64,000 nt of DNA from Streptomyces caatingaensis (lineage in GTDB: Bacteria > Actinomycetota > Actinomycetes > Streptomycetales > Streptomycetaceae), in the NCBI RefSeq assembly GCF_001187435.1, contig NZ_LFXA01000017.1, positions 868,001 through 932,000 on the forward strand, in the 5' to 3' direction. Numbering within the stretch: the first letter of the stretch is position 1; each line of letters begins with the position of its first letter. The position numbers and the translations under genes are program-made. The notes beneath the pieces were generated by a model. The model had not been told where the DNA came from. It was given only the letters and a program-made list of their open reading frames with translations, and did no database searches. Positions 1 through 64,000 of the stretch are shown here, in pieces.

Positions 1-770
1 CGCTTGCGCAGGTCGTGGAGGGCTGGGGTGTCGCGGCGGGACCGGAACGGTTTGACGCTCTCACCCTCGGCCCGGCGTCGCATGCGGATCACCACGGCCC
101 GATCCATGATCGTGTCGGGTAGGTCGCCGATCCCGGCCAGGGCAGCCATGGCGAAGGTGGCGAACTTGTGCGGTGTGTGGTCGTTGCCGACGACACGGGT
201 GACGTACCGGTTGCGCTGATGGCCGGCGTTGAGCAGGCCGCGCATCTCCTCGTTCTTCTCCGCCATCTTCGGGGTGCCGAAAATGGTGTCCGCCTCGTCC
301 ACCAGCAGGGTGGGCGGCTCATCGGTGATCGACCGGAAGACCGCCGCAGGTGTGGTGTTGACCGTGAGCATCGGCTCGTGAACCGTCTCGGTCAGCACGT
401 CCAGCAGCCGCGACTTACCGCACCGCTTCGCCGGCCCCACCACCGCCAGACGCGGAGCGTGCTGCCATGCGGGCTGCAGATGTGTCGCCGCCACCCACAG
501 CGTGACCGCGTTCAGAGCCTCCGGGGAGGGCAGGATCACGAACTTGGCGATATGAGCCCGCAGCTCGTCGAGCAGTGCCGAGCCGGCGGTCGGCGCTGGA
601 TCAGGTGCCGCCGTCTCGGCGGGCTGATCCGCCGAAACGGCGGCCGGCGCGCCACTGTTGGCGGACGCAGGGGCTTCTCCGGTGTGATGGCCGGGCCGGC
701 CAGGGATGGCTACCGGCGGCCATGAAGGCTTGTCGTGTGCGGAATAGGGCTCGGTTCCCGTATGTTCCAC
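1..770 (-). CDS. DUF3631 domain ATPase, C-terminus beyond window edge
   Basis: Reading the minus strand gives an open frame from a GTG at 770 to the window edge. Visible motifs are a Walker A-like loop (GPAKRCGKSR) and a Walker B-like stretch (TLLVDEAD), followed by the segment typical of DUF3631 proteins with NAGHQRNRYV and DLPDTIMDRAV. A Pro/Ala-rich stretch of about 45 residues precedes the ATPase part. The GTG is chosen because GAGGA lies 8 nt upstream. DUF3631 proteins are common in actinomycete integrative elements and plasmids and are thought to be replication or DNA-handling ATPases. Here it lies with an excisionase-like protein, an XRE regulator and an integrase, which supports an element gene. 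The exact role is unknown and the 3' end is not in the window. Confidence 0.75.
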   Translation of the reverse strand, partial: MEHTGTEPYSAHDKPSWPPVAIPGRPGHHTGEAPASANSGAPAAVSADQPAETAAPDPAPTAGSALLDELRAHIAKFVILPSPEALNAVTLWVAATHLQPAWQHAPRLAVVGPAKRCGKSRLLDVLTETVHEPMLTVNTTPAAVFRSITDEPPTLLVDEADTIFGTPKMAEKNEEMRGLLNAGHQRNRYVTRVVGNDHTPHKFATFAMAALAGIGDLPDTIMDRAVVIRMRRRAEGESVKPFRSRRDTPALHDLRK

Positions 771-1000
771 GGGGCAGTTCCTCGTCTGGCGGTTGCGGGC
801 TTGCGCGCCCTTGCCGCCGGGTTCGTTCACGCGTGCAGGGGAGTTGTCGGGGCCTCCGGCGTTGCGCCGCCGGGGGCCCTTCCTCTTCTCGCGGGCGTTT
901 GGCCGCGGCGAGGGACCACGGACAGTACGTCCACGCCCCGCCACAGTCCAGCAATTCTGTGTCAGCTCAGCGCAGAACCGTTCGCTATGCGCCCGCACGG

Positions 1001-1231
1001 TCATGCGGCCAGGCCGAGCAGGTCCAGCAGGTCGGCAGTCACGACTCGGTACGCCTTGCCCAGGCGCAGGACCTTGCACGGGTACTCGCCGCGCTTGGCC
1101 AGCGCGTAGCCCTTGCTCCGCCCCAGCCCCAGTGCTCGGTTGCCTGTGTCCAGGTCAACGGCGGCGGGCAGGGCCAGAAGCTCCTCCCGCGTCATGCCCT
1201 TCGGCTGGTCGGTGATCTCGTTGTCGCGCAC
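1001..1231 (-). CDS. Excisionase-like small DNA-binding protein
   Basis: A 76-residue protein with a predicted winged helix-turn-helix: the core LGLGRSKGYALAKRGEYPCKVLRLGKAYRVVTADLLDLLG has the layout of MerR/Xis-type excisionases, with a helix-turn-helix followed by a beta wing and a final helix. Such proteins bind att DNA and direct the integrase toward excision. It sits between the DUF3631 gene and the divergently transcribed XRE regulator, within 800 bp of the integrase, as in actinomycete integrative and conjugative elements. The family call rests on size, fold pattern and context. A small regulatory protein without an excision role is the main alternative. Confidence 0.75.
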   Translation of the reverse strand: MRDNEITDQPKGMTREELLALPAAVDLDTGNRALGLGRSKGYALAKRGEYPCKVLRLGKAYRVVTADLLDLLGLAA

Positions 1232-1314
1232 GCGGCGCTCCCTCCATGACTGAGCCCTCGGCGAACGCGCCCATCACGTCCGTCTCCAGGCGTGAGATCC
1301 ACTGTGGCCAGAGC

Positions 1315-1320
1315 TACTGT
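1315..1320 (+). promoter_or_regulatory. Candidate -10 element of a leaderless promoter
   Basis: TACTGT ends 6 nt before the ATG at 1327, and no Shine-Dalgarno sequence precedes that ATG. This is the arrangement expected when transcription starts at the A of the start codon, common in Streptomyces. It also decides the start of the XRE gene over the upstream in-frame ATG at 1246. Confidence 0.4.
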
Positions 1321-1326
1321 GTCGGT

Positions 1327-2004
1327 ATGACACAGACCTGGCGTGATGATGGAACCGAGGACGACGTGCCGGAGTGGGTGGACCAGGTCATGGCCACCGT
1401 GGCCGCCGAAGTGAGGCGCCGGAGGAAGGAGCTGCGCATGAGCGCCCAGGACCTGGCCGATGCCTGCGAAGAGATCGGCTATCCGATCCCGCGCAACGTG
1501 ATCGCCAACATGGAGTCCGGCCGGCGCGCCACCCTGCCCCTGGTCGAGGTCCTCGTCCTGGCCGAAGCCCTGCGCACCTATCCGGTCTGCCTGCTCTACC
1601 CCGTCGGCTATGTGGACAGGGTCCAGCGTCTTCCCTTTCGAGCCTCCGAGCCGACCTGGGATGCCATGCGCTGGTTCACCGGTGACAAGGAAGGCTTTGG
1701 CGTGGAGGACAGCATGCTCCGCGCCTTCCGCGCCCACGTCAGCCACCAGCGCGCGGCCCTGGCGGCCCTGAAGGCCGAGAAGCACGAGCGCTGGAAAGCC
1801 GAGACGGCACCCAACCAGGCCGAACGCGAGGAAGCCGCCCTTGCCCAAGCCGATTACGCCGAAAGGGCCGTGCAGGCCAAGTACCGGCTCCGCAGCGCCC
1901 GCGCCTTCATCCGCGAGGACGGCGGCACGCCACCGCCCCTCCCGCCCGAACTCGCCGACGTCGACCCTCCCGTCGACAGCACCACCGAGGAGAACGATCT
2001 TTGA
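1327..2004 (+). CDS. XRE-family transcriptional regulator of the integrated element
   Basis: A 225-residue protein. Residues about 18-75 form a Cro/C1-type helix-turn-helix (EVRRRRKELRMSAQDLADACE, then NVIANMESGRR). The central part is Ala/Glu/Arg-rich and likely helical, and the C-terminus is Pro-rich and acidic. It presumably controls element genes, since it is divergent to the excisionase-like gene and its stop overlaps the integrase start (TTGA, 4 nt), so the two are translationally coupled. An in-frame ATG at 1246 would add 27 residues, but the leaderless promoter pattern favours 1327. Confidence 0.8.
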   Translation: MTQTWRDDGTEDDVPEWVDQVMATVAAEVRRRRKELRMSAQDLADACEEIGYPIPRNVIANMESGRRATLPLVEVLVLAEALRTYPVCLLYPVGYVDRVQRLPFRASEPTWDAMRWFTGDKEGFGVEDSMLRAFRAHVSHQRAALAALKAEKHERWKAETAPNQAEREEAALAQADYAERAVQAKYRLRSARAFIREDGGTPPPLPPELADVDPPVDSTTEENDL

Positions 2005-3674
2005 AGGGTTCCACCCACCGCCGCTGCTACTGTCGCGATCCCAAGACCGGCAAGCCGCTGGGCAAGAAGTGCCCCAAGCTCTCCAGCCGCAAGCACGGCT
2101 CCTACTCCATACGCCAGGAGCTCCCGCTTCGCGAGGACGGCACTCGGCGCTCTTTCAGCCGCGCCGGCTACGAGTCCCTGAAGGCCGCCCAAGCGGACCT
2201 CGACCATGTTCGGGCGCTGCTCGGCCTCGCTGACGCCTACGACGTCGAGGGGCTGGCTCAAATCGCCGAGCTGCTGGAGAAGGTGGCCGACGAGAAGGCG
2301 CCACTGCCTGACATCGAGGCGACACGCAAGCGCTTGAGCCACGGCCTCGACCTGACGAGCCGTCTCACGGTCGGCGAGTGGCTCGACATGTGGCTGGCCG
2401 GAAAGAAGGGGCGCCAGAGCGCCATCAGCCGCGACGAGAGCAATATCCGGGTGCACCTGAAACCGAGGATCGGGCATTTGCGGCTCGACCGGCTCCGGGT
2501 CACCCATCTGTCGGAGATGTTCGAGGCCATCGCCGAGGCCAACGTCGAGATCGCCGAGGGTAACGCCGCGCGTCGCAAGGCGTTCGAGGATCTCGCCCAG
2601 ATCCCTTGGAAGGGGCGCGAGAACCGCGCCCGCCGCAAGGCGATGAAGGCGGCTATCGAGGAGATGGAGCCCTACCGCCGCATCGTGGGCCCGGCCACGC
2701 GGCAGCGTGTCCGCTCCACCCTGCGTGCCGCGCTCAACGCTGCGATCGCCCAGCAGCTCATCACCTTCAACCCGGCGGCCCACGTAGAGCTGGAAGCGGG
2801 CAAGCGGCCCAAGGCTCTCGTGTGGTCCGAGGAGCGCATCCTTCAATGGAAGCGCACGGGCGAAAAGCCGTCACCGGTGATGGTGTGGACCCCGGAGCAC
2901 ACCGGCCTCTTTCTCGACCACGTCGCGGACGACCGGCTGTACGCGCTCTTCCACCTGATCGCGTTCCGCGGACTGCGGCGCGGTGAGGCGTGCGGGCAGA
3001 AGTGGACCGATACCGACTTGGACGCCGGACTCATCACCGTCGCCAAGCAGCTCGTGGTGAACGGCTGGGAGGTCTACGAGGACGACCCCAAGACCGATGC
3101 CGGCGCGCGGACCATCGCGCTGGACTCCGACACGGTGCGGGCCCTCAAGCGGCACCGCGCCCAGCAGGACAAGGACCGCGAGCAGTGGGGGAGCGCCTGG
3201 GTCGAGACCGGACGCGTCTTCACCCGTGAGAACGGGGAACTGCTCCACCCCGCCAACGTCACGCGGCGGTTCATCGAGCTCTACGAGGAGATCGGCCTCC
3301 CACCGATCCGGCTCCACGACCTCCGCCACGGCGCGGCCACGCTGGCCCACGCGGCCGGAGCCGATCTGAAGGACATCCAGGAGATGCTCGGCCACTCCTC
3401 GATCACCATCACGGCCGACACGTACACGAGCCTGCTCCCCGAGGCGGATCGGGCGATCGCTGAGGCCGCAGCCCGGCTCGTGCCGCGTGCACGCGCAGCC
3501 TCCGAGAACATCGCTCCGGAAGCCGCGCCCGAGCGCGACGGTGCCGAGGATCACGGTCCCGAGTCCGTGCCGGATGGTGCTGATCCTCTGGGAGATATCC
3601 GGGAGATCAACTCCCCGTCCGCTCACGCACCGCTCACGCAAACGGCCCCGGACGAGGAGTCCGAGGCCGAATAG
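2001..3674 (+). CDS. int: Tyrosine-type site-specific integrase
   Basis: A 557-residue tyrosine recombinase. The N-terminal part has an arm-binding/SAM-like domain (TVGEWLDMWLAGKKG region). The C-terminal catalytic domain keeps the expected residues: Arg about 326 in FRGLRRGE, HDLRH at about 439-443, the second-box His in LGHSS, and the nucleophile Tyr about 475 in TADTYTSLL. It starts with TTG overlapping the stop of the XRE gene. It ends 45 bp from the 3' end of tRNA-Arg(CCT), the classical position of an integrase beside its own att site, so it most likely drives integration of the element (lying to its left) into that tRNA gene. A C-terminal acidic Pro/Asp-rich tail of about 60 residues is unusual but tolerated in this family. 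Confidence 0.93.
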   Translation: MKGSTHRRCYCRDPKTGKPLGKKCPKLSSRKHGSYSIRQELPLREDGTRRSFSRAGYESLKAAQADLDHVRALLGLADAYDVEGLAQIAELLEKVADEKAPLPDIEATRKRLSHGLDLTSRLTVGEWLDMWLAGKKGRQSAISRDESNIRVHLKPRIGHLRLDRLRVTHLSEMFEAIAEANVEIAEGNAARRKAFEDLAQIPWKGRENRARRKAMKAAIEEMEPYRRIVGPATRQRVRSTLRAALNAAIAQQLITFNPAAHVELEAGKRPKALVWSEERILQWKRTGEKPSPVMVWTPEHTGLFLDHVADDRLYALFHLIAFRGLRRGEACGQKWTDTDLDAGLITVAKQLVVNGWEVYEDDPKTDAGARTIALDSDTVRALKRHRAQQDKDREQWGSAWVETGRVFTRENGELLHPANVTRRFIELYEEIGLPPIRLHDLRHGAATLAHAAGADLKDIQEMLGHSSITITADTYTSLLPEADRAIAEAAARLVPRARAASENIAPEAAPERDGAEDHGPESVPDGADPLGDIREINSPSAHAPLTQTAPDEESEAE

Positions 3675-3719
3675 AGCGCCTCCCTGGGGAGAAACCCCAG
3701 GTCAGCGCGCACTGCAGTG

Positions 3720-3792
3720 TGCCCCCGGGCAGATTCGAACTGCCGACACCCGCTTTAGGAGAGCGGTGCTCTATCCCCTGAGCTACGGAGGC
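3720..3792 (-). tRNA. tRNA-Arg (anticodon CCT)
   Basis: The minus strand folds into a complete cloverleaf of 73 nt. Acceptor arms GCCTCCG and CGGGGGC pair over 7 bp with one T-G wobble, the anticodon stem CCGCT/AGCGG encloses loop CTCCTAA (anticodon CCT), and the T-arm carries GTTCGAATC. The 3' CCA is not encoded. The integrase gene ends just 3' of this tRNA, so the 3' half is the probable attachment core, restored on integration. Confidence 0.95.
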
Positions 3793-3946
3793 GGGGCTTG
3801 CTGGATTCCTTGATGAAAACCCTGGTGGATCTTCGTGGGGGATCAGCTCGCTCCTCGACCGCCGCGCGTGGTGCGTGCAGGGCGGTCGAGGACAGGTTAG
3901 CGGATGGTAGGAGACCGGCGCTGGTGGGTGTGGGTCCAGGTGCCGG

Positions 3947-5386
3947 TCAGGGCTGCTGGGGTGCGGGGTCTTCTTGGTGTCGGGCGGCGCTGGTGGCGTT
4001 CTGGGCGAGGAGGAAGCCGAGCATGACCAGGCTCTGGGCTTCGGCGCCGAAGGCGATGAGGCGGCCGTTCCAGAGGTGGCGGTCGAACTGGGCGAAGACG
4101 GATTCGGCGTCGTCGCGGTGGGAGTAGATCTCGTCGTGGGTCGTGGTGTTCGGGGGGATGGGGACGAGGTGCTCGGCGCGGTGGAACTTGCGCTCCACGT
4201 CGCTTTGTCCCGGTGGGCGTTCGCCGGGGGTGGTGGTGATGCCGACGGGTTCGCGGTGATGGTGCGGGCCGTAGCGGCAGGGAACGGTGATCTGGTGGTA
4301 CCAGCGGTGGGTGCGTTCGCCGCGGCGTTGGAGGCGGGCGATGGGCAGGGGAGTGAGGGTGCTGGTGCCGTCGTCGCGGTAGGTGCGTTCGGTGACGCGG
4401 CCGCCGTCGGCCCACAGTTCGTGGCGGCAGCGGGAGTAGCCGAGGGTGTGCAGGGGGACGGGAGTCAGACCGTCGTGCTGCTTGTTGATCAGGTGTCGGC
4501 CGCGGCGGTGGAGGGTGTCGCGGTGGGTGCCGCGGCAGGCGCCGTCGTAGACGAGGCCCAGGCACCCGGCGGCGTCGGGGTGGTCGAGGATTTCGGTGGC
4601 GGCTTCGATGGCGGCGGCCGCTTCACCGCCGGGGTGGTGGTGGGGCACGTGCCGGTAGGAGATCAGGACGCGACGCAGGTATCCGGTGTGGCGGGCGGAG
4701 AAGACAACGAACTTGGTGCCGCGTACGGGGCGGCCGCCGCCCTCGGTCTGGGACCAAGCGGCGGGGTCGACGCGGCGCCTGCGGATCTCGCCGGTGGCTT
4801 CGTCGACGGTGTAGGGGGTGGTGGCGAGGGTGGGAGCCTTGGCGACGGTGCCGTCGCCGACCAGGAGCTGATGGCGCTCCGGGTGGCTCCAGCTGCGGGG
4901 TGCGCCGGGTGGGAGCAGTCCTTGGCGGAGGGCCTGCTTGAGGGCGAGGTCGCGGTAGGCGGCATTGAGGTCGTCGAGGCGGGGGATGAGAAGCGTGCGC
5001 TGGGCGTGCTGCCAGTGGTTGCGGCTGGGGCCCAGCTCGGGAAGGCGGGCGGCTTCGTCTGCGCCGAGGTGTTCTGCGATGCCCTTTTTGATCTCGGTCC
5101 AGATGCCGGGGTGCTGCAGGTGGCCGGCGGTGCCGCGGGCGGAGCCGTGGACGCCGCGGACGGCGAGGAAGAGCAGGTAGACGTAGGGCGGGTAGTGCGC
5201 CTTGCGCCCTCCTCGGTTGCGGGGGCGCTCGTCATTGAGGACGTGAGCGAGGGTGTAGAGATCGCTGAAGCGGGCGCAGTCGGTGATGCGCTGCGGGAAG
5301 GTGCGCCGGTCCGCTTCGCGGGCCCGGCGCTTGCGGCAGGGGCGTTCGGCCGGTGGCAGGGGGTTGCCGAAGAGGTCGTCGGGCAT
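3947..5386 (-). CDS. DDE transposase-like protein (IS4-type catalytic pattern)
   Basis: A 479-residue protein with three spaced acidic motifs that fit an RNase H-like DDE transposase: LVGDGTVA (first Asp, about residue 176), LGLVYDGACRG (second Asp, about 282) and IYSHRDDAESVFAQFD (Glu). The last matches the Y-x2-R-x3-E-x6-K signature of IS4-like enzymes, except that the final Lys is Asp. The N-terminal quarter is basic and probably binds DNA. It begins 2 bp after the stop of the recombinase-fold protein, so the two are almost certainly co-transcribed. I see no terminal inverted repeats around it, so it may be a domesticated or relic enzyme rather than a simple IS. The domain assignment comes from motif reading only. 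Confidence 0.65.
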   Translation of the reverse strand: MPDDLFGNPLPPAERPCRKRRAREADRRTFPQRITDCARFSDLYTLAHVLNDERPRNRGGRKAHYPPYVYLLFLAVRGVHGSARGTAGHLQHPGIWTEIKKGIAEHLGADEAARLPELGPSRNHWQHAQRTLLIPRLDDLNAAYRDLALKQALRQGLLPPGAPRSWSHPERHQLLVGDGTVAKAPTLATTPYTVDEATGEIRRRRVDPAAWSQTEGGGRPVRGTKFVVFSARHTGYLRRVLISYRHVPHHHPGGEAAAAIEAATEILDHPDAAGCLGLVYDGACRGTHRDTLHRRGRHLINKQHDGLTPVPLHTLGYSRCRHELWADGGRVTERTYRDDGTSTLTPLPIARLQRRGERTHRWYHQITVPCRYGPHHHREPVGITTTPGERPPGQSDVERKFHRAEHLVPIPPNTTTHDEIYSHRDDAESVFAQFDRHLWNGRLIAFGAEAQSLVMLGFLLAQNATSAARHQEDPAPQQP

Positions 5387-5388
5387 GG

Positions 5389-6417
5389 TCAGATCGCCTT
5401 TTCTCGCGTGTGGGGTGCGGTGGGTGGTCGCCAGTGGTGGCCGATGACAGCGGCGGCGCGGTCGAGGGAGGAGAGCCCGAGCAGGAGGGCTGCGTCCTCG
5501 ATGCGGCCGGTGCGGGCGTGGAGGTTCCAGGCGGCGTAGGCAGTGACGGAGGCGGGGCGGACGGTGGGGTCGGCGGCCAGCCCGATGCGGCGCAGGAGGT
5601 CGCCGAGCGCGACGCAGGAGCGTGCTTGCAGCTGCTCATCGCTCCCTGTCCGGGAGGACACCGCGAGTTTCAGACCGGCCGGGTGCGTGCCCGGGGGTGC
5701 TTGGGCACGCACGTGCATGGCGCGTGCGGCCAGGACCCGCAGTTCCCAGGGCCCCAGGGGACACCAGCGGGGTGCGCTCTTGGACGAGCCGTGCATCCAC
5801 ACGCGGGCGCGGGGGATGTCGAGGTCGGTGAGGCGGGTGTGTCCGATCTCGCCGGTGTGGCCGCCGGAGAGGGCGAGGGCCGCAGCCGCGGCGTGCCTCG
5901 TCGGCCGGTCGGTGAACTCGGCGGCGTGCCGCAGGGCGATGGCCTCGTCCTCAGTGAGCGGCCGCGCCTGTCCGCGCGTACGGACCGGCAGGGTCAGTGC
6001 CCAGGTGGGGTCGTGGCCGCACAGTCCCAGTTCGCGGGCGGTGCGGAAGAACATCCGCAGCACGCTGCGGCGCAGGTGCCGGGTGGCCGGCGCCGCCTCG
6101 CCGGTGGCGCCGTGGCGGGTGCGGCCGGGGGCATCGATGAACGCCGAGGCCAGTTGCTCGGTCACCTCGGTGAGCAGGACCGTCTCGCGGGCCGTGGCAT
6201 AGCGCTGGAAGCGGGCCAGGAGCAGGGCGAACTTCTCCAGGCTCTGCCGGGACATCTCACCCCGCCTGGCCATGGTCGCCCAGGCAGTCAGGACCTCGCC
6301 GACCGCGGCGTCCACGGCAACCTCAGCCACGGCCCGCCGCCGGACGGTACTGCGGTGGGGCCGGCACATGCCGGACAGGCGAAGGCCTGCCCACACAAAA
6401 ACGGTGCATACATACAC
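5389..6417 (-). CDS. Tyrosine-recombinase-fold protein lacking catalytic residues
   Basis: A 342-residue protein. Residues about 30-145 resemble a core-binding SAM-like domain and the remainder the catalytic fold of tyrosine recombinases, but the active-site positions are replaced. The box I pattern G-L-R-x-G-E is GGHTGEI (Arg to His), the H-x-x-R box is absent (RPASVTAY), LGHS is LGLS, and the nucleophile region ends GHHW without Tyr. It is therefore probably a DNA-binding protein that no longer recombines. It lies directly upstream of, and is coupled to, the DDE transposase-like gene. The start is uncertain: the ATG at 6417 lies inside an inverted repeat, and an internal ATG 16 codons later (6369) is an alternative. 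Confidence 0.6.
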   Translation of the reverse strand: MYVCTVFVWAGLRLSGMCRPHRSTVRRRAVAEVAVDAAVGEVLTAWATMARRGEMSRQSLEKFALLLARFQRYATARETVLLTEVTEQLASAFIDAPGRTRHGATGEAAPATRHLRRSVLRMFFRTARELGLCGHDPTWALTLPVRTRGQARPLTEDEAIALRHAAEFTDRPTRHAAAAALALSGGHTGEIGHTRLTDLDIPRARVWMHGSSKSAPRWCPLGPWELRVLAARAMHVRAQAPPGTHPAGLKLAVSSRTGSDEQLQARSCVALGDLLRRIGLAADPTVRPASVTAYAAWNLHARTGRIEDAALLLGLSSLDRAAAVIGHHWRPPTAPHTREKAI

Positions 6418-6420
6418 CGT
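6401..6420. promoter_or_regulatory. Inverted repeat over the start codon of the recombinase-fold gene
   Basis: ACGGTGCATACATACACCGT has perfect 6-bp arms (ACGGTG/CACCGT) around an AT-rich centre and covers the ATG at 6417. Its position suggests an operator, possibly bound by the encoded DNA-binding protein itself. This is a pattern observation with no direct evidence of binding. Confidence 0.35.
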
Positions 6421-6608
6421 GAGTGGGGTGGGGGCGTTCGGCCACCGCAGGCGGCCGAACCAGTGATCGCGATGGTGCGGGGCGGGTGGGACCGGGGTGT
6501 CAGCTCGTGGTGATCTCCAGGGGGTGAATGCGGGTCGGGCTGCCGGGTTGACGGACGGGGAGGTACAGGGCCGACGGGTGTAGTCGTGGCTGTGGTGGGA
6601 TGGTCACG

Positions 6609-6678
6609 TGGATGGCAGGGGAGTCGAACCCCTCGCGCGCAGGTTCTACAGGCCGGGCGCGGGCACCAGCCGCCACCC
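6609..6678 (-). other. Degenerate tRNA-Tyr-like sequence, possible attachment scar
   Basis: On the minus strand, T-arm AGGGG-TTCGACT-CCCCT, acceptor strand GCCATCC and loop CTGTAGA (Tyr anticodon GTA) are clear, and GGGTGGC 70 nt upstream can pair with the acceptor (one G-T). The D-arm cannot form and the anticodon stem pairs in only three of five positions, so a working tRNA is unlikely. A good 3' half with a poor 5' half is what remains when an element carrying a tRNA 3' end integrates or is partly lost. SLP1-type elements are known to use tRNA-Tyr. The rest of 6421-6738 holds no gene I can support. Confidence 0.4.
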
Positions 6679-6738
6679 CACGGGCGCCGGGCCGGCCTTC
6701 TTCGGGCCGGTCCGGCGCCCCCTTGGCGGGGCGTGGTC

Positions 6739-7464
6739 TCAAACGGGTGTGGCAGGAACGGTGTTGAGGGCCTCGATGCTCTGGGCGAGGCCGTTGAGGA
6801 GCCTGGCGAACTGCTCGTCGGGTAGCTCCCGGAGCTGGTCCATAGTCAGCCCCATGACCAGCGCCTCCCCGCCCCCTTTGGCCTCTTCCTGCCGGCCTCC
6901 ACCTCTGGCGTCGCCGCCGGGCGCGCTGGCGTCCTGGGCGCTGTCCGCCGCGGAGGCGTCGTCGGCCGGGGGGAGGCTGACATGCAGGCGCTCATCGCGG
7001 TGGACGACCAGCGCGATGGCGAGCCACTCGACGAGGTAGATCCCGCGGCGCTTCTTGCCCCGTAGCCCCTGTTGCAGAAGCCGGGCCACCTCCTCCTGTG
7101 GCAGGGGGCCGTCCGCCAGGATCCGCACGGCCTCCCGGGCCGCCCAGTGGTCCTGGTAGAGACGGTTCAGCACCAGCCGGGCCCGCGCGGAGTCCGTGTC
7201 CCACAACGTGGCGAACTCCCGTCCGGCGGGCGTCGCCCGGTACTGGCCGAGGCCGCCCTCGGCCAGGCCCGTGCCGACCAGGTAGCCCAAAGTGCCCGTG
7301 ACCGAGTCGGCATAGCGGCCCATGTGCCGGGCGAGATCGGCGTTCCTCACCGGCCGCGCCTCTTCGCCCGTCAGATCGGCGAGTGCGCACAGAACCTGGA
7401 TCTGTTGTTTCACCTGGAGCCGGTCGGTCGGCAGGACCCGCTCCTGCGGCCAGATACCGCTCAT
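6739..7464 (-). CDS. Unknown protein with predicted winged-helix segment
   Basis: A 241-residue protein I do not recognise. Residues about 15-75 (QQIQVLCALADLTGEEARPVRNADLARHM...) look like a winged helix: a helix pair, NADLARHMGRYADSVTGTLGYLVGTGLAE as the recognition part, and a short wing ending YRATPAGREF. A second helical region about 85-150 follows, then a Gly/Ala/Asp-rich linker and a C-terminal helix (LTMDQLRELPDEQFARLLNGLAQSIEAL). No membrane segments are visible. Its start has only a weak G-rich ribosome binding site. It lies in the same orientation as the next unknown gene at 7701-8183, 236 bp away, within mobile-element-rich DNA. Confidence 0.6.
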   Translation of the reverse strand: MSGIWPQERVLPTDRLQVKQQIQVLCALADLTGEEARPVRNADLARHMGRYADSVTGTLGYLVGTGLAEGGLGQYRATPAGREFATLWDTDSARARLVLNRLYQDHWAAREAVRILADGPLPQEEVARLLQQGLRGKKRRGIYLVEWLAIALVVHRDERLHVSLPPADDASAADSAQDASAPGGDARGGGRQEEAKGGGEALVMGLTMDQLRELPDEQFARLLNGLAQSIEALNTVPATPV

Positions 7465-7700
7465 CGCTGGCCCCCGGTCGGGCAGATGCGGTACGGCAAG
7501 GGCCGGGCGCGATTAACCCGTGGGAGGGAATCACACAGTCGCATGGTGAACCAATCCCGCGCCCGTACAGGCGCGTTGAGAACGGAGGGCTCACCGGGCG
7601 GTGCGGATCTGTGCCTACACTGCCGGTGGTGAGCCCATTCGCGGGCATACCTCAGCGAGGCCGCCGACGGGGTCCAAGCCACGGCGGCCTTCGCGTTTTC

Positions 7701-8183
7701 TTATGGTTCCGGGGCGGCCCGGGCACTCCTTTCGACATCGGAGATCTGCCACCAGCCGGGCTCGACATGCACGATGCGGCCCTGCCTTTTCAACCGTGTC
7801 AGTTCGGGGCTGACCGTGCTGTGGTCCGCATGCTTCCTGACGCTCTGTACGTGCGCGACGATTTCGTGAGTGGCGGCCTTCTCCCGCGCCGCCAGGAAAC
7901 CGAGGATCGCTTCCACCGTTGTCGGGCCCTTTTCGTCTCGTGGCGCCCGGCTCTCTTCGTCCTTCCCGTCGGCCTTGTCGGCCGGTGAAGGCGTGAGGGC
8001 TTCCAGGCGCTGCTCGAGTACGCGCAGGGCGCTGAGGCTGGCTTCGGTCCGCAGCCTGGCTCCGGCAGCGTTACGCTTCGCGGCCTCCAGCTCGGCCTGC
8101 GCGCGGCACAGCCGGTTGTTGTCCTCCTCCAGCAACTGCTGCAACTGCCCGATCAGTCCTGCCACATACTCCCGGTGCAGCAC
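7701..8183 (-). CDS. Unknown coiled-coil protein with C-terminal winged helix
   Basis: A 160-residue protein. Residues about 8-65 are a heptad-like helix (LIGQLQQLLEEDNNRLCRAQAELEAAKR...) that should form a coiled coil. A charged linker about 70-85 is followed by a winged-helix-like domain (TTVEAILGFLAAREKAATHEIVAHVQ, then SPELTRLKRQGRIVHVEPGWWQIS). The layout suggests a dimeric DNA-binding protein. GTG at 8183 is chosen because GGGAGG lies 6 nt upstream; a frame extension to 8228 lacks a comparable site. No known family or partner is identified. Confidence 0.6.
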   Translation of the reverse strand: MLHREYVAGLIGQLQQLLEEDNNRLCRAQAELEAAKRNAAGARLRTEASLSALRVLEQRLEALTPSPADKADGKDEESRAPRDEKGPTTVEAILGFLAAREKAATHEIVAHVQSVRKHADHSTVSPELTRLKRQGRIVHVEPGWWQISDVERSARAAPEP

Positions 8184-8680
8184 CGCGCACCTCCCCTCGT
8201 CGACGCGTGCCGAAGAGTATGCGACCACGCATCCGCAGTCAGCCTGCTCCGCAGGGAAAATCGCAGGTCAGTCACAAGAGAAGGTGATCAAAGTTCCCCC
8301 GTTCGAGGTGCGTGGCCCGCACGGTGGACACTGCCGGGTTGCAAGCTCGCCCGAGGCCGTCTCTTTGCCGGCGCAGCGGGTTGTGCAAGCGTGGACCGCC
8401 GGTACTCTGGCCGCGGTGCCCGACTCGTCACGCAGTCCGCCCCGATTCTTTCGACCGAAGACGACAGTAATGCGCGGAGCAGCTGATCTTGTCGGGGTTA
8501 GATCACGCGAGCGACATCGTTGTCGCCCTTGGCGCGCAGGTGATCAGGCTGTTTCGCCTGACCGTCGACGAGGCGAGGCGGGGCCTGCTGGAGCGGCTGG
8601 ACCGAGGGGAGAAGGGGGTGCCTCTATGTCCTTCGTCAAGGCATCCCTGTCGGGTTTGGGGTGGTTCGGGCCTGCTGGGG
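8184..8680. other. Region without a confident gene; possible ORF remnant next to IS110
   Basis: Around 8489-8615 the plus strand reads SGLDHASDIVVALGAQVI and RLFRLTVDEARRGLLERLDRG, which looks more protein-like than its surroundings, but it has no clear start or ribosome binding site and dissolves near 8620 where the IS110 transposase region begins. It could be a gene fragment cut by the insertion. The rest (8184-8488) shows no gene or RNA that I can support. Confidence 0.3.
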
Positions 8681-9898
8681 TCATGCGGCGAGCTCGACGT
8701 CCGCGGGCGTGCGGGATTCGTAGAAGGTGCCGTCGCGGAGCATGGCGAACAGGACGCTGATGCGCTGGCGGGCGAGGCGGAGGAGGGCCTGGGTGTGGGT
8801 CTTGCCGCGGGCGCGCTGCTTGTCGTAGTAGGTGCGGGAGGCCGGGTCGGCGTTCATGCAGGCGAAGGCGGAGAGGAACATGGCGCGTTTGAGCTGCCGG
8901 TTTCCTCCTCGTGGTGCGTGTTCGCCGTGGACCGAGGTCCCGGACTGTTTGGTGGTGGGGGCGAGGCCGGCGTAGGAGGCGAGGTGGGCGGCGGTGGGGA
9001 AGCCGGTGCCGTCGCCGACGGTGACCAGCAGGACGGCGGCGGTCCTGACGCCGACGCCGGGCATCGACGTCAGGACCGGGGAAAGAGGGTGGGCCTCCAG
9101 CAGGGTGTTGATCTGGGTTTCCAGGGCCCGGCGTTGAGTGTGGACGGCGGCCAGGGAGGCGGCCAGGGTGGGGATCACGATGTCGAGGGTGCCGGTGCCC
9201 GGGACGACGACGGTCTGCTCGTCCAGGGCGGTGAAGACGTCGTCGATGAGCCGTGCGGCCATGCGCGGGGCCTTGGGGCGGATCACCTCCACCAGTCGGC
9301 GGCGTCCGGCCTTGCGCAGGGCTGCGGGAGAGCCGTAACGCTCCAGGAGCCAGGTGACGGCCTGATGGTCGAGACGTGGGCCGAGGACGCGCTCCAGGCT
9401 GGGGTGGAACTGGGTGAGCAGGCCGCGGAGCCGGTTGCTGGTGCGGGTGGCTTCGGCGGCGAGGTCCTGGTCGAAGCCGACGAGGACGGTGAGTTCGGCG
9501 GTGATCTCGTCGGTGAGTTCGAGGGAGCGCAGGGTGTGGGGCATGGTGCGGGCGGCGTCCGCGATGACCGCGGCGTCCTTGGCGTCGGTCTTCGCCTCGC
9601 CGGGGTAGAGGTCCGCGATGCGGCGCATGGCCAGTCCGGGCAGGTAGGCGACCTTGCAGCCGGCGTCGCGGGCGACGGTCAGCGGGAGGGCGCCGATGGA
9701 GGCGGGCTGGTCCACGATCACCAGGACGGTGCCGAACTTTGCCGCGAGCTTGTCGAAGGTGGCCCGCAGTTTCGGCTCGCTGTTGGGCAGAGGCTTGTCG
9801 AAGACCTTCTTGCCGGCCGGGGTCAGCCCATGGCCGTGGTGAGCGGTCTTGCCGACGTCCAGGCCGAGGAACACGCCCACGTCTTCGGTGTCGAACAT
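8681..9898 (-). CDS. IS110-family transposase (DEDD recombinase)
   Basis: A 405-residue protein with both IS110 domains. The N-terminal RuvC-like DEDD domain has LGLDVGK (first Asp) and GEAKTDAKDAAVIADA. The C-terminal Transposase_20 domain has SMPGVGVRTAAVLL through YAGLAPTTKQSG and RGGNRQLKRAMFLSA, where the catalytic Ser of this family resides. ATG at 9898 is chosen for the GGAAGG 6 nt upstream; the frame extends to 9961 without support. IS110 enzymes act with a bridge RNA encoded in the non-coding end of the element (known for IS621). Here the upstream non-coding DNA is interrupted at 10013 by a MITE-like insertion. Element ends are not recognisable because IS110 members lack clear terminal inverted repeats. 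Confidence 0.9.
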   Translation of the reverse strand: MFDTEDVGVFLGLDVGKTAHHGHGLTPAGKKVFDKPLPNSEPKLRATFDKLAAKFGTVLVIVDQPASIGALPLTVARDAGCKVAYLPGLAMRRIADLYPGEAKTDAKDAAVIADAARTMPHTLRSLELTDEITAELTVLVGFDQDLAAEATRTSNRLRGLLTQFHPSLERVLGPRLDHQAVTWLLERYGSPAALRKAGRRRLVEVIRPKAPRMAARLIDDVFTALDEQTVVVPGTGTLDIVIPTLAASLAAVHTQRRALETQINTLLEAHPLSPVLTSMPGVGVRTAAVLLVTVGDGTGFPTAAHLASYAGLAPTTKQSGTSVHGEHAPRGGNRQLKRAMFLSAFACMNADPASRTYYDKQRARGKTHTQALLRLARQRISVLFAMLRDGTFYESRTPADVELAA

Positions 9899-10012
9899 CG
9901 CGCCCTTCCAGGAACGTTGCCGGTGCCGGCCTCGGCGTCGGTGTCGTACGCGCGCATCCACGTTATGCAGACCTGCCGCCCACGAACGGCCTGGCGTTGC
10001 ACCAGGCCAGGC

Positions 10013-10216
10013 TGGCTGCGACGGCGTTCAGCGGCTCCACGGTGACGGCTTCCACTGGCCCCGACTTGTGAAGGGACGGCCTGCCGTGGGCCCACGCCGT
10101 CAGTGCCCCGAGCTGGAGCAACTCCTGGGTGGGGCCAGCCCAAGCCGTTATCGATCTTCACGAAGTGGGACCACGGGAAGCCGTCACCGTGGAGCCGCTG
10201 AATGCCGTCACAGTCA
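10013..10216 (-). mobile_element. MITE-like element, copy A (204 bp)
   Basis: This 204-bp sequence is the exact reverse complement of 27453-27656. Its ends are inverted repeats of about 41 bp with three mismatches (outer ends TGGCTGCGACGGC and TGACTGTGACGGC; the inner 23 bp identical), and the arms can be extended imperfectly into a long hairpin. The hexamer CCAGGC flanks it directly at 10007-10012 and 10217-10222, a probable target duplication. It has no coding capacity. It lies 114 bp upstream of the IS110 transposase start and just outside the biosynthetic cluster. The transposase that moves it is not identified. Confidence 0.8.
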
Positions 10217-10392
10217 CCAGGCGGTAGTCGGACCTCTTATCAGCGTCTCCGACGGCACCTCCCGGGCCCGGTGACACCACCCCCAGGTCATCGACTTCGA
10301 CAGGGGGCAACAGTCATGCCGGGCCCGGAGGCCAGCGGCCCTCTTGCAGGACCGCGAAAAACATAACGGGGCGGCGGAGAAGGGGGTGCGCC

Positions 10393-10956
10393 TTACTTTG
10401 CGGCGCGGGGCGGGTGGACGTTGGCCGGGCCCGCCGTCCTGTCGAACCAGACGGTCCAGCGGCGCATCAGCGCGGTCAGTTGCCGGTGCTCCTCCGGGGT
10501 GTAGACGTCGAGGAGGCTGCCCTCCCGCTCCATGAGCTCCCTGAGGGCCCGGTCGGCGAGCCTCTTGCCGGCCGGGGTCAGGGCGACGACGGTGCGTCGC
10601 TTGTCGACGGGGTCCACGACGCGCCGGACCAGCCCGGCGGCCTTGACGCGTTCGAGGCGCTGGCTGATCGCGCCGGCCGTCACGAGGCTGGCGCGTTGCA
10701 ACGTGCCAGCCGACAGGCGGTACGGGGGGCCGGACCGGAGGAGCGCGGATATGACGTCGAGGGTGGGGAAGTCGGTGCCGAGTTCCGCGAGAACCAGTGC
10801 GCGATGGCGTTCCAGCCGGCGGGCGAGCTCCAGCACGCGGCCGATCACGCCGATCGACGAGACGTCCAAGTCGGGCAGTTCGGCTGCCCAGGCGGACTGG
10901 ATGTCATCCACATGGTCCCTCAAGGTCAGCCCCTTCTCTCCCGTGCGCCTGGGCAC
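10393..10956 (-). CDS. MarR-family regulator of the biosynthetic cluster
   Basis: A 187-residue MarR-type protein: the dimerisation helices flank a winged helix (TLDVISALLRSGPPYRLSAGTLQRASLVTAGAISQRLERVKAAGLVRRVVDP, wing DKRRTVVALTPAG). It follows the AsnB gene by 7 bp in the same direction and is likely in its operon. It is a paralogue of the regulator at 24339-24875, sharing the recognition-helix pattern LVTAGAISQR, so the two may bind related operators. The start is uncertain: GTG at 10956, or TTG at 10923 which has the better ribosome binding site (AGAAGGGG). MarR proteins usually repress adjacent genes and respond to small aromatic ligands, fitting a cluster with aromatic-pathway enzymes. 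Confidence 0.85.
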   Translation of the reverse strand: MPRRTGEKGLTLRDHVDDIQSAWAAELPDLDVSSIGVIGRVLELARRLERHRALVLAELGTDFPTLDVISALLRSGPPYRLSAGTLQRASLVTAGAISQRLERVKAAGLVRRVVDPVDKRRTVVALTPAGKRLADRALRELMEREGSLLDVYTPEEHRQLTALMRRWTVWFDRTAGPANVHPPRAAK

Positions 10957-10963
10957 ACCTTAG

Positions 10964-12799
10964 TCAGGCCGACAGGCCCCCGTGGCCGCGCATCCATTCG
11001 TCGAGGAAGAGCGCGGTCTCCATGCTGTTCCGCCTCAACTGGGTGTTGAAGTAGCCCTCGGGCTGCCGCAGGAGCCGGGACAGGCCCGTGGCGTCCACCA
11101 CGTCGAAGGCGGGGGACGACCGCCGCTCCAGCAGTGACCGGACGCGGGTGCGCAGGTCCTTCTCGTACAGCAGGTCGGCCGTGGTGGGGTACGGGCTCTT
11201 CCTGCGGTCGAGCACCGACCGCGGGAGCAGGTCGGCGGCGGCCTGCTTGAGCAGCCCCTTGGGCTCTCCGCCCGGGGCCTTGATGTGCCACGGGGTGTTG
11301 TAGACGTACTCCACCAGCCGGTGGTCACAGAAGGGGACCCGCACCTCCAGGCCCGCCGCCATGCTCAGCCTGTCCTTGCGGTCGAGCAGGACGGGGAGCC
11401 AGCGCGTGAGGTTGAGGTGGGAGATCTCCCGCATCCGGCGCTCGTGGGCGTCGTCCTCCGGCAGGTGCTCCACACCGTCGATCGCCTGCCGGTAGCTGTC
11501 GGCCCGGTGCTCGTCGAAGCGGGTGGCCGCGCGGAAGCCGGGTGCGAGGAGGTCGGGGGTGATCAGCTGCATGCGGCTGAGCCAGGGAAACCGGTCGGCG
11601 GCGATGGCGGCCGGATCGTGGAACCACAGGTAGCCGCCGAACACCTCGTCGGCCGACTCGCCGGACAGCGCCACCGTCGAGTGCTGTCGGATGCCCCGGA
11701 AGAGCAGGTGCAATGAGGTGTCCACGTCGCCAAAGGTGAGCGGGAGGTCATGGGCGCGCAGCACGGACCGGCGTGCATCGTCGTCCATGAGCTCGTGCGC
11801 CGCGAGCTCGATGACGCGGTGCTCGGTGCCCAGGTGCCGGGCCACTTCGAGGGCGTACGGGCTGTCCCGCTCGGGACGGAACTCGCTCGCGCGGAAGTCG
11901 GTGTCCGCGCCGACGAAGTCCACGGCGAAGGACCGGACGGGTTCGCCGCCGGAGCGGGCCTCGGCGGCGGACGCGAGGGCCGTGAGCACGCTGGAGTCCA
12001 GGCCGCCGGAGAGCAGGGAGCACAGCGGGACATCGGCGACCAGCTGCCGGCGCACGGTGTCCTCCAGCAGCTCCCGTACGGTGCGCGCCGCGGTGTCGAG
12101 GTCGTCGCCGTGGGGCTGCCGGGTGAGCTGCCAGTAGCGTCGCGAACGCAGTCCGTTCCGGTCGTATGTGACCACGTGTCCCGGCGGCACCTCTTCCATT
12201 CCCCGGAAGGGGGTCATTCCGGGGGATTTGATCAGTCCCAGCATGTCCGCGAGGCCGGTCGGGTCGACGGCCGCCGAGAACTCGGGGTGGGCCAGGATCG
12301 CCTTGGGCTCGGACCCGAAGAGCACCCCGCCGCCGAGCCTCGCGACATAGACGGGCTTGATGCCGAGCCGGTCGCGCACGAGCAGCAGCCGCTCCGCCCT
12401 TCCGTCCCAGAGCGCGAAGCCGAACATGCCGTTCAGCCGCTCCACGAAATCCGGGCCCCACTGAAGGTAGGCGCGCAGCACCACCTCGGTGTCGGACCGC
12501 GTGCGGAAGGTGTGCCCGTGGGAACGCAACTGCTCCCTGAGTTCCGGGAAGTTGTACACCTCGCCGCTGTAGCTCAACACCACTTCCGAGCCGCCGCCGA
12601 GCGGCTCGCTCATCGGCTGCCGTCCGCCCTCGAGGTCGATGATGGACAGGCGCCGGTGTCCCAGAACGGCATGTGTGCCGACGTTCATTCCCGAGGCGTC
12701 AGGGCCGCGGCAGGCCATCGTCCGTACCATCGCCTCCGCGCCGTCGGCCTCCTGGGTGAGGTCGCGTCCGAGGTCGGCCCATCCTGCGATTCCGCACAT
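10964..12799 (-). CDS. Asparagine synthase-like amidotransferase (AsnB type)
   Basis: A 611-residue protein starting MCGIAG, so Cys2 is the glutaminase nucleophile. The class II glutamine amidotransferase domain (about 1-190) has RGPD, NFPELR and FGFALWD. The synthetase domain (about 210-590) has the PP-loop SGGLDSS at 264-270. Family members use ATP and glutamine ammonia to turn a carboxylate into an amide. Both halves are intact, unlike beta-lactam synthetases and lasso-peptide cyclases, which lost the Cys. The start at 12799 is fixed by the required Met-Cys end; the frame extends 58 codons further without function. It is divergent from the PaaK-like ligase and probably amidates a pathway carboxylate rather than aspartate, judged from the cluster context. 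Confidence 0.9.
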   Translation of the reverse strand: MCGIAGWADLGRDLTQEADGAEAMVRTMACRGPDASGMNVGTHAVLGHRRLSIIDLEGGRQPMSEPLGGGSEVVLSYSGEVYNFPELREQLRSHGHTFRTRSDTEVVLRAYLQWGPDFVERLNGMFGFALWDGRAERLLLVRDRLGIKPVYVARLGGGVLFGSEPKAILAHPEFSAAVDPTGLADMLGLIKSPGMTPFRGMEEVPPGHVVTYDRNGLRSRRYWQLTRQPHGDDLDTAARTVRELLEDTVRRQLVADVPLCSLLSGGLDSSVLTALASAAEARSGGEPVRSFAVDFVGADTDFRASEFRPERDSPYALEVARHLGTEHRVIELAAHELMDDDARRSVLRAHDLPLTFGDVDTSLHLLFRGIRQHSTVALSGESADEVFGGYLWFHDPAAIAADRFPWLSRMQLITPDLLAPGFRAATRFDEHRADSYRQAIDGVEHLPEDDAHERRMREISHLNLTRWLPVLLDRKDRLSMAAGLEVRVPFCDHRLVEYVYNTPWHIKAPGGEPKGLLKQAAADLLPRSVLDRRKSPYPTTADLLYEKDLRTRVRSLLERRSSPAFDVVDATGLSRLLRQPEGYFNTQLRRNSMETALFLDEWMRGHGGLSA

Positions 12800-12981
12800 A
12801 CGCAAAGCTCCGACAGGTAATTCGAACCGGGTTAGGTGAACTAGGTCTGCACAGTGCGTATGTGGGCGTTTCGTCCGGCCCCTGGGTGCGCCGTGCGACT
12901 CGGTGGATGGTACCTCAAATGGCTGGCAAGAGAGGAGAGTTATAGGCCACGTGGCGTGAACTGGCCCGAACAAAGTGTGGG

Positions 12982-13009
12982 TTGAATCTATACGCTTAAG
13001 CGCTATAGT
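12982..13009 (+). promoter_or_regulatory. Promoter of the ligase operon with palindrome in the spacer
   Basis: TTGAAT (12982-12987) and TATAGT (13004-13009) are spaced 16 bp, close to the housekeeping consensus. Inside the spacer is the perfect palindrome CGCTTAAGCG (12993-13002), flanked by CTATA and TATAG. A repressor bound there would block RNA polymerase. One of the two MarR proteins of the cluster is the obvious candidate. The remainder of the 295-bp divergent intergenic region should also hold the asnB-side promoter, which I could not place. Confidence 0.6.
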
Positions 13010-13094
13010 TCCCTGGTCGGGACACCCCCGCCCTCCTGCCTCATCGGTTTCATGTGGCGGGCCACGGGCGGACCACCGTCATGAGCGAGGTCTT

Positions 13095-14405
13095 ATGACC
13101 CTGCACACCGAGAAGAGCGTCGCGGCACTCCGTCGGGCCGAGAGAGAGATGAAGGAGAACCACCGGCGGGTCCCCACCGGTGAGTTCTACGAGAACAAGC
13201 TCTCGGAAGTCTGGCAGCGCGCCTGTGCGAGTCCCGCCTACAGGGGTATCGGCGCCTTCTCCATGGAACGTTTTCGACGGCTTCCCATAACACCGCGCGA
13301 GCATCTCAAGGCGCAGCCGTTGCGATATGCGACGGTGCGACCCGGAGACGCCGCGAAATACTACGAGACCACGGGCACCACTGGTGTGCCGACACCGACT
13401 CCACGGCTTGTGGAGGACATTGTCTGGAACACCGTGTCCGTCGCCGAGGCATGGCGTCCGCTGTTCGGTCCGGACGAACGTGTGGCCATCCTGCTCCCGT
13501 CGGACATCGTCCCGGTGGCCGACCTGGTCGCGGGCGTCTGCGAATATCTCGGTCTTGCCCATATTCGCGCGTATCCCTTTGCCACCGGTATCTCCGGATG
13601 GGACCGCCTGGAGTCGATGTGGAGCACCTTCCGCCCTACAACGGTGTTTCTGGCCCCGGGTGTTGCCCTCCAATTCACCCGGCTCCTCGCACAGCGCGGC
13701 AGGCTTGACGACATGCGTGGCTCCGTCGAGCGGCTGATGCTCCTCGGCGAGGTCAATACCGAACCGTTCCGGCGCCGCCTCGGCCAGTGGTGGGAGGCCG
13801 TCGCCTACGACGCCAGTTACGGCAGCACCGAGACCGGGACGCTCGCCGCCACCTGCCCCGAGGGTCGCCAGCATCTGCTCCCCGCCGCGACCTATTTCGA
13901 ACTCGACACCGGCGGCGAGACCGTGACGCTGTGCGAGGCCGAGCGGGGCCGGCTCGTCGTCACCCCCCTCAACGCCCATGCCCGGCCGCTGCTCCGCCTC
14001 GACACCGGCGACGAGGTGTCGGTGCGCGAAGGCTGTTCCTGCGGCAGCGCGACACCGGTCGTCACCGTGCACGGCCGCGCCGCCGACGGGCTGAAGGTGC
14101 GAGGCGTCTCCCTGTCCGTCCGTGCCGTCGAAGAAGTCGTCTACGGCTCGACAGAGGCCACCGGCTACCTCATGGAGATGGACAAGTCCGGCAGTTACGC
14201 ACGGCTCCTGCTGGAACGCGGCGTCGGCTGGAGCCGCGGCAGCGAGGACGAGGTCGGTCTGCGGGTGCAGCAGACGTCCCGCGACCTGCTCGGCCTGGAG
14301 TGGGACAAGGTCCTCTTCGTCAACACCCTCCCCGCCAACACCAAGAGTGGTGCTTCGCAGAAGAGCTGGAAGCGTTCCAACGTCCGTCTGGTGGAGGTCT
14401 CCTGA
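13095..14405 (+). CDS. PaaK-like adenylate-forming ligase
   Basis: A 436-residue protein of the phenylacetate-CoA-ligase-like branch of the ANL superfamily. Visible are the phosphate-binding loop ETTGTTG (91-97), YGSTETGT (about 245), the hinge-region pattern LLRLDTGDEV and a C-terminal segment ending TKSGASQKSWKR, with a Lys in the place of the catalytic Lys. It should activate a carboxylic acid as its adenylate and pass it to CoA or a carrier protein. ATG at 13095 is preceded by GAGG. It is the first gene of the rightward operon, and its stop overlaps the next start (TGATG). Aryl or arylacrylic acids are plausible substrates given the MIO enzyme downstream, but this is inference. Confidence 0.85.
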   Translation: MTLHTEKSVAALRRAEREMKENHRRVPTGEFYENKLSEVWQRACASPAYRGIGAFSMERFRRLPITPREHLKAQPLRYATVRPGDAAKYYETTGTTGVPTPTPRLVEDIVWNTVSVAEAWRPLFGPDERVAILLPSDIVPVADLVAGVCEYLGLAHIRAYPFATGISGWDRLESMWSTFRPTTVFLAPGVALQFTRLLAQRGRLDDMRGSVERLMLLGEVNTEPFRRRLGQWWEAVAYDASYGSTETGTLAATCPEGRQHLLPAATYFELDTGGETVTLCEAERGRLVVTPLNAHARPLLRLDTGDEVSVREGCSCGSATPVVTVHGRAADGLKVRGVSLSVRAVEEVVYGSTEATGYLMEMDKSGSYARLLLERGVGWSRGSEDEVGLRVQQTSRDLLGLEWDKVLFVNTLPANTKSGASQKSWKRSNVRLVEVS

Positions 14406-16156
14406 TGACCGCAGTGACCACAGCCCCCAGGTCCCCCGAGGGCCTCGGCGCGGTCACCGGCGAGCCCGACCTGTGGTGCACCTACGCGGCCGTACGCACC
14501 CTGGCCTGGCTCGACCGCACCGACGACCTGGCGGAGCCCGACCTCACCGCGGCCTACCTGGCAGGACGCCGGAACGCCGACGGCGGGTACGCGTGGAGCC
14601 GGGGCATGCTCTCCGACGCCTGGGCTACCTTCTACTGCACCCAGGCTCTGCGGGACATGGGCCGGCCCGTGACCGGCCTCGAGGCCACCGCCGGGTGGCT
14701 GCGGCGCACCTGGTCCGGTGACGCCTACGCCATGCTCCCGGGCCAGGGGCCCGATGTGTGGGCCACCCACTTCTCCGTCCGCACCGCCGTCGAACTGTGC
14801 GGCACGCCGTTGCACGACGGCGGGCGACTGGTGCGCTGGCTGGCCGCGCTGCAGGGTCCCGACGGCGGTCTCGGCTGGACGCCCGAGGACGCCCGGCGCG
14901 GCAACGCCGATGTCCGGGCCTGCTATTACGGTGTGATGGCCTGGCGTGCCGCGGTCAGGGCCGGCGCAGCCGCGACCCCGCCCTGGAACGTCCCGGCGCT
15001 CGTCGCCTGGCTGCGTGACCGCCAGGGCGCCGAGGGCGGCTTCCGTTTCTCGCCCGCCGCCGAGGTCCCCTGTATGTGGGCGACGTACCGCGCGGTGGGC
15101 GCGCTCGAGGCGCTCGGCCATGCCCCGCGCGACGCCGAGGCCTGCCGGGCATGGACGATGCGGTTGCGCGGCCCATCGGGGGCGTTCGTCCGCTGGGAGG
15201 GGTACGACGTCGAGGACGTCTGGGCCTCCTTCTGCGCGGTCGGCACCCTTCGCGCGCTGGGTGCCCCCCTGGCGCCCGTCGCCGACGCGGTCGCGGCACG
15301 CATCGCCGCGTTCGGCTGCCCGCAGGGCGGGTTCACCTATCGCGAACCGCGGGCGGCCGCCGACGCGTTGAGCACCTCCGCCGCCGTACTGAAGGCCGTG
15401 CCCGGACAGGCCGATCCAGGCCTGGTCCGCTGGCTGGAAGGCTGCCAACTGCCCAACGAGGGCGGGGTGATGTACATGCCCGGGCGGGGCAGCGAGGTCC
15501 GCTGCACCCTGTGGGCCCTGGCGGCGGGTGCTTTCACCGGCGACGCGTCCGCCCGCGCCCGGATCGTCCGCTGGCTGGCCTCGCTCCAGAACCCCGACGG
15601 CGGCTTCGGGTACTGGGAGGGCCGGGGATCCGACATGGTCTCCACGGCGGCGGCCCTGGAGATCGTCACGCTCCTCGGGGCCACGGTCGGCGAGGTGGTC
15701 GACGCCGGGGCCGCGACGGCGTTCCTCGATTCCTGCCGGCGGCCGGACGAGAACGGGCTCGCCCACGGCAACGTGCCCGGCGCGACCGCGACCCTCCGCG
15801 CGGGTCTCCAGGCCCACCGGGCGCTGCGCCTGCTCGGCCGCGACACCTCCGGGGCGACCGCTTCGCTGCTGGCCCGGCACCGCGTGCGCGGCGGCGGCTT
15901 CGCCAACGAGGGCAACCGCGTCCCCGACCTGCTGTCGTCCTACGAAGCGGTCCTGGCCGCCGACAGGGCGGGACTACCGGTCGACACCGGGCACACGGCG
16001 GCCTTCCTCGCCCGAGTGGGGACTCCGGAGGGCGGGACCGCCTGGTCGCCGCTCGCGCCCGGCAGTGGAGGCCCGCTCGCTGACTGCCTCGGCACCCTGC
16101 TCGCCCGTCGGCTGGACGAACCGAAGGCCGCCCTTCCCGCCCTGGCCCTTTCCTGA
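14405..16156 (+). CDS. Prenyltransferase/squalene-oxidase repeat (alpha/alpha-toroid) protein
   Basis: A 583-residue protein built of about ten repeats of 45-60 residues, each with a glycine motif such as DGGYAW, DGGLGW, EGGFRF, QGGFTY, EGGVMY, DGGFGY or GGGFAN followed by two helices (VWATHFSVRTA, VWASFCAVGTL and similar). This is the alpha/alpha-toroid seen in squalene-hopene cyclases and the beta subunit of protein prenyltransferases. I see no DxDD cyclase motif and no QW motif of classical triterpene cyclases, so the activity is unclear; a cyclase-like, transferase-like or scaffold role is possible. It is translationally coupled to the PaaK-like ligase. No signal peptide or membrane segment is visible. 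Confidence 0.75.
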   Translation: MTAVTTAPRSPEGLGAVTGEPDLWCTYAAVRTLAWLDRTDDLAEPDLTAAYLAGRRNADGGYAWSRGMLSDAWATFYCTQALRDMGRPVTGLEATAGWLRRTWSGDAYAMLPGQGPDVWATHFSVRTAVELCGTPLHDGGRLVRWLAALQGPDGGLGWTPEDARRGNADVRACYYGVMAWRAAVRAGAAATPPWNVPALVAWLRDRQGAEGGFRFSPAAEVPCMWATYRAVGALEALGHAPRDAEACRAWTMRLRGPSGAFVRWEGYDVEDVWASFCAVGTLRALGAPLAPVADAVAARIAAFGCPQGGFTYREPRAAADALSTSAAVLKAVPGQADPGLVRWLEGCQLPNEGGVMYMPGRGSEVRCTLWALAAGAFTGDASARARIVRWLASLQNPDGGFGYWEGRGSDMVSTAAALEIVTLLGATVGEVVDAGAATAFLDSCRRPDENGLAHGNVPGATATLRAGLQAHRALRLLGRDTSGATASLLARHRVRGGGFANEGNRVPDLLSSYEAVLAADRAGLPVDTGHTAAFLARVGTPEGGTAWSPLAPGSGGPLADCLGTLLARRLDEPKAALPALALS

Positions 16157-16214
16157 AGCCCGCCCTGGCCCTTCCAAGGCTCTTCCTCGAATTCTCGGAG
16201 CTCGAAGCCTCACC

Positions 16215-16628
16215 ATGCCCACTATCACCATCAGCAGCCCCCCGCTGCCCATTCCCCGCCGTCGTGCGGTGGCCCTGCGCCTCACCCGCTGGCTCAGCGA
16301 CAGCGGTGTCGAGCCCGGCCATGTGGTCGTCCGCTTCGAGACCCCCGAGGAGGCGACCGTCTTCTCCGGCGGCCTGCCCCTGGAAGCGCTGCCGCACGAC
16401 GGCACGGGCATCCACCACGCCTCGGTCACCTGCTGCGTCGGACCCAACCGCGACGAGGAGTTCCGCGCGGGCCTCGCCCGGTGCATCGCCGAGGCGCTGG
16501 GCGCCGGGGACGGAACTCCCTTCTTCTACCTGGAGTTCCGGCCGACCTCCCCGGCCGATGTCCACCTCGGCGGCGGGCGGCGCCTCCATCGCGCCGACCG
16601 CCCTCCCCGTCCCGAGCCGGCCCCGTGA
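16215..16628 (+). CDS. Small protein with tautomerase-like N-terminus
   Basis: A 137-residue protein beginning MPTITISSPPLP, so removal of Met would expose an N-terminal proline as in the tautomerase (4-OT/MIF) superfamily, where Pro1 is the catalytic base. A beta strand, a helix (RRRAVALRLTRWLSDSG), a strand (HVVVRFET), and later AGLARCIAEALG and FFYLEFRP fit one or two beta-alpha-beta units. The C-terminal 25 residues are Pro/Arg-rich and look disordered. It lies between the toroid gene and the ACP gene. It could isomerise a keto-enol or dienol intermediate. The family call is tentative. Confidence 0.5.
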   Translation: MPTITISSPPLPIPRRRAVALRLTRWLSDSGVEPGHVVVRFETPEEATVFSGGLPLEALPHDGTGIHHASVTCCVGPNRDEEFRAGLARCIAEALGAGDGTPFFYLEFRPTSPADVHLGGGRRLHRADRPPRPEPAP

Positions 16629-16662
16629 GCCCCGAGCCGACCCCGTGAGAAAGGCATCCCTC

Positions 16663-16965
16663 ATGAGCACCACCCCCGTACCGGCCATCGACGACCTGCG
16701 CACCCGGGTGCGCGCCGTTCTCGCAGCCCGGCTCGGCGACGCCTTCGAGGCCGTGCCCTCCGACGCCGATCTTCAGCAGGCCCTCGGCGAGCGCTACGAC
16801 AGCCTGACGGCCATGGAGTGCATCTCCGCCGTGGAGGAGGAGTTCGGCATCGAGGTGGACTTCGTCGCCGACGACGTCCGTCACTGGTTCTCCACCGTCG
16901 ACCTGATGGCGAGCTTCACCCATGACCGGCTGGAGGACTCGGCGGCCCTCATGGAGGGGCGTTGA
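16663..16965 (+). CDS. Stand-alone acyl carrier protein
   Basis: A 100-residue acidic protein with the four-helix carrier pattern. The phosphopantetheine serine is Ser47 in ERYDSLTAMECISAVEEEFG, followed by FGIEVDFVADDVRHWFSTVDLMASF as helices III and IV. It should carry a pathway intermediate as a thioester. Its stop overlaps the TTG start of the next adenylating enzyme (TTGA), so the two are made together, which suggests that enzyme loads this ACP. No phosphopantetheinyl transferase is encoded in the cluster. Confidence 0.88.
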   Translation: MSTTPVPAIDDLRTRVRAVLAARLGDAFEAVPSDADLQQALGERYDSLTAMECISAVEEEFGIEVDFVADDVRHWFSTVDLMASFTHDRLEDSAALMEGR

Positions 16966-17990
16966 GCGAGACCGTCTTCGCCACCTCCGGAACCACGGGG
17001 CCGGCGGTCGAATGGCTCCGCACCGAGGAACAACTGCGGGACGAGGTGCGACTGGTGGGCGAAACCCTCCTCGGCCGTGTAGACCACGTGGTGTCGTACG
17101 CCCCCACCGAGCACCTCTACGGACGGCTGTACGCCGAGGTGCTGCCGCGCCTGGCGGCCATTCCGGTCGAGCACCGGTGGCGGGATCCCTACGCCCCGCT
17201 CCGGCTGCCCACGGGGGCGCGCACCCTCATCGTCTGTCTGCCGTCGACCTGGCAGCTGCTCGCCCGCTCCACCGCCGAACTCGCGCGCCACGGCCAGGTG
17301 ATCGCCCTGCACTCCACCGGCCCGGCCACCCCGGCCGCCCGCCGTGTCGTCGCGCGCCTCCGGGACACGGCCTGCACGGCCGTAGAACTGCTGGGGTCGA
17401 CGGAGACCGGGGCGGTCGCCCACCGCCGGATCGCCGCCGACCACGAACACCCCCTGCCGTGGCGCCTGTTGCGGGATGTGCGGTGGCCGGACGCGCCGGT
17501 GGGCACGGAGCACCGGCTGCGGGTGAGCAGCCCCCGGCTGGCCCGTCGCCGGGACATGACCGCGTCACCGGACGCCTGGGAGCTGTCCGACCTCGTCGTC
17601 CGGACGGGGGAGCGGTCCTTCGAGCACGTGGGCCGGGCATCGCGGCTGATCAAGGTGAATGGCCGCCGGTGCGACCTGGCCGACGTCGAGGAGCTCGTCC
17701 GCGGCCGCGCCCCCGGGCTCGACGTGGCCTGCGTGGCCGTGGCCGACCCCTTCCGCGGGGAGCACTACGAGCTCTATTACGCGAGTACCGGCGCTGGCCC
17801 GGCCCCGGCGGACCTGCGCACCCGGCTCGCCGGGCTCCCCCGGGGGCTGCCCGCGCCCAGGGCGGTGCACCGGGTACGGGCGATCCCCAGGAGCGCCACA
17901 GGAAAAGTCCGGCTCGGGGACGTCGCGGGCGCCCGCTCCGCCGTACGGAGCGGATGCGCGCGGCCGGACCACGACCCCAACTGCCCCTGA
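16962..17990 (+). CDS. Short adenylate-forming enzyme, probable ACP ligase
   Basis: A 342-residue ANL-family protein that begins only a few residues before the phosphate loop TSGTTG (8-13), so the N-terminal region of about 150 residues of normal ligases is missing. Other motifs are present: LLGSTETG, WELSDLVVRTG, GRASRLIKVNGRRCDLADVEE and a C-terminal SATGKVR with the catalytic Lys. The TTG start overlaps the ACP stop. It probably activates an acid and transfers it to that ACP. The reduced N-terminus matches small carrier-protein ligases found in some clusters, but could also reflect partial loss. The last 20 residues are unrelated tail. Confidence 0.75.
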   Translation: MSETVFATSGTTGPAVEWLRTEEQLRDEVRLVGETLLGRVDHVVSYAPTEHLYGRLYAEVLPRLAAIPVEHRWRDPYAPLRLPTGARTLIVCLPSTWQLLARSTAELARHGQVIALHSTGPATPAARRVVARLRDTACTAVELLGSTETGAVAHRRIAADHEHPLPWRLLRDVRWPDAPVGTEHRLRVSSPRLARRRDMTASPDAWELSDLVVRTGERSFEHVGRASRLIKVNGRRCDLADVEELVRGRAPGLDVACVAVADPFRGEHYELYYASTGAGPAPADLRTRLAGLPRGLPAPRAVHRVRAIPRSATGKVRLGDVAGARSAVRSGCARPDHDPNCP

Positions 17991-18001
17991 GGAGAGTGCA
18001 T

Positions 18002-19414
18002 ATGTCTACCATCCCCGATGCGTCGGCCGTTCCCGCCCCGGCCGATGCCCTCGCGGCCTATGCCGCACAGGCGGCCTGGCCTTCGGCGAGCGCCGCCCGC
18101 GAACTGCCCGAACTCCTCCGGATCCCCCTCCCCGAGCGCGTCGCTCTGCGGCGGTCTGGTGACCTGGAGGCGGACACCTGGCGGACGGAGGAGCAGGAGT
18201 GGAGCGACCACGCCGACGCGCGATACCGGGCGACCGTCCAGCGCCGCCCCCTCGGGGACGCGGCGGCACCCGTCCGTGTCGGCGTCAAGGACACCGTCGA
18301 CGTCGCCGGCTTCGCCACCCGCCTCGGGCTGCGCCACCACCGCCACCACCCCCGCGCCTCGGCCCCGGTCGTCGCCGGCTTGCCGGGCGAACTCGCCGAG
18401 ACCACCGCCAAGGTGGTGTCCACCGAGCTCAACCTCGGCGTCGGCTCCGGCTGCGTCAACCCCTACGCTCCGCACATCGACCCGGGGGGCTCCAGCACCG
18501 GGGCCGCCGTGGCGGTGGCCGCCAACATCTGCGACATCGCACTGGGCACGGACGTCCTCGGCTCCGTCCGCTGGCCGGCCGGGCAGTGCGGCACCGTGGG
18601 TCTGCGCATGACGCACGACTCCGCGCTCCTGGATGGGGTGTTCCCCCTGTCACCCCCCATGGACGCGCTCGGCTGGGTGACCCGCACGGTCGCGGACCTC
18701 GCCTATCTGTGGCCGCGCCTCGGACTCGACCGTCTCGGCACCCAGCACGCGCCCGTTCCCGGCACCCGCAGGATCGGGGTGGTGACCGACGCCTTCGGCC
18801 CGTACGGCACCGCCGGTGCCGAGATGCGCGGCGCGGTGGAGATCGCCCGCGCCCATTTCGAGGCGGCCGGGCACGGTGCGACGGACGTACGCATCGACGC
18901 CCTCTGGGCGCTGCGCGGACCCGCGTGGGAGCTGTGCGCGCGCCAGGCGTGGGACGCCTACCGGCTGTGGCAGCAGTGGACGGCACCCCGGCTCGACGAC
19001 ACCACCCTCGCCTCCCTGGAAGTCGGCGCCAGGGTCGGTGACGACCGCTACGCGTGGATCCTCTCGGAGCTCGAAGGCTGCCGCCGCACGGTGGGGAGCG
19101 CCTTCGACGCGGCCGGCGTCGATGCCTGGCTGTTGCCGCTGGACCCCTGCCCGCCGCCGGACGTCGCCACCGTCATCGCCCGCGGGTCGACCATCCCCAC
19201 GCCTGAGGACGACGACTATGAACAGCGCGTCGCCTACACGCCGATCGCCAGCGTCGCCGGGCTTCCCGCCCTCACCCTGCCCGTCGCCCGCGACGGACGC
19301 GGCGCTCCGCTGAGCGTCCAGCTCGTCGGTCGGCCCGGCACCGAGGCGACGCTGGTCGAGCTCGCGGGAGATCTCGCCGACCAGGTCGGCGACCTGGGCT
19401 TCCTCCCCAGCTGA
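18002..19414 (+). CDS. Amidase-signature family enzyme
   Basis: A 470-residue enzyme with an intact Ser-cisSer-Lys triad: Lys96 in VRVGVKDTVD, the GGSSTGAAVAVA loop (cis-Ser at 164-165) and the nucleophile Ser188 in GTDVLGSVRWPAG. The family hydrolyses amides or transfers acyl groups to amines. ATG at 18002 follows GGAGAG. It stands between the short ligase and the MIO enzyme in the same operon. In the pathway it might cut or form an amide made by the AsnB-type enzyme or remove a protecting group; the sequence does not decide. No signal peptide. Confidence 0.88.
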   Translation: MSTIPDASAVPAPADALAAYAAQAAWPSASAARELPELLRIPLPERVALRRSGDLEADTWRTEEQEWSDHADARYRATVQRRPLGDAAAPVRVGVKDTVDVAGFATRLGLRHHRHHPRASAPVVAGLPGELAETTAKVVSTELNLGVGSGCVNPYAPHIDPGGSSTGAAVAVAANICDIALGTDVLGSVRWPAGQCGTVGLRMTHDSALLDGVFPLSPPMDALGWVTRTVADLAYLWPRLGLDRLGTQHAPVPGTRRIGVVTDAFGPYGTAGAEMRGAVEIARAHFEAAGHGATDVRIDALWALRGPAWELCARQAWDAYRLWQQWTAPRLDDTTLASLEVGARVGDDRYAWILSELEGCRRTVGSAFDAAGVDAWLLPLDPCPPPDVATVIARGSTIPTPEDDDYEQRVAYTPIASVAGLPALTLPVARDGRGAPLSVQLVGRPGTEATLVELAGDLADQVGDLGFLPS

Positions 19415-19447
19415 ACCCCTGCCGAAGCGCTTACCGAAAGGCCTCTC

Positions 19448-20986
19448 ATGCCCGCCCACGGTCAGCAGTCCCACGACCGCATCCGCGCCCTGCTCCGCCG
19501 CAGCGACCGCGACGCACGGCTGGAGCCGACCGGCCCCGAGCGCCGTCGCATGGCCGCGGCCCGCCGGTCGCTGGCCGCCCTGGAGACCGGACGGCCGGTA
19601 TACGGGGTCACCCATGGCTTCGGCCCCCTGGTTGGCCACCGCGCCGACGCCGACCCGGAAGCGCAGGGGCTCGGGCTCGTCCGTCATCTGGCAGTGGGGC
19701 AGGGCGAGCCCCTCCCGCCGGACGTCAGCCGGACCGCGGTGTGGCTCAGGCTGCGTGGCATGACCCTGGGCCACTCGGCCGTGGACCCGGCGGTGTGGCG
19801 GTCCCTCGCCGACCAGTGGAACGCGGGCTTCACTCCCGTGGTCCCGCAGGAGGGCAGCCTCAGCGCGAGCGGCGACCTCGTCCCCCTCGCGCACGCCGCG
19901 CTCGCGGCCGCCGGCGACGGCCAGGAGGCGTGGTGGCACGAGGCCGGTGCCTGGACCCGCAGGCCCGCCCGGGACGTCCTGCGTGACCTCGGCCGGGCCC
20001 CCGTACGGTGGGAGGCCCGCTCCGCGCTGGCGTTCGTCAACGGGAGCAGCGCCTGTCTCGCCCGCGCCCTCCACACCCACCGCGAGGCGCTGGCGCTCAC
20101 CCGCGCCGCCGCCGCGGTCACCGGCCGGACCGTGGCGCTGCTCGGCTGCTCCGGCGAACCGTACGAGGACGCGCTCAGTCGCGTCCGCAACCAGCCGGGC
20201 CAGCGGACGGTCGCCGCCTGGATCCGGGAGGAGACGTCCGGGCGCCTGGAACCGGGCCCGGACCGGACGTTGCAGGAGCGGTACTCCCTGCGCTGCGCGC
20301 CTCAGGTGCTGGGTGCCGTGCTCGACCAGCTGGACCACCAGGGCCACGTCCTCCTCAACGAGGCCGAAGGGTGCACGGACAACCCAGTGTTCGTCGACGA
20401 CCGGTTGCTGCACGGCGGCAACTTCCACGCGGCGCCCGTCGCCCTCGCCTCCGAGTCGCACGCCTCCTGCCTCCAGCAGGTCGCCTATCTGCTCGAACGG
20501 CAGCTCGCTCTCGTTCTGGACCCCGCAGCCAACGGCGGCCTGCCTCCCCTGCTCACGCCCCGGCCCGGAGCTGGCAGCGGTTTCGCCGGGGTCCAGATCG
20601 CCGCGACGTCCCACCTCGCCCGTCTCCGCCAGCTCGGCCACCCGGCGTCCTTCACGGCCGTCCCGACCAACCTCCATAACCAGGACCACGTCCCGATGGC
20701 GCTGAACAACGCCAACGCCGTCGCCGGCATGACGGACCGGGCCTGGTGGATCCTCGGGTCGCTGCTCCTGGCCGTCAACCAGCTGACCCGTCTGACCCGG
20801 GGCCCGGCCGGCACGGGGCTCTGGCCGCGCCTGCTCCACCGGTTCCCGCCCCTGGACCGGGACCGGCCGCTCGCCGACGAGGTGGCCGCCGCCGCGGAGG
20901 CGGCGCGCTCGTACTTCCTGGAGCCGGAGCCGGGCGCCCCTCTCCGGTCCGCGCCGCACGGCACGCCCGTACCGGCCACGACATGA
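19448..20986 (+). CDS. MIO-type aromatic amino acid ammonia-lyase or aminomutase
   Basis: A 512-residue member of the histidine/phenylalanine ammonia-lyase family. The Ala-Ser-Gly that cyclises to the MIO prosthetic group is at 140-142 in GSLSASGDLVPLAH, the catalytic Tyr is in VYGVTHGFG (Tyr52), and TDNPVF, HGGNFHAAPVA and NLHNQDHVPMA complete the active-site set. It eliminates ammonia from an aromatic amino acid or moves the amino group to the beta carbon. Primary histidine catabolism is unlikely because no hut genes are nearby and a DAHP synthase follows. The substrate (Phe, Tyr, His or an amino variant) cannot be decided by eye. Confidence 0.88.
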   Translation: MPAHGQQSHDRIRALLRRSDRDARLEPTGPERRRMAAARRSLAALETGRPVYGVTHGFGPLVGHRADADPEAQGLGLVRHLAVGQGEPLPPDVSRTAVWLRLRGMTLGHSAVDPAVWRSLADQWNAGFTPVVPQEGSLSASGDLVPLAHAALAAAGDGQEAWWHEAGAWTRRPARDVLRDLGRAPVRWEARSALAFVNGSSACLARALHTHREALALTRAAAAVTGRTVALLGCSGEPYEDALSRVRNQPGQRTVAAWIREETSGRLEPGPDRTLQERYSLRCAPQVLGAVLDQLDHQGHVLLNEAEGCTDNPVFVDDRLLHGGNFHAAPVALASESHASCLQQVAYLLERQLALVLDPAANGGLPPLLTPRPGAGSGFAGVQIAATSHLARLRQLGHPASFTAVPTNLHNQDHVPMALNNANAVAGMTDRAWWILGSLLLAVNQLTRLTRGPAGTGLWPRLLHRFPPLDRDRPLADEVAAAAEAARSYFLEPEPGAPLRSAPHGTPVPATT

Positions 20987-21031
20987 CCCATGTCTCTTCC
21001 CCGACCCGGACTTCCGGCCCATGGAGGAACC

Positions 21032-22222
21032 ATGCTCCCCACGCGCCTGCTCATGGTGGCCCGCGCCCAGCAGCAACCCGAGTGGTCCTCGCTCGACGAA
21101 CTCAAGCGCGTCCTGCACGTGCTGGCTACCAGCCCGCAACTGGTGGACGCTTCCGTCTGTGCCGACCTCACCGGCGAGCTGGCCCGTGCCGCGCAGGGTG
21201 AGGCGTTCGTCCTGCAGCTCGGCGAATGTGCGGAACGCTTCCACGACGCCACTCCCGTCGAAGTCCTCGCCAAGGCCGGACAACTGCACGCCCTGGCCGA
21301 CGATTTCGCCGGGATCAGCGGGCTCCCCGTGGTCAGGATGGGCCGCATCGCCGGCCAGTATGCCAAACCCCGCTCCAGCGCCATGGAGACCCTGGACGAC
21401 GGCACGGTCCTGCCCGTCTACCGCGGGGACGCCGTCAACGCACCCGATCCGACCCCCGAGGCGCGCCGTGCGGATCCCAGCAGGCTCCTGCGCGCCTACC
21501 ACCATGCCCAGACCACGCTGAGCACGCTGTTCGAACGCGATCTGGGGCTGCTCGGCCACGCGGACCCCCGGCGTACATATGTCGGCCACGAGGCGCTGCT
21601 GCTGGAGTTCGAGGACGCCCTCGTGCGGCCGCTGCCCGACGGCCCGGGGGTGTACGGGTCGTCCGGCCACTTTCTGTGGATCGGCGAACGCACGCGGCAA
21701 CCCGACCACCAGCACGTGCAGTTCGCGTCCGGCATCGACAATCCGGTGGGTGTGAAGGTCGGCCCAGGGGCGACCGCCGACGAGCTGACGGCCCTCGTTC
21801 GTCTGCTCAACCCCCGCCGCAGGCCGGGACGGCTGTCGTTCATCGTGCGCATGGGCGCCGCGCAGGCCGGTCGGAAGCTTCCCGCGCTCCTCGGTGCCCT
21901 GGGGGACGCGGCCGCCGACGCCGTCTGGATCTGCGATCCCATGCACGGCAACACCAAGGCCAACGGCGCTGGACAGAAGAGCCGGGCGGTGGCCGACATC
22001 CTGGCCGAGATCGAGGCGTTCGTCGCGGCACTGCGCGGCCACGGGCTGCCCCCGGCCGGGCTGATGCTGGAGACCGCCCACCGGCCCGTGACCGAGTGCG
22101 TCGCCACCCCCGGCGACCTGGCCCTGTCCGTTCCGCTCCCCTGCTACGAGTCGGCCGTCGACCCCCGGCTGAACCCGGAACAGGCCCAGGAGGTCGTCGA
22201 GTTCACGGCCGGCCTGCTGTGA
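21032..22222 (+). CDS. Short class II DAHP synthase
   Basis: A 396-residue class II 3-deoxy-D-arabino-heptulosonate 7-phosphate synthase, the entry enzyme of the shikimate pathway. Family motifs are clear: LQLGECAERF (metal-binding Cys), RMGRIAGQYAKPRS, GHFLWIGERT, DNPVGVKVGP, ICDPMHGNTK and a C-terminal YESAVDPRLN. Primary-metabolism class II enzymes are about 450-470 residues with an N-terminal regulatory extension. This one lacks most of it, as do pathway-dedicated copies such as PhzC, which suggests less feedback control. ATG at 21032 follows GGAGGA; an in-frame ATG at 20990 is a weaker choice. It implies that the product draws on shikimate-derived building blocks. Confidence 0.9.
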   Translation: MLPTRLLMVARAQQQPEWSSLDELKRVLHVLATSPQLVDASVCADLTGELARAAQGEAFVLQLGECAERFHDATPVEVLAKAGQLHALADDFAGISGLPVVRMGRIAGQYAKPRSSAMETLDDGTVLPVYRGDAVNAPDPTPEARRADPSRLLRAYHHAQTTLSTLFERDLGLLGHADPRRTYVGHEALLLEFEDALVRPLPDGPGVYGSSGHFLWIGERTRQPDHQHVQFASGIDNPVGVKVGPGATADELTALVRLLNPRRRPGRLSFIVRMGAAQAGRKLPALLGALGDAAADAVWICDPMHGNTKANGAGQKSRAVADILAEIEAFVAALRGHGLPPAGLMLETAHRPVTECVATPGDLALSVPLPCYESAVDPRLNPEQAQEVVEFTAGLL

Positions 22223-22337
22223 GTGGGGCCGCTGTGAGCCGGTCTGCTGTGAGCGGGGCGGGCCCCCCGGCCCGTGGACCGCCGCCGGCCCGCACCCCCG
22301 GCACCTCCAACGACTCACCAGAAAGCGACGGACATTC

Positions 22338-23330
22338 ATGGAATTCCGCACACTCGGCGGCAGCGGTCTGGTCCTCAGCGAGATCTCCTACGGCAACTGG
22401 ATCACCCATGGCGCCCAGGTCGACGAGGACACCGCCCACGCGTGCGTCCGGGCGGCGCTCGACGCGGGCATCACCTCATTCGACACGGCCGACGTCTACT
22501 CCGAGACCCGGGCCGAGAGCGTGCTCGGCAAGGCGCTCGCCGGTGAACGCCGTGAGGGGCTCGTCCTGGCCACCAAGGTGTGTCACCCCGTGGGCCCCGG
22601 ACCCAACGACCGGGGTCTCTCCCGCAAGCACATCATCGAGGGCTGCGAGGCGTCGCTGCGCCGCCTGAACACCGGCTACGTCGACCTCTACTACGCCCAC
22701 CGCCACGACCCCGCCGTCTCCCTCGAGGAGACCATGCTCGCGTTCGCGGATCTGGTCCGGGCCGGAAAGGCCCTGTACATCGGCGTCAGCGAGTGGACCG
22801 CCGACCAGATCACGCAGGCCGCCGGGCTGGCCCGGGAGCTGCGGGTCCCCCTGGTGGCGAGCCAGCCGCAGTACTCGATGCTGTGGCGGGTCGTCGAGTC
22901 CGAGGTGGTGCCCGCGTGCGACCGCGAGGGCCTGGGGCAGGTCGTCTGGTCCCCGCTCGCCCAGGGCATCCTCACCGGCAAATACCTGCCGGGCACGCGG
23001 CCGCCAGCCGGTTCGCGTGCCACCGACCCCACAGGGAAGGGCTTCGTGGACGCGCTGGTCGGCCACTGGCTGCGTGACGACAGGGTTCTGCGGGCCGTAC
23101 AGGAGCTGAAGCCGGTCGCCGCGGACGCGGGGCTGACGCTCAGCCAGCTGTCCATCGCCTGGGTGCTGCAGAACCCGTCGGTGACGTCCGCCATCATCGG
23201 CGCCAGCCGTCCCGAGCAGGTCAAGGAGAACGCCGCGGCGGCAGGTGTCCGGCTGGACGAGGGCATCCTGGCCCGGATCGACGCGGTTCTCGCCGATCAC
23301 ATCGAGCGGGACCCGGCGCGCACGGGCTGA
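22338..23330 (+). CDS. Aldo/keto reductase
   Basis: A 330-residue AKR of the voltage-gated potassium channel beta-subunit-like branch. The tetrad is visible: Asp49 and Tyr54 in FDTADVYSETRAESVLG, Lys80 in LATKVCHP and His121 in YYAHRHD. The NADP-binding segment is near the C-terminus (SAIIGASRPEQVKEN). It should reduce an aldehyde or ketone with NADPH. It is separated from the DAHP synthase gene by 115 bp of G-rich DNA but keeps the same direction. Substrate unknown. Confidence 0.9.
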   Translation: MEFRTLGGSGLVLSEISYGNWITHGAQVDEDTAHACVRAALDAGITSFDTADVYSETRAESVLGKALAGERREGLVLATKVCHPVGPGPNDRGLSRKHIIEGCEASLRRLNTGYVDLYYAHRHDPAVSLEETMLAFADLVRAGKALYIGVSEWTADQITQAAGLARELRVPLVASQPQYSMLWRVVESEVVPACDREGLGQVVWSPLAQGILTGKYLPGTRPPAGSRATDPTGKGFVDALVGHWLRDDRVLRAVQELKPVAADAGLTLSQLSIAWVLQNPSVTSAIIGASRPEQVKENAAAAGVRLDEGILARIDAVLADHIERDPARTG

Positions 23331-23521
23331 ACCGAGCACGTTCCGTCGGCTCGCCCCCCCTGTCGGTGTGCGAGCCGATTCCCGTACCGCCCCTCCCCGG
23401 GACCGGGAGCCGTGCCCCGGCGCGCTGCCCGTGACCGGCCACGGGAAGGGGCGGGGAAGAACCGCCGGGACACGCCTCCGGGCCGTCCCGGCCACGAGCC
23501 GATACCGAGGAGGCCGTCACG

Positions 23522-24316
23522 GTGGCGGACAAGACCGGATCCTGCCTGGCCCTGGCTGGACGCAAGGTGCTGGTGACCGGCGGCACCCGGGGGCTGGGGT
23601 ACGCGACCGCGCGCCGCCTGGCGCAGGAGGGCTGCGACCTGGCCCTGTGCGCCCGCGATCCCGCGTCTGTGAACAAGGCGGCCGACGAGCTGCGCACCTG
23701 CTACGGAGCGACCGTGCACGCCGCGTCCCTGGACGTCCGGGACGAGACGGCACTGAACGCCTTCGTCCAGCGCTCGGTCGAGGTGCTGGGGAGGGCTGAC
23801 GCCCTGGTCGCCTGCGCGGGGGGAGCCGTCGGCGGCGGCTTCTTCGACGCCACCGCCCGCGACTGGGAGGAGACCTACCGGCTGAACGTGGGCCACTCCG
23901 CACAGGCGTTGCGCTCCGCGGCCCCTCACCTCGCCCGGACGCGTGGCAGCGCGGTCCTGGTCGCGTCCGTCTCCGGCTGGAAGCCCGCCCCGCCCGCGCA
24001 GTACGCAGCCGCCAAGGCCGCCCAGATCCACCTGGCCGCCTCGCTGGCCCGTGAACTCGGGCCGCACGGCATCAGGGTCAACGCGGTGTCGCCCGGTTCG
24101 ACGCTGGTCCCCGGCAAGGGCTGGGACCGCCTCCGCCGGGAGGAGCCGGAGGCGTACCAGGCGTTCCAGCGGGAGTTCCCCATGGGCGAGTTGATGGCCC
24201 CGGAGGACGTCGCCGCGGTGATCGCCTTTCTCCTCTCCGACCAGGCACGCGCGGTCAACGGCGCGAACATCCCGGTGGACGGGGGGCAGAACGCGCCGAG
24301 CGCGTACGGGTATTGA
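23522..24316 (+). CDS. Short-chain dehydrogenase/reductase
   Basis: A 264-residue classical SDR: cofactor loop TGGTRGLG (19-26), CAGG, the catalytic Ser in VASVSG (149/151) and YAAAK (Tyr161, Lys165), with a VNAVSPG strand and a C-terminal PVDGGQ. It interconverts a carbonyl and an alcohol with NAD(P)H. GTG at 23522 is the start. A 190-bp gap without any gene separates it from the AKR. It may form a ketoreductase step in the cluster, or aromatise a cyclic dihydrodiol-like intermediate as some SDRs do; this is inference. Confidence 0.88.
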   Translation: MADKTGSCLALAGRKVLVTGGTRGLGYATARRLAQEGCDLALCARDPASVNKAADELRTCYGATVHAASLDVRDETALNAFVQRSVEVLGRADALVACAGGAVGGGFFDATARDWEETYRLNVGHSAQALRSAAPHLARTRGSAVLVASVSGWKPAPPAQYAAAKAAQIHLAASLARELGPHGIRVNAVSPGSTLVPGKGWDRLRREEPEAYQAFQREFPMGELMAPEDVAAVIAFLLSDQARAVNGANIPVDGGQNAPSAYGY

Positions 24317-24338
24317 GGGTGGCCGTGGCCCGCGACGG

Positions 24339-24875
24339 TCAGTCGTGGCCCACGTGGGAGATCCCGCGCCCACCCAGCCGTCGCTGCACGTCGTGGAGGA
24401 GCTCGCGCAGCATGTCCGTGAGGGCTTCCTGCTGCCCGGCATCCAGCGAGGACAGCAGCTCGGTCTCGCGGGCGAGCACCTGATCGACGGTCCGCTCGAC
24501 GAGCTCGTGGCCGGCGCCCGTGAGCTCCACCAGGACCGTCCGTCTCCGCCCCGGGGCGGGCCGCCGGGTAACCAGGTTCTCGCGCTCGGCGCGCGCGACG
24601 CGCTGGGAGATCGCCCCGGCCGTGACCAGCGACCGCTCGGCCAGTTCCCGTGTGCTCAGGGTGTACGGGGGGCCGCTGCGCCGGAGCGCGCTGAGCAGAT
24701 CGAGGGTGGCGGAGTCGACACCGGCCTCGGCGAGGAGGTGACGGCGGTCGTCGCCGAAGAGTTTGGCGAGTTGCCAGAGGCGGGTGACGATGCCGATCGA
24801 GGACACCGGTGTCGGCGGCCGCTCCCGGTGCCAGGCGTCGGCGATGGCGTCGACCGGGTCCTGTGCGGGCTTCAT
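24339..24875 (-). CDS. MarR-family regulator, divergent to the exporter
   Basis: A 178-residue MarR protein with winged helix LDLLSALRRSGPPYTLSTRELAERSLVTAGAISQRVARAERENLVTRRP and wing GRRRTVLVELTGAG. It is a paralogue of the regulator at 10393-10956. The start at 24875 is chosen because upstream codons run into the operator. Divergent placement from the MFS exporter with two overlapping palindromes between them is the classic MarR-exporter layout, so it probably represses the exporter and itself until the product or an intermediate binds. Confidence 0.9.
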   Translation of the reverse strand: MKPAQDPVDAIADAWHRERPPTPVSSIGIVTRLWQLAKLFGDDRRHLLAEAGVDSATLDLLSALRRSGPPYTLSTRELAERSLVTAGAISQRVARAERENLVTRRPAPGRRRTVLVELTGAGHELVERTVDQVLARETELLSSLDAGQQEALTDMLRELLHDVQRRLGGRGISHVGHD

Positions 24876-24896
24876 GGACTCCCTCGCGAGTGCTAC

Positions 24897-24922
24897 ATTT
24901 AGATCTAAATTTAGGGCTAAAT
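24897..24922. promoter_or_regulatory. Two overlapping MarR-type operators
   Basis: ATTTAGATCTAAAT (24897-24910) is a perfect palindrome. ATTTAGGGCTAAAT (24909-24922) repeats the same arms ATTTAG/CTAAAT around a different centre. The two overlap by 2 bp with a 12-bp centre spacing. They lie in the 71-bp gap between the MarR gene and the MFS gene and form the most AT-rich stretch of the cluster. Confidence 0.7.
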
Positions 24923-24946
24923 GGAAGTAGGGAACCTCAGTATGAC

Positions 24947-26452
24947 ATGGGGGCAGCGATGGATGCCTTAGCGAAGCAGGGAAGTGCGGAAGGGGCCGTC
25001 GGCGCGGCCGCGGCTCATGATGCGACGCCCCCCACCGCACGCGACTGGGCGGGACTCGTGGTGGTCCTGCTGGCGATGTTCATGAGTCAGATCGACATGT
25101 TCATCGTGAATGTCGCGGCCCCGGTCATCCAGGATGATCTGCACGCGGGGTTCGGCCAGTCACAGTTCGTGATCGACGGCTATGTCATCGCCTATGCGGC
25201 GGGCATGGTCGCCGGAGGCCGGCTGGGCGACCGCCACGGCCGCAAGAAGATGTTCCAGTACGGCGTCGCCGCGTTCACCGCCACCTCGCTCCTGTGCGCG
25301 CTGGCGTCCTCGGCGAACCTGCTGATCGCGGCACGTGTCCTCCAGGGGCTCTCGGCCGCGCTGATGACGCCTCAGGTGCTGTCCCTGATCCGTTCCCAGT
25401 TCGTGCGCGACCACGACAGGGCCCGGGCGGTCAGCGCCTACGGCGCGGCGATCGGCCTCGGCGTCATCGCGGGGCTGGTCGGAGGAGGGCTCCTGCTCGA
25501 TCTGGACGTGGCGGGGCTGGGCTGGCGCATGATCTTCCTGATCAATGTGCCGATCGGCATCGTCATTCTCGCGGCAGCGGTCCGTACGGTGGGCGAGAGC
25601 CGCAGCGCCGACTCGCCGCGCATGGACTTCGCGGGAGTGGTCTTCACCGGGCTGGTGCTGCCGGCGGCGCTGATCCCGTTGACCGTCGGCCCCGAGAAGG
25701 GCTGGCCCTGGTGGACCTGGCTGTGTCTCGCCCTGAGCGTCGCGCTGATCCTGGTCTTCCTCCGCTGGGAGCGGCGCCTGGAATCCCGGGGCGGCGACCC
25801 GCTGCTGCGGGCCCGCCTCCTGAAGGCCAAGGGCTTCGGGCTCAGCATGGCCGCGGTGCTGATGTTCTTCGCCGGCAACGCGGGGCTGTTCCTGGTGCTC
25901 ACGTACCACTTGCAGTCCGGCATCAGCCTCTCGCCGATGAAGGCGAGCCTGGTCTTCGTCCCCTTGGGCGTCGGCTTCATCATCGGGTCCGCCGCCTGCC
26001 GGAGGTTGGCCGCCCGCTTCGGCATCCGGGTGTCGGTGGCGGGGGGCGTCATCATGACCGTCAGCCTCTGCGCGGTCCCGGCCGTCACGGGCATGGCCTC
26101 CGGGAGGCAGAGCGTGCTCCTCGCGGCCGTCATGGGGGTGTCCGGGCTGGGGCAGGGCCTGGTAGTGACGCCGCTGGTCGACACGGTGCTGTCGCGGGTC
26201 CACCAGGACGACGCGGGCGCGGGCTCCGGAGTGCTGAACACGGTCACCCAAGCGGGCATGGCCTTGGGGGTCGCCGCGATCGGCGCCCTCTACACCGCGG
26301 TCCTGGGCTCCAATCCGCAGGACCCGGCCCCGGGCGTCTCGGTGGCGGACTTCGCGCACTCCTTCGACGTGACCAGCTTCGTGCTGGCGGGACTGGCGCT
26401 GGCGGCAGCGGCGCTGTGTGCTCTGCTGGGAGCGCGGCCCAGAACCTGTTGA
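24947..26452 (+). CDS. MFS exporter, DHA2 (14-TM) type
   Basis: A 501-residue membrane transporter with about 14 predicted hydrophobic segments and the MFS loop GGRLGDRHGRKKMFQ after TM2, plus LQGLSAALMTPQVLSLI (motif C region). DHA2 proteins expel drugs or secondary metabolites in exchange for protons. It is the last gene of the cluster and is controlled with the divergent MarR gene, so it probably exports the product. The start is either ATG at 24947 or ATG at 24959 (better spaced G-rich site). Confidence 0.9.
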   Translation: MGAAMDALAKQGSAEGAVGAAAAHDATPPTARDWAGLVVVLLAMFMSQIDMFIVNVAAPVIQDDLHAGFGQSQFVIDGYVIAYAAGMVAGGRLGDRHGRKKMFQYGVAAFTATSLLCALASSANLLIAARVLQGLSAALMTPQVLSLIRSQFVRDHDRARAVSAYGAAIGLGVIAGLVGGGLLLDLDVAGLGWRMIFLINVPIGIVILAAAVRTVGESRSADSPRMDFAGVVFTGLVLPAALIPLTVGPEKGWPWWTWLCLALSVALILVFLRWERRLESRGGDPLLRARLLKAKGFGLSMAAVLMFFAGNAGLFLVLTYHLQSGISLSPMKASLVFVPLGVGFIIGSAACRRLAARFGIRVSVAGGVIMTVSLCAVPAVTGMASGRQSVLLAAVMGVSGLGQGLVVTPLVDTVLSRVHQDDAGAGSGVLNTVTQAGMALGVAAIGALYTAVLGSNPQDPAPGVSVADFAHSFDVTSFVLAGLALAAAALCALLGARPRTC

Positions 26453-26528
26453 TCCGCGCACCTCGGTGCGAACTCCCCCGGGCCGCAGGACGTTGCCCGC
26501 CGCACCGGGTGGCCTGGCGTCAACTGCG

Positions 26529-26558
26529 TTGACCCAGAAGGAATCCCGCCGATAGCGT
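26529..26558 (+). promoter_or_regulatory. Promoter copied from the STAND-gene family
   Basis: TTGACC (26529-26534) and TAGCGT (26553-26558) are 18 bp apart. From the -10 onward the sequence closely parallels 31069 and following, upstream of the STAND gene, so this promoter and leader appear duplicated. Confidence 0.45.
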
Positions 26559-26586
26559 GGGCGCCCGGTCGCGTCGGGGAGGGACT

Positions 26587-27270
26587 GTGGATATCGGGGT
26601 GATCGGCGGGGAGGCCGTGCTCACGGCTGTGGAGACGGCCGTGTCGGCCGCGTTGAGCGGGGCCGCCGGGGAGGTGGGCGAGGAGCCGTCGAGGGGCTGC
26701 TGGGGCTGCTACCGCTACCGGAAACTGCGGATCAACGGCAGGCTCCCTGGGCGCCTCCTGCCGCGCATCTTCGTCCCGGGGTCGTCCGAGGCGAGTCGGA
26801 GCCTCGTCGATCGAATCGGCCACGTCACGCTCACCCACCCTGAGCCCGTCGACCGGTTCGCCGAGAACTTCGCGGCCGCTCGCAAGGCCTCCGGTCTGGA
26901 GATGGGCATACGCGTCGGACTGATCGCACGACGCACGGCCGAGGAAGCCTGGGCCGCTGCCCTGGAGAACCACCGGGTGGACCGGGCGGCCCGGCTGAGA
27001 ACGCTCCTCAAACGGGAATCCGAGTCCGACTGGAATCGGCGGCTGGCCCGGCTGGCATCCGAAGCCGACGTCCACGACGGCGTCTACTGGACCGGTCTCT
27101 ACAGCGCCGGACGGACAGGCGCGCCCCTGCTGGTCGGCAGCTACGACCAGGTGACGGAATACCTTGAGCGGTACATCTCCCTCGGTGTCACGAAGCTGTT
27201 GCTGACCAAGGTTGATACGGAGGAAGAGTTTCGCCACGCCCGCACCGTCCTGACCCGGCTCGACAAGTAG
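26587..27270 (+). pseudogene. Chimeric remnant: STAND-gene leader fused to luciferase-like monooxygenase C-terminus
   Basis: The first about 35 codons (GTG start after GGAGGG; MDIGVIGGEAVLTAVETAVSAALSGAAG, given here by description of its pattern) match the N-terminus of the STAND family gene near 31101. The frame then breaks near the segment corresponding to VEGLLGLL. The remaining about 150 residues resemble the C-terminal part of FMN-dependent luciferase-like monooxygenases: GLIARRTAEEAW and a final GAPLLVGSYDQVTEYLERYI, the usual substrate-barrel end. The N-terminal flavin-binding half is missing, so activity is unlikely. This looks like a junction made when the cluster or a neighbour was inserted. 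It might still be expressed as a fusion. Confidence 0.6.
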
Positions 27271-27452
27271 GGCACCGGGCGAGGTAAATCAATGGCGCCG
27301 CCTTCACACAAAAGCCGCGTGTCAACGGCCAACTCATTCTGGTTCTGGCAATCTGACGGATGCTGAGGAACGCAGCTACGCCCGTCGGCACACCGAAAAG
27401 GGCACCGTTGGCCCGTCAACGGAGCGGTCTTCGCAACGCCGTCGAACTGCGG

Positions 27453-27656
27453 TGACTGTGACGGCATTCAGCGGCTCCACGGTGACGGCTTCCCGTGGTC
27501 CCACTTCGTGAAGATCGATAACGGCTTGGGCTGGCCCCACCCAGGAGTTGCTCCAGCTCGGGGCACTGACGGCGTGGGCCCACGGCAGGCCGTCCCTTCA
27601 CAAGTCGGGGCCAGTGGAAGCCGTCACCGTGGAGCCGCTGAACGCCGTCGCAGCCA
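27453..27656 (+). mobile_element. MITE-like element, copy B (204 bp)
   Basis: Reverse complement of 10013-10216 with no difference that I can find over 204 bp. It has the same 41-bp terminal inverted repeats and is flanked by the direct repeat ACTGCGG at 27446-27452 and 27657-27663. The target duplication differs in sequence from that of copy A, so each copy was inserted independently. The remaining DNA in the 27271-27843 interval shows no gene. Confidence 0.8.
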
Positions 27657-27843
27657 ACTGCGGGGTCATTCCGCGCCCACGGCTGAAGCCGCATGGGTCG
27701 AGTGGCTGTTCGCCCCGTCCTCGCATCGGCAACCCGGTCCAAATACCGGCGTGGGGGCTGCCGAGAGCTAGGGGTTCGGTTCATACTTGCACCAAAGCCT
27801 GATGAGCGGTGAGAGGGCCTCGCGGAGGCGGAGGGATGGACCC

Positions 27844-28191
27844 ATGGGTGCGTGGGATGATCTCGGCATGCCCAGGAGCAGTAACGACAAGGTGCCGGCC
27901 GAATATGTGGTGGATGGCACCTGGCCGCATGCCGTCCTTGCAGACGACGCTCCTGTCGGTGCGCACTATGGGCAGGCGTTTGCGCGCAACCTGGAGCTGG
28001 CGTTGGCTCGGACAAACCAAAGCCTTCGCACGTTGGCGGAAGTGACTGGGTTGAATCATTCGACCATCAGTCGTGTGGTGAACGGGAAGGTCATGCCGGA
28101 TCTCGGGACACTGGCGCGTTTGGAGGTGGCTCTCGGGTTTCAGCTGTGGCCCGGACTTGCGGCGCTGCCTCCAGGTCGTCCGCCCTCCTGA
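27844..28191 (+). CDS. Small XRE-type helix-turn-helix protein
   Basis: A 115-residue protein with one Cro/C1-type helix-turn-helix (about residues 47-105): NLELALARTNQSLRTLAEVTG, then LNHSTISRVVNGKVMPDLGTLARLEVALG. The N-terminal 45 residues have no recognised domain. ATG at 27844 is preceded by GGAGGG at a good distance; an internal ATG at 27868 is possible. It is followed 77 bp later by a NUDIX-like gene in the same direction, and the two may form a small operon. A regulator is likely; its target is unknown. Confidence 0.75.
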   Translation: MGAWDDLGMPRSSNDKVPAEYVVDGTWPHAVLADDAPVGAHYGQAFARNLELALARTNQSLRTLAEVTGLNHSTISRVVNGKVMPDLGTLARLEVALGFQLWPGLAALPPGRPPS

Positions 28192-28268
28192 AGTGCCCAG
28201 TTGAGGGGCAGGTTCGAGGCGTCCCTCGCCCTGACGCCCCCTTGCTACTGGCTGGCGGAGGTTTTTCT

Positions 28269-28736
28269 GTGTGCATGTATGCACCGCGCCTGCGTCGTGA
28301 AGCGTTCCTCGTCTGTTTTGGGCACCGACATATGGTCGCCTTGGTGCCTGCAGCTCCACCCTCGGTTCCCGGCGTTCTCACACTGCCGGGGTCCGGGCTG
28401 CGGGAGGGCGAGACATACGAGGAAGCGATGCGGCGGATCACGGTTGGCGCCATCCCTGCGACTGCACTGCACCTGGGTGACCTCGTCGGGCGCGTGGAAG
28501 CGACGTTGCCGGATGGCGGGGCGGAGCCCCGCAGGGAGGCTCGCCTCTTCCTGGCGCACCTGGGAAGCCCGCGCCCCTGTCCCGCTCGGTCGAGATGCAG
28601 CGAGCCCATCGAGTGGGTTCCTCACACGGAAGTGGCCCAGGTCATTGCTTCGCTCGGTATCCCGGAGCTGGGTGCCTTCATCGAGGGGTACGTCGACGGC
28701 TGGATCCCGCCAGGCTGGATCACTCTCGGTCCGTAG
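28269..28736 (+). CDS. NUDIX-like protein with degenerate NUDIX box
   Basis: A 155-residue protein. LPGSGLREGETYEEAMRRI sits where a NUDIX box (G-x5-E-x7-R-E-x-x-E-E) is expected, and RREARLFLAHL plus PIEWVPHTEV resemble later strands of that fold. The REUXEE glutamates that bind metal are not conserved, so hydrolase activity is doubtful. GTG at 28269 follows GGAGG by 7 nt. It lies downstream of the small XRE protein. A NUDIX-derived ligand sensor is one possibility, but the family call itself is tentative. Confidence 0.55.
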   Translation: MCMYAPRLRREAFLVCFGHRHMVALVPAAPPSVPGVLTLPGSGLREGETYEEAMRRITVGAIPATALHLGDLVGRVEATLPDGGAEPRREARLFLAHLGSPRPCPARSRCSEPIEWVPHTEVAQVIASLGIPELGAFIEGYVDGWIPPGWITLGP

Positions 28737-28890
28737 CTCTTGACCTGGGGTGATATCGGCGGCGTTCCCGAAAATGAGGCCAAGCGTTCCGAAGGTTCTC
28801 TGGTGAACCACTACTGACCTGCGGTTTCGAGGTTTTCATCAAGCCCCACGGAGGCGAGGACCCGGTCCGGGGACGGGGTCCGGGGTCAGC

Positions 28891-30189
28891 CTACCGGGTT
28901 CCGGGGGGTCGGGGGAGATCGGGTCGGTCGCGGGGGCGGGTGATGAGCCAGGTGCCGCCGACGACGAGGAGGGCGAAGAGGGCGAGGCCGGCGCAGAGCT
29001 CGGCGATGAGCCAGAGGCGGTCGTGGAGGGAGAGGGCGCCGTTGAGGGTGATCTGGAGGGAGCCGACGGCGAAGGCGATGGCGGCGGTGAAGACGGCGAC
29101 GAGTTCGACGGCGCGGACGGCGTTGGCGCGGGCGGTTTCCTGGAGGGCGCGGTGGGCCTGGGACTGGCGTTCCTCGCGGGCGCGGAGGTCGGCCTCCAGG
29201 AGGTCCCAGCGGCGCTGGTGCTCGGCCTCGCGTTCGGCGAGGCGGCGGGTGTGTTCGGCGTCGAGCCGGGCGCGGGCCCGGGCGGCCAGGATGTCGTCGC
29301 GTCTGCGCAGGTACTGGCCCTGGAGGAGTTCGTGGCTGCCGCGGCTGCCGATGGCGGGGAGGAGGCGGAGGGCCCGGTCGACGGTGGACAGGGCGGCGTC
29401 GTGGTCGCCCGTCTCGTGCTGGCCGCAGGCCAGGCGGAAGCGGAACATGTGGTCGTGCGGGTGGGCGCGGACGGCTTCCGCCGCGCGGTCGCGGAGGAGG
29501 GCGCCCTGGCCGTCGAAGGGGGCGGCCATCTGGATGCCGTTGAGGCAGATGTCGATCACATGACGGGTGCGGCGCGGGGAGTTCCACGCCTCGTCCAGCA
29601 GCGCGGTGGCGTGTTCGGTGGTGAAGGCGCCGTGGGCGAAGGCCGCGAAGGAGCGCAGGGCGGTGAAGAGGGGGTCGCGCCGGTGCGGCCCGGCGGCGAG
29701 GGCGAGGAGGGAGGAGTCGAGGAACTGGTGGAGCTCCTCGGCCGCGAAGTTCGAGCGGAGCTTGCCCGCGTGGTAGAGCGTGGCGAAGTACGCGATGTCG
29801 CCGGCGGGCGCGTCGCGGCCGACGACGCCTTCGGCCGCCTCGGCGAGTTCGCGCGGTGACTCGACGGTGTCCTTGGTGATGAAGGCGTAGCCCAGGCTCC
29901 ACTTCTCGCGCACCTCGGTGCGGTGCGCGGCCGCGACGTGCGCGCCGAGCCAGGCGGCGCAGTCGGCGGCGGTGCGGATGCTCGGCAGGGCCAGGAAGCG
30001 CAGCCGCCAGTAGCGGTCGGCGCAGATCAGATACGGGTCGGCGGCGAAGTCGGCGGAGCGGACGTCGAAGGGCGGCTCGACGCCGTCCCGCAGGAGCGCT
30101 GCGGCGGCCTCCTCGCAGACCCGGTCCAGTTCGCGCGAGTCGGACGCCGGGACCGCGCCCAGCCGCGCCGTGACCGATGCGGAATCCAT
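28891..30189 (-). CDS. Predicted membrane protein with helical repeat and coiled-coil regions
   Basis: A 432-residue protein. Residues about 1-270 are alpha-helical and TPR-like (AAADCAAWLGAHVAAAHR, HDAALSTVDRALRLLPAIG). About 285-350 are a long charged helix (ARARLDAEHTRRLAEREAEHQRRWDLLEADLRAREERQ, described here in pieces). Two hydrophobic segments close the protein (VELVAVFTAAIAFAVGSL and LWLIAELCAGLALFALLVVG), so the N-terminal part is probably cytoplasmic. ATG at 30189 follows a GGGGGGAA site. It is divergent to the GT2 gene. Function unknown; the cytosolic sensor-plus-two-TM shape recalls membrane effectors, which is only a suggestion. Confidence 0.65.
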   Translation of the reverse strand: MDSASVTARLGAVPASDSRELDRVCEEAAAALLRDGVEPPFDVRSADFAADPYLICADRYWRLRFLALPSIRTAADCAAWLGAHVAAAHRTEVREKWSLGYAFITKDTVESPRELAEAAEGVVGRDAPAGDIAYFATLYHAGKLRSNFAAEELHQFLDSSLLALAAGPHRRDPLFTALRSFAAFAHGAFTTEHATALLDEAWNSPRRTRHVIDICLNGIQMAAPFDGQGALLRDRAAEAVRAHPHDHMFRFRLACGQHETGDHDAALSTVDRALRLLPAIGSRGSHELLQGQYLRRRDDILAARARARLDAEHTRRLAEREAEHQRRWDLLEADLRAREERQSQAHRALQETARANAVRAVELVAVFTAAIAFAVGSLQITLNGALSLHDRLWLIAELCAGLALFALLVVGGTWLITRPRDRPDLPRPPGTR

Positions 30190-30254
30190 GGTTCCCCCCA
30201 GGTTGCCGAATCGGCTCCTCCCTATCATGTTCACGTCGATCTCGGGGTCATATC

Positions 30255-31046
30255 ATGCGGATCATGCTGGTGAACGTGGTGACGGCCGTCCACGCGCCGC
30301 ACGCCGCGTTCCTCCCCGCCGCCTGGGAGTCGCTGCGGCGGCAGAGCCATCGGGACTGGGTCTGGCTCGTCCAGATCGACGGTCCGCAGGACGCGGTGCT
30401 GCGGGCGCTCGCGGAGTGCGGTGCGGCCCGGGACGGCCGGGTGGACGTCGCGGCCAACGGCACCGGCGAGGGACCGGCCGTCACGCGCAACGTGGCCCTC
30501 GGCCGCGCGGAGGCCGAGTTGGTGCAGAACGCCGACGCGGACGACGAGTTGGAGCCCGACGCCCTCGCCCTCCTGGCCGGCGCCCTCGCCGCGCACCCCC
30601 GCGCCGGATTCGCCGTCGGGCACGCCCGTGACCTCCTGCCGGGCGGCGCCCTGCGACCGCACCAACTTCCGATAAGCGACGGGACGTTGCCGCGCGGTGT
30701 CCTGCTCGACGCCTGGTCCACGGTCGGCGAGGGCGGCTACCGGCTGCCGGTGCACCCGGCGGGGGCCATGTGGCGCCGTGAACTGCTGCTCGCGCTCGGC
30801 GGGTGGTCCGCGCTGCACGGCATGGAGGACACCGGGCTGTTGATGGCGGCCTCGGCGGTGGCCGAGGGGGTGCTCGTGGACGCGCCCACGCTGCGCTACC
30901 GCAAGCACACCGGGCAACTCTCCGCGCGGCGCGACGATTTCGTCGGGGGGGGGCCGCAGATAGAGATGGTGCGGCGGCGCGCCGCCGTCCTGCGCGCCCT
31001 CCCCGGCTGGTGCGCGCCGGACGCCGTCGCCCGGCCCGCCTGCTGA
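30255..31046 (+). CDS. Family 2 glycosyltransferase
   Basis: A 263-residue protein with a GT-A layout: an N-terminal nucleotide-sugar strand (MLVNVVTAVHAPHAAFLPAAWESLRRQ), then WVWLVQIDG, the metal-binding acidic motif QNADADDELEPDAL (about residue 95) and a later GGWSALHGMEDTGLLMAA acceptor-side motif with conserved ED. It transfers a sugar to an unknown acceptor. ATG at 30255 is the start. It lies between a predicted membrane protein and a STAND ATPase, and a GT-B type transferase follows further on, so this block may modify a surface polymer. Confidence 0.8.
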   Translation: MRIMLVNVVTAVHAPHAAFLPAAWESLRRQSHRDWVWLVQIDGPQDAVLRALAECGAARDGRVDVAANGTGEGPAVTRNVALGRAEAELVQNADADDELEPDALALLAGALAAHPRAGFAVGHARDLLPGGALRPHQLPISDGTLPRGVLLDAWSTVGEGGYRLPVHPAGAMWRRELLLALGGWSALHGMEDTGLLMAASAVAEGVLVDAPTLRYRKHTGQLSARRDDFVGGGPQIEMVRRRAAVLRALPGWCAPDAVARPAC

Positions 31047-31215
31047 CGGGCGGTCGGCCGCCCCGCTAGCGTGGGCGCCCGGTCGAGTCGGGGAGGGGCT
31101 GTGGATCTCGGGATGATCGGTGGGGACGCGGTGCGGGCCGCGGTGGAGGCGGCCGTGTCCGCCGCGTTGAGCGGGGCGTGCGGGGGAAGCGGGGCGCAGG
31201 GTCGTCGAGGGGCTG

Positions 31216-33543
31216 GTGGGGCTGCTGCGGCGTGGCGGGACGGGCGAGAGCGGGACGGGCGAGAGCGGGACGGGGGAGGCGGACAGGCTGCCGGTCACCG
31301 CCGACGAGCGGGCGCGCGTCGCCGAGGAGCTGCGGGCCCGGGCCCTGGCCGCTCCCGAGTACGCGGAGGCGCTGCTGCGGTGGGTGCGGGAGGCGGAGCT
31401 GCTGGGGGCGGGGACGGGCGTCCGGCCCGTACCGCGGATGCTCCCGGCGGAGAGCGGGGTGTTCACCGACCGGGGCGATGTCCTGGCCGGGCTGGAGGAG
31501 CTGCTGGCGGCGCCGCGGACGGGCGGGGCGGCCGTCGCGGTGATCAGCGGACCGGGCGGGATCGGCAAGTCCGCCACCGCCGTGCACTGCGGGCACCGGC
31601 TCGCGGAGCGCTTCCCGGACGGGCAGCTGTACGTGTCGCTCGGCGGCGGGACGACGCCGTCCGACGTGCTGGCCGAGCTGCTGGCCCAGCTCGGGGAGCC
31701 CGCCGCGACGGCCCCCGCCGACCTGGCGCGGCAGGGCAGCCGCTACCGCGAACTGACCGCCGGGCGGCGGCTGCTCGTCCTGCTCGACGACGCGCGGTCG
31801 GAGGCGCAGGTCAGACCGCTGGTCCCGGCCGCCGCCGGATCCCTGGTCCTGGTGACCGGCAGGCATCGGCTCGGCGGGCTGGCCGGCGACCCGGGGGCGC
31901 GGTTCTTCGCGCTGGACCCGCTGCGGGAGGACGACGCCGTCCTGCTCCTCGAACGGGTCGTGACGGCGGCCGGCCGGCGGCCCGCCGCTCGGGACGCGGC
32001 GGGTGCGGCGGGCGCGGCGGCCGTGGCGCGGGGGTGCGGCGGCGTGCCGCTGGCGCTCTGCGAGGCCGGTTCGGTGCTCGCCGTGCGCACCCACCTCAGC
32101 TGGGAGACGGTCGGCGCCAGGCTCTCCGGGCACGAGGGGAGCGAGGGGAGCGAGGGGCGTGAGGGGAGCGAGGGGCGTGAGGGGAGCGAGGGGCGTGAGG
32201 GCAGCATGGACGGCCGGGGTGGGCACGACGGGCAGGAGCTCGGGACCGGCGCCGTCCGGCGCGGGCACGACCTCTCGTACCGCGAGCTGAGTCCCGAAGC
32301 CGCGCGCCTCTACCGGCTGTTGGCCGGCTGGCCCTGGCCCGGCATCGGGCCCGGCGCGGCGGCGAAGGCGGCCCAGACCACCGAGGGCGCGGCCCGGGTG
32401 CTGCTGGAGGAGCTCGCCGGCGTGCACCTGCTGGAGGAGGTGGGGGAGGAGCGCTACCGCTTCCACGACCTCGTCCGCGAGCACGCCGAGCGGCGGGCGC
32501 GGGCGGACGAGCGCCCGGCGGACCGCGCCGCCGCCGTGCGCCGCGTGGCCGGCTGGTACCTGTCGTTCGCCGCGGCCGCCGACTTCCGTGTGATGCCGGG
32601 GCGTTGGCGGCTCGGACGCGCGTACGCGGGGCTCGCGCTGCCCGCGTCGCGCCCCCCTTCCGACGCGCGCGACGCGCTCTCCGCCCTGCGGCGCGAGCGG
32701 GAGGGCGTCGCGGCGGCGATCCGCGCCGCCGACGCCCATGGGGCGGACGAGCTGGTCTGCGGGCTGTGCGAGGCGAGTTGGGCGCTGCACCTGCGGCTGG
32801 GCTTCCACGACCAGTGGCTGGACGGCCACCGGCTCGGTATCGAGGCGGCCCGCCGCCTCGTGGAGGAGGGGACGGGCGACCCTCGCTTCCTGGGCCGGAT
32901 GCTCGTCCAGTCGGCCTTCGGCCACATGGGCCGCAGCGCGTGGGCCCGGGCCGAGGCCGCCCTGGACGAGGCGGTGGCGGCGGAGGAGGCGGCCGGGCAC
33001 CTGCGTGGCCTGGCCACCGCCGCCGAGGCGCGCGGGCTGCTGCGGCTGCGGCAGTGGCGGTGGGCGGCGGCCGGAGAGTGCTTCGTCGCGGCCCAGGGGT
33101 TCTGGCGGCGGATCCGGCCCGGCGGGGACGGCGAGGAGGACGTGCCGCGCGGGCTGGCGCTGCTGGAGGACCACATCGGCCGCGCCCTGCGCGGCGCGGG
33201 CCGCCACGGCGAGGCCGTCGCCCGGCTGAACACGGCCCTGGCCATGTTCCGCGCCCTCCCCGTACGGGACGTGTACAACGAGGGCCGCGTCTACATGAGC
33301 CTCGGCGAGACCCACCTCGACGCGGGCGATCCGGCGGCGGCCCGGGTCTGCCTCGACGACGCCCTCGCCGTGATGGACCGCGAGGGCGCGGAGCTCCAGC
33401 ACGCCGACGCGGCCGAGCTGCGCGCGTCCTGCGCGACGGGTCCGCAGGAGCGGACGTCCTTCCTGCGGAGGGCGGAGGAGCTGTACGCGAAGGGCGGGGA
33501 CGCGGCGGGCGCGGCCAGGGTGCGGGCCCGGCTGGAGGGGTAG
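31216..33543 (+). CDS. STAND-type NB-ARC ATPase with C-terminal helical repeats
   Basis: A 775-residue protein. NB-ARC core: P-loop SGPGGIGKSATA (about 113-124), Walker B RRLLVLLDDAR, sensor LVLVTGRHRLGG, GVPLALCEAG and YRFHDLVREHA as the MHD-like switch. TPR-like helices fill the C-terminal 280 residues. Such proteins are signalling switches (regulators or immune-type sensors). The true N-terminus is probably at GTG 31101 (MDLGMIGGDAV, matching the copy at 26587), but one extra G in the run at 31182-31186 puts that start out of frame with the rest. Without it the product would read through ...AGRRVVEGLVGLLRR. An internal 9-bp repeat (32134-32205) encodes a Gly/Glu/Ser linker. Confidence 0.8.
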   Translation: MGLLRRGGTGESGTGESGTGEADRLPVTADERARVAEELRARALAAPEYAEALLRWVREAELLGAGTGVRPVPRMLPAESGVFTDRGDVLAGLEELLAAPRTGGAAVAVISGPGGIGKSATAVHCGHRLAERFPDGQLYVSLGGGTTPSDVLAELLAQLGEPAATAPADLARQGSRYRELTAGRRLLVLLDDARSEAQVRPLVPAAAGSLVLVTGRHRLGGLAGDPGARFFALDPLREDDAVLLLERVVTAAGRRPAARDAAGAAGAAAVARGCGGVPLALCEAGSVLAVRTHLSWETVGARLSGHEGSEGSEGREGSEGREGSEGREGSMDGRGGHDGQELGTGAVRRGHDLSYRELSPEAARLYRLLAGWPWPGIGPGAAAKAAQTTEGAARVLLEELAGVHLLEEVGEERYRFHDLVREHAERRARADERPADRAAAVRRVAGWYLSFAAAADFRVMPGRWRLGRAYAGLALPASRPPSDARDALSALRREREGVAAAIRAADAHGADELVCGLCEASWALHLRLGFHDQWLDGHRLGIEAARRLVEEGTGDPRFLGRMLVQSAFGHMGRSAWARAEAALDEAVAAEEAAGHLRGLATAAEARGLLRLRQWRWAAAGECFVAAQGFWRRIRPGGDGEEDVPRGLALLEDHIGRALRGAGRHGEAVARLNTALAMFRALPVRDVYNEGRVYMSLGETHLDAGDPAAARVCLDDALAVMDREGAELQHADAAELRASCATGPQERTSFLRRAEELYAKGGDAAGAARVRARLEG
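32134..32205 (+). repeat. Eight 9-bp tandem repeats inside the STAND gene
   Basis: Units alternate between GAGGGGAGC and GAGGGGCGT (Glu-Gly-Ser / Glu-Gly-Arg). Nine bases keep the reading frame, so copy-number changes would alter only linker length between the ATPase module and the helical part. Confidence 0.85.
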
Positions 33544-33566
33544 GCGGGCCCGGCCCGTCCGGCGGG

Positions 33567-35380
33567 CTACCGCGCCCCCGCGTCCGCACCCGCCGCGAGC
33601 CGCTCCACCCCCACCCGGTGCCGGGCGCGGCCCGTCACCACCACCAGCTCCGTGTCGCCGGGGCCGAGCGCCTTCCCGCCGCCGCCCGTCCAGGCGTACA
33701 CCGCCGACGCGTACGCCGCCGGGTCGCAGAGGCCGGGGCGGCCGTCCGGGCCGGGTGCGGCGGTCAGGCGCAGGAGGTCGCCGGCGCGGGTGCGGAGGGT
33801 GCAGCGGCCGGGGGCGGTGAGGTAGGCGGCGACGCCGCAGTGGGGGTGGCGGGTGAGCACCTCGGCGGTCCAGGCGGCGGGCGGGCCCAGCCGGGGGTCG
33901 TCCTCGGGGGCGGTGCGGACGATCACGTCGGCGAGGGTGAGGAGCCCGGCGTCGCGGGTGTCCTCGGCCACGGCCGTGTGCGCCTCCTCGGCCCAGGGGT
34001 CCTCGGGTTCGTACGGGGCGTCGGCGTAGCGGGCGAGGGTGACCTCGGGCGGGGCGGAGGGGCGGAGGCGGGTCAGGACCCGTACGGGCGCGGTCCGTTC
34101 GGCCGGCTCGTGGGCCGGCAGGGGGAGCGGTTCCAGCAGGGCGGGGACGCCGGCGGGCTCGGGCAGGTCCATGATCCGGTAGAAGGTGCGGCGCAGGAGT
34201 TCCGCCGAGCGGCCCGGCGCGGACGTCGTCCGCTCGGCCAACGCGGCGTAGCGCAGGGGGTCGTGGGTCTCGACGGCCCGGTCGATCTGGGCGCGCAGAT
34301 CGTCCTCGGGGCGCAACCTCGGTGCCGTGCGCCCGAGTTCGGCCACGGGCGAGTGCGGGTCGAGGTCGCCGGCGGGGAACGCGCCGAGGAGGACGGGCCT
34401 GCCGATCGCCGCCGCGTAGTACGTCACGCTGCCGTGGTCGCCCAGGACGCAGTCCGCCGCGACGAGGGCCTGCCGCCAGCCGCCGAGCGGATCGACGAGG
34501 GTGAGCCCGGCCCGGCGGGCGCGGTCCAGCCAGGCGCGGAGCTGCCCGGGGCCGTGCCCGTACCAGATGTTGGGGTGCAGGACGGCGGCGACGCGGTATT
34601 CGTCGGCGGGCAGTTCGGCCGTCAGCCGGGGGAGGAGACGGGGCAGGACGTCGTCGTCGCCGAAGAGCGAGCGGGGCGCCCAGGTCGAGTTGAGCAGGAC
34701 GAGCCGCTGTCCGGGGCCGACGCCGAGCGCGCGGCGGAAGCGGTCGCGGTGCGGGAGCGCGTCGAGGACGCGGTCGTAGCAGGGGTCGCCCGCGAGGACG
34801 GCGGTCGGGGCGGCCTCGGGGCAGCCCGCGCGGAGCCGTTCGAGCTGCTCGGGGTGGGAGAGGACGGTCGCGGTGGCGAGGGGCCGGCCGTCGTGGAGGA
34901 GCCACTCGGGAGACATCCCGAAGACGGGCGCGGGGGCGGGCGCGGAGCCGGACGTCCGGTGTCCGGTGTCCGGTGTCCGGTGTCCGGTGTCGCGAGTCTC
35001 TTATTGTAGCCAATGCCGTGCGAGAGGACGGCCAACTTCCCGGCGAAGGACTCCAGTTCACCGCCGTAGCTGGCGGACACCGCCAGGTCGACCGGCAGCC
35101 GCCGCGCCTGCTCCCACGGCACCACCGGCAGCCCGGCGTCCGCCAGCAGCTCGGGCACGCCCGCGAGGAACGGCGACGACCCGGTGCAGGTCGCGAGCGA
35201 CTGGACGCGCAGGTCCTCGGCGATCAGCGGCAGGACGTCCAGCAGGCGCGTGGCCGAGGTGACGTTGTGCACGACGAACAGCGCGTGCCGGCGCACCCGT
35301 CGCGTCACCCACCGCCCGGCGTCCGCACCGACCGGAACGCGAAGCTCCGCCCGTACCCCGTCCCGTATGCCGCCCGTCAC
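33567..35380 (-). pseudogene. GT-B fold transferase (CDP-glycerol-transferase-like), frame split by a 7-bp repeat
   Basis: Two adjoining frames form one gene. The first (start GTG 35380) encodes about 130 residues ending LSHGIGYNKRLA, then runs out of frame and stops at 34622. The second (33567 to at least 34916) continues with VFGMSPEWLLHDG, VLAGDPCYDRVL, LVLLNSTWAPRSLFG, HPNIWYGHG and GDHGSVTYYAAAIGRPVLLGAF, a GT-B/TagF-like nucleotide-sugar or CDP-alcohol transferase pattern. The break lies exactly in five copies of GTCCGGT (34954-34991). Six or three copies would restore one frame of about 600 residues. It may therefore be a switched-off phase-variable gene rather than a dead one. It is convergent with the STAND gene. 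Confidence 0.75.
34954..34991 (-). repeat. Five copies of a 7-bp tandem repeat in a coding sequence
   Basis: GTCCGGT is repeated five times plus a partial GTC. The period is not a multiple of three, so gain or loss of one unit changes the reading frame of the transferase gene. Frame arithmetic: the two halves are offset by 464 nt from start to the downstream Met, which is 2 modulo 3; +7 or -14 makes it 0. Confidence 0.92.
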
Positions 35381-35443
35381 GTCCGTACCTCCCCGCCCTC
35401 GCCCCGAACGTTACTGGCCGGGACGGGGCGGGGGGACGGGTGG

Positions 35444-36703
35444 TCAGTGGGTGCGGCGGCCCCGCGTCACCCTGACCCGCCAGTCCCCCCGCGCGTCCCG
35501 GCCGAGGACGTCCACCGTGACGCCCTCGACGGTGGCGCGGCGGCCGACGGTGAACGGGGCGTCGCTCAGGCTCGCCGTCACATTGGGGTCGGAGGTGTAA
35601 CAGCCGCGGCCGCGCGGGGTGGAGTCGACGGCGCGGATCGGGCCGGAGCCGGACGGGCGGTCGGTGGCGACCGTGGTCACCAGGACGCCGGACCGGCAGA
35701 CGGCGTGGTCGAGGGGGCCGGGCGTGCGGACCTCCAGCGTGACGGCGCGGTGGCGGGAGACCGGGACGACGGCCAGCTTGGTGCCGCCGCGCACCGAGGT
35801 GGGGCTGAGGGTGAGGGTGCGGCTGCCCGCGACGCTGACGCACTGCACCTGCCGCGGCGCCAGCCAGCCGAGCTTCCACTTGTGCCAGGCGAGGAAGTCG
35901 TTGGAGGGGCCCCAGTCCTCGTCCATGGGATCCCAGTGGCCGACGGGGGAGGAGGTGCGGTCGCCGCGGCCGGTGGCGTAGAGGTCGGGGAGGCCGAAGC
36001 TGTGGGCGTTCTCGTGGACGAGGACGCGGTAGGGGCTGTCGCCGGTCTGCCGGCTCCAGATGAAGGAGACGTTCTTCAGGGCGGCGCCGTGCCGGGTCCG
36101 CAGGCCCGTGGGCGCGCCCGCGAAGGTCACCGAGCGGACGTCCTCGGTGGCCGGCGGCCCGGCCTCCGGGCTCGCCAGGACGTTGACCAGGTCGTAGCGG
36201 CGCAGGTCCACCGAACCGTCGACGGCGGCCAGGATCTCCCGGGCGAGCGCGTGGTAACCGGTGTCGCTGCGCGTGTCGAAGGGCGTGCCGCGCCGGATGC
36301 CGTACTCGGCGTACGGGCGGGACATGCGGATCCAGCGCAGCACCGGCGTGGAGCGGTAGTCGAGCCGTCCGTAGGAGCTGGTCCGGTAGAAGTCCGCGAC
36401 GGCCGGGAAGAACTCGGCGTACCGCTTCCGCGGGTGGTCCCGGGCGGGGGCGTCGGGGAAGTCGATGAAGAGGGTCACGGCGCGGACCGTCCCGCTGGAG
36501 CGGGCGTAGCCGCCCGGGGTGCGGGCGCTCTCCGAGACGGTCCGGCCGGCGGTGCGCAGGGCGCAGGCTCCGGTGGGACGCCGGCCGGTGGGGTCGGGGA
36601 GGGCCGGGAGCGCCACCGGTTCGTGGGCGCCCGCCGGGCCGACGGCCGGTGCGGTGAGGGCGAACAGGGCGATCGCCACCACGGGGACGGCCAGGATTCT
36701 CAT
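35444..36703 (-). CDS. Secreted M6-like metalloprotease
   Basis: A 419-residue protein with a Sec signal peptide (MRILAVPVVAIALFALTAPA, cleavage near AGA-HEP). The zinc motif is HENAHSFGLPDLY (HExxH form), with WDPMDEDWG after it as in M6-family (immune-inhibitor-A-like) peptidases. The N-terminal catalytic part includes TVRAVTLFIDFPDAPARD and the C-terminal 120 residues look like a beta-rich domain. ATG at 36703 follows AGGAGGT. It should act outside the cell. It is divergent to a TetR gene, and a copy of the TetR-site-like motif lies in between (36767-36779). Confidence 0.88.
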   Translation of the reverse strand: MRILAVPVVAIALFALTAPAVGPAGAHEPVALPALPDPTGRRPTGACALRTAGRTVSESARTPGGYARSSGTVRAVTLFIDFPDAPARDHPRKRYAEFFPAVADFYRTSSYGRLDYRSTPVLRWIRMSRPYAEYGIRRGTPFDTRSDTGYHALAREILAAVDGSVDLRRYDLVNVLASPEAGPPATEDVRSVTFAGAPTGLRTRHGAALKNVSFIWSRQTGDSPYRVLVHENAHSFGLPDLYATGRGDRTSSPVGHWDPMDEDWGPSNDFLAWHKWKLGWLAPRQVQCVSVAGSRTLTLSPTSVRGGTKLAVVPVSRHRAVTLEVRTPGPLDHAVCRSGVLVTTVATDRPSGSGPIRAVDSTPRGRGCYTSDPNVTASLSDAPFTVGRRATVEGVTVDVLGRDARGDWRVRVTRGRRTH

Positions 36704-36766
36704 GCCGGTCACCTCCTGCTGGCTGACTCTCACCCTGGGTCGTCGCACGCCCGTACGCCTTCGGGG

Positions 36767-36779
36767 GTACGGCGTTCGG
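36767..36779 (-). promoter_or_regulatory. Third copy of the CCGAACGCCGTAC motif
   Basis: The reverse complement of CCGAACGCCGTAC lies in the 211-bp gap between the protease gene and the TetR gene. The same core occurs twice, in direct orientation, before the MFS gene at 37587-37630. This suggests one regulator, likely the TetR protein, acts on both sides of its gene. Confidence 0.4.
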
Positions 36780-36914
36780 GTGACGCACGCCACAGGGCGG
36801 CCCGGAAATATCCGGGGACCTTCTCCCCGTTTGACCTCACGTCCTCGCACAACCGGGGAGTCGTTCCCCGCTTACGGAGCCTCGGCTCCGAGGCCCTCAC
36901 GAAGGAGCACGTCC

Positions 36915-37580
36915 GTGTCAGCCAGCCAGCCGCGCCTGCGGGCGGACGCCCGGCGCAACCGGGAGCGGATCATCGCGGCGGCCCGCGAGGTGCTCGTCGA
37001 GGACGGGGGCGACTTCTCCTTCGACAAAATCGCTCGACGTGTCGGCGTCGGCAATGCCACCCTGTACCGGCACTTCGCGGACCGCCGCGAGCTGATCCAC
37101 CATGTCACCCTCTCGGTCATGGCCCGCATCGCGGAGCAGGCCGAGGCGGCACGAGTCGAGGAGACCGATGCTTTCCGCGCGCTGAGGCGGTTCGTCCACG
37201 CGGCCGCCGCCGAACGGGTGGGCGCGCTGTGCCCGTTGCTGGAGGGCTACGTCGACCATGACCATCCGGACCTCGTGGCCGCGCGCGAGCGGCTGGAGTC
37301 GCGGGTGCAGTCGCTGATGGACGCGGCCCACGCGTCCGGGCGGCTGCGCGCCGACATCGCCCTGGGGGATCTGATGGTGGCGATCACCCAGCTGACCAGA
37401 CCGCTGCCCGGCAAGGGCTGTCCGGAGTTCGACCGGTTCGTCCAGCGGCACCTGCAGCTCTTCCTGGACGGACTGATGAACCCGCCCCGCTCGGAACTCC
37501 CCGGCCACGCCGTGACCTTCGACGAGCTGCGCCGCAACGGGGGCCGGGCCGGGGCCGGTTGTCAGACCCCCCTGCCATAG
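36915..37580 (+). CDS. TetR-family regulator
   Basis: A 221-residue protein with an N-terminal TetR helix-turn-helix (NRERIIAAAREVLVEDGGDFSFDKIARRVGVGNATLYRHFADRRELI, about residues 15-60) and a helical ligand-binding domain. GTG at 36915 is chosen for the GGAG 8 nt upstream. It precedes the DHA2 exporter by 139 bp in the same direction; such pairs usually have the regulator repress the pump until a toxic ligand binds. The direct repeats at 37587-37630 are its likely targets. Confidence 0.9.
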   Translation: MSASQPRLRADARRNRERIIAAAREVLVEDGGDFSFDKIARRVGVGNATLYRHFADRRELIHHVTLSVMARIAEQAEAARVEETDAFRALRRFVHAAAAERVGALCPLLEGYVDHDHPDLVAARERLESRVQSLMDAAHASGRLRADIALGDLMVAITQLTRPLPGKGCPEFDRFVQRHLQLFLDGLMNPPRSELPGHAVTFDELRRNGGRAGAGCQTPLP

Positions 37581-37586
37581 TTCGTC

Positions 37587-37630
37587 GACGTACCGAACGC
37601 CGTACTCCCCAGACGTACCGAACGCCGTAC
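37587..37630. promoter_or_regulatory. Direct repeats upstream of the MFS gene, probable TetR sites
   Basis: GACGTACCGAACGCCGTAC occurs at 37587-37605 and again at 37612-37630, 25 bp centre to centre. Each copy is a weak dyad with GTAC at both ends. The related copy before the protease gene supports a regulator site rather than chance. Confidence 0.5.
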
Positions 37631-37719
37631 CCCCCACCCGACTTCCCCACCGATCCGCCCGTTCCGCCCGTTCCGATCCGCCCGTTCCGCCTGATTCGCA
37701 CCACGAGGTAGGCCCCTCC

Positions 37720-39228
37720 ATGCCAGAAACCCCCCTCCCCGACCCCCGGCGCTGGAAAGCGCTCGTCTTCATCGCCCTGGCCCAGCTGATGGTCGTCCTC
37801 GACGCGACCATCGTGAACATCGCGCTGCCCTCCGCCCAGGCCGACCTCCACATATCGGACGGCAACCGGCAGTGGGTCATCACCGCCTACGCCCTGGCCT
37901 TCGGCGGGCTGCTGCTCTTCGGCGGCCGCATCGCCGATCTCTGGGGCCGCAAGCGGGCGTTCGTCACCGGTCTGATCGGCTTCGCCCTCGCCTCCGCCTT
38001 CGGCGGTGTCGCGGTCAACACGGCGATGCTGCTGTCCGCCCGCGCCCTGCAGGGCGTCTTCGGCGCGCTGCTCGCGCCCGCCGCGCTGTCGCTGCTCGCC
38101 GTGACGTTCAGCGAGGCCAAGGAGCGCGCCAAGGCGTTCGGCATCTTCGGTGCCATCGCCGGTGGCGGCGGCGCCCTCGGCCTGCTGCTGGGCGGCGTGT
38201 TCACCGAGTACCTCAACTGGCGCTGGACGTTCTTCGTGAACATCCCGATCGCCGTGATCGCGGTCGCCGGTGCGGTCGCGGTCGTCCGCGAGCCCGCGGG
38301 CAGCCGCAACTCGTCCCGGCTCGACATCCCCGGTGTCGTCCTCGCCACGCTGGGCCTGGTCTCCCTGGTCTACGGCTTCACCCGCGCCGAGACCGACGGC
38401 TGGACGGCCGGGCTGACGCTGGGCCTGTTCGTCGCGGCCGCGGTGCTGCTGGCGGCGTTCGTGGTCGTCGAGAGCAAGGTCGCCTCGCCGCTGCTGCCGC
38501 TGCGCGTGGTGGCCGACCGCAACCGCGGCGGCGTCTACGCGGCGCTGGGGCTCGCGTCGATCGGCATGTTCGGCCTGTTCCTCTTCCTCGTGTACTACCT
38601 GCAGGGGGTCAAGCACTACAGCCCGGTCTCCAGCGGCCTGGCGTTCCTCCCGATGATGGCGATGATGATCATCGGTTCCACGCAGATCGGTGCCCGGCTG
38701 ATGATGCGGGTGCCGGCCCGCTGGCTGATGTTCCCCGGCTTCCTGCTGGCCGCCGCCGGCCAGGCGCTGCTGACGGGGATCGACGTGGACACCCCGTACG
38801 CGACGGGCATCCTGCCCGGTCTGCTGATCATGGGCCTCGGCATGGGGACGGCCTTCATGCCGGCCATGAGCCTGGCCACGCACGGCGTGCAGGCCCGGGA
38901 CGCCGGTGTCGCCTCGGCGATGGTCAACACCTCGCAGCAGGTGGGCGGCGCGATCGGCACCGCCCTGCTGAACACCATCGCGGCCAGCGCCGTGACGGAC
39001 TACCTGAAGTCGCACGCGTCCGAGGCGGCGGCGTCGCCGCAGGCCGCGAAGCTGCTCGGGCTGAACGCGACGGTGCACAGCTACCAGACCGGCATCACCT
39101 GGGCCGTCGGCATCCTGACCCTGGCCGCGGTCGTCTCGCTGGTCTTCGTCAACGCCGGCCGCCCGGACGCCGCCCAGGGCGCCAAGGCCGAGAGCGCGGA
39201 GGACGCGGTTCCGGTCATGGCCCACTGA
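37720..39228 (+). CDS. MFS exporter, DHA2/EmrB-QacA type
   Basis: A 502-residue protein with about 14 hydrophobic segments. It has LMVVLDATIVNIALPSAQ (motif D1), GGRIADLWGRKRAF (motif A) and LQGVFGALLAPAALSLLA (motif C), all standard for proton-driven drug exporters. It is likely controlled by the upstream TetR gene. A strong hairpin terminator follows at 39320-39352. Substrate unknown. Confidence 0.93.
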   Translation: MPETPLPDPRRWKALVFIALAQLMVVLDATIVNIALPSAQADLHISDGNRQWVITAYALAFGGLLLFGGRIADLWGRKRAFVTGLIGFALASAFGGVAVNTAMLLSARALQGVFGALLAPAALSLLAVTFSEAKERAKAFGIFGAIAGGGGALGLLLGGVFTEYLNWRWTFFVNIPIAVIAVAGAVAVVREPAGSRNSSRLDIPGVVLATLGLVSLVYGFTRAETDGWTAGLTLGLFVAAAVLLAAFVVVESKVASPLLPLRVVADRNRGGVYAALGLASIGMFGLFLFLVYYLQGVKHYSPVSSGLAFLPMMAMMIIGSTQIGARLMMRVPARWLMFPGFLLAAAGQALLTGIDVDTPYATGILPGLLIMGLGMGTAFMPAMSLATHGVQARDAGVASAMVNTSQQVGGAIGTALLNTIAASAVTDYLKSHASEAAASPQAAKLLGLNATVHSYQTGITWAVGILTLAAVVSLVFVNAGRPDAAQGAKAESAEDAVPVMAH

Positions 39229-39319
39229 TCGGCGGGCGCGGCCGGCCGGCCGGCGCGGCCGCGGCCCGCCGACGGCGGCACGCGACGGAGGGCGAGGGCC
39301 TGCCTGCCGTACGACGTGG

Positions 39320-39352
39320 GAGGCCCCGCACGGGCAAGCCGTGCGGGGCCTC
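39320..39352. terminator. Hairpin terminator between convergent genes
   Basis: Arms GAGGCCCCGCACGG and CCGTGCGGGGCCTC (14 bp, perfect) around a 5-nt loop GCAAG. It lies between the DHA2 gene and the convergent MarR gene and can serve both directions. Confidence 0.8.
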
Positions 39353-39490
39353 GCGCGTGCTCGGGCCCCGGGCCGATGTGCCCGGCCTCGTCGCCGCCGG
39401 GGCGCCCGCGCCGGGACGACCCGCGCCGGGGCGCGCCCGGCTTCCGGCCGGCCGGGGCGGGCAGGGGCGATGCCCGTGTGCCGGGGCGGG

Positions 39491-39997
39491 TCAGCGCAGC
39501 CAGGGCAGGTCCGCGCCCGCCGGCTGGAGGCCTGCCGCGATCGTTCCGCAGATCTCGCCCAGTTCGGTGACCTGCTCGGGGGTGAGGCGGTCGAAGATGG
39601 CCGCCCGGACGGCCGCGACGTGCCCGGGGGCCGTCCGTTCCAGCACCGCGAACCCCTCGTCCGTGAGCACGGCGAGCTGGCCGCGCTTGTCGGAGGGGCA
39701 GTCCTCCCGGCGCACCCAGCCGTTCTTCTCCAGCCGGGCGACGGCGTGCGAGAGCCGGGACCGGGTGATCTTGGTCTGCTGGGCGAGTTCGGTCATCCGC
39801 ATCCGCCGCCGCGGGGCCTCGGAGAGCTGGACCAGCAGCGCGTAGTAGATGTGCGGCATGCCCGCGTCGCGCTGGAGCTGGCGGTCCAGGTGGTCCTCCA
39901 GGAGCGTGGTGGCGTGGAGGTAGGCCTGCCAGGCGGCCTGCTCGCCGGCGCTGAGCCAGCGCGGTTCCGCCGGGTCGGGTGCGGGTTCGTTCGTCAT
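39491..39997 (-). CDS. MarR-family regulator
   Basis: A 168-residue MarR protein: helical dimer part, winged helix (RMRMTELAQQTKITRSRLSHAVARLEKNGWVRRED) and wing KRGQLAVLTDEGF. It is divergent to the extradiol dioxygenase-like gene, with a palindrome in the 132-bp gap. Adjacent divergent genes are the typical targets of MarR proteins, so it likely represses the dioxygenase. Confidence 0.92.
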   Translation of the reverse strand: MTNEPAPDPAEPRWLSAGEQAAWQAYLHATTLLEDHLDRQLQRDAGMPHIYYALLVQLSEAPRRRMRMTELAQQTKITRSRLSHAVARLEKNGWVRREDCPSDKRGQLAVLTDEGFAVLERTAPGHVAAVRAAIFDRLTPEQVTELGEICGTIAAGLQPAGADLPWLR

Positions 39998-40079
39998 GAC
40001 ATCCACTGTTCCACTCACCGCTCGCCTGCCGCTCAGTCCTTGAAGTCTAAATAAAATCGCTCTGAAGTCGAAGAGAAGA

Positions 40080-40095
40080 GCTTGAAAGTTCAAGC
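40080..40095. promoter_or_regulatory. Candidate MarR operator
   Basis: GCTTGAAAGTTCAAGC has perfect 7-bp arms around AG. It lies 35 bp before the dioxygenase start and 83 bp before the MarR start, in an AT-rich patch. A related half-site, CTTGAAG, occurs near 40039. Confidence 0.6.
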
Positions 40096-40129
40096 AACCT
40101 GCGCAACGCCGAGGCCGACTGGAGCGACC

Positions 40130-40921
40130 GTGCCGTCCACCACCGAGTCCACCGCCGGGCGCATGCCCGTCCTCTTCCTCTCCCACGGCGCGCCGCCGCT
40201 CGCGGACGACGCGCTGTGGCCCGGCCAGCTCGCCGCGTGGTCCGCCGGACTGCCCAGGCCCCGCGCCGTCCTGATGGTGTCGGCGCACTGGGAGGAGGCC
40301 CCGCTCGCCCTGGGCGCGACCGAGACCGTGCCGCTCACCTACGACTTCTGGGGCTTCCCGGAGCACTACTACCGCGTCCGCTACCCCGCCCCGGGCGCGC
40401 CCGCGCTCGCGGAGCGGGTGCGCAAGGCGCTGCGCGGCCCGGGGACGCCCGTCCACGACGTGCCCGGCAGGGGGCTCGACCACGGCGCGTACGTCCCGCT
40501 GGTGGAGATGTATCCCGGCGCCGACGTCCCGGTGCTCCAGATCTCCCTGCCCACGCTCGACCCGCGGCGGCTGATGGCGGTCGGCCGCCGGCTCGCGCCG
40601 CTGCGCGACGAGGGCGTGCTGATCGTCGGCAGCGGCTTCTTCACCCACAACCTGGCCGCGCTGCGGCACGGGGGCGGGACGCCGGGCTGGTCCGCGGAGT
40701 TCGACCACTGGGGGCGCGAGGCGCTGGAGGCGCAGGACGTCGACGCGCTGCTGGACTTCGCGGACAAGTCCCCCGCCGCCGCCCTCGCGCACCCGCGCAC
40801 CGAGCACTTCGCCCCCCTCTTCGTCGCGTTGGGCGCCGCCGAGGGTGAACTCGGCAGTGCGCGCAGCGTCATTGACGGGTTCTGGATGGGACTGGCCAAG
40901 AGGTCGGTGCAGTTCGGCTGA
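40130..40921 (+). CDS. DODA/LigB-type extradiol dioxygenase-like protein
   Basis: A 263-residue member of the class III extradiol ring-cleavage family (4,5-DOPA dioxygenase/YgiD type). Likely metal ligands are the histidines in LFLSHGAPPL, MVSAHWEE and LDHGAYVPL, with GSGFFTHNL further on. These enzymes bind Zn or Fe and cleave or act on catechols; many bacterial members have unknown substrates. GTG at 40130 follows GGAG. It is divergent to a MarR gene, a common arrangement for this family in actinomycetes. Confidence 0.9.
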   Translation: MPSTTESTAGRMPVLFLSHGAPPLADDALWPGQLAAWSAGLPRPRAVLMVSAHWEEAPLALGATETVPLTYDFWGFPEHYYRVRYPAPGAPALAERVRKALRGPGTPVHDVPGRGLDHGAYVPLVEMYPGADVPVLQISLPTLDPRRLMAVGRRLAPLRDEGVLIVGSGFFTHNLAALRHGGGTPGWSAEFDHWGREALEAQDVDALLDFADKSPAAALAHPRTEHFAPLFVALGAAEGELGSARSVIDGFWMGLAKRSVQFG

Positions 40922-41006
40922 TCATGGGGCCACGCTAGGCCGCCGGGCGGCGGGCCGGAACGGTCTGCGGTCTTACGCCTCCGGACCGGGGCCGGGGCGG
41001 CCCGCG

Positions 41007-41471
41007 TCAACGGCGCATCGGGTACTGGTTCCAGTGGAAGACGTCGTACGACAGCAGCCCCACCAGCACGCCGAAGCCCAGGCCGATGCCGAGCGAGCGC
41101 AGCCAGCTGCCCCCGGAGACGCTGTGCAGGAAGCCGATGGTGATGCCGGCGAGCGCGCCGTACGAGAGCGCCCGTACCTCGGGGATCATCGCGTTCCGCT
41201 CGCGCACGAGCACGTAGCCGATGCCCGTGGCGACCGCGGCGACGACCAGTCCGAGCAGCCAGCCGCCCGCCTCGGAGAAGCCGTTGTTGTGGGAGAGGAA
41301 GACGGTGTAGAGGAAGAGGACGACGCCCAGGCCGACCGGCACGGCCCAGGCGGGGCGGCTGCGGTCGGGCACCGGGCCGGCCTGCGTCCGGCGGGCCGGC
41401 AGCGGGGTGCCGCGGAGGACCGGGCCGGGGGCGTCGTGGGCGTGGTGCGGCAGGATCGAGTGCGCCGGCAT
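41007..41471 (-). CDS. Conserved integral membrane protein
   Basis: A 154-residue protein with a Pro/His-rich N-terminus of about 40 residues and four hydrophobic segments (AVPVGLGVVLFLYTVFL, LLGLVVAAVATGIGYVLV, GALAGITIGFLHSV and IGLGFGVLVGLLSY). No known domain or catalytic motif. ATG at 41471 has a GGAG site upstream. It stands alone between the dioxygenase gene and the hrdD promoter region. Function unknown. Confidence 0.7.
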   Translation of the reverse strand: MPAHSILPHHAHDAPGPVLRGTPLPARRTQAGPVPDRSRPAWAVPVGLGVVLFLYTVFLSHNNGFSEAGGWLLGLVVAAVATGIGYVLVRERNAMIPEVRALSYGALAGITIGFLHSVSGGSWLRSLGIGLGFGVLVGLLSYDVFHWNQYPMRR

Positions 41472-41885
41472 GGCGGGCTCCTCTCGTTCGCCCCCCGGGG
41501 ATACCAGCCGTCGATACCAGCGCACACCCGTGCCCGTGCGGGGGCAAATCGATCAGTGCCGGCCGTCGTCGCGCAACCGGACGCCGGAAAGCGGCGTCCA
41601 CACCATCGGAGGCCGGTCGGTCAAAGGTGACGGTCGTCTCATCGGTCCCCCTCGGGCGCGGGCGGCCACCGGCTCCGCGCGGGCCGCGCGGCCGGTCCGA
41701 CCAGGGCGTACGCCGGCCCTCCCCGCCCTGTGGCCCGCAGTCGGCCGGGCAGGGTACTGCATGATCGTAAAAAAGAAGACGTCCTCGGGGAATTCTGTCC
41801 GGATTCCGGCCGTTCTTTCCTTCGGACGGGTTCGCAGCGCGAGCCCCCCACCATCCCGCGACCGTCTCATCGCAAGGGAGTACGC
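41472..41885. promoter_or_regulatory. Long intergenic region upstream of hrdD
   Basis: There is no gene in these 414 bp. A hairpin with 8-bp arms GGACGCCG/CGGCGTCC around GAAAG lies at 41579-41599 but has no T-run. The last 130 bp are AT-richer and include a GGAATT at 41789-41794 that could be an ECF-type -35, in keeping with the ECF-sigma control reported for hrdD in S. coelicolor. I cannot place the -10 with confidence. Confidence 0.35.
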
Positions 41886-42884
41886 ATGGCAACCCGTGCC
41901 GTCGCCCGTCGTCAGTCCGCTACCAAGGGCTCAGGCGAGGCAAGCAGTGTTCGCGCCTCGGCCGGGGAGATCGCCGATCGCGACCTGGTCGGCATGTACC
42001 TGGACGAGATAGCGCGTACGCCCCTGCTCGACGCCGCCGAGGAGGTCGAGCTGTCGCAGGCCATCGAGGCGGGCGTCTACGCCCGGCAGATCCTGGACGG
42101 CCTGGAGTCCGGCGGCCCGGAGGACGCATCGCGCGAGGAGCTGGAGGCCATCGCCGCCGAGGGCGCCCGCGCCAAGGACGTCTTCATCAAGTCGAACCTG
42201 CGCCTCGTGGTCGCCGTCGCCCGTCGCTACCCGCGCAGCGGACTGCCCCTGCTGGACCTGATCCAGGAGGGCAACGCCGGTCTGGTGCGCGCGGTCGAGA
42301 AGTTCGACTACACCAAGGGGTTCAAGTTCTCGACGTACGCGACCTGGTGGATCCGCCAGGCGATCACCCGCTCGATCGCCGACCAGTCGCGCACGATCCG
42401 TCTCCCCGTCCACCTCGTCGAGGAGCTCGGCCGCATCCGCCGGGTCCAGCGCGAGTTCAACCGGGAGAACGGCCGCGACCCCGAGCACGCGGAGATCGCC
42501 GAGGAGCTCGGCACCACCACCGAGCGCGTCGGTGACGTGCTGGACTGGGCGCGCGACCCGGTCAGCCTCAACATGTCCGTGGACGACGAGGGCGAGACCC
42601 AGTTCGGCGACCTGCTGGAGGACACCTCCGCGGTCTCGCCGGAGCAGTCCGTCATCGCCCTGCTGCGCAGCGAGGAGCTGGAGAGCCTCATCGGCCGCCT
42701 CGACCAGCGCACGGCGTCGATCATCAAGGCGCGGTACGGCATCGAGGACGGGCGGGAGCGCACGCTCACCGAGGTCGGCAAGCAGCACGGGCTCACCCGC
42801 GAGCGGATCCGCCAGATAGAGAAGCACGCGCTGCTGGAGCTGAAGAAGATGGCCCACGCCACCGGCTTCGACGCGGCGGCGTGA
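41886..42884 (+). CDS. hrdD: RNA polymerase sigma factor HrdD (group 2 sigma-70)
   Basis: A 332-residue sigma-70 protein without the long acidic N-terminus of HrdB. Region 1.2 is DLVGMYLDEIARTPLL, 2.1-2.4 run FIKSNLRLVVAVARRY to FKFSTYATWWIRQAITRSIADQ, region 3 follows, and 4.2 is GLTRERIRQIEKHALLELKK. The N-terminal MATRAVARR and overall length match HrdD of Streptomyces as I know it. It is a non-essential alternative of the principal sigma family. ATG at 41886 follows AAGGGAG. A perfect hairpin terminator follows. Confidence 0.93.
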   Translation: MATRAVARRQSATKGSGEASSVRASAGEIADRDLVGMYLDEIARTPLLDAAEEVELSQAIEAGVYARQILDGLESGGPEDASREELEAIAAEGARAKDVFIKSNLRLVVAVARRYPRSGLPLLDLIQEGNAGLVRAVEKFDYTKGFKFSTYATWWIRQAITRSIADQSRTIRLPVHLVEELGRIRRVQREFNRENGRDPEHAEIAEELGTTTERVGDVLDWARDPVSLNMSVDDEGETQFGDLLEDTSAVSPEQSVIALLRSEELESLIGRLDQRTASIIKARYGIEDGRERTLTEVGKQHGLTRERIRQIEKHALLELKKMAHATGFDAAA

Positions 42885-42897
42885 GCCACCGGAGCGA

Positions 42898-42925
42898 GGG
42901 CTCCCGGCCGGGCGGCCGGGAGCCC
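42898..42925. terminator. Hairpin terminator after hrdD
   Basis: Perfect 13-bp arms GGGCTCCCGGCCG/CGGCCGGGAGCCC separated by GG, 13 bp after the hrdD stop and directly before the convergent WYL gene stop. It probably acts in both directions. Confidence 0.85.
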
Positions 42926-42932
42926 TTCGCCG

Positions 42933-43895
42933 TCACGCGTCCGCCGCCCGGCTGATCCGCGCGCCCAGCGCCCGTATGCGCTCGACCAGCTCCGGCGGCT
43001 CGTGCACCGTGAACTCGCAGTCCAGCATGGCCAGCCGGTAGGCCATCCACTCCGGCGGGTCGGAGACGTCCGCGTCCAGCCGGCAGCTGTCCTCGTCGAC
43101 CGCCACCGGCGTGCCCATGGTGGCGGGGAGGCGGGCCGCGACCGAGGCGGCGGGGGAGCGCAGCGTCACCACGACGCGGTAGGCGGGCCGGTCGCGGGAG
43201 AGGGAGCCCCTGACGAACGCCGCCGCGTTCTCGGCGGGCAGCTCGCGCGGCTCGAAGCGGGCCCCGGTGGGGAACGGCTCGCTCACCCGGTCCACCCGGA
43301 ACGTCCGCCAGTCGTCGCGGTCGATGTCGAACGCCACCAGGTACCACCGGCGTCCCGTGCTCACCAGGCTGTGCGGCTCCACCAGCCGCCGGGTTTCCGT
43401 GCCGTCCCCGGAGCGGTAGGCGAATCTCAGCCGTTCCCGGCCGGTGACGGCCGAGGCCATCGTGGTCAGGGTGCGCGGATCGACGCTGGCGCCGTCGCCC
43501 GAGGTCAGGGGCACGGTGGCGGCCTGAAGAGCGGTGACGCGGTGGCGCAGCCGGGACGGCAGCACCTGTTCGAGCTTGGCGAGGGCGCGGACGGACGCCT
43601 CCTCGATGCCCTCCACGGCGTGGCCCGCGCCCGCCCGCAGACCGACCGCGATGGCGACCGCCTCCTCGTCGTCCAGCACCAGCGGCGGCATCGCCGCGCC
43701 CGCGGCCAGCCGGTACCCGCCGACCGCTCCCATCGTTGCCTGTACGGGATATCCGAGGTCGCGGAGCCGTTCGACGTCCCGCCGGATCGTCCGGGTGCTC
43801 ACGCCGAGCCGCTCGGCGAGCTCGCTGCCCGGCCACTCGCGGGGGGTCTGGAGGAGGGAGAGCAGGTTCAGCAGCCGTACGGGTGTGTCGGTCAT
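42933..43895 (-). CDS. WYL-domain transcriptional regulator
   Basis: A 320-residue protein with an N-terminal DeoR-like winged helix (LLNLLSLLQTPREWPGSELAERLGVSTRTIRRDVERLRDLGYPV) and a WYL domain about 140-215 (RWYLVAFDIDRDDWRTFRVDRV), followed by a C-terminal extension. WYL domains bind ligands such as nucleic acid or nucleotides. It is divergent to an MFS exporter with a 94-bp gap, so it probably controls that exporter. Confidence 0.92.
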   Translation of the reverse strand: MTDTPVRLLNLLSLLQTPREWPGSELAERLGVSTRTIRRDVERLRDLGYPVQATMGAVGGYRLAAGAAMPPLVLDDEEAVAIAVGLRAGAGHAVEGIEEASVRALAKLEQVLPSRLRHRVTALQAATVPLTSGDGASVDPRTLTTMASAVTGRERLRFAYRSGDGTETRRLVEPHSLVSTGRRWYLVAFDIDRDDWRTFRVDRVSEPFPTGARFEPRELPAENAAAFVRGSLSRDRPAYRVVVTLRSPAASVAARLPATMGTPVAVDEDSCRLDADVSDPPEWMAYRLAMLDCEFTVHEPPELVERIRALGARISRAADA

Positions 43896-43989
43896 GCGCC
43901 CAGCCTGCCAGGAATGTAGGACACCGTTTGACCTAGTGGCTGGATAACGTGGGGCACGCCTGGAAATCGACAGTGGAAGGCCCTGCCCC

Positions 43990-45495
43990 GTGAGCTCCGT
44001 GAGCACCGATCCGCCCCTCGACCGCCGCCGCTGGATCGCGCTGGCCGTCGTGCTGACCGCGTCCTTCATGGACCTCGTCGACGTGACGATCGTCAATATC
44101 GCCATGCCCAGCATCAGCAAGGACCTGGGCGCGTCGTTCAGCGTCCTCCAGTGGATCACCGAGGGCTACGCGCTGGCCTTCGCCGCCGGTCTGATCACCG
44201 GGGGCCGGCTGGGCGACATATTCGGCCGCCGGAGGATCTTCCTCATCGGCATGTCCGGCTTCACCCTCGCCTCGATGCTCTGCGGTGTCGCCGCCGACCC
44301 GCACGTGCTGGTCGCCTCCCGGATCCTGCAGGGCGGCACGGCCGCGCTGATGGTGCCGCAGGTGCTGGCCATCGTGCACTCCACCTTCCCCGCCCACGAG
44401 CGCGGCAAGGTCTTCGGCATGTTCGGCGCGATCGTCGGCCTCGGCGCGGTCTCCGGGCCGATCCTCGGCGCGCTGCTCACCGAGTGGAACCTCCTCGGCC
44501 TCGAATGGCGGCCGATCTTCCTCGTCAACCTGCCCGTCGGCATCGCCGGCCTGATCCTCGGCCGCCGCTTCATCGCGGAGTCGCGCAGCGCGGACGCGCT
44601 CAAGCTGGACCTGCCCGGCGTCGCCCTGGCCACGCTCGGCATCGTGATGTTCCTCTACCCGCTCACCCAGGGCCGCGAGCTGGGCTGGCCGCTGTGGGGC
44701 TGGCTGTCGATGGCCGGCAGCGCGGTGGTGCTCGCCCTGTTCGTCCGCTACGAGCGGCACAAGAAGGCGAAGGACGGCTCGCCGCTGGTCGAGCTGTCGC
44801 TGTTCTCCGTGAAGAGCTTCGCGGGCGGCATCGGGGTGCAGCTGGCCTTCGGCATCGTCTGCGGCATCTTCTTCCTGTGCTGGACGCTGTACATGCAGCT
44901 CGGCCTGGGCTGGAGCCCGCTGCGCGCCGGTCTGACCGGCATCCCGTTCTCGCTCGCGGTCTCCGTGGCCGCCGGCATGTCCGTGCAGAAGCTCGTCCCG
45001 CGCTTCGGCCGGAAGGTCCTCCAGGCCGGGGCGCTGGTCATGGCGGCCGGTGTGCTGACCTACATCTGGGAGGCCGGGCACTACGGCGCGGACATCCGGC
45101 CCTGGCAGATGGCCCTGCCGCTGGTCGTCATGGGCGCGGGCATGGGCCTGATCGTGGCGCCGCTCACCGAGGCGGTCATCGCCGAGGTGCCCCGCGAGCA
45201 CGCGGGCTCCGCGTCCGGCCTGATCAACACCGTGCAGCAGCTGGGCAACGCGGTCGGCCTCGGGCTGGTGTCCGTCGTCTTCTTCGGCGTGCTCGACGAG
45301 GGCGCGGTGGCGAAGGGACGGGCGGCGACGGCCTTCGCGGACGCCTTCCGGCACGCGATGTGGTGGGTCGCCGGGCTGCTCGGTGTCGTCCTCGCCCTGA
45401 TGTACGCGCTGCCGCGGCGCCCGAAGGCGGCCCCCGCGGAGGCGGAGGAGACGGCTCCGGCCGCCGAGCCGGCGGGCGAGCCGGTGGCCGCCTGA
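43990..45495 (+). CDS. MFS exporter, DHA2 type
   Basis: A 501-residue protein with about 14 hydrophobic segments and the motifs MDLVDVTIVNIAMPSI, GGRLGDIFGRRRIF and LQGGTAALMVPQVLAIV. It is a drug/proton antiporter of the EmrB/QacA type. GTG at 43990 is the start. The tail of about 30 residues is Ala/Glu/Pro-rich. It is divergent to the WYL regulator. Substrate unknown. Confidence 0.93.
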   Translation: MSSVSTDPPLDRRRWIALAVVLTASFMDLVDVTIVNIAMPSISKDLGASFSVLQWITEGYALAFAAGLITGGRLGDIFGRRRIFLIGMSGFTLASMLCGVAADPHVLVASRILQGGTAALMVPQVLAIVHSTFPAHERGKVFGMFGAIVGLGAVSGPILGALLTEWNLLGLEWRPIFLVNLPVGIAGLILGRRFIAESRSADALKLDLPGVALATLGIVMFLYPLTQGRELGWPLWGWLSMAGSAVVLALFVRYERHKKAKDGSPLVELSLFSVKSFAGGIGVQLAFGIVCGIFFLCWTLYMQLGLGWSPLRAGLTGIPFSLAVSVAAGMSVQKLVPRFGRKVLQAGALVMAAGVLTYIWEAGHYGADIRPWQMALPLVVMGAGMGLIVAPLTEAVIAEVPREHAGSASGLINTVQQLGNAVGLGLVSVVFFGVLDEGAVAKGRAATAFADAFRHAMWWVAGLLGVVLALMYALPRRPKAAPAEAEETAPAAEPAGEPVAA

Positions 45496-45556
45496 GCGGC
45501 GCGGCGCGGTACGGCGCGGCATCCGTCCGGATCCTCCGGGCGGGGCCGCGCCGTTC

Positions 45557-46147
45557 TCATATCCGCTGTTCCAGGCGGGACTTGGCGGCGGGCCACTCGT
45601 CGCGGAGCATCGAAAACCAGACGCTGTCCCGCCACGTGCCGTCCGGGCGCCGGACGTGGCGGCGGAACGTGCCCTCCTCGACGGCGCCGAGACGGGCGAC
45701 GGCGCGCCGCGAGCGCTCGTTCAGGTGGTCCGTCTTCCAGACGACGCGGCCCATGCCGAGCTCCTCGAACGCGTGGGTCAGCATGAGGAGTTTGCACTCG
45801 GGATTGACGGCGGAACCCCAGTGGGCGCGGCCGTACCACGTGCCGCCGATCTCCACCTGCTCGCCCTCGGCCGAGGCGGCGGCGTAGCAACTGACACCGA
45901 CGGCCCGGCCGGTGTCCCGGTGGACGACGGCGAACGGCACGAGCGACTCCTCGGCGAGGTGGCGCGCGACGATCGCGCCCATCTCCTCCTCGGTGCGCGG
46001 GGTGCGGTGCCGCGTCCACCGCCATACGTCCTCGTCGCCCCCGCCCGCCGCGAAGAGATCGGCGGTGTGGGACGGGACGAGGGGTTCGAGGCGGATGTGG
46101 CGTCCGGTGAGGGTGGTGGTGCGGGTGGGGAGGGTGGCGGTGATCAT
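45557..46147 (-). CDS. GNAT acetyltransferase, RimJ/RimL type
   Basis: A 196-residue GNAT-fold protein resembling ribosomal-protein N-acetyltransferases: HIRLEPLVPSH at the start, GVSCYAAASAEGEQVEIGGTWYGRAHWGSAVN in the centre and ELGMGRVVWKTDHLNERSRRAVARLGAVEEG at the acetyl-CoA site. Substrate unknown. It is convergent with the DHA2 exporter and followed by an independent peptidase gene. Confidence 0.88.
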   Translation of the reverse strand: MITATLPTRTTTLTGRHIRLEPLVPSHTADLFAAGGGDEDVWRWTRHRTPRTEEEMGAIVARHLAEESLVPFAVVHRDTGRAVGVSCYAAASAEGEQVEIGGTWYGRAHWGSAVNPECKLLMLTHAFEELGMGRVVWKTDHLNERSRRAVARLGAVEEGTFRRHVRRPDGTWRDSVWFSMLRDEWPAAKSRLEQRI

Positions 46148-46223
46148 GGCCGGACGGTAGCCCGGGGCCTCCCGGGTGGCAAGGGCCGGCCGCCATGGGG
46201 CCGTTGGCCCCTCCCGCGGGACC

Positions 46224-47354
46224 TCAGGCGTCCCCGTACAGGTCGCGGTACGACGGGAAGACTCCCCCGGGGCCGTCCACGCCCTCCGCGGCCAGAACTC
46301 CCTTCACCACGGCCCGCGTCAGGACGTCCGCCCCCGCCGCCAGGATGCCGTTCACCGCGCCCAGCGCGTAGTCCACCCCCTCCGGCAGGCCCTCCTCCGC
46401 GGGCAGCGGGCGCGTCCCCGTGGCGAGGGCGAACACCGTGTCGCCGTCGGTCAGCAGGTGCACCGGCCGCACCGCCCGGGCGAGGCCGTCGTGGGCCGTG
46501 CCGGCGAGCTTCTGCGCCTGGGCGCGGGTGAGGACGGCGTCCGTGGCCACGACGGCGATCGTCGTGTTGAGCGGCGGGCGGGACGACGCGGCCAGCCGCC
46601 GCCCGGACTCCGCGCGGGCCTCCGCGAGGGCGGCCGTCGCCGCGCGGTGCCGCTCCTCCGGCGGCACGGGCGTGCGCCGGTCCGCCCCGTACAGCACGCC
46701 CGTCTCCGGATCGACCACCGACCCCGCCGCGTTGACCACCGCGAGCGCCGCCACCGTCACCCCCGAGGGCAGGACGGCGCTCGCCGTGCCGACGCCGCCC
46801 TTGAGGCCGCCGGCCACGGCGCCCGTCCCCGCGCCCACGGTGCCCTGGGCGACGGGCGCGCCCGGCTCCGTCGCGGCCGCCGCCTCGGCCGCCGCCCGGC
46901 CGAGCGCCGCGTCCGGACGGGCCCGCCAGTCACCGCCCCGCCCGAGGTCGAACAGGGCTGCGGCCGGGACGACGGGCACCACCTGGGACGGGCCGGGCCC
47001 GACCCGCACCCCGCGGCCGGCCTCCTCCAGCCAGGCCATCACCCCGGACGCGGCGTCCAGGCCGAAGGCGCTGCCCCCGGTGAGCACCACCGCCTCGACG
47101 CGCTGGACGAGGTTGCGCGGGTCGAGCGCGTCCGTCTCCTTCGTCCCCGGGCCGCCGCCGCGCACGTCCACGGCGGCCACCGCCCCGCCGGGCTCGGTGA
47201 GGACCACCGTCGTCCCCGACAGGGCCCGCTCCCCGGTGAGGCGGGCGTGCCCCACCCGGAGCCCGGTCACGTCGGTGAGGGCGTCCCGGGGGCCGGTGGT
47301 GACGGTGTGCCGCCCCACGGCGGCGGATTCGTGTGCGCTGCCGGTCTCAGTCAT
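46224..47354 (-). CDS. P1-family (DmpA-like) aminopeptidase
   Basis: A 376-residue protein of the P1/DmpA family of N-terminal nucleophile hydrolases: GLRVGHARL at the start, GGSAFGLDAASGVMAWLEEAGRG, GTVGAGTGAVAGGLKGGVGTAS and TTIAVVATDAVLTRAQAQKLA. Members cleave themselves into two chains and remove N-terminal residues, including beta- and D-amino acids in some cases. The end SYRDLYGDA is the usual C-terminus. The cytoplasmic role is unknown. Confidence 0.88.
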   Translation of the reverse strand: MTETGSAHESAAVGRHTVTTGPRDALTDVTGLRVGHARLTGERALSGTTVVLTEPGGAVAAVDVRGGGPGTKETDALDPRNLVQRVEAVVLTGGSAFGLDAASGVMAWLEEAGRGVRVGPGPSQVVPVVPAAALFDLGRGGDWRARPDAALGRAAAEAAAATEPGAPVAQGTVGAGTGAVAGGLKGGVGTASAVLPSGVTVAALAVVNAAGSVVDPETGVLYGADRRTPVPPEERHRAATAALAEARAESGRRLAASSRPPLNTTIAVVATDAVLTRAQAQKLAGTAHDGLARAVRPVHLLTDGDTVFALATGTRPLPAEEGLPEGVDYALGAVNGILAAGADVLTRAVVKGVLAAEGVDGPGGVFPSYRDLYGDA

Positions 47355-47387
47355 GGCGCATGCGTATCACGGTGCCCCGCCGCGGAG

Positions 47388-48620
47388 TCAGGCCCCGGAC
47401 GCCGTCGGCCGTCCGCCCTCCGCCGCCCGGCGGTCCGCGGTATCGCTCCGCGCCGTCAGCGTGACGCCGACCGCGACCGTCACGGCCGCCACGCACCCGG
47501 CCGCGAGCACCGCCCAGCGCGCGGCGAACGTGCACGCCAGGACCAGCACCGCCGAGACCGGCAGCACCAACTGCTGGACCGGGCCGCGTTTTTGGTGCCG
47601 CGAGTGGATCAGCCACACCGTGAACATGAACAGCGCGGCGGCCACGGTGACCGTGGAGGCGGCCGCGAACGCCGAGACGTGCGCCTTGCCGGTGGCCTCC
47701 TCGATCGCCACCTCGATGCCCGCGCCGATGGCGGCGGCCGAGCCGAAGACCAGGTAGTGCCCGTAACCCCACAGGAACGCCTGCCTGTTGGAGATCAGGT
47801 GCAGATGGATCGGGACCGCGAAGTAGATCCAGTAGGCGGCGAAGATGATCAGGAGCCCGCCGGCCGCGATGGGCAGCAGCGTGCCGAGCGCCCGGTGCTC
47901 GTCCACCGCGGACTGGACGGCGACCGTGGCCGCCGAGACCGTCTCGCCGAGCACGATGATCGTGAACAGCCCGTACCGCTCGGCGATGTGGTGCGGATGC
48001 CAGCCGGTCGGCCGCCGGCGCTCGGCCCAGACGGGAACGGCCGTCTCGCAGAGCGCCATCCCCAGGAACAGCCACGGCTTGCCGCCGGGCAGGAGCAGCA
48101 GGCCCAGCCACCCGACCTGGCACAGGGCCACCCCCGCCGCGTACCGCAGCGCCGTCCGCCGCTCCGCGCCCTGTGTGGAGAGCGCCGCGCGCAGCCACTG
48201 GCCGACCATCGCCAGCCGCATCACCAGGTAGCCGAACCAGACCACCCGCCAGTCGCCGCTGTCGAAGGCGCGGGGCACGCCCGCCGCGAGCACCAGCACC
48301 CCGGCGATCTGGACCAGCGTCATCCCGCGGAACAGCACGTCGTCCGTGTCGTAGGCGGAGGAGAACCAGGTGAAGTTCATCCAGGCCCACCACACCGCGA
48401 AGAAGATCATCGCGTAGCCCTGGACGCCGTGCCCCGGATGCCCCTCCGCCAGCGCGTGCACCAGCTGCCGGCCCGCCTGGGCCACCGCGACCACGAAGCA
48501 CAGATCGAAGAAGAGCTCCAGCGGGGTGGCCGTACGGTGCTCCTCTTCGCGGCCGCGCGTGCTCATCCGGCGCAGCACGCCCTGGTGGCTGCGGAGCGGC
48601 CGGTGCGGCGTATCGCTCAT
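47388..48620 (-). CDS. Low temperature requirement A (LtrA) family membrane protein
   Basis: A 410-residue membrane protein with about 11 hydrophobic segments and the LtrA signatures ATPLELFFDLCFVVAVAQ and WHPHHIAERYGLFTIIVLGE. The family is widespread in actinomycetes and its transport or other function is unsettled. ATG at 48620 is chosen because the domain starts soon after and upstream codons are repeat-like low-complexity DNA. It is divergent to the small acidic protein at 48966. Confidence 0.88.
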   Translation of the reverse strand: MSDTPHRPLRSHQGVLRRMSTRGREEEHRTATPLELFFDLCFVVAVAQAGRQLVHALAEGHPGHGVQGYAMIFFAVWWAWMNFTWFSSAYDTDDVLFRGMTLVQIAGVLVLAAGVPRAFDSGDWRVVWFGYLVMRLAMVGQWLRAALSTQGAERRTALRYAAGVALCQVGWLGLLLLPGGKPWLFLGMALCETAVPVWAERRRPTGWHPHHIAERYGLFTIIVLGETVSAATVAVQSAVDEHRALGTLLPIAAGGLLIIFAAYWIYFAVPIHLHLISNRQAFLWGYGHYLVFGSAAAIGAGIEVAIEEATGKAHVSAFAAASTVTVAAALFMFTVWLIHSRHQKRGPVQQLVLPVSAVLVLACTFAARWAVLAAGCVAAVTVAVGVTLTARSDTADRRAAEGGRPTASGA

Positions 48621-48802
48621 GCGGCGATTGTCGCCTCGGGCACGGCCGGTCGCGACCGGGACGCCTCGCGCCTCGCGGCCTCGCGCCGGGCGGCCCGGTA
48701 CCCGGCAGCTCTGTGCCTGGCAGCTCCGCACCCCGACCCCCGGCGTTCGGCGGCTGTGTAGCCGGGGATGCCGCGCCCCGCGACCACGCGCCCCGCGACC
48801 CC

Positions 48803-48937
48803 GCGCCCGGCAGTTCTGTGCCCGGCAGTTCTGTGCCCGGCAGTTCTGTGCCCGGCGGTGCCGCGCCCGGCTGCCCCGCGCCCGGCTGCCCCGCACCCAG
48901 CAGCCCCGCACCCAGCAGCCCTGTGCCCGGCAGCTCC
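48803..48937. repeat. Nine degenerate 15-bp tandem repeats
   Basis: Units of the form GYGCCCGGCAGNNCY run without a break, preceded by more diverged copies from about 48776. The 15-bp period keeps all frames open, so the long reading frames here on both strands are artefacts. It fills the gap between ltrA and the small gene at 48966. Confidence 0.85.
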
Positions 48938-48965
48938 GCACCCCCCGGCCCCGTACCCTGGAGCC

Positions 48966-49127
48966 ATGAGCGCCACCCCCGAACCCAGGCCCGCCCTTGT
49001 CTTCGACGATCCGCTGGACCGCCCCTCCGCGGATGACACGGACCGTGGGTGGGGCGAGCGGCCGGTGGGCGGGGACGCCGGTGATCTGGCCCGTTTTCTG
49101 GACGAGAAGCCGCCGCACCACCTCTGA
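48966..49127 (+). CDS. Small acidic conserved protein of unknown function
   Basis: A 53-residue protein, MSATPEPRPALVFDDPLD then RPSADDTDRGWGERPV and a C-terminal DLARFLDEKPPHHL. I have seen similar short proteins beside mscL in Streptomyces, but no function is known to me. The same frame runs upstream through the 15-bp repeats to an ATG at 48768, which would add a Pro/Ala-rich repeat tail; the short form is preferred. It is convergent with mscL. Confidence 0.65.
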   Translation: MSATPEPRPALVFDDPLDRPSADDTDRGWGERPVGGDAGDLARFLDEKPPHHL

Positions 49128-49151
49128 GCCGGGCGGCGGCCGGCCGCGCGG

Positions 49152-49631
49152 CTAGCGCTGCGCGGGCACCGAGTCCGTGCCGGGGCCGCGCCGCTGCTCG
49201 AGCAGTGTGTCCCGGATCTGCGCCAGCAGCTCGATCTCCGTCGGCTGGGCCGGCTCGCTCTCCGCGGGGCGGCGGGCCGCCTGGCGCTCCTGCCAGCGCT
49301 TCATGGGAAGCAGCATGAGGAAGTAGACCACCGCCGCGGTGATCAGGAAGGTGAGCGAGGCGCTCACCACCGCACCCCACTGGATGAAGACGCCCTTCGT
49401 CACCTCCCCGGCCGCGTTCTTCGCGCACGGCCCCTTGAGGCAGGCGGCGTAACGGTCCAGGTCGGTGGTGCCGAAGGCGCCCACGATGGGGTTGATCACG
49501 CCCTTGACCACAGAGTTCACGATGTTGGTGAACGCCGCGCCGATGACAACGGCGACCGCGAGGTCGATCACGTTGCCCCGCATCAGGAACGCCTTGAAGC
49601 CCCCGAGGATCCCCGTCCTCTTCTCGCTCAC
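49152..49631 (-). CDS. mscL: Large-conductance mechanosensitive channel MscL
   Basis: A 159-residue protein: GGFKAFLMRGNVIDLAVAVVIGAAFTNIVNSVV is the conserved TM1 with the gate, TM2 is VVSASLTFLITAAVVYFLMLLPM, and the C-terminal helix is PTEIELLAQIRDTLLEQR. The periplasmic loop has two Cys. It forms pentamers in the cytoplasmic membrane and opens under turgor. GTG at 49631 follows GAGG; a longer frame to 49688 lacks a site. Confidence 0.95.
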   Translation of the reverse strand: MSEKRTGILGGFKAFLMRGNVIDLAVAVVIGAAFTNIVNSVVKGVINPIVGAFGTTDLDRYAACLKGPCAKNAAGEVTKGVFIQWGAVVSASLTFLITAAVVYFLMLLPMKRWQERQAARRPAESEPAQPTEIELLAQIRDTLLEQRRGPGTDSVPAQR

Positions 49632-49748
49632 CGAACAGCCTCTTTCTGCACTCGTCTGCACCGGAATTTCCGGAATGGCGGACTGCACACCCTACGAGAT
49701 GCTCCGGCCGGTGTGTCCAATCCGCGCACACGATCAGGGGAGGCCCGG

Positions 49749-49961
49749 TCAGCGAAGCCCCCAGCACGCCAGCAGCGCCGAACACGGGATCACCACCCCG
49801 GCCACGACCGCTACCCACCCGGCCGCCGCACCACGCCGGCGCCCGACGCGCACGGGCGCGAAGTGCGGCACCGCGCACGCCGGTGGCGGCGCCCAGGACG
49901 GGCGGGAACCGGGAGGGGGAGACGCTGCTGGGGAGGAGGGGGGAGAAGGAAGAGGGGACAT
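49749..49961 (-). pseudogene. Possible remnant of a SAF-domain protein N-terminus
   Basis: A 70-residue frame with a Pro-rich start, HFAPVRVGRRRGAAAGWVAVVAG and one hydrophobic segment ending ACWGLR. This resembles only the N-terminal anchor of SAF/CpaB-like proteins found near mscL in other Streptomyces; the domain itself is missing. A random frame is a real alternative. Confidence 0.25.
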
Positions 49962-50133
49962 GGCAGACCACCGCCCGTCGTGGGGAGTTCGGAGGAGACG
50001 CTCCCCACGATCCCGGGTCCGGCCGGCTCCCGCTGGAACCGGCCGGAATCTGTGGACGGCCGGCGGCTTGTGGAAAACCCGCTCATCCTCAGGGGTGAGT
50101 GATCAGCCCACGGTTGACGGACGAGGCGCCGCC

Positions 50134-51009
50134 TCAGGGCAGGGCGATCCCCAGCTCCAGCCCGTCGAGCGCCCCCGCGCACGGGCAGCCGCGGTCCTCG
50201 TTCCCCGGCAGCACGCCCACCACGTCGAAGAGCACCCCGCGCAGCCGCTCCACGTTCGCGGCGAAGACCCGCAGCACCTCCTCGTGCGTCACACCGTCCC
50301 CCGTCTCCGCGCCGGCGTCCAGATCCGTGACCAGGGCCAAGGACGTGTAGCGCAGGCCGAGTTCGCGGGCGAGCGCGGCTTCCGGGTGCCCGGTCATGCC
50401 GACCACCGCCCAGCCCTGGGCCGCGTGCCAGCGGGACTCCGCGCGGGTGGAGAAGCGCGGCCCCTCGACCACGACCATCGTCCCGCCGTCCACCGGCTCC
50501 CAGTCGCGCCCGCGCGCCGCCGCCAGCACCGCCGCGCGCCCGGCGGGGCAGTAGGGGTCGGCGAACGGCAGATGGACGACCTCCGGGACGGAGCCGTCCG
50601 GCAGCGGCTCGCCGTCGAAGAAGCTCTGCGCCCGCGTCTTCGTCCGGTCCACCAGCTGGTCGGGCACCAGGAGCGTCCCCGGCCCGTACTCCTCCCGCAG
50701 GCCGCCCACCGCGCACGGGCCCAGCACCTGGCGGACGCCCACCGAGCGCAGGGCCCACAGGTTGGCCCGGTAGTTGATGCGGTGCGGCGGCAGGTGGTGG
50801 CCGCGGCCGTGACGGGGGAGGAAGGCGACCCGGCGGCCCGCCACCTCGCCGAGGAAGAGGGAGTCGCTGGGCGACCCGTAGGGCGTCTCGACGGTGACCT
50901 CGGTCACGTCGTCGAGGAAGGCGTAGAACCCCGAGCCCCCGATGACGCCTATCTCCGCGCGCGGACCCGTCCCTTGGCCGAGAGCATCGGCCGTGCTCGT
51001 GTTGACCAT
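50134..51009 (-). CDS. mtnP: S-methyl-5'-thioadenosine phosphorylase
   Basis: A 291-residue member of the PNP/MTAP phosphorylase family: phosphate-binding IGVIGGSGFY and RHGRGHHLPPHRINYRANLWAL, GPCAVGGLREEYGPGTLLVPDQLVDRT, and VVVEGPRFSTRAESRW with GMTGHPEAALARELGL. It splits methylthioadenosine to adenine and 5-methylthioribose-1-phosphate in methionine salvage. The short substrate-site motifs do not exclude other 6-oxo or 6-aminopurine nucleosides. A 17-bp tandem repeat lies just upstream of its start. Confidence 0.92.
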   Translation of the reverse strand: MVNTSTADALGQGTGPRAEIGVIGGSGFYAFLDDVTEVTVETPYGSPSDSLFLGEVAGRRVAFLPRHGRGHHLPPHRINYRANLWALRSVGVRQVLGPCAVGGLREEYGPGTLLVPDQLVDRTKTRAQSFFDGEPLPDGSVPEVVHLPFADPYCPAGRAAVLAAARGRDWEPVDGGTMVVVEGPRFSTRAESRWHAAQGWAVVGMTGHPEAALARELGLRYTSLALVTDLDAGAETGDGVTHEEVLRVFAANVERLRGVLFDVVGVLPGNEDRGCPCAGALDGLELGIALP

Positions 51010-51050
51010 GGCGTCACCCTAGCCCCCGCCCCCGAAGCGCGATCAAGCCC

Positions 51051-51118
51051 CGGAGCCCGCCCGGGACCGGAGCCCGCCCGGGACCGGAGCCCGCCCGGGA
51101 GCGCAGCCCGCCCGGGAC
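51051..51118. repeat. Four 17-bp tandem repeats upstream of mtnP
   Basis: CGGAGCCCGCCCGGGAC is repeated four times with two single-base changes, between the mtnP start and the fmdB terminator. It occupies the place of the mtnP promoter and leader. Confidence 0.85.
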
Positions 51119-51148
51119 CGGAGGCGTCCGACACCGCCGGAGAACACG

Positions 51149-51187
51149 ACGGAGCCCGCCGCCTCCCGAAGAGGCGACGGGCTCCGT
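51149..51187 (-). terminator. Strong hairpin after fmdB
   Basis: ACGGAGCCCG and CGGGCTCCGT pair, with an inner CGCCTC/GAGGCG stem and small internal bulges, 27 bp past the fmdB stop. It is a clear intrinsic-type hairpin without a long T-run. Confidence 0.8.
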
Positions 51188-51213
51188 CGAAGGATGCTGC
51201 CGGAGTGAGTGCG

Positions 51214-51522
51214 TCAGGCGGCCGACGAGCTCGCCGAGGCCGAGGAGGTGCTCGACGAGGCCGAGGACGACGACGAAGACGAGGACGACGCGGAGGCCGA
51301 CGACGTCGTGGACGCCGACTTCGCCGGGCTGCTGCTCGACGACGTGCCCCGGCTGTCGTTGCGGTAGAAGCCGGACCCCTTGAAGACGATGCCGACCGCG
51401 GAGAACACCTTCTTCAGGCGTCCGTCGCAGCTCGGGCACACGGTCAAGGCGTCATCGGTGAACTTCTGCACCGCCTCGAGGCCCTCGCCGCACTCGGTGC
51501 ACTGGTACTGGTAAGTCGGCAC
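51214..51522 (-). CDS. FmdB-family zinc ribbon protein
   Basis: A 102-residue protein starting MPTYQYQCTECGEGLE with a second CPSCDGRLKK pair, giving a four-Cys zinc ribbon, then VGIVFKGSGFYRNDSRG, typical of FmdB regulatory-type proteins. The C-terminal half is almost entirely Ser/Ala and should be disordered. GTG at 51522 follows GGAGGA. A CIRCE-like element lies 10 bp upstream, suggesting HrcA heat-shock control. Confidence 0.9.
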   Translation of the reverse strand: MPTYQYQCTECGEGLEAVQKFTDDALTVCPSCDGRLKKVFSAVGIVFKGSGFYRNDSRGTSSSSSPAKSASTTSSASASSSSSSSSSASSSTSSASASSSAA

Positions 51523-51531
51523 TTGCTCCTC

Positions 51532-51558
51532 CTGGCACTCTCACTCGATGAGTGCTAA
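51532..51558 (-). promoter_or_regulatory. CIRCE-like operator upstream of fmdB
   Basis: On the minus strand the sequence reads TTAGCACTC-N9-GAGTGCCAG, against the CIRCE consensus TTAGCACTC-N9-GAGTGCTAA: the left arm is perfect, the right arm matches 7 of 9, and the spacer is exactly 9. It ends 10 bp before the GTG start of fmdB, where a bound HrcA repressor would block expression. Confidence 0.75.
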
Positions 51559-51588
51559 CGACGCTCCATAGTGCAGTATTCCCGCGCG

Positions 51589-52872
51589 TCAGTCCACCGG
51601 GACGGGCTCGCGGTGACCCACCCCACGTGCCGCGACGGCCGACTCCTCCGCCGGAGGGGTGAGGCTGCGCCGCAGCGCCAGCAGGACGAGCAGCGCCAGC
51701 GCCGTGCCGCACAGGGGCACCAGGAAGCCGTGGTGCGCGCCGAACTTGTCGATCAGCTTGCCGGCCACCAGGGAACCGGCCGCCTGGCCAAGGCCCACCG
51801 AGCCGGTGAGCCAGGTGAACGCCTCGGTCCGGGCCCCGGCCGGGACCAGCTTCTCGACCAGGGTGAAACCGGTGATCAGCGCCGGGGCGATGCACATGCC
51901 GGTGATCAGGCCGAGGGCGCCCAGCACCGGCGCGGAGCCCGCGGCCCACAGCGGCGTCGTGGCCAGCGTGAGCAGCGGGTAGGCGACCAGCAGCCGGCGC
52001 TGGGGGGCGCTGCGCCAGGCGACGGTGCCGACGACGACGCCCGCGATCATGTTTCCGGCCGCGAACGCCCCGTACAGCACGCCGTTGAGGCCCGGTTCGC
52101 CGATCTTCTCGGTGAAGGCGGCCATCGACATCTGCATGCCGCCGAAGACGGAGCCGATGCCGAGGAACATCACGGCCAGGACGCGCACGCCCGTCACCGA
52201 CAGCGCCGAGGCGCCCTTCTCGCGGCCGCCCGTCCCGGAGGTGCGGCCGGGCTGCGGCTGGGTGCGCCGCTGCGAGGCGAAGAGCAGGCCGCCGACGACG
52301 GTCAGCAGCGCCTCGGCCACCAGGCCCGCCGACGGGTGCACGCCCGTGCACAGCGCGGTGGCCAGCACCGGACCGATCACGAACGTGAACTCGTCGGTCA
52401 CCGACTCGAAGGCGGCCGAGGTCGCCATCAGCGGCGAGCCCGTCAGCTTGGCCGCCCAGCGCGCCCGGACCATCGGGCCTATCTGGGGGGTCGACGCACC
52501 GGCCGGCACCGCCGCCGCGAACAGCGCCCACAGCGGGGCGTGCGACAGCGCCAGCGTGATCAGCAGCGAGATCGCGGCCGCGTGCACGACGACGCCGGGC
52601 AGCAGCACGGCGGCCTGTCCGAAGCGGTCCGCGAGCTTGCCGCCCTGCGGCGCGAAGAGCGCCATCGACACACCGGCGGTCGCCGAGACGGCGCCCGCCG
52701 TGGTGTACGAGCCGGTGGTGTTCTGGACGAGCAGCAGGATGCCGATGGTGAGCATCGCGAACGGCTGTCGCGCCAGGAAGCCGGGGAGCAGGAACGTCCA
52801 GGCGCCGCGCGTGCGCAGCAACTGGCCGTACCCGGGACGGGCCCCGGCGGATTCGTTGACCGTGCCTGCCAC
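51589..52872 (-). CDS. MFS transporter, 12-TM type
   Basis: A 427-residue protein with about 12 hydrophobic segments. TM2-3 loop APQGGKLADRFGQAAVLL is a motif A variant. A cytoplasmic Gln/Arg-rich loop (about 190-215) separates the halves. It resembles small actinomycete MFS exporters of unknown substrate. It is followed by the fmdB gene in the same direction, but with its own gap of 66 bp. Confidence 0.88.
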   Translation of the reverse strand: MAGTVNESAGARPGYGQLLRTRGAWTFLLPGFLARQPFAMLTIGILLLVQNTTGSYTTAGAVSATAGVSMALFAPQGGKLADRFGQAAVLLPGVVVHAAAISLLITLALSHAPLWALFAAAVPAGASTPQIGPMVRARWAAKLTGSPLMATSAAFESVTDEFTFVIGPVLATALCTGVHPSAGLVAEALLTVVGGLLFASQRRTQPQPGRTSGTGGREKGASALSVTGVRVLAVMFLGIGSVFGGMQMSMAAFTEKIGEPGLNGVLYGAFAAGNMIAGVVVGTVAWRSAPQRRLLVAYPLLTLATTPLWAAGSAPVLGALGLITGMCIAPALITGFTLVEKLVPAGARTEAFTWLTGSVGLGQAAGSLVAGKLIDKFGAHHGFLVPLCGTALALLVLLALRRSLTPPAEESAVAARGVGHREPVPVD

Positions 52873-53060
52873 GGCCTGGCCTTTCCGCCGCCTGGTAGCA
52901 CGCCCCGGACGGTCGCCGCACGGAGCGCGCCGAGAGCTGTCCTCTCGCGCAGGACCGTGGTAGATACCGCTCCGGCCGCCTTGTCGCGGCCGCGGCCGCC
53001 GTGCGGTCGCGCCAGCCCTGCATCAGGCAGAGTTGGTTCGATGTTTTGAGCAGGATGAAC

Positions 53061-54620
53061 TTAGTTCTTCCCTACCATACCCGGCGTCCGTTTCCGCCCG
53101 CCCTTCCCGGAACCGGCAACCGCCGTCCCGTCCTCGGTGCCGCTGGTTCCCAGCCAGCCGGCCAGCTTGCCGCCCTCGGCGACCGCCCGCAGCCGTTTCT
53201 CGGTCGCGTCGCGCACCGGGTCGGTGGCCACCACCAGCAGCTCGTCCCCGCGCCGCAGCACGGTCGCCGGCCCCGGGACGAAGCTGGTGCCCTCGCGGAC
53301 GACCAGGGTGACGGCCGAGCCGGCCGGCAGCCGCAGCTCCGCGACCTCGACGCCGTGCATCCGCGACCCCTCGGGCACCGCGACCGACAGCAGGTGGCCG
53401 CGCAGCCGCTCCAGGGGTGCCGACTCGATGCCCAGGTCCTCCGCCTCGGTCTTCCCCAGGGCGAGGCGGCGGGCCAGCCACGGCAGCGTCGGGCCCTGCA
53501 CCAGGGTGTAGACGATCACCAGGACGAAGACGATGTTGAACATCCGCCGCGCCTCGGGCACGCCCGCCACCATGGGGATGGTGGCCAGCACGATGGGCAC
53601 GGCGCCGCGCAGCCCGGCCCAGGACAGCAGCGCCTTCTCCTGCCAGGGCAGCCGGAACGGGGCGGTGCTCAGGAAGACCGACACCGGCCGGGCCACCATC
53701 GTCAGCACCAGCCCGACCACGAGCGCGGGCACGATGTCGTCCCCCAGCTCGTGCGGGGTGATCAGCAGACCGAGCAGGACGAACATCCCGATCTGCGCGA
53801 TCCAGCCGAGCCCCTCGGCGAACCCGCGGGTGGCCGGCCAGTGCGGCAGCTTGGCGTTGCCCAGGATCAGCGAGGCGAGGTAGACGGCGAGGAAGCCGGA
53901 GCCGTGGGCGAGCGCGCCGCCCGCGTAGGCGACGGTGGCGATGGCCATGACGGCGATCGGATAGAGGCCGGAGGCGGGCAGGGCGATGTGCCGCAGGCCG
54001 TACGCGCCGAGGAAGCCGATGGCCAGGCCGACGGCCCCGCCGATGGCCAGTTCCAGCGCGATCTTGCCGAGGAGCAGATACCAGTGCTCGACCGGGCCGG
54101 CGGCCGAGAAGGCGACGACGAGGATGACGACGGGGGCGTCGTTGAAGCCCGACTCGGCCTCCAGGACGCCCGTCAGCCGGGACGGGAGGGGAACGTTCCG
54201 CAGGACGGAGAAGACGGCGGCGGCGTCGGTCGAGGAGACGACCGCGCCGATGATCAGTGACTGGCGCCACTCGACACCGGCCAGATAGTGCGCGGCGGTG
54301 GCCGTGACGCCGACGCTGAGCGCGACGCCGGCGGTCGACAGGACCGCGGCGGCGGGCAGGGCGGGCTTGACCTCGTGCCACTTGGTGCCGAGTCCGCCCT
54401 CGGCGAGGATCACGACGAGCGCGGCGTAGCCGAGGACCTGGGTCAGGCCGACGTCGTCGAAGCTGACGCCTATGCCGTCCTGGCCTATCGCGACGCCGAT
54501 GCCCAGATAGACGAGCAGGCTGGGGAGCCCGCTGCGGGAGGAGACCCGTACCGCCGCCACCGCGACCAGCAGCACGAGCGAGCAGACGAGCAGGAGTTCG
54601 TTGAGGTGGTGGACAGTCAG
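53061..54620 (-). CDS. Potassium/proton antiporter with RCK-C domain (CvrA/NhaP2 type)
   Basis: A 519-residue CPA1-type antiporter: about 12 TM segments, with the ion-binding region SSTDAAAVFSVLR and EAESGFNDAPVVILVV, then a C-terminal cytosolic TrkA-C-like domain about 400-470 (GVEVAELRLPAGSAVTLVVREG, then RRGDELLVVATD). It exchanges K+ (or Na+) for H+. The start is taken as CTG at 54620 because GGGAG lies 7 nt upstream and the resulting TVHHLNELLLVCSLVLLVAV completes TM1; the next option, GTG at 54575, would cut into it. Confidence 0.88.
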   Translation of the reverse strand: MTVHHLNELLLVCSLVLLVAVAAVRVSSRSGLPSLLVYLGIGVAIGQDGIGVSFDDVGLTQVLGYAALVVILAEGGLGTKWHEVKPALPAAAVLSTAGVALSVGVTATAAHYLAGVEWRQSLIIGAVVSSTDAAAVFSVLRNVPLPSRLTGVLEAESGFNDAPVVILVVAFSAAGPVEHWYLLLGKIALELAIGGAVGLAIGFLGAYGLRHIALPASGLYPIAVMAIATVAYAGGALAHGSGFLAVYLASLILGNAKLPHWPATRGFAEGLGWIAQIGMFVLLGLLITPHELGDDIVPALVVGLVLTMVARPVSVFLSTAPFRLPWQEKALLSWAGLRGAVPIVLATIPMVAGVPEARRMFNIVFVLVIVYTLVQGPTLPWLARRLALGKTEAEDLGIESAPLERLRGHLLSVAVPEGSRMHGVEVAELRLPAGSAVTLVVREGTSFVPGPATVLRRGDELLVVATDPVRDATEKRLRAVAEGGKLAGWLGTSGTEDGTAVAGSGKGGRKRTPGMVGKN

Positions 54621-54847
54621 GGGCCGCTCCCTTCACTAGAACTCCGGTCGTGGCACGGCGAAACGTTCTGTGGCCGACCGGAATTTCGTTTCCTCTCCTA
54701 ACATTTTACGGGTTCTTAACGCGGTCCGGCGGTCCGGCCGTGGGCCGCCCCCAGCGGTGGTGCCGACTCCGCGTCCGGCCGCCGGGCCCCCTGCGCCTAT
54801 GGTTGCTTCCAGCACTCCAGGACCACCCGGCCCCGCGAAGGACAGCG

Positions 54848-57715
54848 ATGCCCTCCAACAACACCGGCCCTTCCGGCAAGAAAAAGAAGGGACGCCGCGC
54901 CCGCCTGCTCGGGATCAGCCTCGCGCTGCTGCTCGTGGGAGGCACGGGCTACGGGGCGTACTGGGGCGTCGACACCGTCCGCGCCTCCTTCCCGGAGACC
55001 ACCGGCACGATCCAGCTGAAGGGCCTCAAGGGCCAGGTGCGGGTCGAGCGCGACGGGAACGGCATCCCCCAGGTCTACGCGGACAACGTCGAGGACCTCT
55101 TCCGCGCGCAGGGCTTCGTCCAGGCGCAGGACCGGTTCTGGGAGATGGACGTCCGGCGGCATCTGACGGCGGGCCGCCTCTCCGAGATGTTCGGCTCCGG
55201 ACAGGTGGAGACCGACGCCTTCATCCGCACCATGGGCTGGCGGAAGGTGGCGCAGGAGGAGTACGACACCAAGCTCTCGGAGACCACCAAGAAGTACCTC
55301 CAGGCGTACTCCGACGGCGTCAACGCCTACCTCAAGGACCACCAGGGCAAGTCGCTGTCCGTGGAGTACGCGGCCCTGGAGTTCGAGAACGACTACAAGC
55401 CCGAGAAGTGGAACCCGGTCGACTCGGTCGCCTGGCTCAAGGCGATGGCCTGGGACCTGCGCGCCAACCTGCGGGACGAGATCGACCGTTCGCTCGCCTC
55501 GACCCGGCTCGACGCGAAGCAGATCGAGCAGTTGTACCCGACGTACCCGTACGACCGGAACAAGCCGATCGTCGAGGGCGGCGGCTACGACGGCCTGGCC
55601 AGGGAGTTCGACCCGAAGGGCACGCCGTCCTCCTCCGCGTCGGCCCTCCAGGGCACCCGGCAGGGGACGCAGCAGGGCGCCCCGCAGGGCACCGCCAATG
55701 GGGCCTCCGGCAACGGCGGTACGCCCGGCGGCTCCGCCAACACCGGGACGAACAAGGGCACTCCGGGCGGCTCCTCCGCCACCGGCGGGCTGCACACCGG
55801 CCTGTCCGCCCTGTCGAAGACGCTCGGGCAGATCCCGGCGCTGCTGGGCCCGAACGGCAACGGCATCGGCTCCAACTCCTGGGTGGTCTCGGGCAAGTAC
55901 ACGACCACCGGCAAGCCGCTGCTCGCCAACGACCCGCACCTCGCGCCGCAGATGCCCTCGCTCTGGTACCAGATGGGCCTGCACTGCACCAAGACCGGCG
56001 AGCAGTGCCCGTACGACGTGGCCGGCTACACCTTCGCGGGCATGCCCGGCGTCGTCATCGGCCACAACCAGGACATCGCCTGGGGCATGACCAACCTCGG
56101 CGCCGACGTCGCCGACCTCTACCTGGAGAAGGTCTCCCCGGACGGCACCTACCAGTTCGGCGGCAAGCAGAAGCCGCTGCGCACCCGCAAGGAGACCATC
56201 AAGGTCGCGGGCGGCAAGGACCGCGAGTTCACCATCCGCTCCACCGACAACGGCCCGATCGTCTCCGACCGCAACGACGAGCTGACCAAGGTCGGCCAGG
56301 ACGCGCCCGTGAAGGGCGTCGCCCCGGACCGCGCCGAGGGCTACGCCGTCTCCCTGCGCTGGACGGCCCTGGAGCCGGGCAGGACCATGGACGCGGTCTT
56401 CGCCCTCGACCGGGCCGCGGACTTCGCCGAGTTCCGCAAGGCGGCCGCCGACTTCGCCGTCCCCTCGCAGAACCTGATCTACGCGGACACCAAGGGCCAC
56501 ATCGGCTACCAGGCGCCCGGCCGCATCCCCGTGCGCTCCAAGAAGCACGACGGCCGGCTGCCCGCGCCCGGCTGGGATCCCGCCTACAGCTGGAAGGGCT
56601 ACATCCCGCAGTCCGCGCTGCCCTGGGACTACGACCCCAAGCGCGGCTACATCGTGACCGCCAACCAGGCCGTCGTCGACAAGAAGTACCCCCTGCCGCT
56701 CACCTCCGACTGGGGATACGGCGTCCGCAGCCAGCGCATCAACGAGCTCATCCAGTCGAAGATCAAGGACGGCGGGAAGATCTCGACCGAGGACATGCAG
56801 AAGATGCAGATGGACAACAGCAGCGAGATCGCCAGGCTGCTGACCCCCTATCTGCTCAAGGTCAAGCTCAAGGGCCCCAACGAGCGCGAGACCAAGTACC
56901 TGCGCGAGGCGCAGGACCTGCTGAAGGACTGGGACTACCACCAGGACGCCGACTCGGCCGCGGCCGCCTACTTCAACGCCGTCTGGCGCAACACCCTCAA
57001 GCTCGCCTTCGGCAACAAGCTCCCCAAGGAGCTCCGCGTCAAGGGCCAGTGCCTGCGGGTGCGTCCGGCCAACGACGCCGGCCCCAAGGAGGACCTCGAC
57101 GGCAAGGCCCGCTGGGTGGTGGAGTGCGGCGAGCGCGAGCCGGACGAGGCGCAGCCGGACGGCGGCGACCGCTGGTTCGAGGTCGTCCGCAGCATCATCG
57201 ACAAGCCGGACGACGCGTGGTGGAAGACGAACGGCACGCGCGCCAACCCCGGTTCGAAGAACCGTGACGAGCTGCTGGCCCGGGCCATGAAGGACGCGCG
57301 CTGGGAGCTGACCTCCCGGCTCGGCAAGGACGTCTCCTCCTGGAGCTGGGGCCGCCTGCACCAGCTGAACCTGAAGAACCAGACGCTGGGCAAGGAAGGT
57401 CCGTCCGTCGTCCGCTGGCTGCTCAACCGCGGTCCGTGGAACCTCGCGGGCGGAGAGGCCGCGGTCAACGCGGCCGGGTGGAACGCGGCCGGGGGCTACG
57501 ACGTCCTCTGGGTCCCGTCCATGCGGATGGTCGTCAACCTCGACGACTTCGACAAGTCGCGCTGGATCAACCTGACCGGGGCGTCCGGGCACGCGTACAA
57601 CGCGCACTACTACGACCAGACGGACATGTGGGCCAAGGGCGAGCTGCTGCCCTGGGCGTACTCGGCCGGAGCGGTGAAGAAGGCGACGGAGGATTCGCTG
57701 ACGTTGCGGCCGTAG
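54848..57715 (+). CDS. Penicillin acylase family N-terminal nucleophile hydrolase
   Basis: A 955-residue protein with a basic N-terminus and a single TM/signal anchor (LLGISLALLLVGGTGYGAYW). The alpha region has VRVERDGNGIPQVYADNVEDLFRAQGFVQAQDRFWEMD. Self-processing is expected at Gly341-Ser342 in GNGIGSNSWVV, leaving Ser as nucleophile. A Gly/Thr/Ser/Gln-rich linker of about 75 residues precedes that site. The beta chain has MPGVVIGHNQDIAWGMTN and ends in TGASGHAYNAHYYDQ. Such enzymes hydrolyse acyl amides, including acyl-homoserine lactones or cyclic lipopeptides in some cases; the substrate here is unknown. It is divergent to the antiporter. Confidence 0.92.
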   Translation: MPSNNTGPSGKKKKGRRARLLGISLALLLVGGTGYGAYWGVDTVRASFPETTGTIQLKGLKGQVRVERDGNGIPQVYADNVEDLFRAQGFVQAQDRFWEMDVRRHLTAGRLSEMFGSGQVETDAFIRTMGWRKVAQEEYDTKLSETTKKYLQAYSDGVNAYLKDHQGKSLSVEYAALEFENDYKPEKWNPVDSVAWLKAMAWDLRANLRDEIDRSLASTRLDAKQIEQLYPTYPYDRNKPIVEGGGYDGLAREFDPKGTPSSSASALQGTRQGTQQGAPQGTANGASGNGGTPGGSANTGTNKGTPGGSSATGGLHTGLSALSKTLGQIPALLGPNGNGIGSNSWVVSGKYTTTGKPLLANDPHLAPQMPSLWYQMGLHCTKTGEQCPYDVAGYTFAGMPGVVIGHNQDIAWGMTNLGADVADLYLEKVSPDGTYQFGGKQKPLRTRKETIKVAGGKDREFTIRSTDNGPIVSDRNDELTKVGQDAPVKGVAPDRAEGYAVSLRWTALEPGRTMDAVFALDRAADFAEFRKAAADFAVPSQNLIYADTKGHIGYQAPGRIPVRSKKHDGRLPAPGWDPAYSWKGYIPQSALPWDYDPKRGYIVTANQAVVDKKYPLPLTSDWGYGVRSQRINELIQSKIKDGGKISTEDMQKMQMDNSSEIARLLTPYLLKVKLKGPNERETKYLREAQDLLKDWDYHQDADSAAAAYFNAVWRNTLKLAFGNKLPKELRVKGQCLRVRPANDAGPKEDLDGKARWVVECGEREPDEAQPDGGDRWFEVVRSIIDKPDDAWWKTNGTRANPGSKNRDELLARAMKDARWELTSRLGKDVSSWSWGRLHQLNLKNQTLGKEGPSVVRWLLNRGPWNLAGGEAAVNAAGWNAAGGYDVLWVPSMRMVVNLDDFDKSRWINLTGASGHAYNAHYYDQTDMWAKGELLPWAYSAGAVKKATEDSLTLRP

Positions 57716-57728
57716 CCGGCCGCAGGGT

Positions 57729-57782
57729 TTGTCCTCCGACGCCGGACGGGCTGCATGCAGCCCGTCCGGCGTCGGAGGACAA
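57729..57782. terminator. Perfect 54-bp palindrome, bidirectional terminator
   Basis: Two 27-bp perfect arms with no loop (arm starts TTGTCCTCCGACGCCGG and its centre is CTGCA/TGCAG) fill the gap between the acylase gene and the convergent cyclo-ligase gene. As RNA it forms a strong hairpin in either direction. Confidence 0.9.
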
Positions 57783-57791
57783 CCGTGCGCG

Positions 57792-58376
57792 TCAGCGGAA
57801 CCGCCTCACACCCCCCGGCGTCACCACCGCATCCACCGCCTGATCGTGCGCCTCCGCCGGCACGCGAGGGACCACCTCGTGGTCGTAGAGCAGAACGACC
57901 CGCGCCGGCCCCGGCCGGGAGAGCCGGGCCAGCACCCGGTCGTACGACCCGCCCCCGCGCCCCAGCCGCACCCCCCGCCCGTCCACCGCGAGCCCCGGCA
58001 GCAGCACGGCGTCGGCCTCCGTGACGGCGGAGACCCCGAGCCGGTCGCCGTCCGGCTCCAGCAGCCCCCGGCCGGCACGGACGAGATGGCCGGGCCCCCG
58101 GTACAGCCCCCAGTCGAGATCGTTGTCCGGCAGGAGCACCGGCAGCAGCACCCGCACCCCCCGCCCCCGCAGCACCTCCAGCAGTGCGCGCGTGCCGGGC
58201 TCGCGGCCTATCGACACATACGCGGCCACGGTCGAGGCCCCCGCGAGCTCCGGGAGATCGAGCGCGCGCCGCCCCAGCGCTTCCTGCGCCCCCGCGACCG
58301 CCTCGGCGCTCAGCGCCGCGCGCCGGTCGAGCAGCGTTCGCCGCAAGTCGGCCTTGCCGACATCGGACTTGCCCAT
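57792..58376 (-). CDS. 5-formyltetrahydrofolate cyclo-ligase
   Basis: A 194-residue protein of the 5-FTHF cyclo-ligase family: KADLRRTLLDRRAALS at the start, VAAYVSIGREPGTRALLEVL, LLPDNDLDWGLYRGP and the ATP-binding LPGLAVDGRGVRLGRGGGSYDR with a final VPAEAHDQAVDAVVTPGG. It converts 5-formyl-THF to 5,10-methenyl-THF using ATP. The start ATG 58376 has AAGGAG 12 nt upstream; an in-frame ATG at 58406 is possible. It is divergent to galU. Confidence 0.92.
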   Translation of the reverse strand: MGKSDVGKADLRRTLLDRRAALSAEAVAGAQEALGRRALDLPELAGASTVAAYVSIGREPGTRALLEVLRGRGVRVLLPVLLPDNDLDWGLYRGPGHLVRAGRGLLEPDGDRLGVSAVTEADAVLLPGLAVDGRGVRLGRGGGSYDRVLARLSRPGPARVVLLYDHEVVPRVPAEAHDQAVDAVVTPGGVRRFR

Positions 58377-58457
58377 TGTTCGTACAAACTCCTTTTCTCG
58401 GTTCATACTCGGTGGAGCCGCATCTTCCACCCATTCGCAACGGATAGTGTTCGCCCC

Positions 58458-59360
58458 ATGACTCACGCGCGACGTCGGATCAGCAAGGCTGTCATTCCTG
58501 CCGCCGGTCTCGGTACCCGTTTCCTGCCGGCCACCAAGGCCACCCCCAAGGAAATGCTGCCGGTCGTCGACAAGCCGGCGATCCAGTACGTGGTGGAGGA
58601 GGCGGTGCAGGCCGGCCTGACCGACGTCCTCATGATCACCGGTCGGAACAAGCGCCCGCTGGAAGATCACTTCGACCGGAACTACGAGCTGGAGGAGGCG
58701 CTGCGGCGCAAGGGCGACGCCTCCCGCCTGGCGCGCGTGCAGGAGTCCAGCAACCTCGGCACGATGCACTACGTCCGCCAGGGCGACCCCAAGGGCCTGG
58801 GCCACGCCGTGCTGTGCGCGGCGCCGCACGTGGGCGACGAGCCGTTCGCCGTGCTGCTGGGCGACGACCTGATCGACGCCCGGGATCCGCTGCTGTCGCG
58901 GATGGTGGACATCCAGCGGCGGCGCGGCGGCAGCGTCATCGCCCTGCTGGAGGTGGAGCCGTCGCAGATCCACCTCTACGGCTGCGCCGCCGTCAAGCCG
59001 ACCGACGCCGAGGACGTCGTGGAGGTCACCGGGCTGGTGGAGAAGCCCGAGCGGGCCGAGGCGCCGAGCAACTACGCGGTGATCGGCCGCTATGTGCTCG
59101 ACCCGGCGATCTTCGACGTGCTGCGCGAGACCCCGCCCGGCCGCGGCGGCGAGATCCAGCTCACCGACGCGCTCCAGGCGCTCGCCGCCGAGCCGGGGCT
59201 GGGCGGCCCGGTGCACGGCGTGGTGTTCAAGGGGCGCCGCTACGACACCGGTGACCGCGGCGACTACCTGCGCGCCATTGTCAGACTGGCGTGCGAACGC
59301 GAGGATCTGGGGCCGGACTTCCGTGCCTGGCTCCGCCGGTACGTCACCGAGGAGATGTAG
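58458..59360 (+). CDS. galU: UTP-glucose-1-phosphate uridylyltransferase
   Basis: A 300-residue enzyme with the nucleotidyl-transferase N-terminus VIPAAGLGTRFLPATKATPKEMLPVVDKPAIQYVVEEA, the metal Asp in LLGDDLID, VEKP in GLVEKPERAEAPSNYAVIGRY, and GEIQLTDAL. It makes UDP-glucose for polysaccharide and glycogen-related use. It stands first in a rightward group: glp follows after 4 bp. Confidence 0.95.
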   Translation: MTHARRRISKAVIPAAGLGTRFLPATKATPKEMLPVVDKPAIQYVVEEAVQAGLTDVLMITGRNKRPLEDHFDRNYELEEALRRKGDASRLARVQESSNLGTMHYVRQGDPKGLGHAVLCAAPHVGDEPFAVLLGDDLIDARDPLLSRMVDIQRRRGGSVIALLEVEPSQIHLYGCAAVKPTDAEDVVEVTGLVEKPERAEAPSNYAVIGRYVLDPAIFDVLRETPPGRGGEIQLTDALQALAAEPGLGGPVHGVVFKGRRYDTGDRGDYLRAIVRLACEREDLGPDFRAWLRRYVTEEM

Positions 59361-59364
59361 CGCC

Positions 59365-60672
59365 TTGACCGAAACCGCCTCGCCCGTCGCCGCGGACCGC
59401 CTCTGGTCCGTGGACGAGCACCTCGCCGACATCCTGGGCAGGATCCGCCCGTTGGAGCCCATCGAGCTCCAACTCCTGGACGCCCAGGGCTGCGTGCTCG
59501 TCGAGGACGTCACCGTGCCCGCCGCCCTGCCGCCCTTCGACAACAGTTCCATGGACGGCTACGCCGTGCGGGCCGCCGACGTCGAGGGCGCGAGCGAGGA
59601 GTTCCCGGTGGTGCTCAGGGTCGTCGGCGACGTCGCCGCGGGCGGCGGCGAGCCGCCCGCCGTCGGCCCCGGCGAGGCGGCCCGGATCATGACCGGGGCG
59701 CCGCTGCCGCCCGGCGCGGAGGCGGTCGTCCCCGTCGAGTGGACGGACGGCGGGCTGGGCGGCGGCCCGGCCACCACGATGTCCGCCCGGCGCCCGGACG
59801 CCGACGGCGGCCTGGGCGAGGTCCGCGTCCTGCGGCCCGCCGCCGCCCGCGCCCACGTCCGCGCGCGGGGCAGCGACGTCGCCGCGGGCGACCTCGCGCT
59901 CGCCGCCGGCACCGTCCTCGGCCCCGCCCAGCTCGGCCTCCTCGCGGCGATCGGCCGCGCGACCGTGACCGTACGGCCGCGCCCCCGGGTCGTCGTCCTG
60001 TCCACCGGCAGCGAGCTCGTCCCGCCCGGGGAGCCGCTGGCCCCCGGCCGCATCCACGACTCCAACAGCTATCTGCTGGCCGCCTGCGCCCGCTCGGCCG
60101 GCGCCCTGGCCTACCGTGTCGGGGCGGTCGACGACGACCCCGAGACCCTGCGGGCCACCCTGGAGGACCAGCTCGTCCGCGCCGACGCCGTCGTCACCAG
60201 CGGCGGCGTGAGCGTCGGCGCCTACGACGTCGTCAAGGCGGCCCTCTCCGGGCTCAGCGGCGACGAGGGCAGCGTCGCCTTCCGCCGGCTGGCGATGCAG
60301 CCCGGCAAGCCGCAGGGCTTCGGCCGGCTCGGCCCCGACCGCGTCCCCCTCTTCGCCCTCCCCGGCAACCCCGTCAGCTCGTACGTCTCCTTCGAGCTCT
60401 TCGTCCGCCCCGCCGTCCGCGCCCTGATGGGCCTCCCGCCCCAGGACCGGACCGTCGTGCGCGCGACCTGCGCCGAGGCGGTCACGGCCTCGCCGCAGGG
60501 CCGCCGCCAGTACCTGCGGGGACGGTACGAGGACGGCCGCGTGACCACCGTCGGCGGCGCCGGCTCCCACCTGGTCGGCGCCCTCGCCCACGCCAACGCC
60601 CTGATCGTCGTCCCCGAGGACACCACCGCCGTCCCCGCCGGGGCGGACGTCGACGTCGTCCTCCTCGACTGA
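59365..60672 (+). CDS. glp: Gephyrin-like molybdotransferase Glp (MoeA family)
   Basis: A 435-residue MoeA-family protein. FDNSSMDGYAVRAADV, RIMTGAPLPPGAEAVVPVE, VLSTGSELVPPGEPL, GRIHDSNSYLLAA, TSGGVSVGAYDVVK and LPGNPVSSYVSFELFV are the family motifs for molybdopterin and metal handling. It starts with TTG, 4 bp after galU. In Corynebacterium a MoeA paralogue named Glp also binds FtsZ and the membrane protein GlpR; here the GlpR homologue SepX is encoded 1.9 kb downstream, so this copy is probably the divisome-linked one. Confidence 0.9.
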   Translation: MTETASPVAADRLWSVDEHLADILGRIRPLEPIELQLLDAQGCVLVEDVTVPAALPPFDNSSMDGYAVRAADVEGASEEFPVVLRVVGDVAAGGGEPPAVGPGEAARIMTGAPLPPGAEAVVPVEWTDGGLGGGPATTMSARRPDADGGLGEVRVLRPAAARAHVRARGSDVAAGDLALAAGTVLGPAQLGLLAAIGRATVTVRPRPRVVVLSTGSELVPPGEPLAPGRIHDSNSYLLAACARSAGALAYRVGAVDDDPETLRATLEDQLVRADAVVTSGGVSVGAYDVVKAALSGLSGDEGSVAFRRLAMQPGKPQGFGRLGPDRVPLFALPGNPVSSYVSFELFVRPAVRALMGLPPQDRTVVRATCAEAVTASPQGRRQYLRGRYEDGRVTTVGGAGSHLVGALAHANALIVVPEDTTAVPAGADVDVVLLD

Positions 60673-60752
60673 CGGCCTTGCCGACCGGCCGCTCGCCACT
60701 CCGGGTACGGTGACTGCCCACCCCAACCGCACGGACCCGGACCGGGAGAACG

Positions 60753-61244
60753 ATGAGCAGCGACCGGCACCCACCCGCCCGGCTCACCCACCTCGACGAC
60801 GCGGGCGCGGCGCGCATGGTGGACGTCTCGGGCAAGGACGTCACCGCCCGCACCGCCAGGGCGAGCGGGCGCGTCCTCGTCTCGCCGCGCGTGGTGGAGC
60901 TGCTGCGCGGCGAGGGCCTGCCCAAGGGCGACGCCCTCGCCACCGCCCGGATCGCCGGGATCATGGGCGCCAAGCGCACCCCCGAGATCATCCCGCTCTG
61001 CCATCCGCTGCCGCTGACGGGCGTCACCGTCGACCTGGCGGTCGCCGACGACGCCGTGGAGATCACCGCCACCGTGCGCACCACCGGCCGCACCGGTGTG
61101 GAGATGGAGGCGCTGACCGCCGTCTCGTCGGCCGCGCTCACGGTGGTCGACATGGTCAAGGCCGTGGACAAGGCGGCCGTGATCACGGACGTCCGGGTCG
61201 AGGAGAAGACCGGCGGCGCGTCCGGCGACTGGCGGCGGCCGTGA
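60753..61244 (+). CDS. moaC: Cyclic pyranopterin monophosphate synthase MoaC
   Basis: A 163-residue protein with [25 protein letters not shown] at the start, [34 protein letters not shown] (the substrate His and Lys) and [29 protein letters not shown]. It acts with MoaA in the first step of molybdenum cofactor synthesis. Its stop overlaps the mog start by 4 bp (GTGA). Confidence 0.95.
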
Positions 61245-61735
61245 GAGCCCTGGTGATCACCGCCTCGAACCGCGCCGCCGCCGGCGTCTACCCCGACCGC
61301 GGCGGCCCCCTGCTGGCCGACGGCCTGGCCGCGCTGGGCTTCGAGGTCGCGGACGTCCGCGTGGTGCCCGACGGCGCGCCGGTCGAGGCGGCCCTGCGCG
61401 CCGCCGTCGCCGAGGCGTACGACGTGGTGCTCACCACCGGCGGCACCGGCATCTCGCCCACCGACCGCACCCCCGAGGCCACCCGGGCCGTCCTGGACTA
61501 CGAGGTGCCCGGCATCGCCGAGGCCATCCGGGCCGAGGGGCTGGCCAAGGTCCCCACGGCCGCGCTCTCCCGCGGGCTCGCGGGCGTGGCGGGGCGCACG
61601 CTGATCGTCAACCTGCCCGGTTCGACGGGCGGGGTGCGCGACGGTCTCGCCGTCCTGACCCGGCTGCTGCCGCACGCGGTGGACCAGCTGCGCGGCGGCG
61701 ACCACCCCGGACCGGACCCCCGGGCCCCGCGATGA
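61241..61735 (+). CDS. mog: Molybdopterin adenylyltransferase-type protein (MogA/MoaB)
   Basis: A 164-residue protein with [59 protein letters not shown] and [17 protein letters not shown], the molybdopterin-binding fold of MogA/MoaB. It adenylates molybdopterin before metal insertion. It overlaps both neighbours by 4 bp, forming moaC-mog-acetyltransferase as a coupled operon. Confidence 0.93.
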
Positions 61736-62406
61736 GCGCCTGGCCGGTCGCCCTCGCGGACGGCGACGTGGTCCTGCGCCCGATCCGCATGCGCGACCAG
61801 CGCGCCTGGCGCGAGGTCAACCGGCGCAACCGCGACTGGCTGCGCCCCTGGGAGGCGACCGTCCCGCCGCCCCCGCCCGGCGCCCGGCCCGGCCGCCGCC
61901 CCACCTACCGGCAGATGGTCCGTCATCTGCGCGCCGAGGCCCACGCCGGGCGCATGCTGCCGTTCGTCATCGAGTACCGTGACCAGCTCGCCGGCCAGCT
62001 CACCGTCGCCGGGATCACCTGGGGCTCGATGTGCTCGGCGCACGTCGGCTACTGGGTGGACGAGGCGGTGGCCGGCCGCGGGGTGATGCCGACCGCGCTG
62101 GCGCTCGCCGTCGACCACTGCTTCCGCGGCCTGGGCCTGCACCGCGTCGAGGTCTGCATCCGCCCCGAGAACGCGCCCAGCCGCCGGGTCGTGGAGAAGC
62201 TGGGCTTCCGCGAGGAGGGCCTGCGCCCGCGCTATCTGCACATCGACGGCGACTGGCGCGACCACCTCGTCTACGCGCTCACCGCGGAGGAGGCGGCGGA
62301 CGGGCTGGTCTCCCGCTGGCACCGCACGCGGGACGCGCACCGTGACGCGCACCGTGACGCGCCCCGGGACGCCCGTCAGGACGGCCGGCGGGAAACGAAG
62401 AAATAA
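61732..62406 (+). CDS. GNAT acetyltransferase, RimJ type
   Basis: A 224-residue GNAT protein: GDVVLRPIRMRDQRAWREVNRRN, FVIEYRDQLAGQLTVAGITWG, HVGYWVDEAVAGRGVMPTALALAVDHCF (acetyl-CoA loop) and VCIRPENAPSRRVVEKLGFREEG. The C-terminus has a short RDAHRDAHRDAPRDA repeat. It likely acetylates a protein N-terminus. It is coupled to mog (ATGA). Known Streptomyces genomes keep this order before sepX. Confidence 0.9.
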   Translation: MSAWPVALADGDVVLRPIRMRDQRAWREVNRRNRDWLRPWEATVPPPPPGARPGRRPTYRQMVRHLRAEAHAGRMLPFVIEYRDQLAGQLTVAGITWGSMCSAHVGYWVDEAVAGRGVMPTALALAVDHCFRGLGLHRVEVCIRPENAPSRRVVEKLGFREEGLRPRYLHIDGDWRDHLVYALTAEEAADGLVSRWHRTRDAHRDAHRDAPRDARQDGRRETKK

Positions 62407-62511
62407 AACAGGTATTCGAATTTTCCCGTCGAATGGCCGCCTTCGAGCGACACGGAACCGAACAATCACAAAAAAAGTTCGAGCTATGAGCCGATTCGTG
62501 CGACACACCGC

Positions 62512-62550
62512 GCCAATTGGCGGAATCAGCTGAGCGCGCCCCTCTACCGT
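62512..62550 (+). promoter_or_regulatory. Candidate sepX promoter with palindrome
   Basis: TACCGT (62545-62550) lies 7 nt before the GTG at 62558, with no ribosome binding site, suggesting leaderless transcription. The perfect palindrome GCCAATTGGC (62512-62521) lies just upstream, near where a -35 would be. The gap 62407-62557 is unusually AT-rich. Confidence 0.4.
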
Positions 62551-62557
62551 GTGCAGT

Positions 62558-63610
62558 GTGAGCAGCAGCGGCCTGATCTACGCAGTCATCGTCGGGGCCT
62601 GGGCCGCCTACTTGGTGCCGATGTGGCTCCGTAGGCAGGACGAGCTCAACGAAGCCCGTCCGACGGAACGCTTCAGCACCGCCATCCGGCTGCTGTCCGG
62701 ACGGGCGGGCATGGAGCGCCGTTACGCCAAGGAACTCGAGGGGCGTGCCGCGTCCGGCTCCGCCGACGCGCCCGCCCCGGGCCCGGAGGCGGAGACGGGA
62801 CCCCCGGCGGCCGAGCCGGACGCCGCGACCGAGACGGTCGCCGTCCGGCCCTCCGGCGCGCCCGCGCCCGACCGGGCGTCCCCGGCGTCGGCCGCCGCGT
62901 CCGCCGAGCGGGCGCGCCGGTCCAAGGTGCTCGCCCGCCGGCGCCGCACCACCGTCGTCCTCTTCCTCGCCTTCACCCTCGGCGCGGTCGTCGCGGGCGT
63001 GGGCGGGGTGGCGTTCCTGTGGGCCCCGGGCATCCCGGCGGTGCTCCTCAGCGCGTACATCTGCTACCTGCGGATCCAGGAGCGGCGGCGGTTCGCCTTC
63101 GTCATGGACCAGCGCCGCGCCGAGCTGGCCGCCCAGCGGCTGCGGGAGGGCCGCGCCCGCCCTCACCAGGCGGCGGACCCCACGACCGTCGCCGCCCCCG
63201 CCCCCTCCGACACCGTCCGGCATCCGGCCCCCGCCGCCGGTGAGGCGCCGGCGCCCCCGTCCCCCAGCGCGGGCCGCCGCGCCCTCGTCGAGCAGACCGA
63301 CCACGCCGAGTGGGTGGACCAGCAGCGCGACCGCGGCACCGAGGGCGAGGACGGCTGGGAGCCGGTGCCCGTCCCGCTGCCCACGTACGTCACCGCGCCC
63401 GTCGCCCCCCGCGCCGGCGGCGCGGCCGAGCTGGGCGCGCCGGACACCTGGAGCGCCGCCCGCTCCAGCACCGCCGAGCCGGCCCTCGACCGCAAGCCGG
63501 CCGAGGACCGCCGCGCCGCCCGCCCCCGCCGCCGCCCGCGCGAGCGCGGCCGCACCCCGCTCTTCGACCAGTACGCCGACGAGGACCACCCGCGCGCGGC
63601 CAACGGCTGA
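62558..63610 (+). CDS. sepX: Divisome membrane protein SepX/GlpR
   Basis: A 350-residue protein: an N-terminal TM (SGLIYAVIVGAWAAYLVPMWL), the conserved RRQDELNEARPTERFSTAIRLLSGRAGMERRYAKEL, a Pro/Ala-rich part, two further hydrophobic segments about 130-170 and a long disordered C-terminus rich in Arg/Pro. It matches SepX of Streptomyces, a septum component, and GlpR of Corynebacterium, the membrane receptor of Glp. GTG at 62558 is preferred over the frame start at 62549. A tRNA-Ala gene follows. Confidence 0.9.
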   Translation: MSSSGLIYAVIVGAWAAYLVPMWLRRQDELNEARPTERFSTAIRLLSGRAGMERRYAKELEGRAASGSADAPAPGPEAETGPPAAEPDAATETVAVRPSGAPAPDRASPASAAASAERARRSKVLARRRRTTVVLFLAFTLGAVVAGVGGVAFLWAPGIPAVLLSAYICYLRIQERRRFAFVMDQRRAELAAQRLREGRARPHQAADPTTVAAPAPSDTVRHPAPAAGEAPAPPSPSAGRRALVEQTDHAEWVDQQRDRGTEGEDGWEPVPVPLPTYVTAPVAPRAGGAAELGAPDTWSAARSSTAEPALDRKPAEDRRAARPRRRPRERGRTPLFDQYADEDHPRAANG

Positions 63611-63707
63611 CGCGCCTTCCGGCCCCCACGCCCTGACCTGCGAGGGGGCGGCCGGAGGGCGATTTTCTTCCTGGCCGGTCGGGGTGCTAGAGTTTCACTC
63701 GTTGCAA

Positions 63708-63781
63708 GGGCCTGTGGCGCAGTCCGGTAGCGCACCTCGTTCGCATCGAGGGGGTCAGGGGTTCAAATCCCCTCAGGTCCA
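63708..63781 (+). tRNA. tRNA-Ala (anticodon CGC)
   Basis: A complete 74-nt cloverleaf: acceptor arms GGGCCTG/CAGGTCC with the G3-T70 wobble that identifies alanine tRNAs, anticodon stem CCTCG/CGAGG with loop TTCGCAT (CGC), T-arm GGGGTTCAAATCCCC and discriminator A. No CCA is encoded. Confidence 0.96.
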
Positions 63782-63819
63782 CAACGGGCCGTTCTTGAGT
63801 TAGCTCAGGATCGGTTGAT

Positions 63820-63856
63820 GAAATCCCGTCTGATCGTTTTGATCGGGCGGGATTTC
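63820..63856 (+). terminator. Hairpin terminator after tRNA-Ala
   Basis: GAAATCCCGTCTGATC and GATCGGGCGGGATTTC pair around GTTTT, with two G-T pairs, 38 bp after the tRNA. The last 144 bp of the window show nothing that I can support. Confidence 0.8.
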
Positions 63857-64000
63857 TGCGTTTCCAGGGGCCGTTCGATGTCTGTTCGGGGTGGTGGATG
63901 GCGGCGTGGTGGGGGTATCAGCCTTCTGATGCGCCGACTTGCCGTTGTGAGGGCAGGGGGGCGGGCCCCGGGTGGCCGGGGCTGGCGGTGCTGCTTTGTC

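Follow-up and report, generated by a model that had tools for sequence, protein, structure and literature searches.

A tandem array that very probably switches the reading frame of a GT-B-type enzyme gene in Streptomyces

The gene, its array and its nearest relative

The window analysed here, 64,000 nucleotides of a Streptomyces caatingaensis contig, carries on its minus strand a gene (35380-33567) whose reading frame is broken by a perfect tandem array (Table 1). Tandem Repeats Finder (TRF) describes the array as GTCCGGT x 5.4 with 100% matches. The first part of the gene ends in LSHGIGYNKRLA just before the array, and TPDTGHRTPDTG follows. The second part, which contains VFGMSPEWLL and runs to the stop at 33567, is offset by 2 relative to the frame of the first; in this assembly, the first frame continues after the array as nonsense until a stop at 34622. 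The original prediction placed five GTCCGGT units exactly at the frame break, which is borne out by TRF and by the minus-strand frames. It also held that one more unit, or two fewer, would yield one continuous protein, and this arithmetic is correct since the two parts are offset by 2.

Table 1. Features of the locus, in positions of the window
Feature	Position	Strand	Description and basis
Heptanucleotide array, probable frame switch	34954..34991	-	GTCCGGT on the + strand, ACACCGG units in the coding direction; TRF
First part of the gene	34992..35380	-	GTG start at 35380; N-terminal half of the GT-B fold (predicted) up to the invariant HGxGYxK motif; ORF, frames and conserved columns
Second part of the gene	33567..34953	-	Rest of the GT-B fold and C-terminal domain; other frame than the first part; listed ORF from ATG at 34916
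OFF-state reading frame, 252 aa	34622..35380	-	First part, array and wrong-frame 3' extension to the stop
Convergent partner STAND ATPase gene	31216..33543	+	NB-ARC and TPR by Pfam

A search of the organism's own genome (7.06 Mb, 18 contigs) with a three-unit pattern, allowing at most 1 mismatch, matched the array sequence at a single place. An 800-kb sample of the same genome contains four non-triplet arrays of at least 3 copies, with periods of 7 (3.7 copies), 8, 17 and 19. The nearest relative of the gene, from Streptomyces sp. AV19 (L034), is 89% identical, has the same unit and is a natural ON copy of 594 aa, ON and OFF denoting copies whose two parts are in or out of frame. The linkers of the two copies differ by 13 bp, which is no whole-unit difference. 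Their partner genes differ by one base near 31179 (31170-31216), placing the homologous start in another frame; the listed partner ORF begins at 31216. Because the array is short, the difference from L034 is not one of whole units and the partner has this one-base frame difference, this copy, if considered by itself, might be fixed in the OFF state.

Arrays and reading frames among orthologues

We searched genomes of the genus with the second part of the gene as query (E <= 1e-90). The gene was found in 87 of 392 sampled Streptomyces genomes, about a fifth, and is therefore accessory. Of 100 confirmed loci, 80 named ones were kept, and where identical loci came from two genome collections (19 pairs) one of each pair was kept. 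Two motif anchors flanking the array located 126 distinct loci and left 21 without a location, several of which have no upstream sequence. At least five of these 21 have period-7 arrays (L018, L019, L114, L164 and L104), and a sixth, L163, reads in frame with no clear array.

Examination of related strains had been proposed with the original prediction, and the comparison shows that the position of the array is constant: 107 of the 126 located orthologues have a perfect array of at least 3 copies at the same codon, with copy numbers from 3.3 to 33.7 (median 6.3). The main unit is 7 bp in 94 of these arrays, 10 bp in 9 and 8 bp in 4. There are 29 unit sequences, the most frequent being AGCCGGG (28 loci), ACACCGG (25), AACACCC (8) and ACGAGTC (4). 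When only evenly drawn genomes are considered, arrays are present in 61 of 75 located loci, with 24 of the 61 OFF and 12 of 87 loci lacking a location. Most copies thus keep a frame-switching array while the unit sequence has repeatedly been replaced. This amounts to a natural experiment, and it suggests that selection favors the capacity for switching and not the repeat sequence. In three loci (L078, L076 and L092) the array is mixed, passing partway from one unit to a variant of it, which suggests a route by which unit identity turns over.

The comparison also shows a rule of unit length. Unit lengths divisible by 3 are absent from the main arrays (0/107) but occur in 11 of 16 background arrays (Fisher p 3e-12; the length thresholds of the site scan and the flank scan differ slightly, 14 vs 21 bp). 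The background arrays came from 680,120 bp of DNA flanking the loci, scanned for perfect arrays of at least 3 copies and at least 21 bp with periods of 4-20, and include two of period 7 and two of period 8. At 130 examined sites there are 110 period-7, 4 period-8 and 9 period-10 arrays, one locus being able to hold two; one period-9 and one period-13 array also lie at the array site, neither of them the main array of a locus. None of the 29 units brings in a stop codon in any frame, which adds little since the same is expected for 93% of random 7-base units of that composition.

Other perfect non-triplet arrays were seen nearby: TGCCCAT x 9.9 in the left flank of L166, GTCAGTGG x 4 in the left flank of L055 and TCGGTCCG x 6.6 in the right flank of L091. 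These are possible further switches.

Both ON and OFF copies are common among array-bearing loci. Of the 107, 55 keep the frame and 52 lose it, 34 with one offset and 18 with the other, compared with 18 in frame and one out of frame among 19 array-free loci (Fisher p 0.00026); the sole array-free OFF copy, L169, has a premature stop too. ON/OFF state is unrelated to phylogeny: on a FastTree tree of 125 rows it accounts for 35 changes among 106 rows, the mean for shuffled states being 34.9, with 109 of 200 shuffles at or below the observed value. On the same tree, array presence accounts for 13 changes and unit identity for 40. Arrays of up to 45 bp are ON in 33 of 51 loci and OFF in 18, and those longer than 45 bp are ON in 22 of 56, which is indistinguishable from the 1/3 expected under free frame drift. 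These proportions would fit slippage that rises with array length, combined with some selection for the ON state.

Could the OFF copies be ordinary pseudogenes, each broken by a chance expansion of the array and now decaying? The window copy is out of frame, its partner is possibly frameshifted, and a few orthologues are clearly broken, by an insertion (L018), by stops (L063 and L169) or by partial loss of the first part (L104, L114 and L164). However, about half of the array carriers are out of frame, and L063 is the only one of these array-bearing OFF copies with a stop in the 380 codons checked after the array. Overall, these downstream codons are open in 73 of 73 in-frame loci, 34 of 34 frame-1 loci and 17 of 19 frame-2 loci (L168 being shorter). 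Moreover, OFF copies have dN/dS values as low as those of ON copies: after the array, the medians are 0.252 for ON-ON pairs (26 pairs), 0.237 for OFF-OFF pairs (17), 0.232 for mixed pairs (52) and 0.182 for pairs with an array-free member (39). Since the pairs overlap and the Nei-Gojobori method is crude at such G+C, we use only the likeness of these values, which indicates that selection persists downstream of the array and that this part stays under purifying selection in OFF copies, a statement that applies to the family and not to the window copy alone. Arrays are also kept at one codon while their units change. We therefore consider the pseudogene explanation very unlikely.

Two kinds of structure were seen at the broken copies. 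The gene of L018 is split by a transposase ORF, insertion-sequence-like in character, that sits immediately ahead of the array. In L104, L114 and L164, the shortened first half adjoins the array, as if deletions had ended in it.

Copy number has changed within a species, as is seen in two strains of Streptomyces anthocyanicus, NBC_01372 and NBC 01668. Of their two sequences, NZ_CP109572 has 9 units and is ON, with one annotated gene of 1770 nt, and NZ_CP109229 has 17 units and is OFF, with an annotation that covers the second part only. The two copies, located on linear megaplasmids, are identical at 1824 of 1825 aligned bases, and differ by the one substitution and by one 56-base gap, which is exactly 8 units; two long matches around the gene are 99.3 and 99.6% identical. 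Opposite states with a difference of one unit were found in four close species pairs, L036/L037 and L048/L120 with 10-bp units and L027/L029 and L022/L069 with 7-bp units. Two further pairs differ by whole units and are both ON (L008/L010 by 63 bp and L076/L107 by 21 bp).

It is also conceivable that the array is a neutral, expandable linker in which only loop length varies, OFF copies being rare accidents or assembly errors. The loop at the array site tolerates 10 to 83 residues among orthologues and is poorly ordered in the structural model, and misassembly of long arrays is possible. Linker length differs in 17 of 24 non-overlapping close pairs; the difference is divisible by 3 in 8 of them and not in the other 9. 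Eleven of the 17 differences do not amount to whole units, such that other linker changes are common. Outside the linker, 18 of 21 indels have lengths divisible by 3, the three exceptions all coming from one pair, L080/L168. Against a neutral linker stand the avoidance of unit lengths that are multiples of 3, which background arrays do not share, the four close pairs that are one unit apart with opposite states, and the OFF state of 18 of the 51 arrays of up to 45 bp. An array of that length fits inside one ordinary sequencing read. On balance, we regard the linker explanation as quite unlikely.

Programmed ribosomal frameshifting on the array, by which some full-length protein would be made even in the "OFF" frame, is compatible with the sequence alone. 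However, both offsets occur among the array loci and the array is built from 29 different units, so no common slippery site is evident, and we judge this mechanism highly improbable. The array could also be a DNA element without any translational role, such as a set of regulator-binding heptamers (SARP boxes); SARP-type regulators bind heptameric direct repeats in promoters, according to the accessible parts of PMC5930380. Here, the array lies about 390 bp inside the coding region, and its units differ widely, with periods of 4, 7, 8 and 10 all occurring, a diversity that a binding site would hardly allow. We rejected SARP-binding heptamers for these reasons, and a DNA element of any such kind seems to us extremely unlikely.

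Arrays at the same codon, a mixture of ON and OFF copies that does not follow the tree, selection in OFF copies and the S. anthocyanicus pair together lead us to consider it highly likely that the gene family is a frame-switching contingency locus; this estimate covers the switch and not the substrate of the enzyme. Characteristics of such a locus are found here: a repeat unit in the coding region whose length is not a multiple of 3, frame-switching differences in copy number between close isolates and, for the family, selection while OFF. As repeat units are gained or lost, the gene very probably turns on and off. Phase variation by a change in copy number, raised as a possibility in the original prediction, is strongly supported by comparison, including an ON/OFF pair 8 units apart. 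We infer that switching is reversible and frequent within a colony. We propose the following mechanism. In a GT-B enzyme, the HGxGYxK motif is directly followed by a disordered loop, and the array, with a unit length that is not a multiple of 3, lies in that loop. Units are gained or lost, most likely by replication slippage, and such changes would bring the remaining three quarters of the protein, downstream of the array, into frame or put it out of frame. The population would then be mixed, with ON cells making the full enzyme of about 590 aa and OFF cells a truncated N-terminal part with a nonsense tail.

The predicted enzyme and its convergent partner

The original prediction called the product a glycosyl/CDP-glycerol transferase. 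The L034 protein was modelled with AlphaFold2 from 52 rows, giving a mean pLDDT of 86.5; the lowest inner confidence, at residues 130-143, coincides with the array region. Residues 24-409 match GT-B structures, and the best Foldseek match is TagF (3l7j, E 3.8e-10). Structural alignment with TagF by VIA gives Z 20.8 over 335 residues with an rmsd of 3.9 and about 11-14% identity, and UDP-GlcNAc 2-epimerases score slightly higher (4zht, Z 22.8). Structure matches barely extend into the C-terminal part (about 430-594). Right before the array lie the invariant residues of the HGxGYxK motif (H117, G118, G120, Y121 and K123), which may be the counterpart of the catalytic histidine motif of TagF.

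The product is thus modelled as a protein with a GT-B fold resembling TagF and UDP-GlcNAc 2-epimerases. The fold of the TagF/TarL family is present, yet it is common to many other families. No Pfam-A match naming CDP-glycerol/ribitol phosphotransferases was obtained for the two window parts (to E 1) or for L034 (to E 10). NCBIfam, searched with the two parts to E 1, yielded no match, and searching the PDB by sequence gave nothing firm on function. The sole Pfam match, SH3_CYT4, is below its cut-off and was set aside. The predicted activity therefore holds at the level of fold, with TagF and UDP-GlcNAc 2-epimerase as the matches, and has no Pfam family of that kind behind it. The protein shares the GT-B fold of the teichoic acid polymerases TagF and TarL (3l7j), but it differs from them in its low identity, the lack of a Pfam match, the equally good match to UDP-GlcNAc 2-epimerases and an extra C-terminal domain.

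The original prediction lacks a conserved neighbor, a STAND ATPase gene that lies tail-to-tail with the enzyme gene, 23 nt away in the window. Of 57 loci that span 7 kb or more, 55 contain this partner. Other neighbors are rare in the 57 loci (peptidase 3, TetR 3, MFS 1, GT2 1 and the gene at 28891-30234 in none), and no polymer-synthesis gene is conserved beside the gene among the neighbors tested there. Across all 132 loci examined, 117 have a STAND match, which is convergent in 116 of the 117 at a median distance of 3 nt. Most of the 15 loci without a match have no downstream sequence; in four of them (L016, L026, L079 and L190), however, over 1.3 kb was available.

A model of the partner from L082 (pLDDT 90.0) matches 6mfv (E 4e-10), Apaf-1 and Avs3 in Foldseek. 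Like these STAND ATPases with TPR, the partner has NB-ARC and TPR; unlike them, it has a short, helical N-terminus and its Walker A lysine is often replaced. At the position of that lysine, 10 of 34 aligned partners have K and 24 have another residue (T, S, V or C), 14 of the replacements having been read by regex, which missed 12 of the 34 rows, and 10 by eye. Given this frequency of replacement, many partners may not hydrolyse ATP. No break of the partner is tied to the OFF state among loci with the partner start inside the locus: it is intact in 25 of 26 ON and 30 of 31 OFF loci, a further 60 loci being cut by the locus end. Both broken partners come from S. anthocyanicus, where they accompany the ON copy and the OFF copy of the pair described above. 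Within the window partner gene, an 18-bp array (32143-32201) encodes an in-frame repeat of EGSEGR type.

What might this pair of genes do? No relative was found in phage records, and none was confirmed among 25 pattern matches in viral contigs. PADLOC 2.0.0, which presumably includes Pgl and BREX among its systems, gave no family at E 0.01 for the L034 enzyme or the window partner protein. With less certainty than for the switch, we infer that the enzyme may transfer a sugar or sugar-phosphate to a cell-surface glycopolymer, such that switching would diversify the surface and might, for instance, counter phages. What we suggest on the substrate, on a role at the surface and on phages is guesswork that takes the modelled fold as its guide. 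A further and rather doubtful possibility is that the two genes form an unnamed, widespread actinobacterial immune-like module, in which a GT-B enzyme gambled by the array is paired with a tail-to-tail STAND ATPase that senses the product of the enzyme, its absence or its subversion by phage. Selection would then act on unit length modulo 3, leaving the letters of the unit free to turn over. The locus points to an uncharacterised STAND-linked module, and the cell surface or phages may be concerned.

Known switches and distribution beyond Streptomyces

Repeat-driven phase variation has mostly been studied in host-adapted pathogens. For Streptomyces, one case of phase variation by repeats, the Pgl G-tract, was found among open-licence PubMed Central papers. 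The accessible parts of PMC4365076 describe slipped-strand switching by a G-tract in pglX, a gene of the Pgl phage-resistance system of Streptomyces coelicolor. Hence, the original prediction was wrong, as regards the mechanism, that such switching had not been described for Streptomyces. The likeness of pglX lies in slipped-strand phase variation in Streptomyces that is tied to phage resistance; it differs, in the same parts of PMC4365076, in that a G-tract lies in a DNA methyltransferase gene, so that both protein and repeat are others.

A heptanucleotide repeat in a coding region is known from neuO (poly-Psi) of the CUS-3 prophage in Escherichia coli K1, a surface-sugar enzyme gene subject to slipped-strand mispairing with an effect on phage resistance, as described in the accessible parts of PMC9659370. 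The present gene resembles neuO in the type and coding-region location of the repeat; on/off switching by slipped-strand mispairing is that of neuO (PMC9659370, same parts), and slippage is presumed here. In contrast, neuO is an E. coli prophage acetyltransferase gene (PMC9659370, same parts), whereas the present family encodes a predicted GT-B enzyme with a mid-protein array, 29 units and a STAND ATPase partner, in actinobacterial genomes and linear megaplasmids.

No report of the present locus was found in open-licence PubMed Central papers. No such locus appears in the accessible parts of a frame-transition survey (PMC3711429), a review of bacterial repeats (PMC7015867), a low-complexity survey (PMC6821194), a phase-variation paper (PMC6625227) or a restriction review (PMC12707154). 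Repeat switching is known from other genes, and its use in the present gene seems new. The family offers a handle on clonal heterogeneity in Streptomyces, and cautions that OFF states lie behind some gene calls listed as "hypothetical" or truncated.

The arrays extend beyond the genus. In other genera of the family and in two other families, 27 of 30 loci, chosen for the HGxGY motif, have arrays, with period 7 in 22, period 8 in 3 and period 4 in 2 (AGCC x 13.8 and x 18.8). One of the three array-free loci, L209, is N-masked, and no array was seen in an Embleya locus (L190). Among paralogues, no array was seen in 9 of 9 loci read by eye from a clade with HGxGF(Q/H)K.VPDSR, nor in those of GF and GYNR/GYLK type (L232, L233, L236, L237, L239-L242 and L248). 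A second paralogue clade, of PHGAGYNK ... FGLT-EEW type, has arrays in L172, L176, L177, L178 and L220, and none was seen in L219. Some distant paralogues also have a STAND neighbor.
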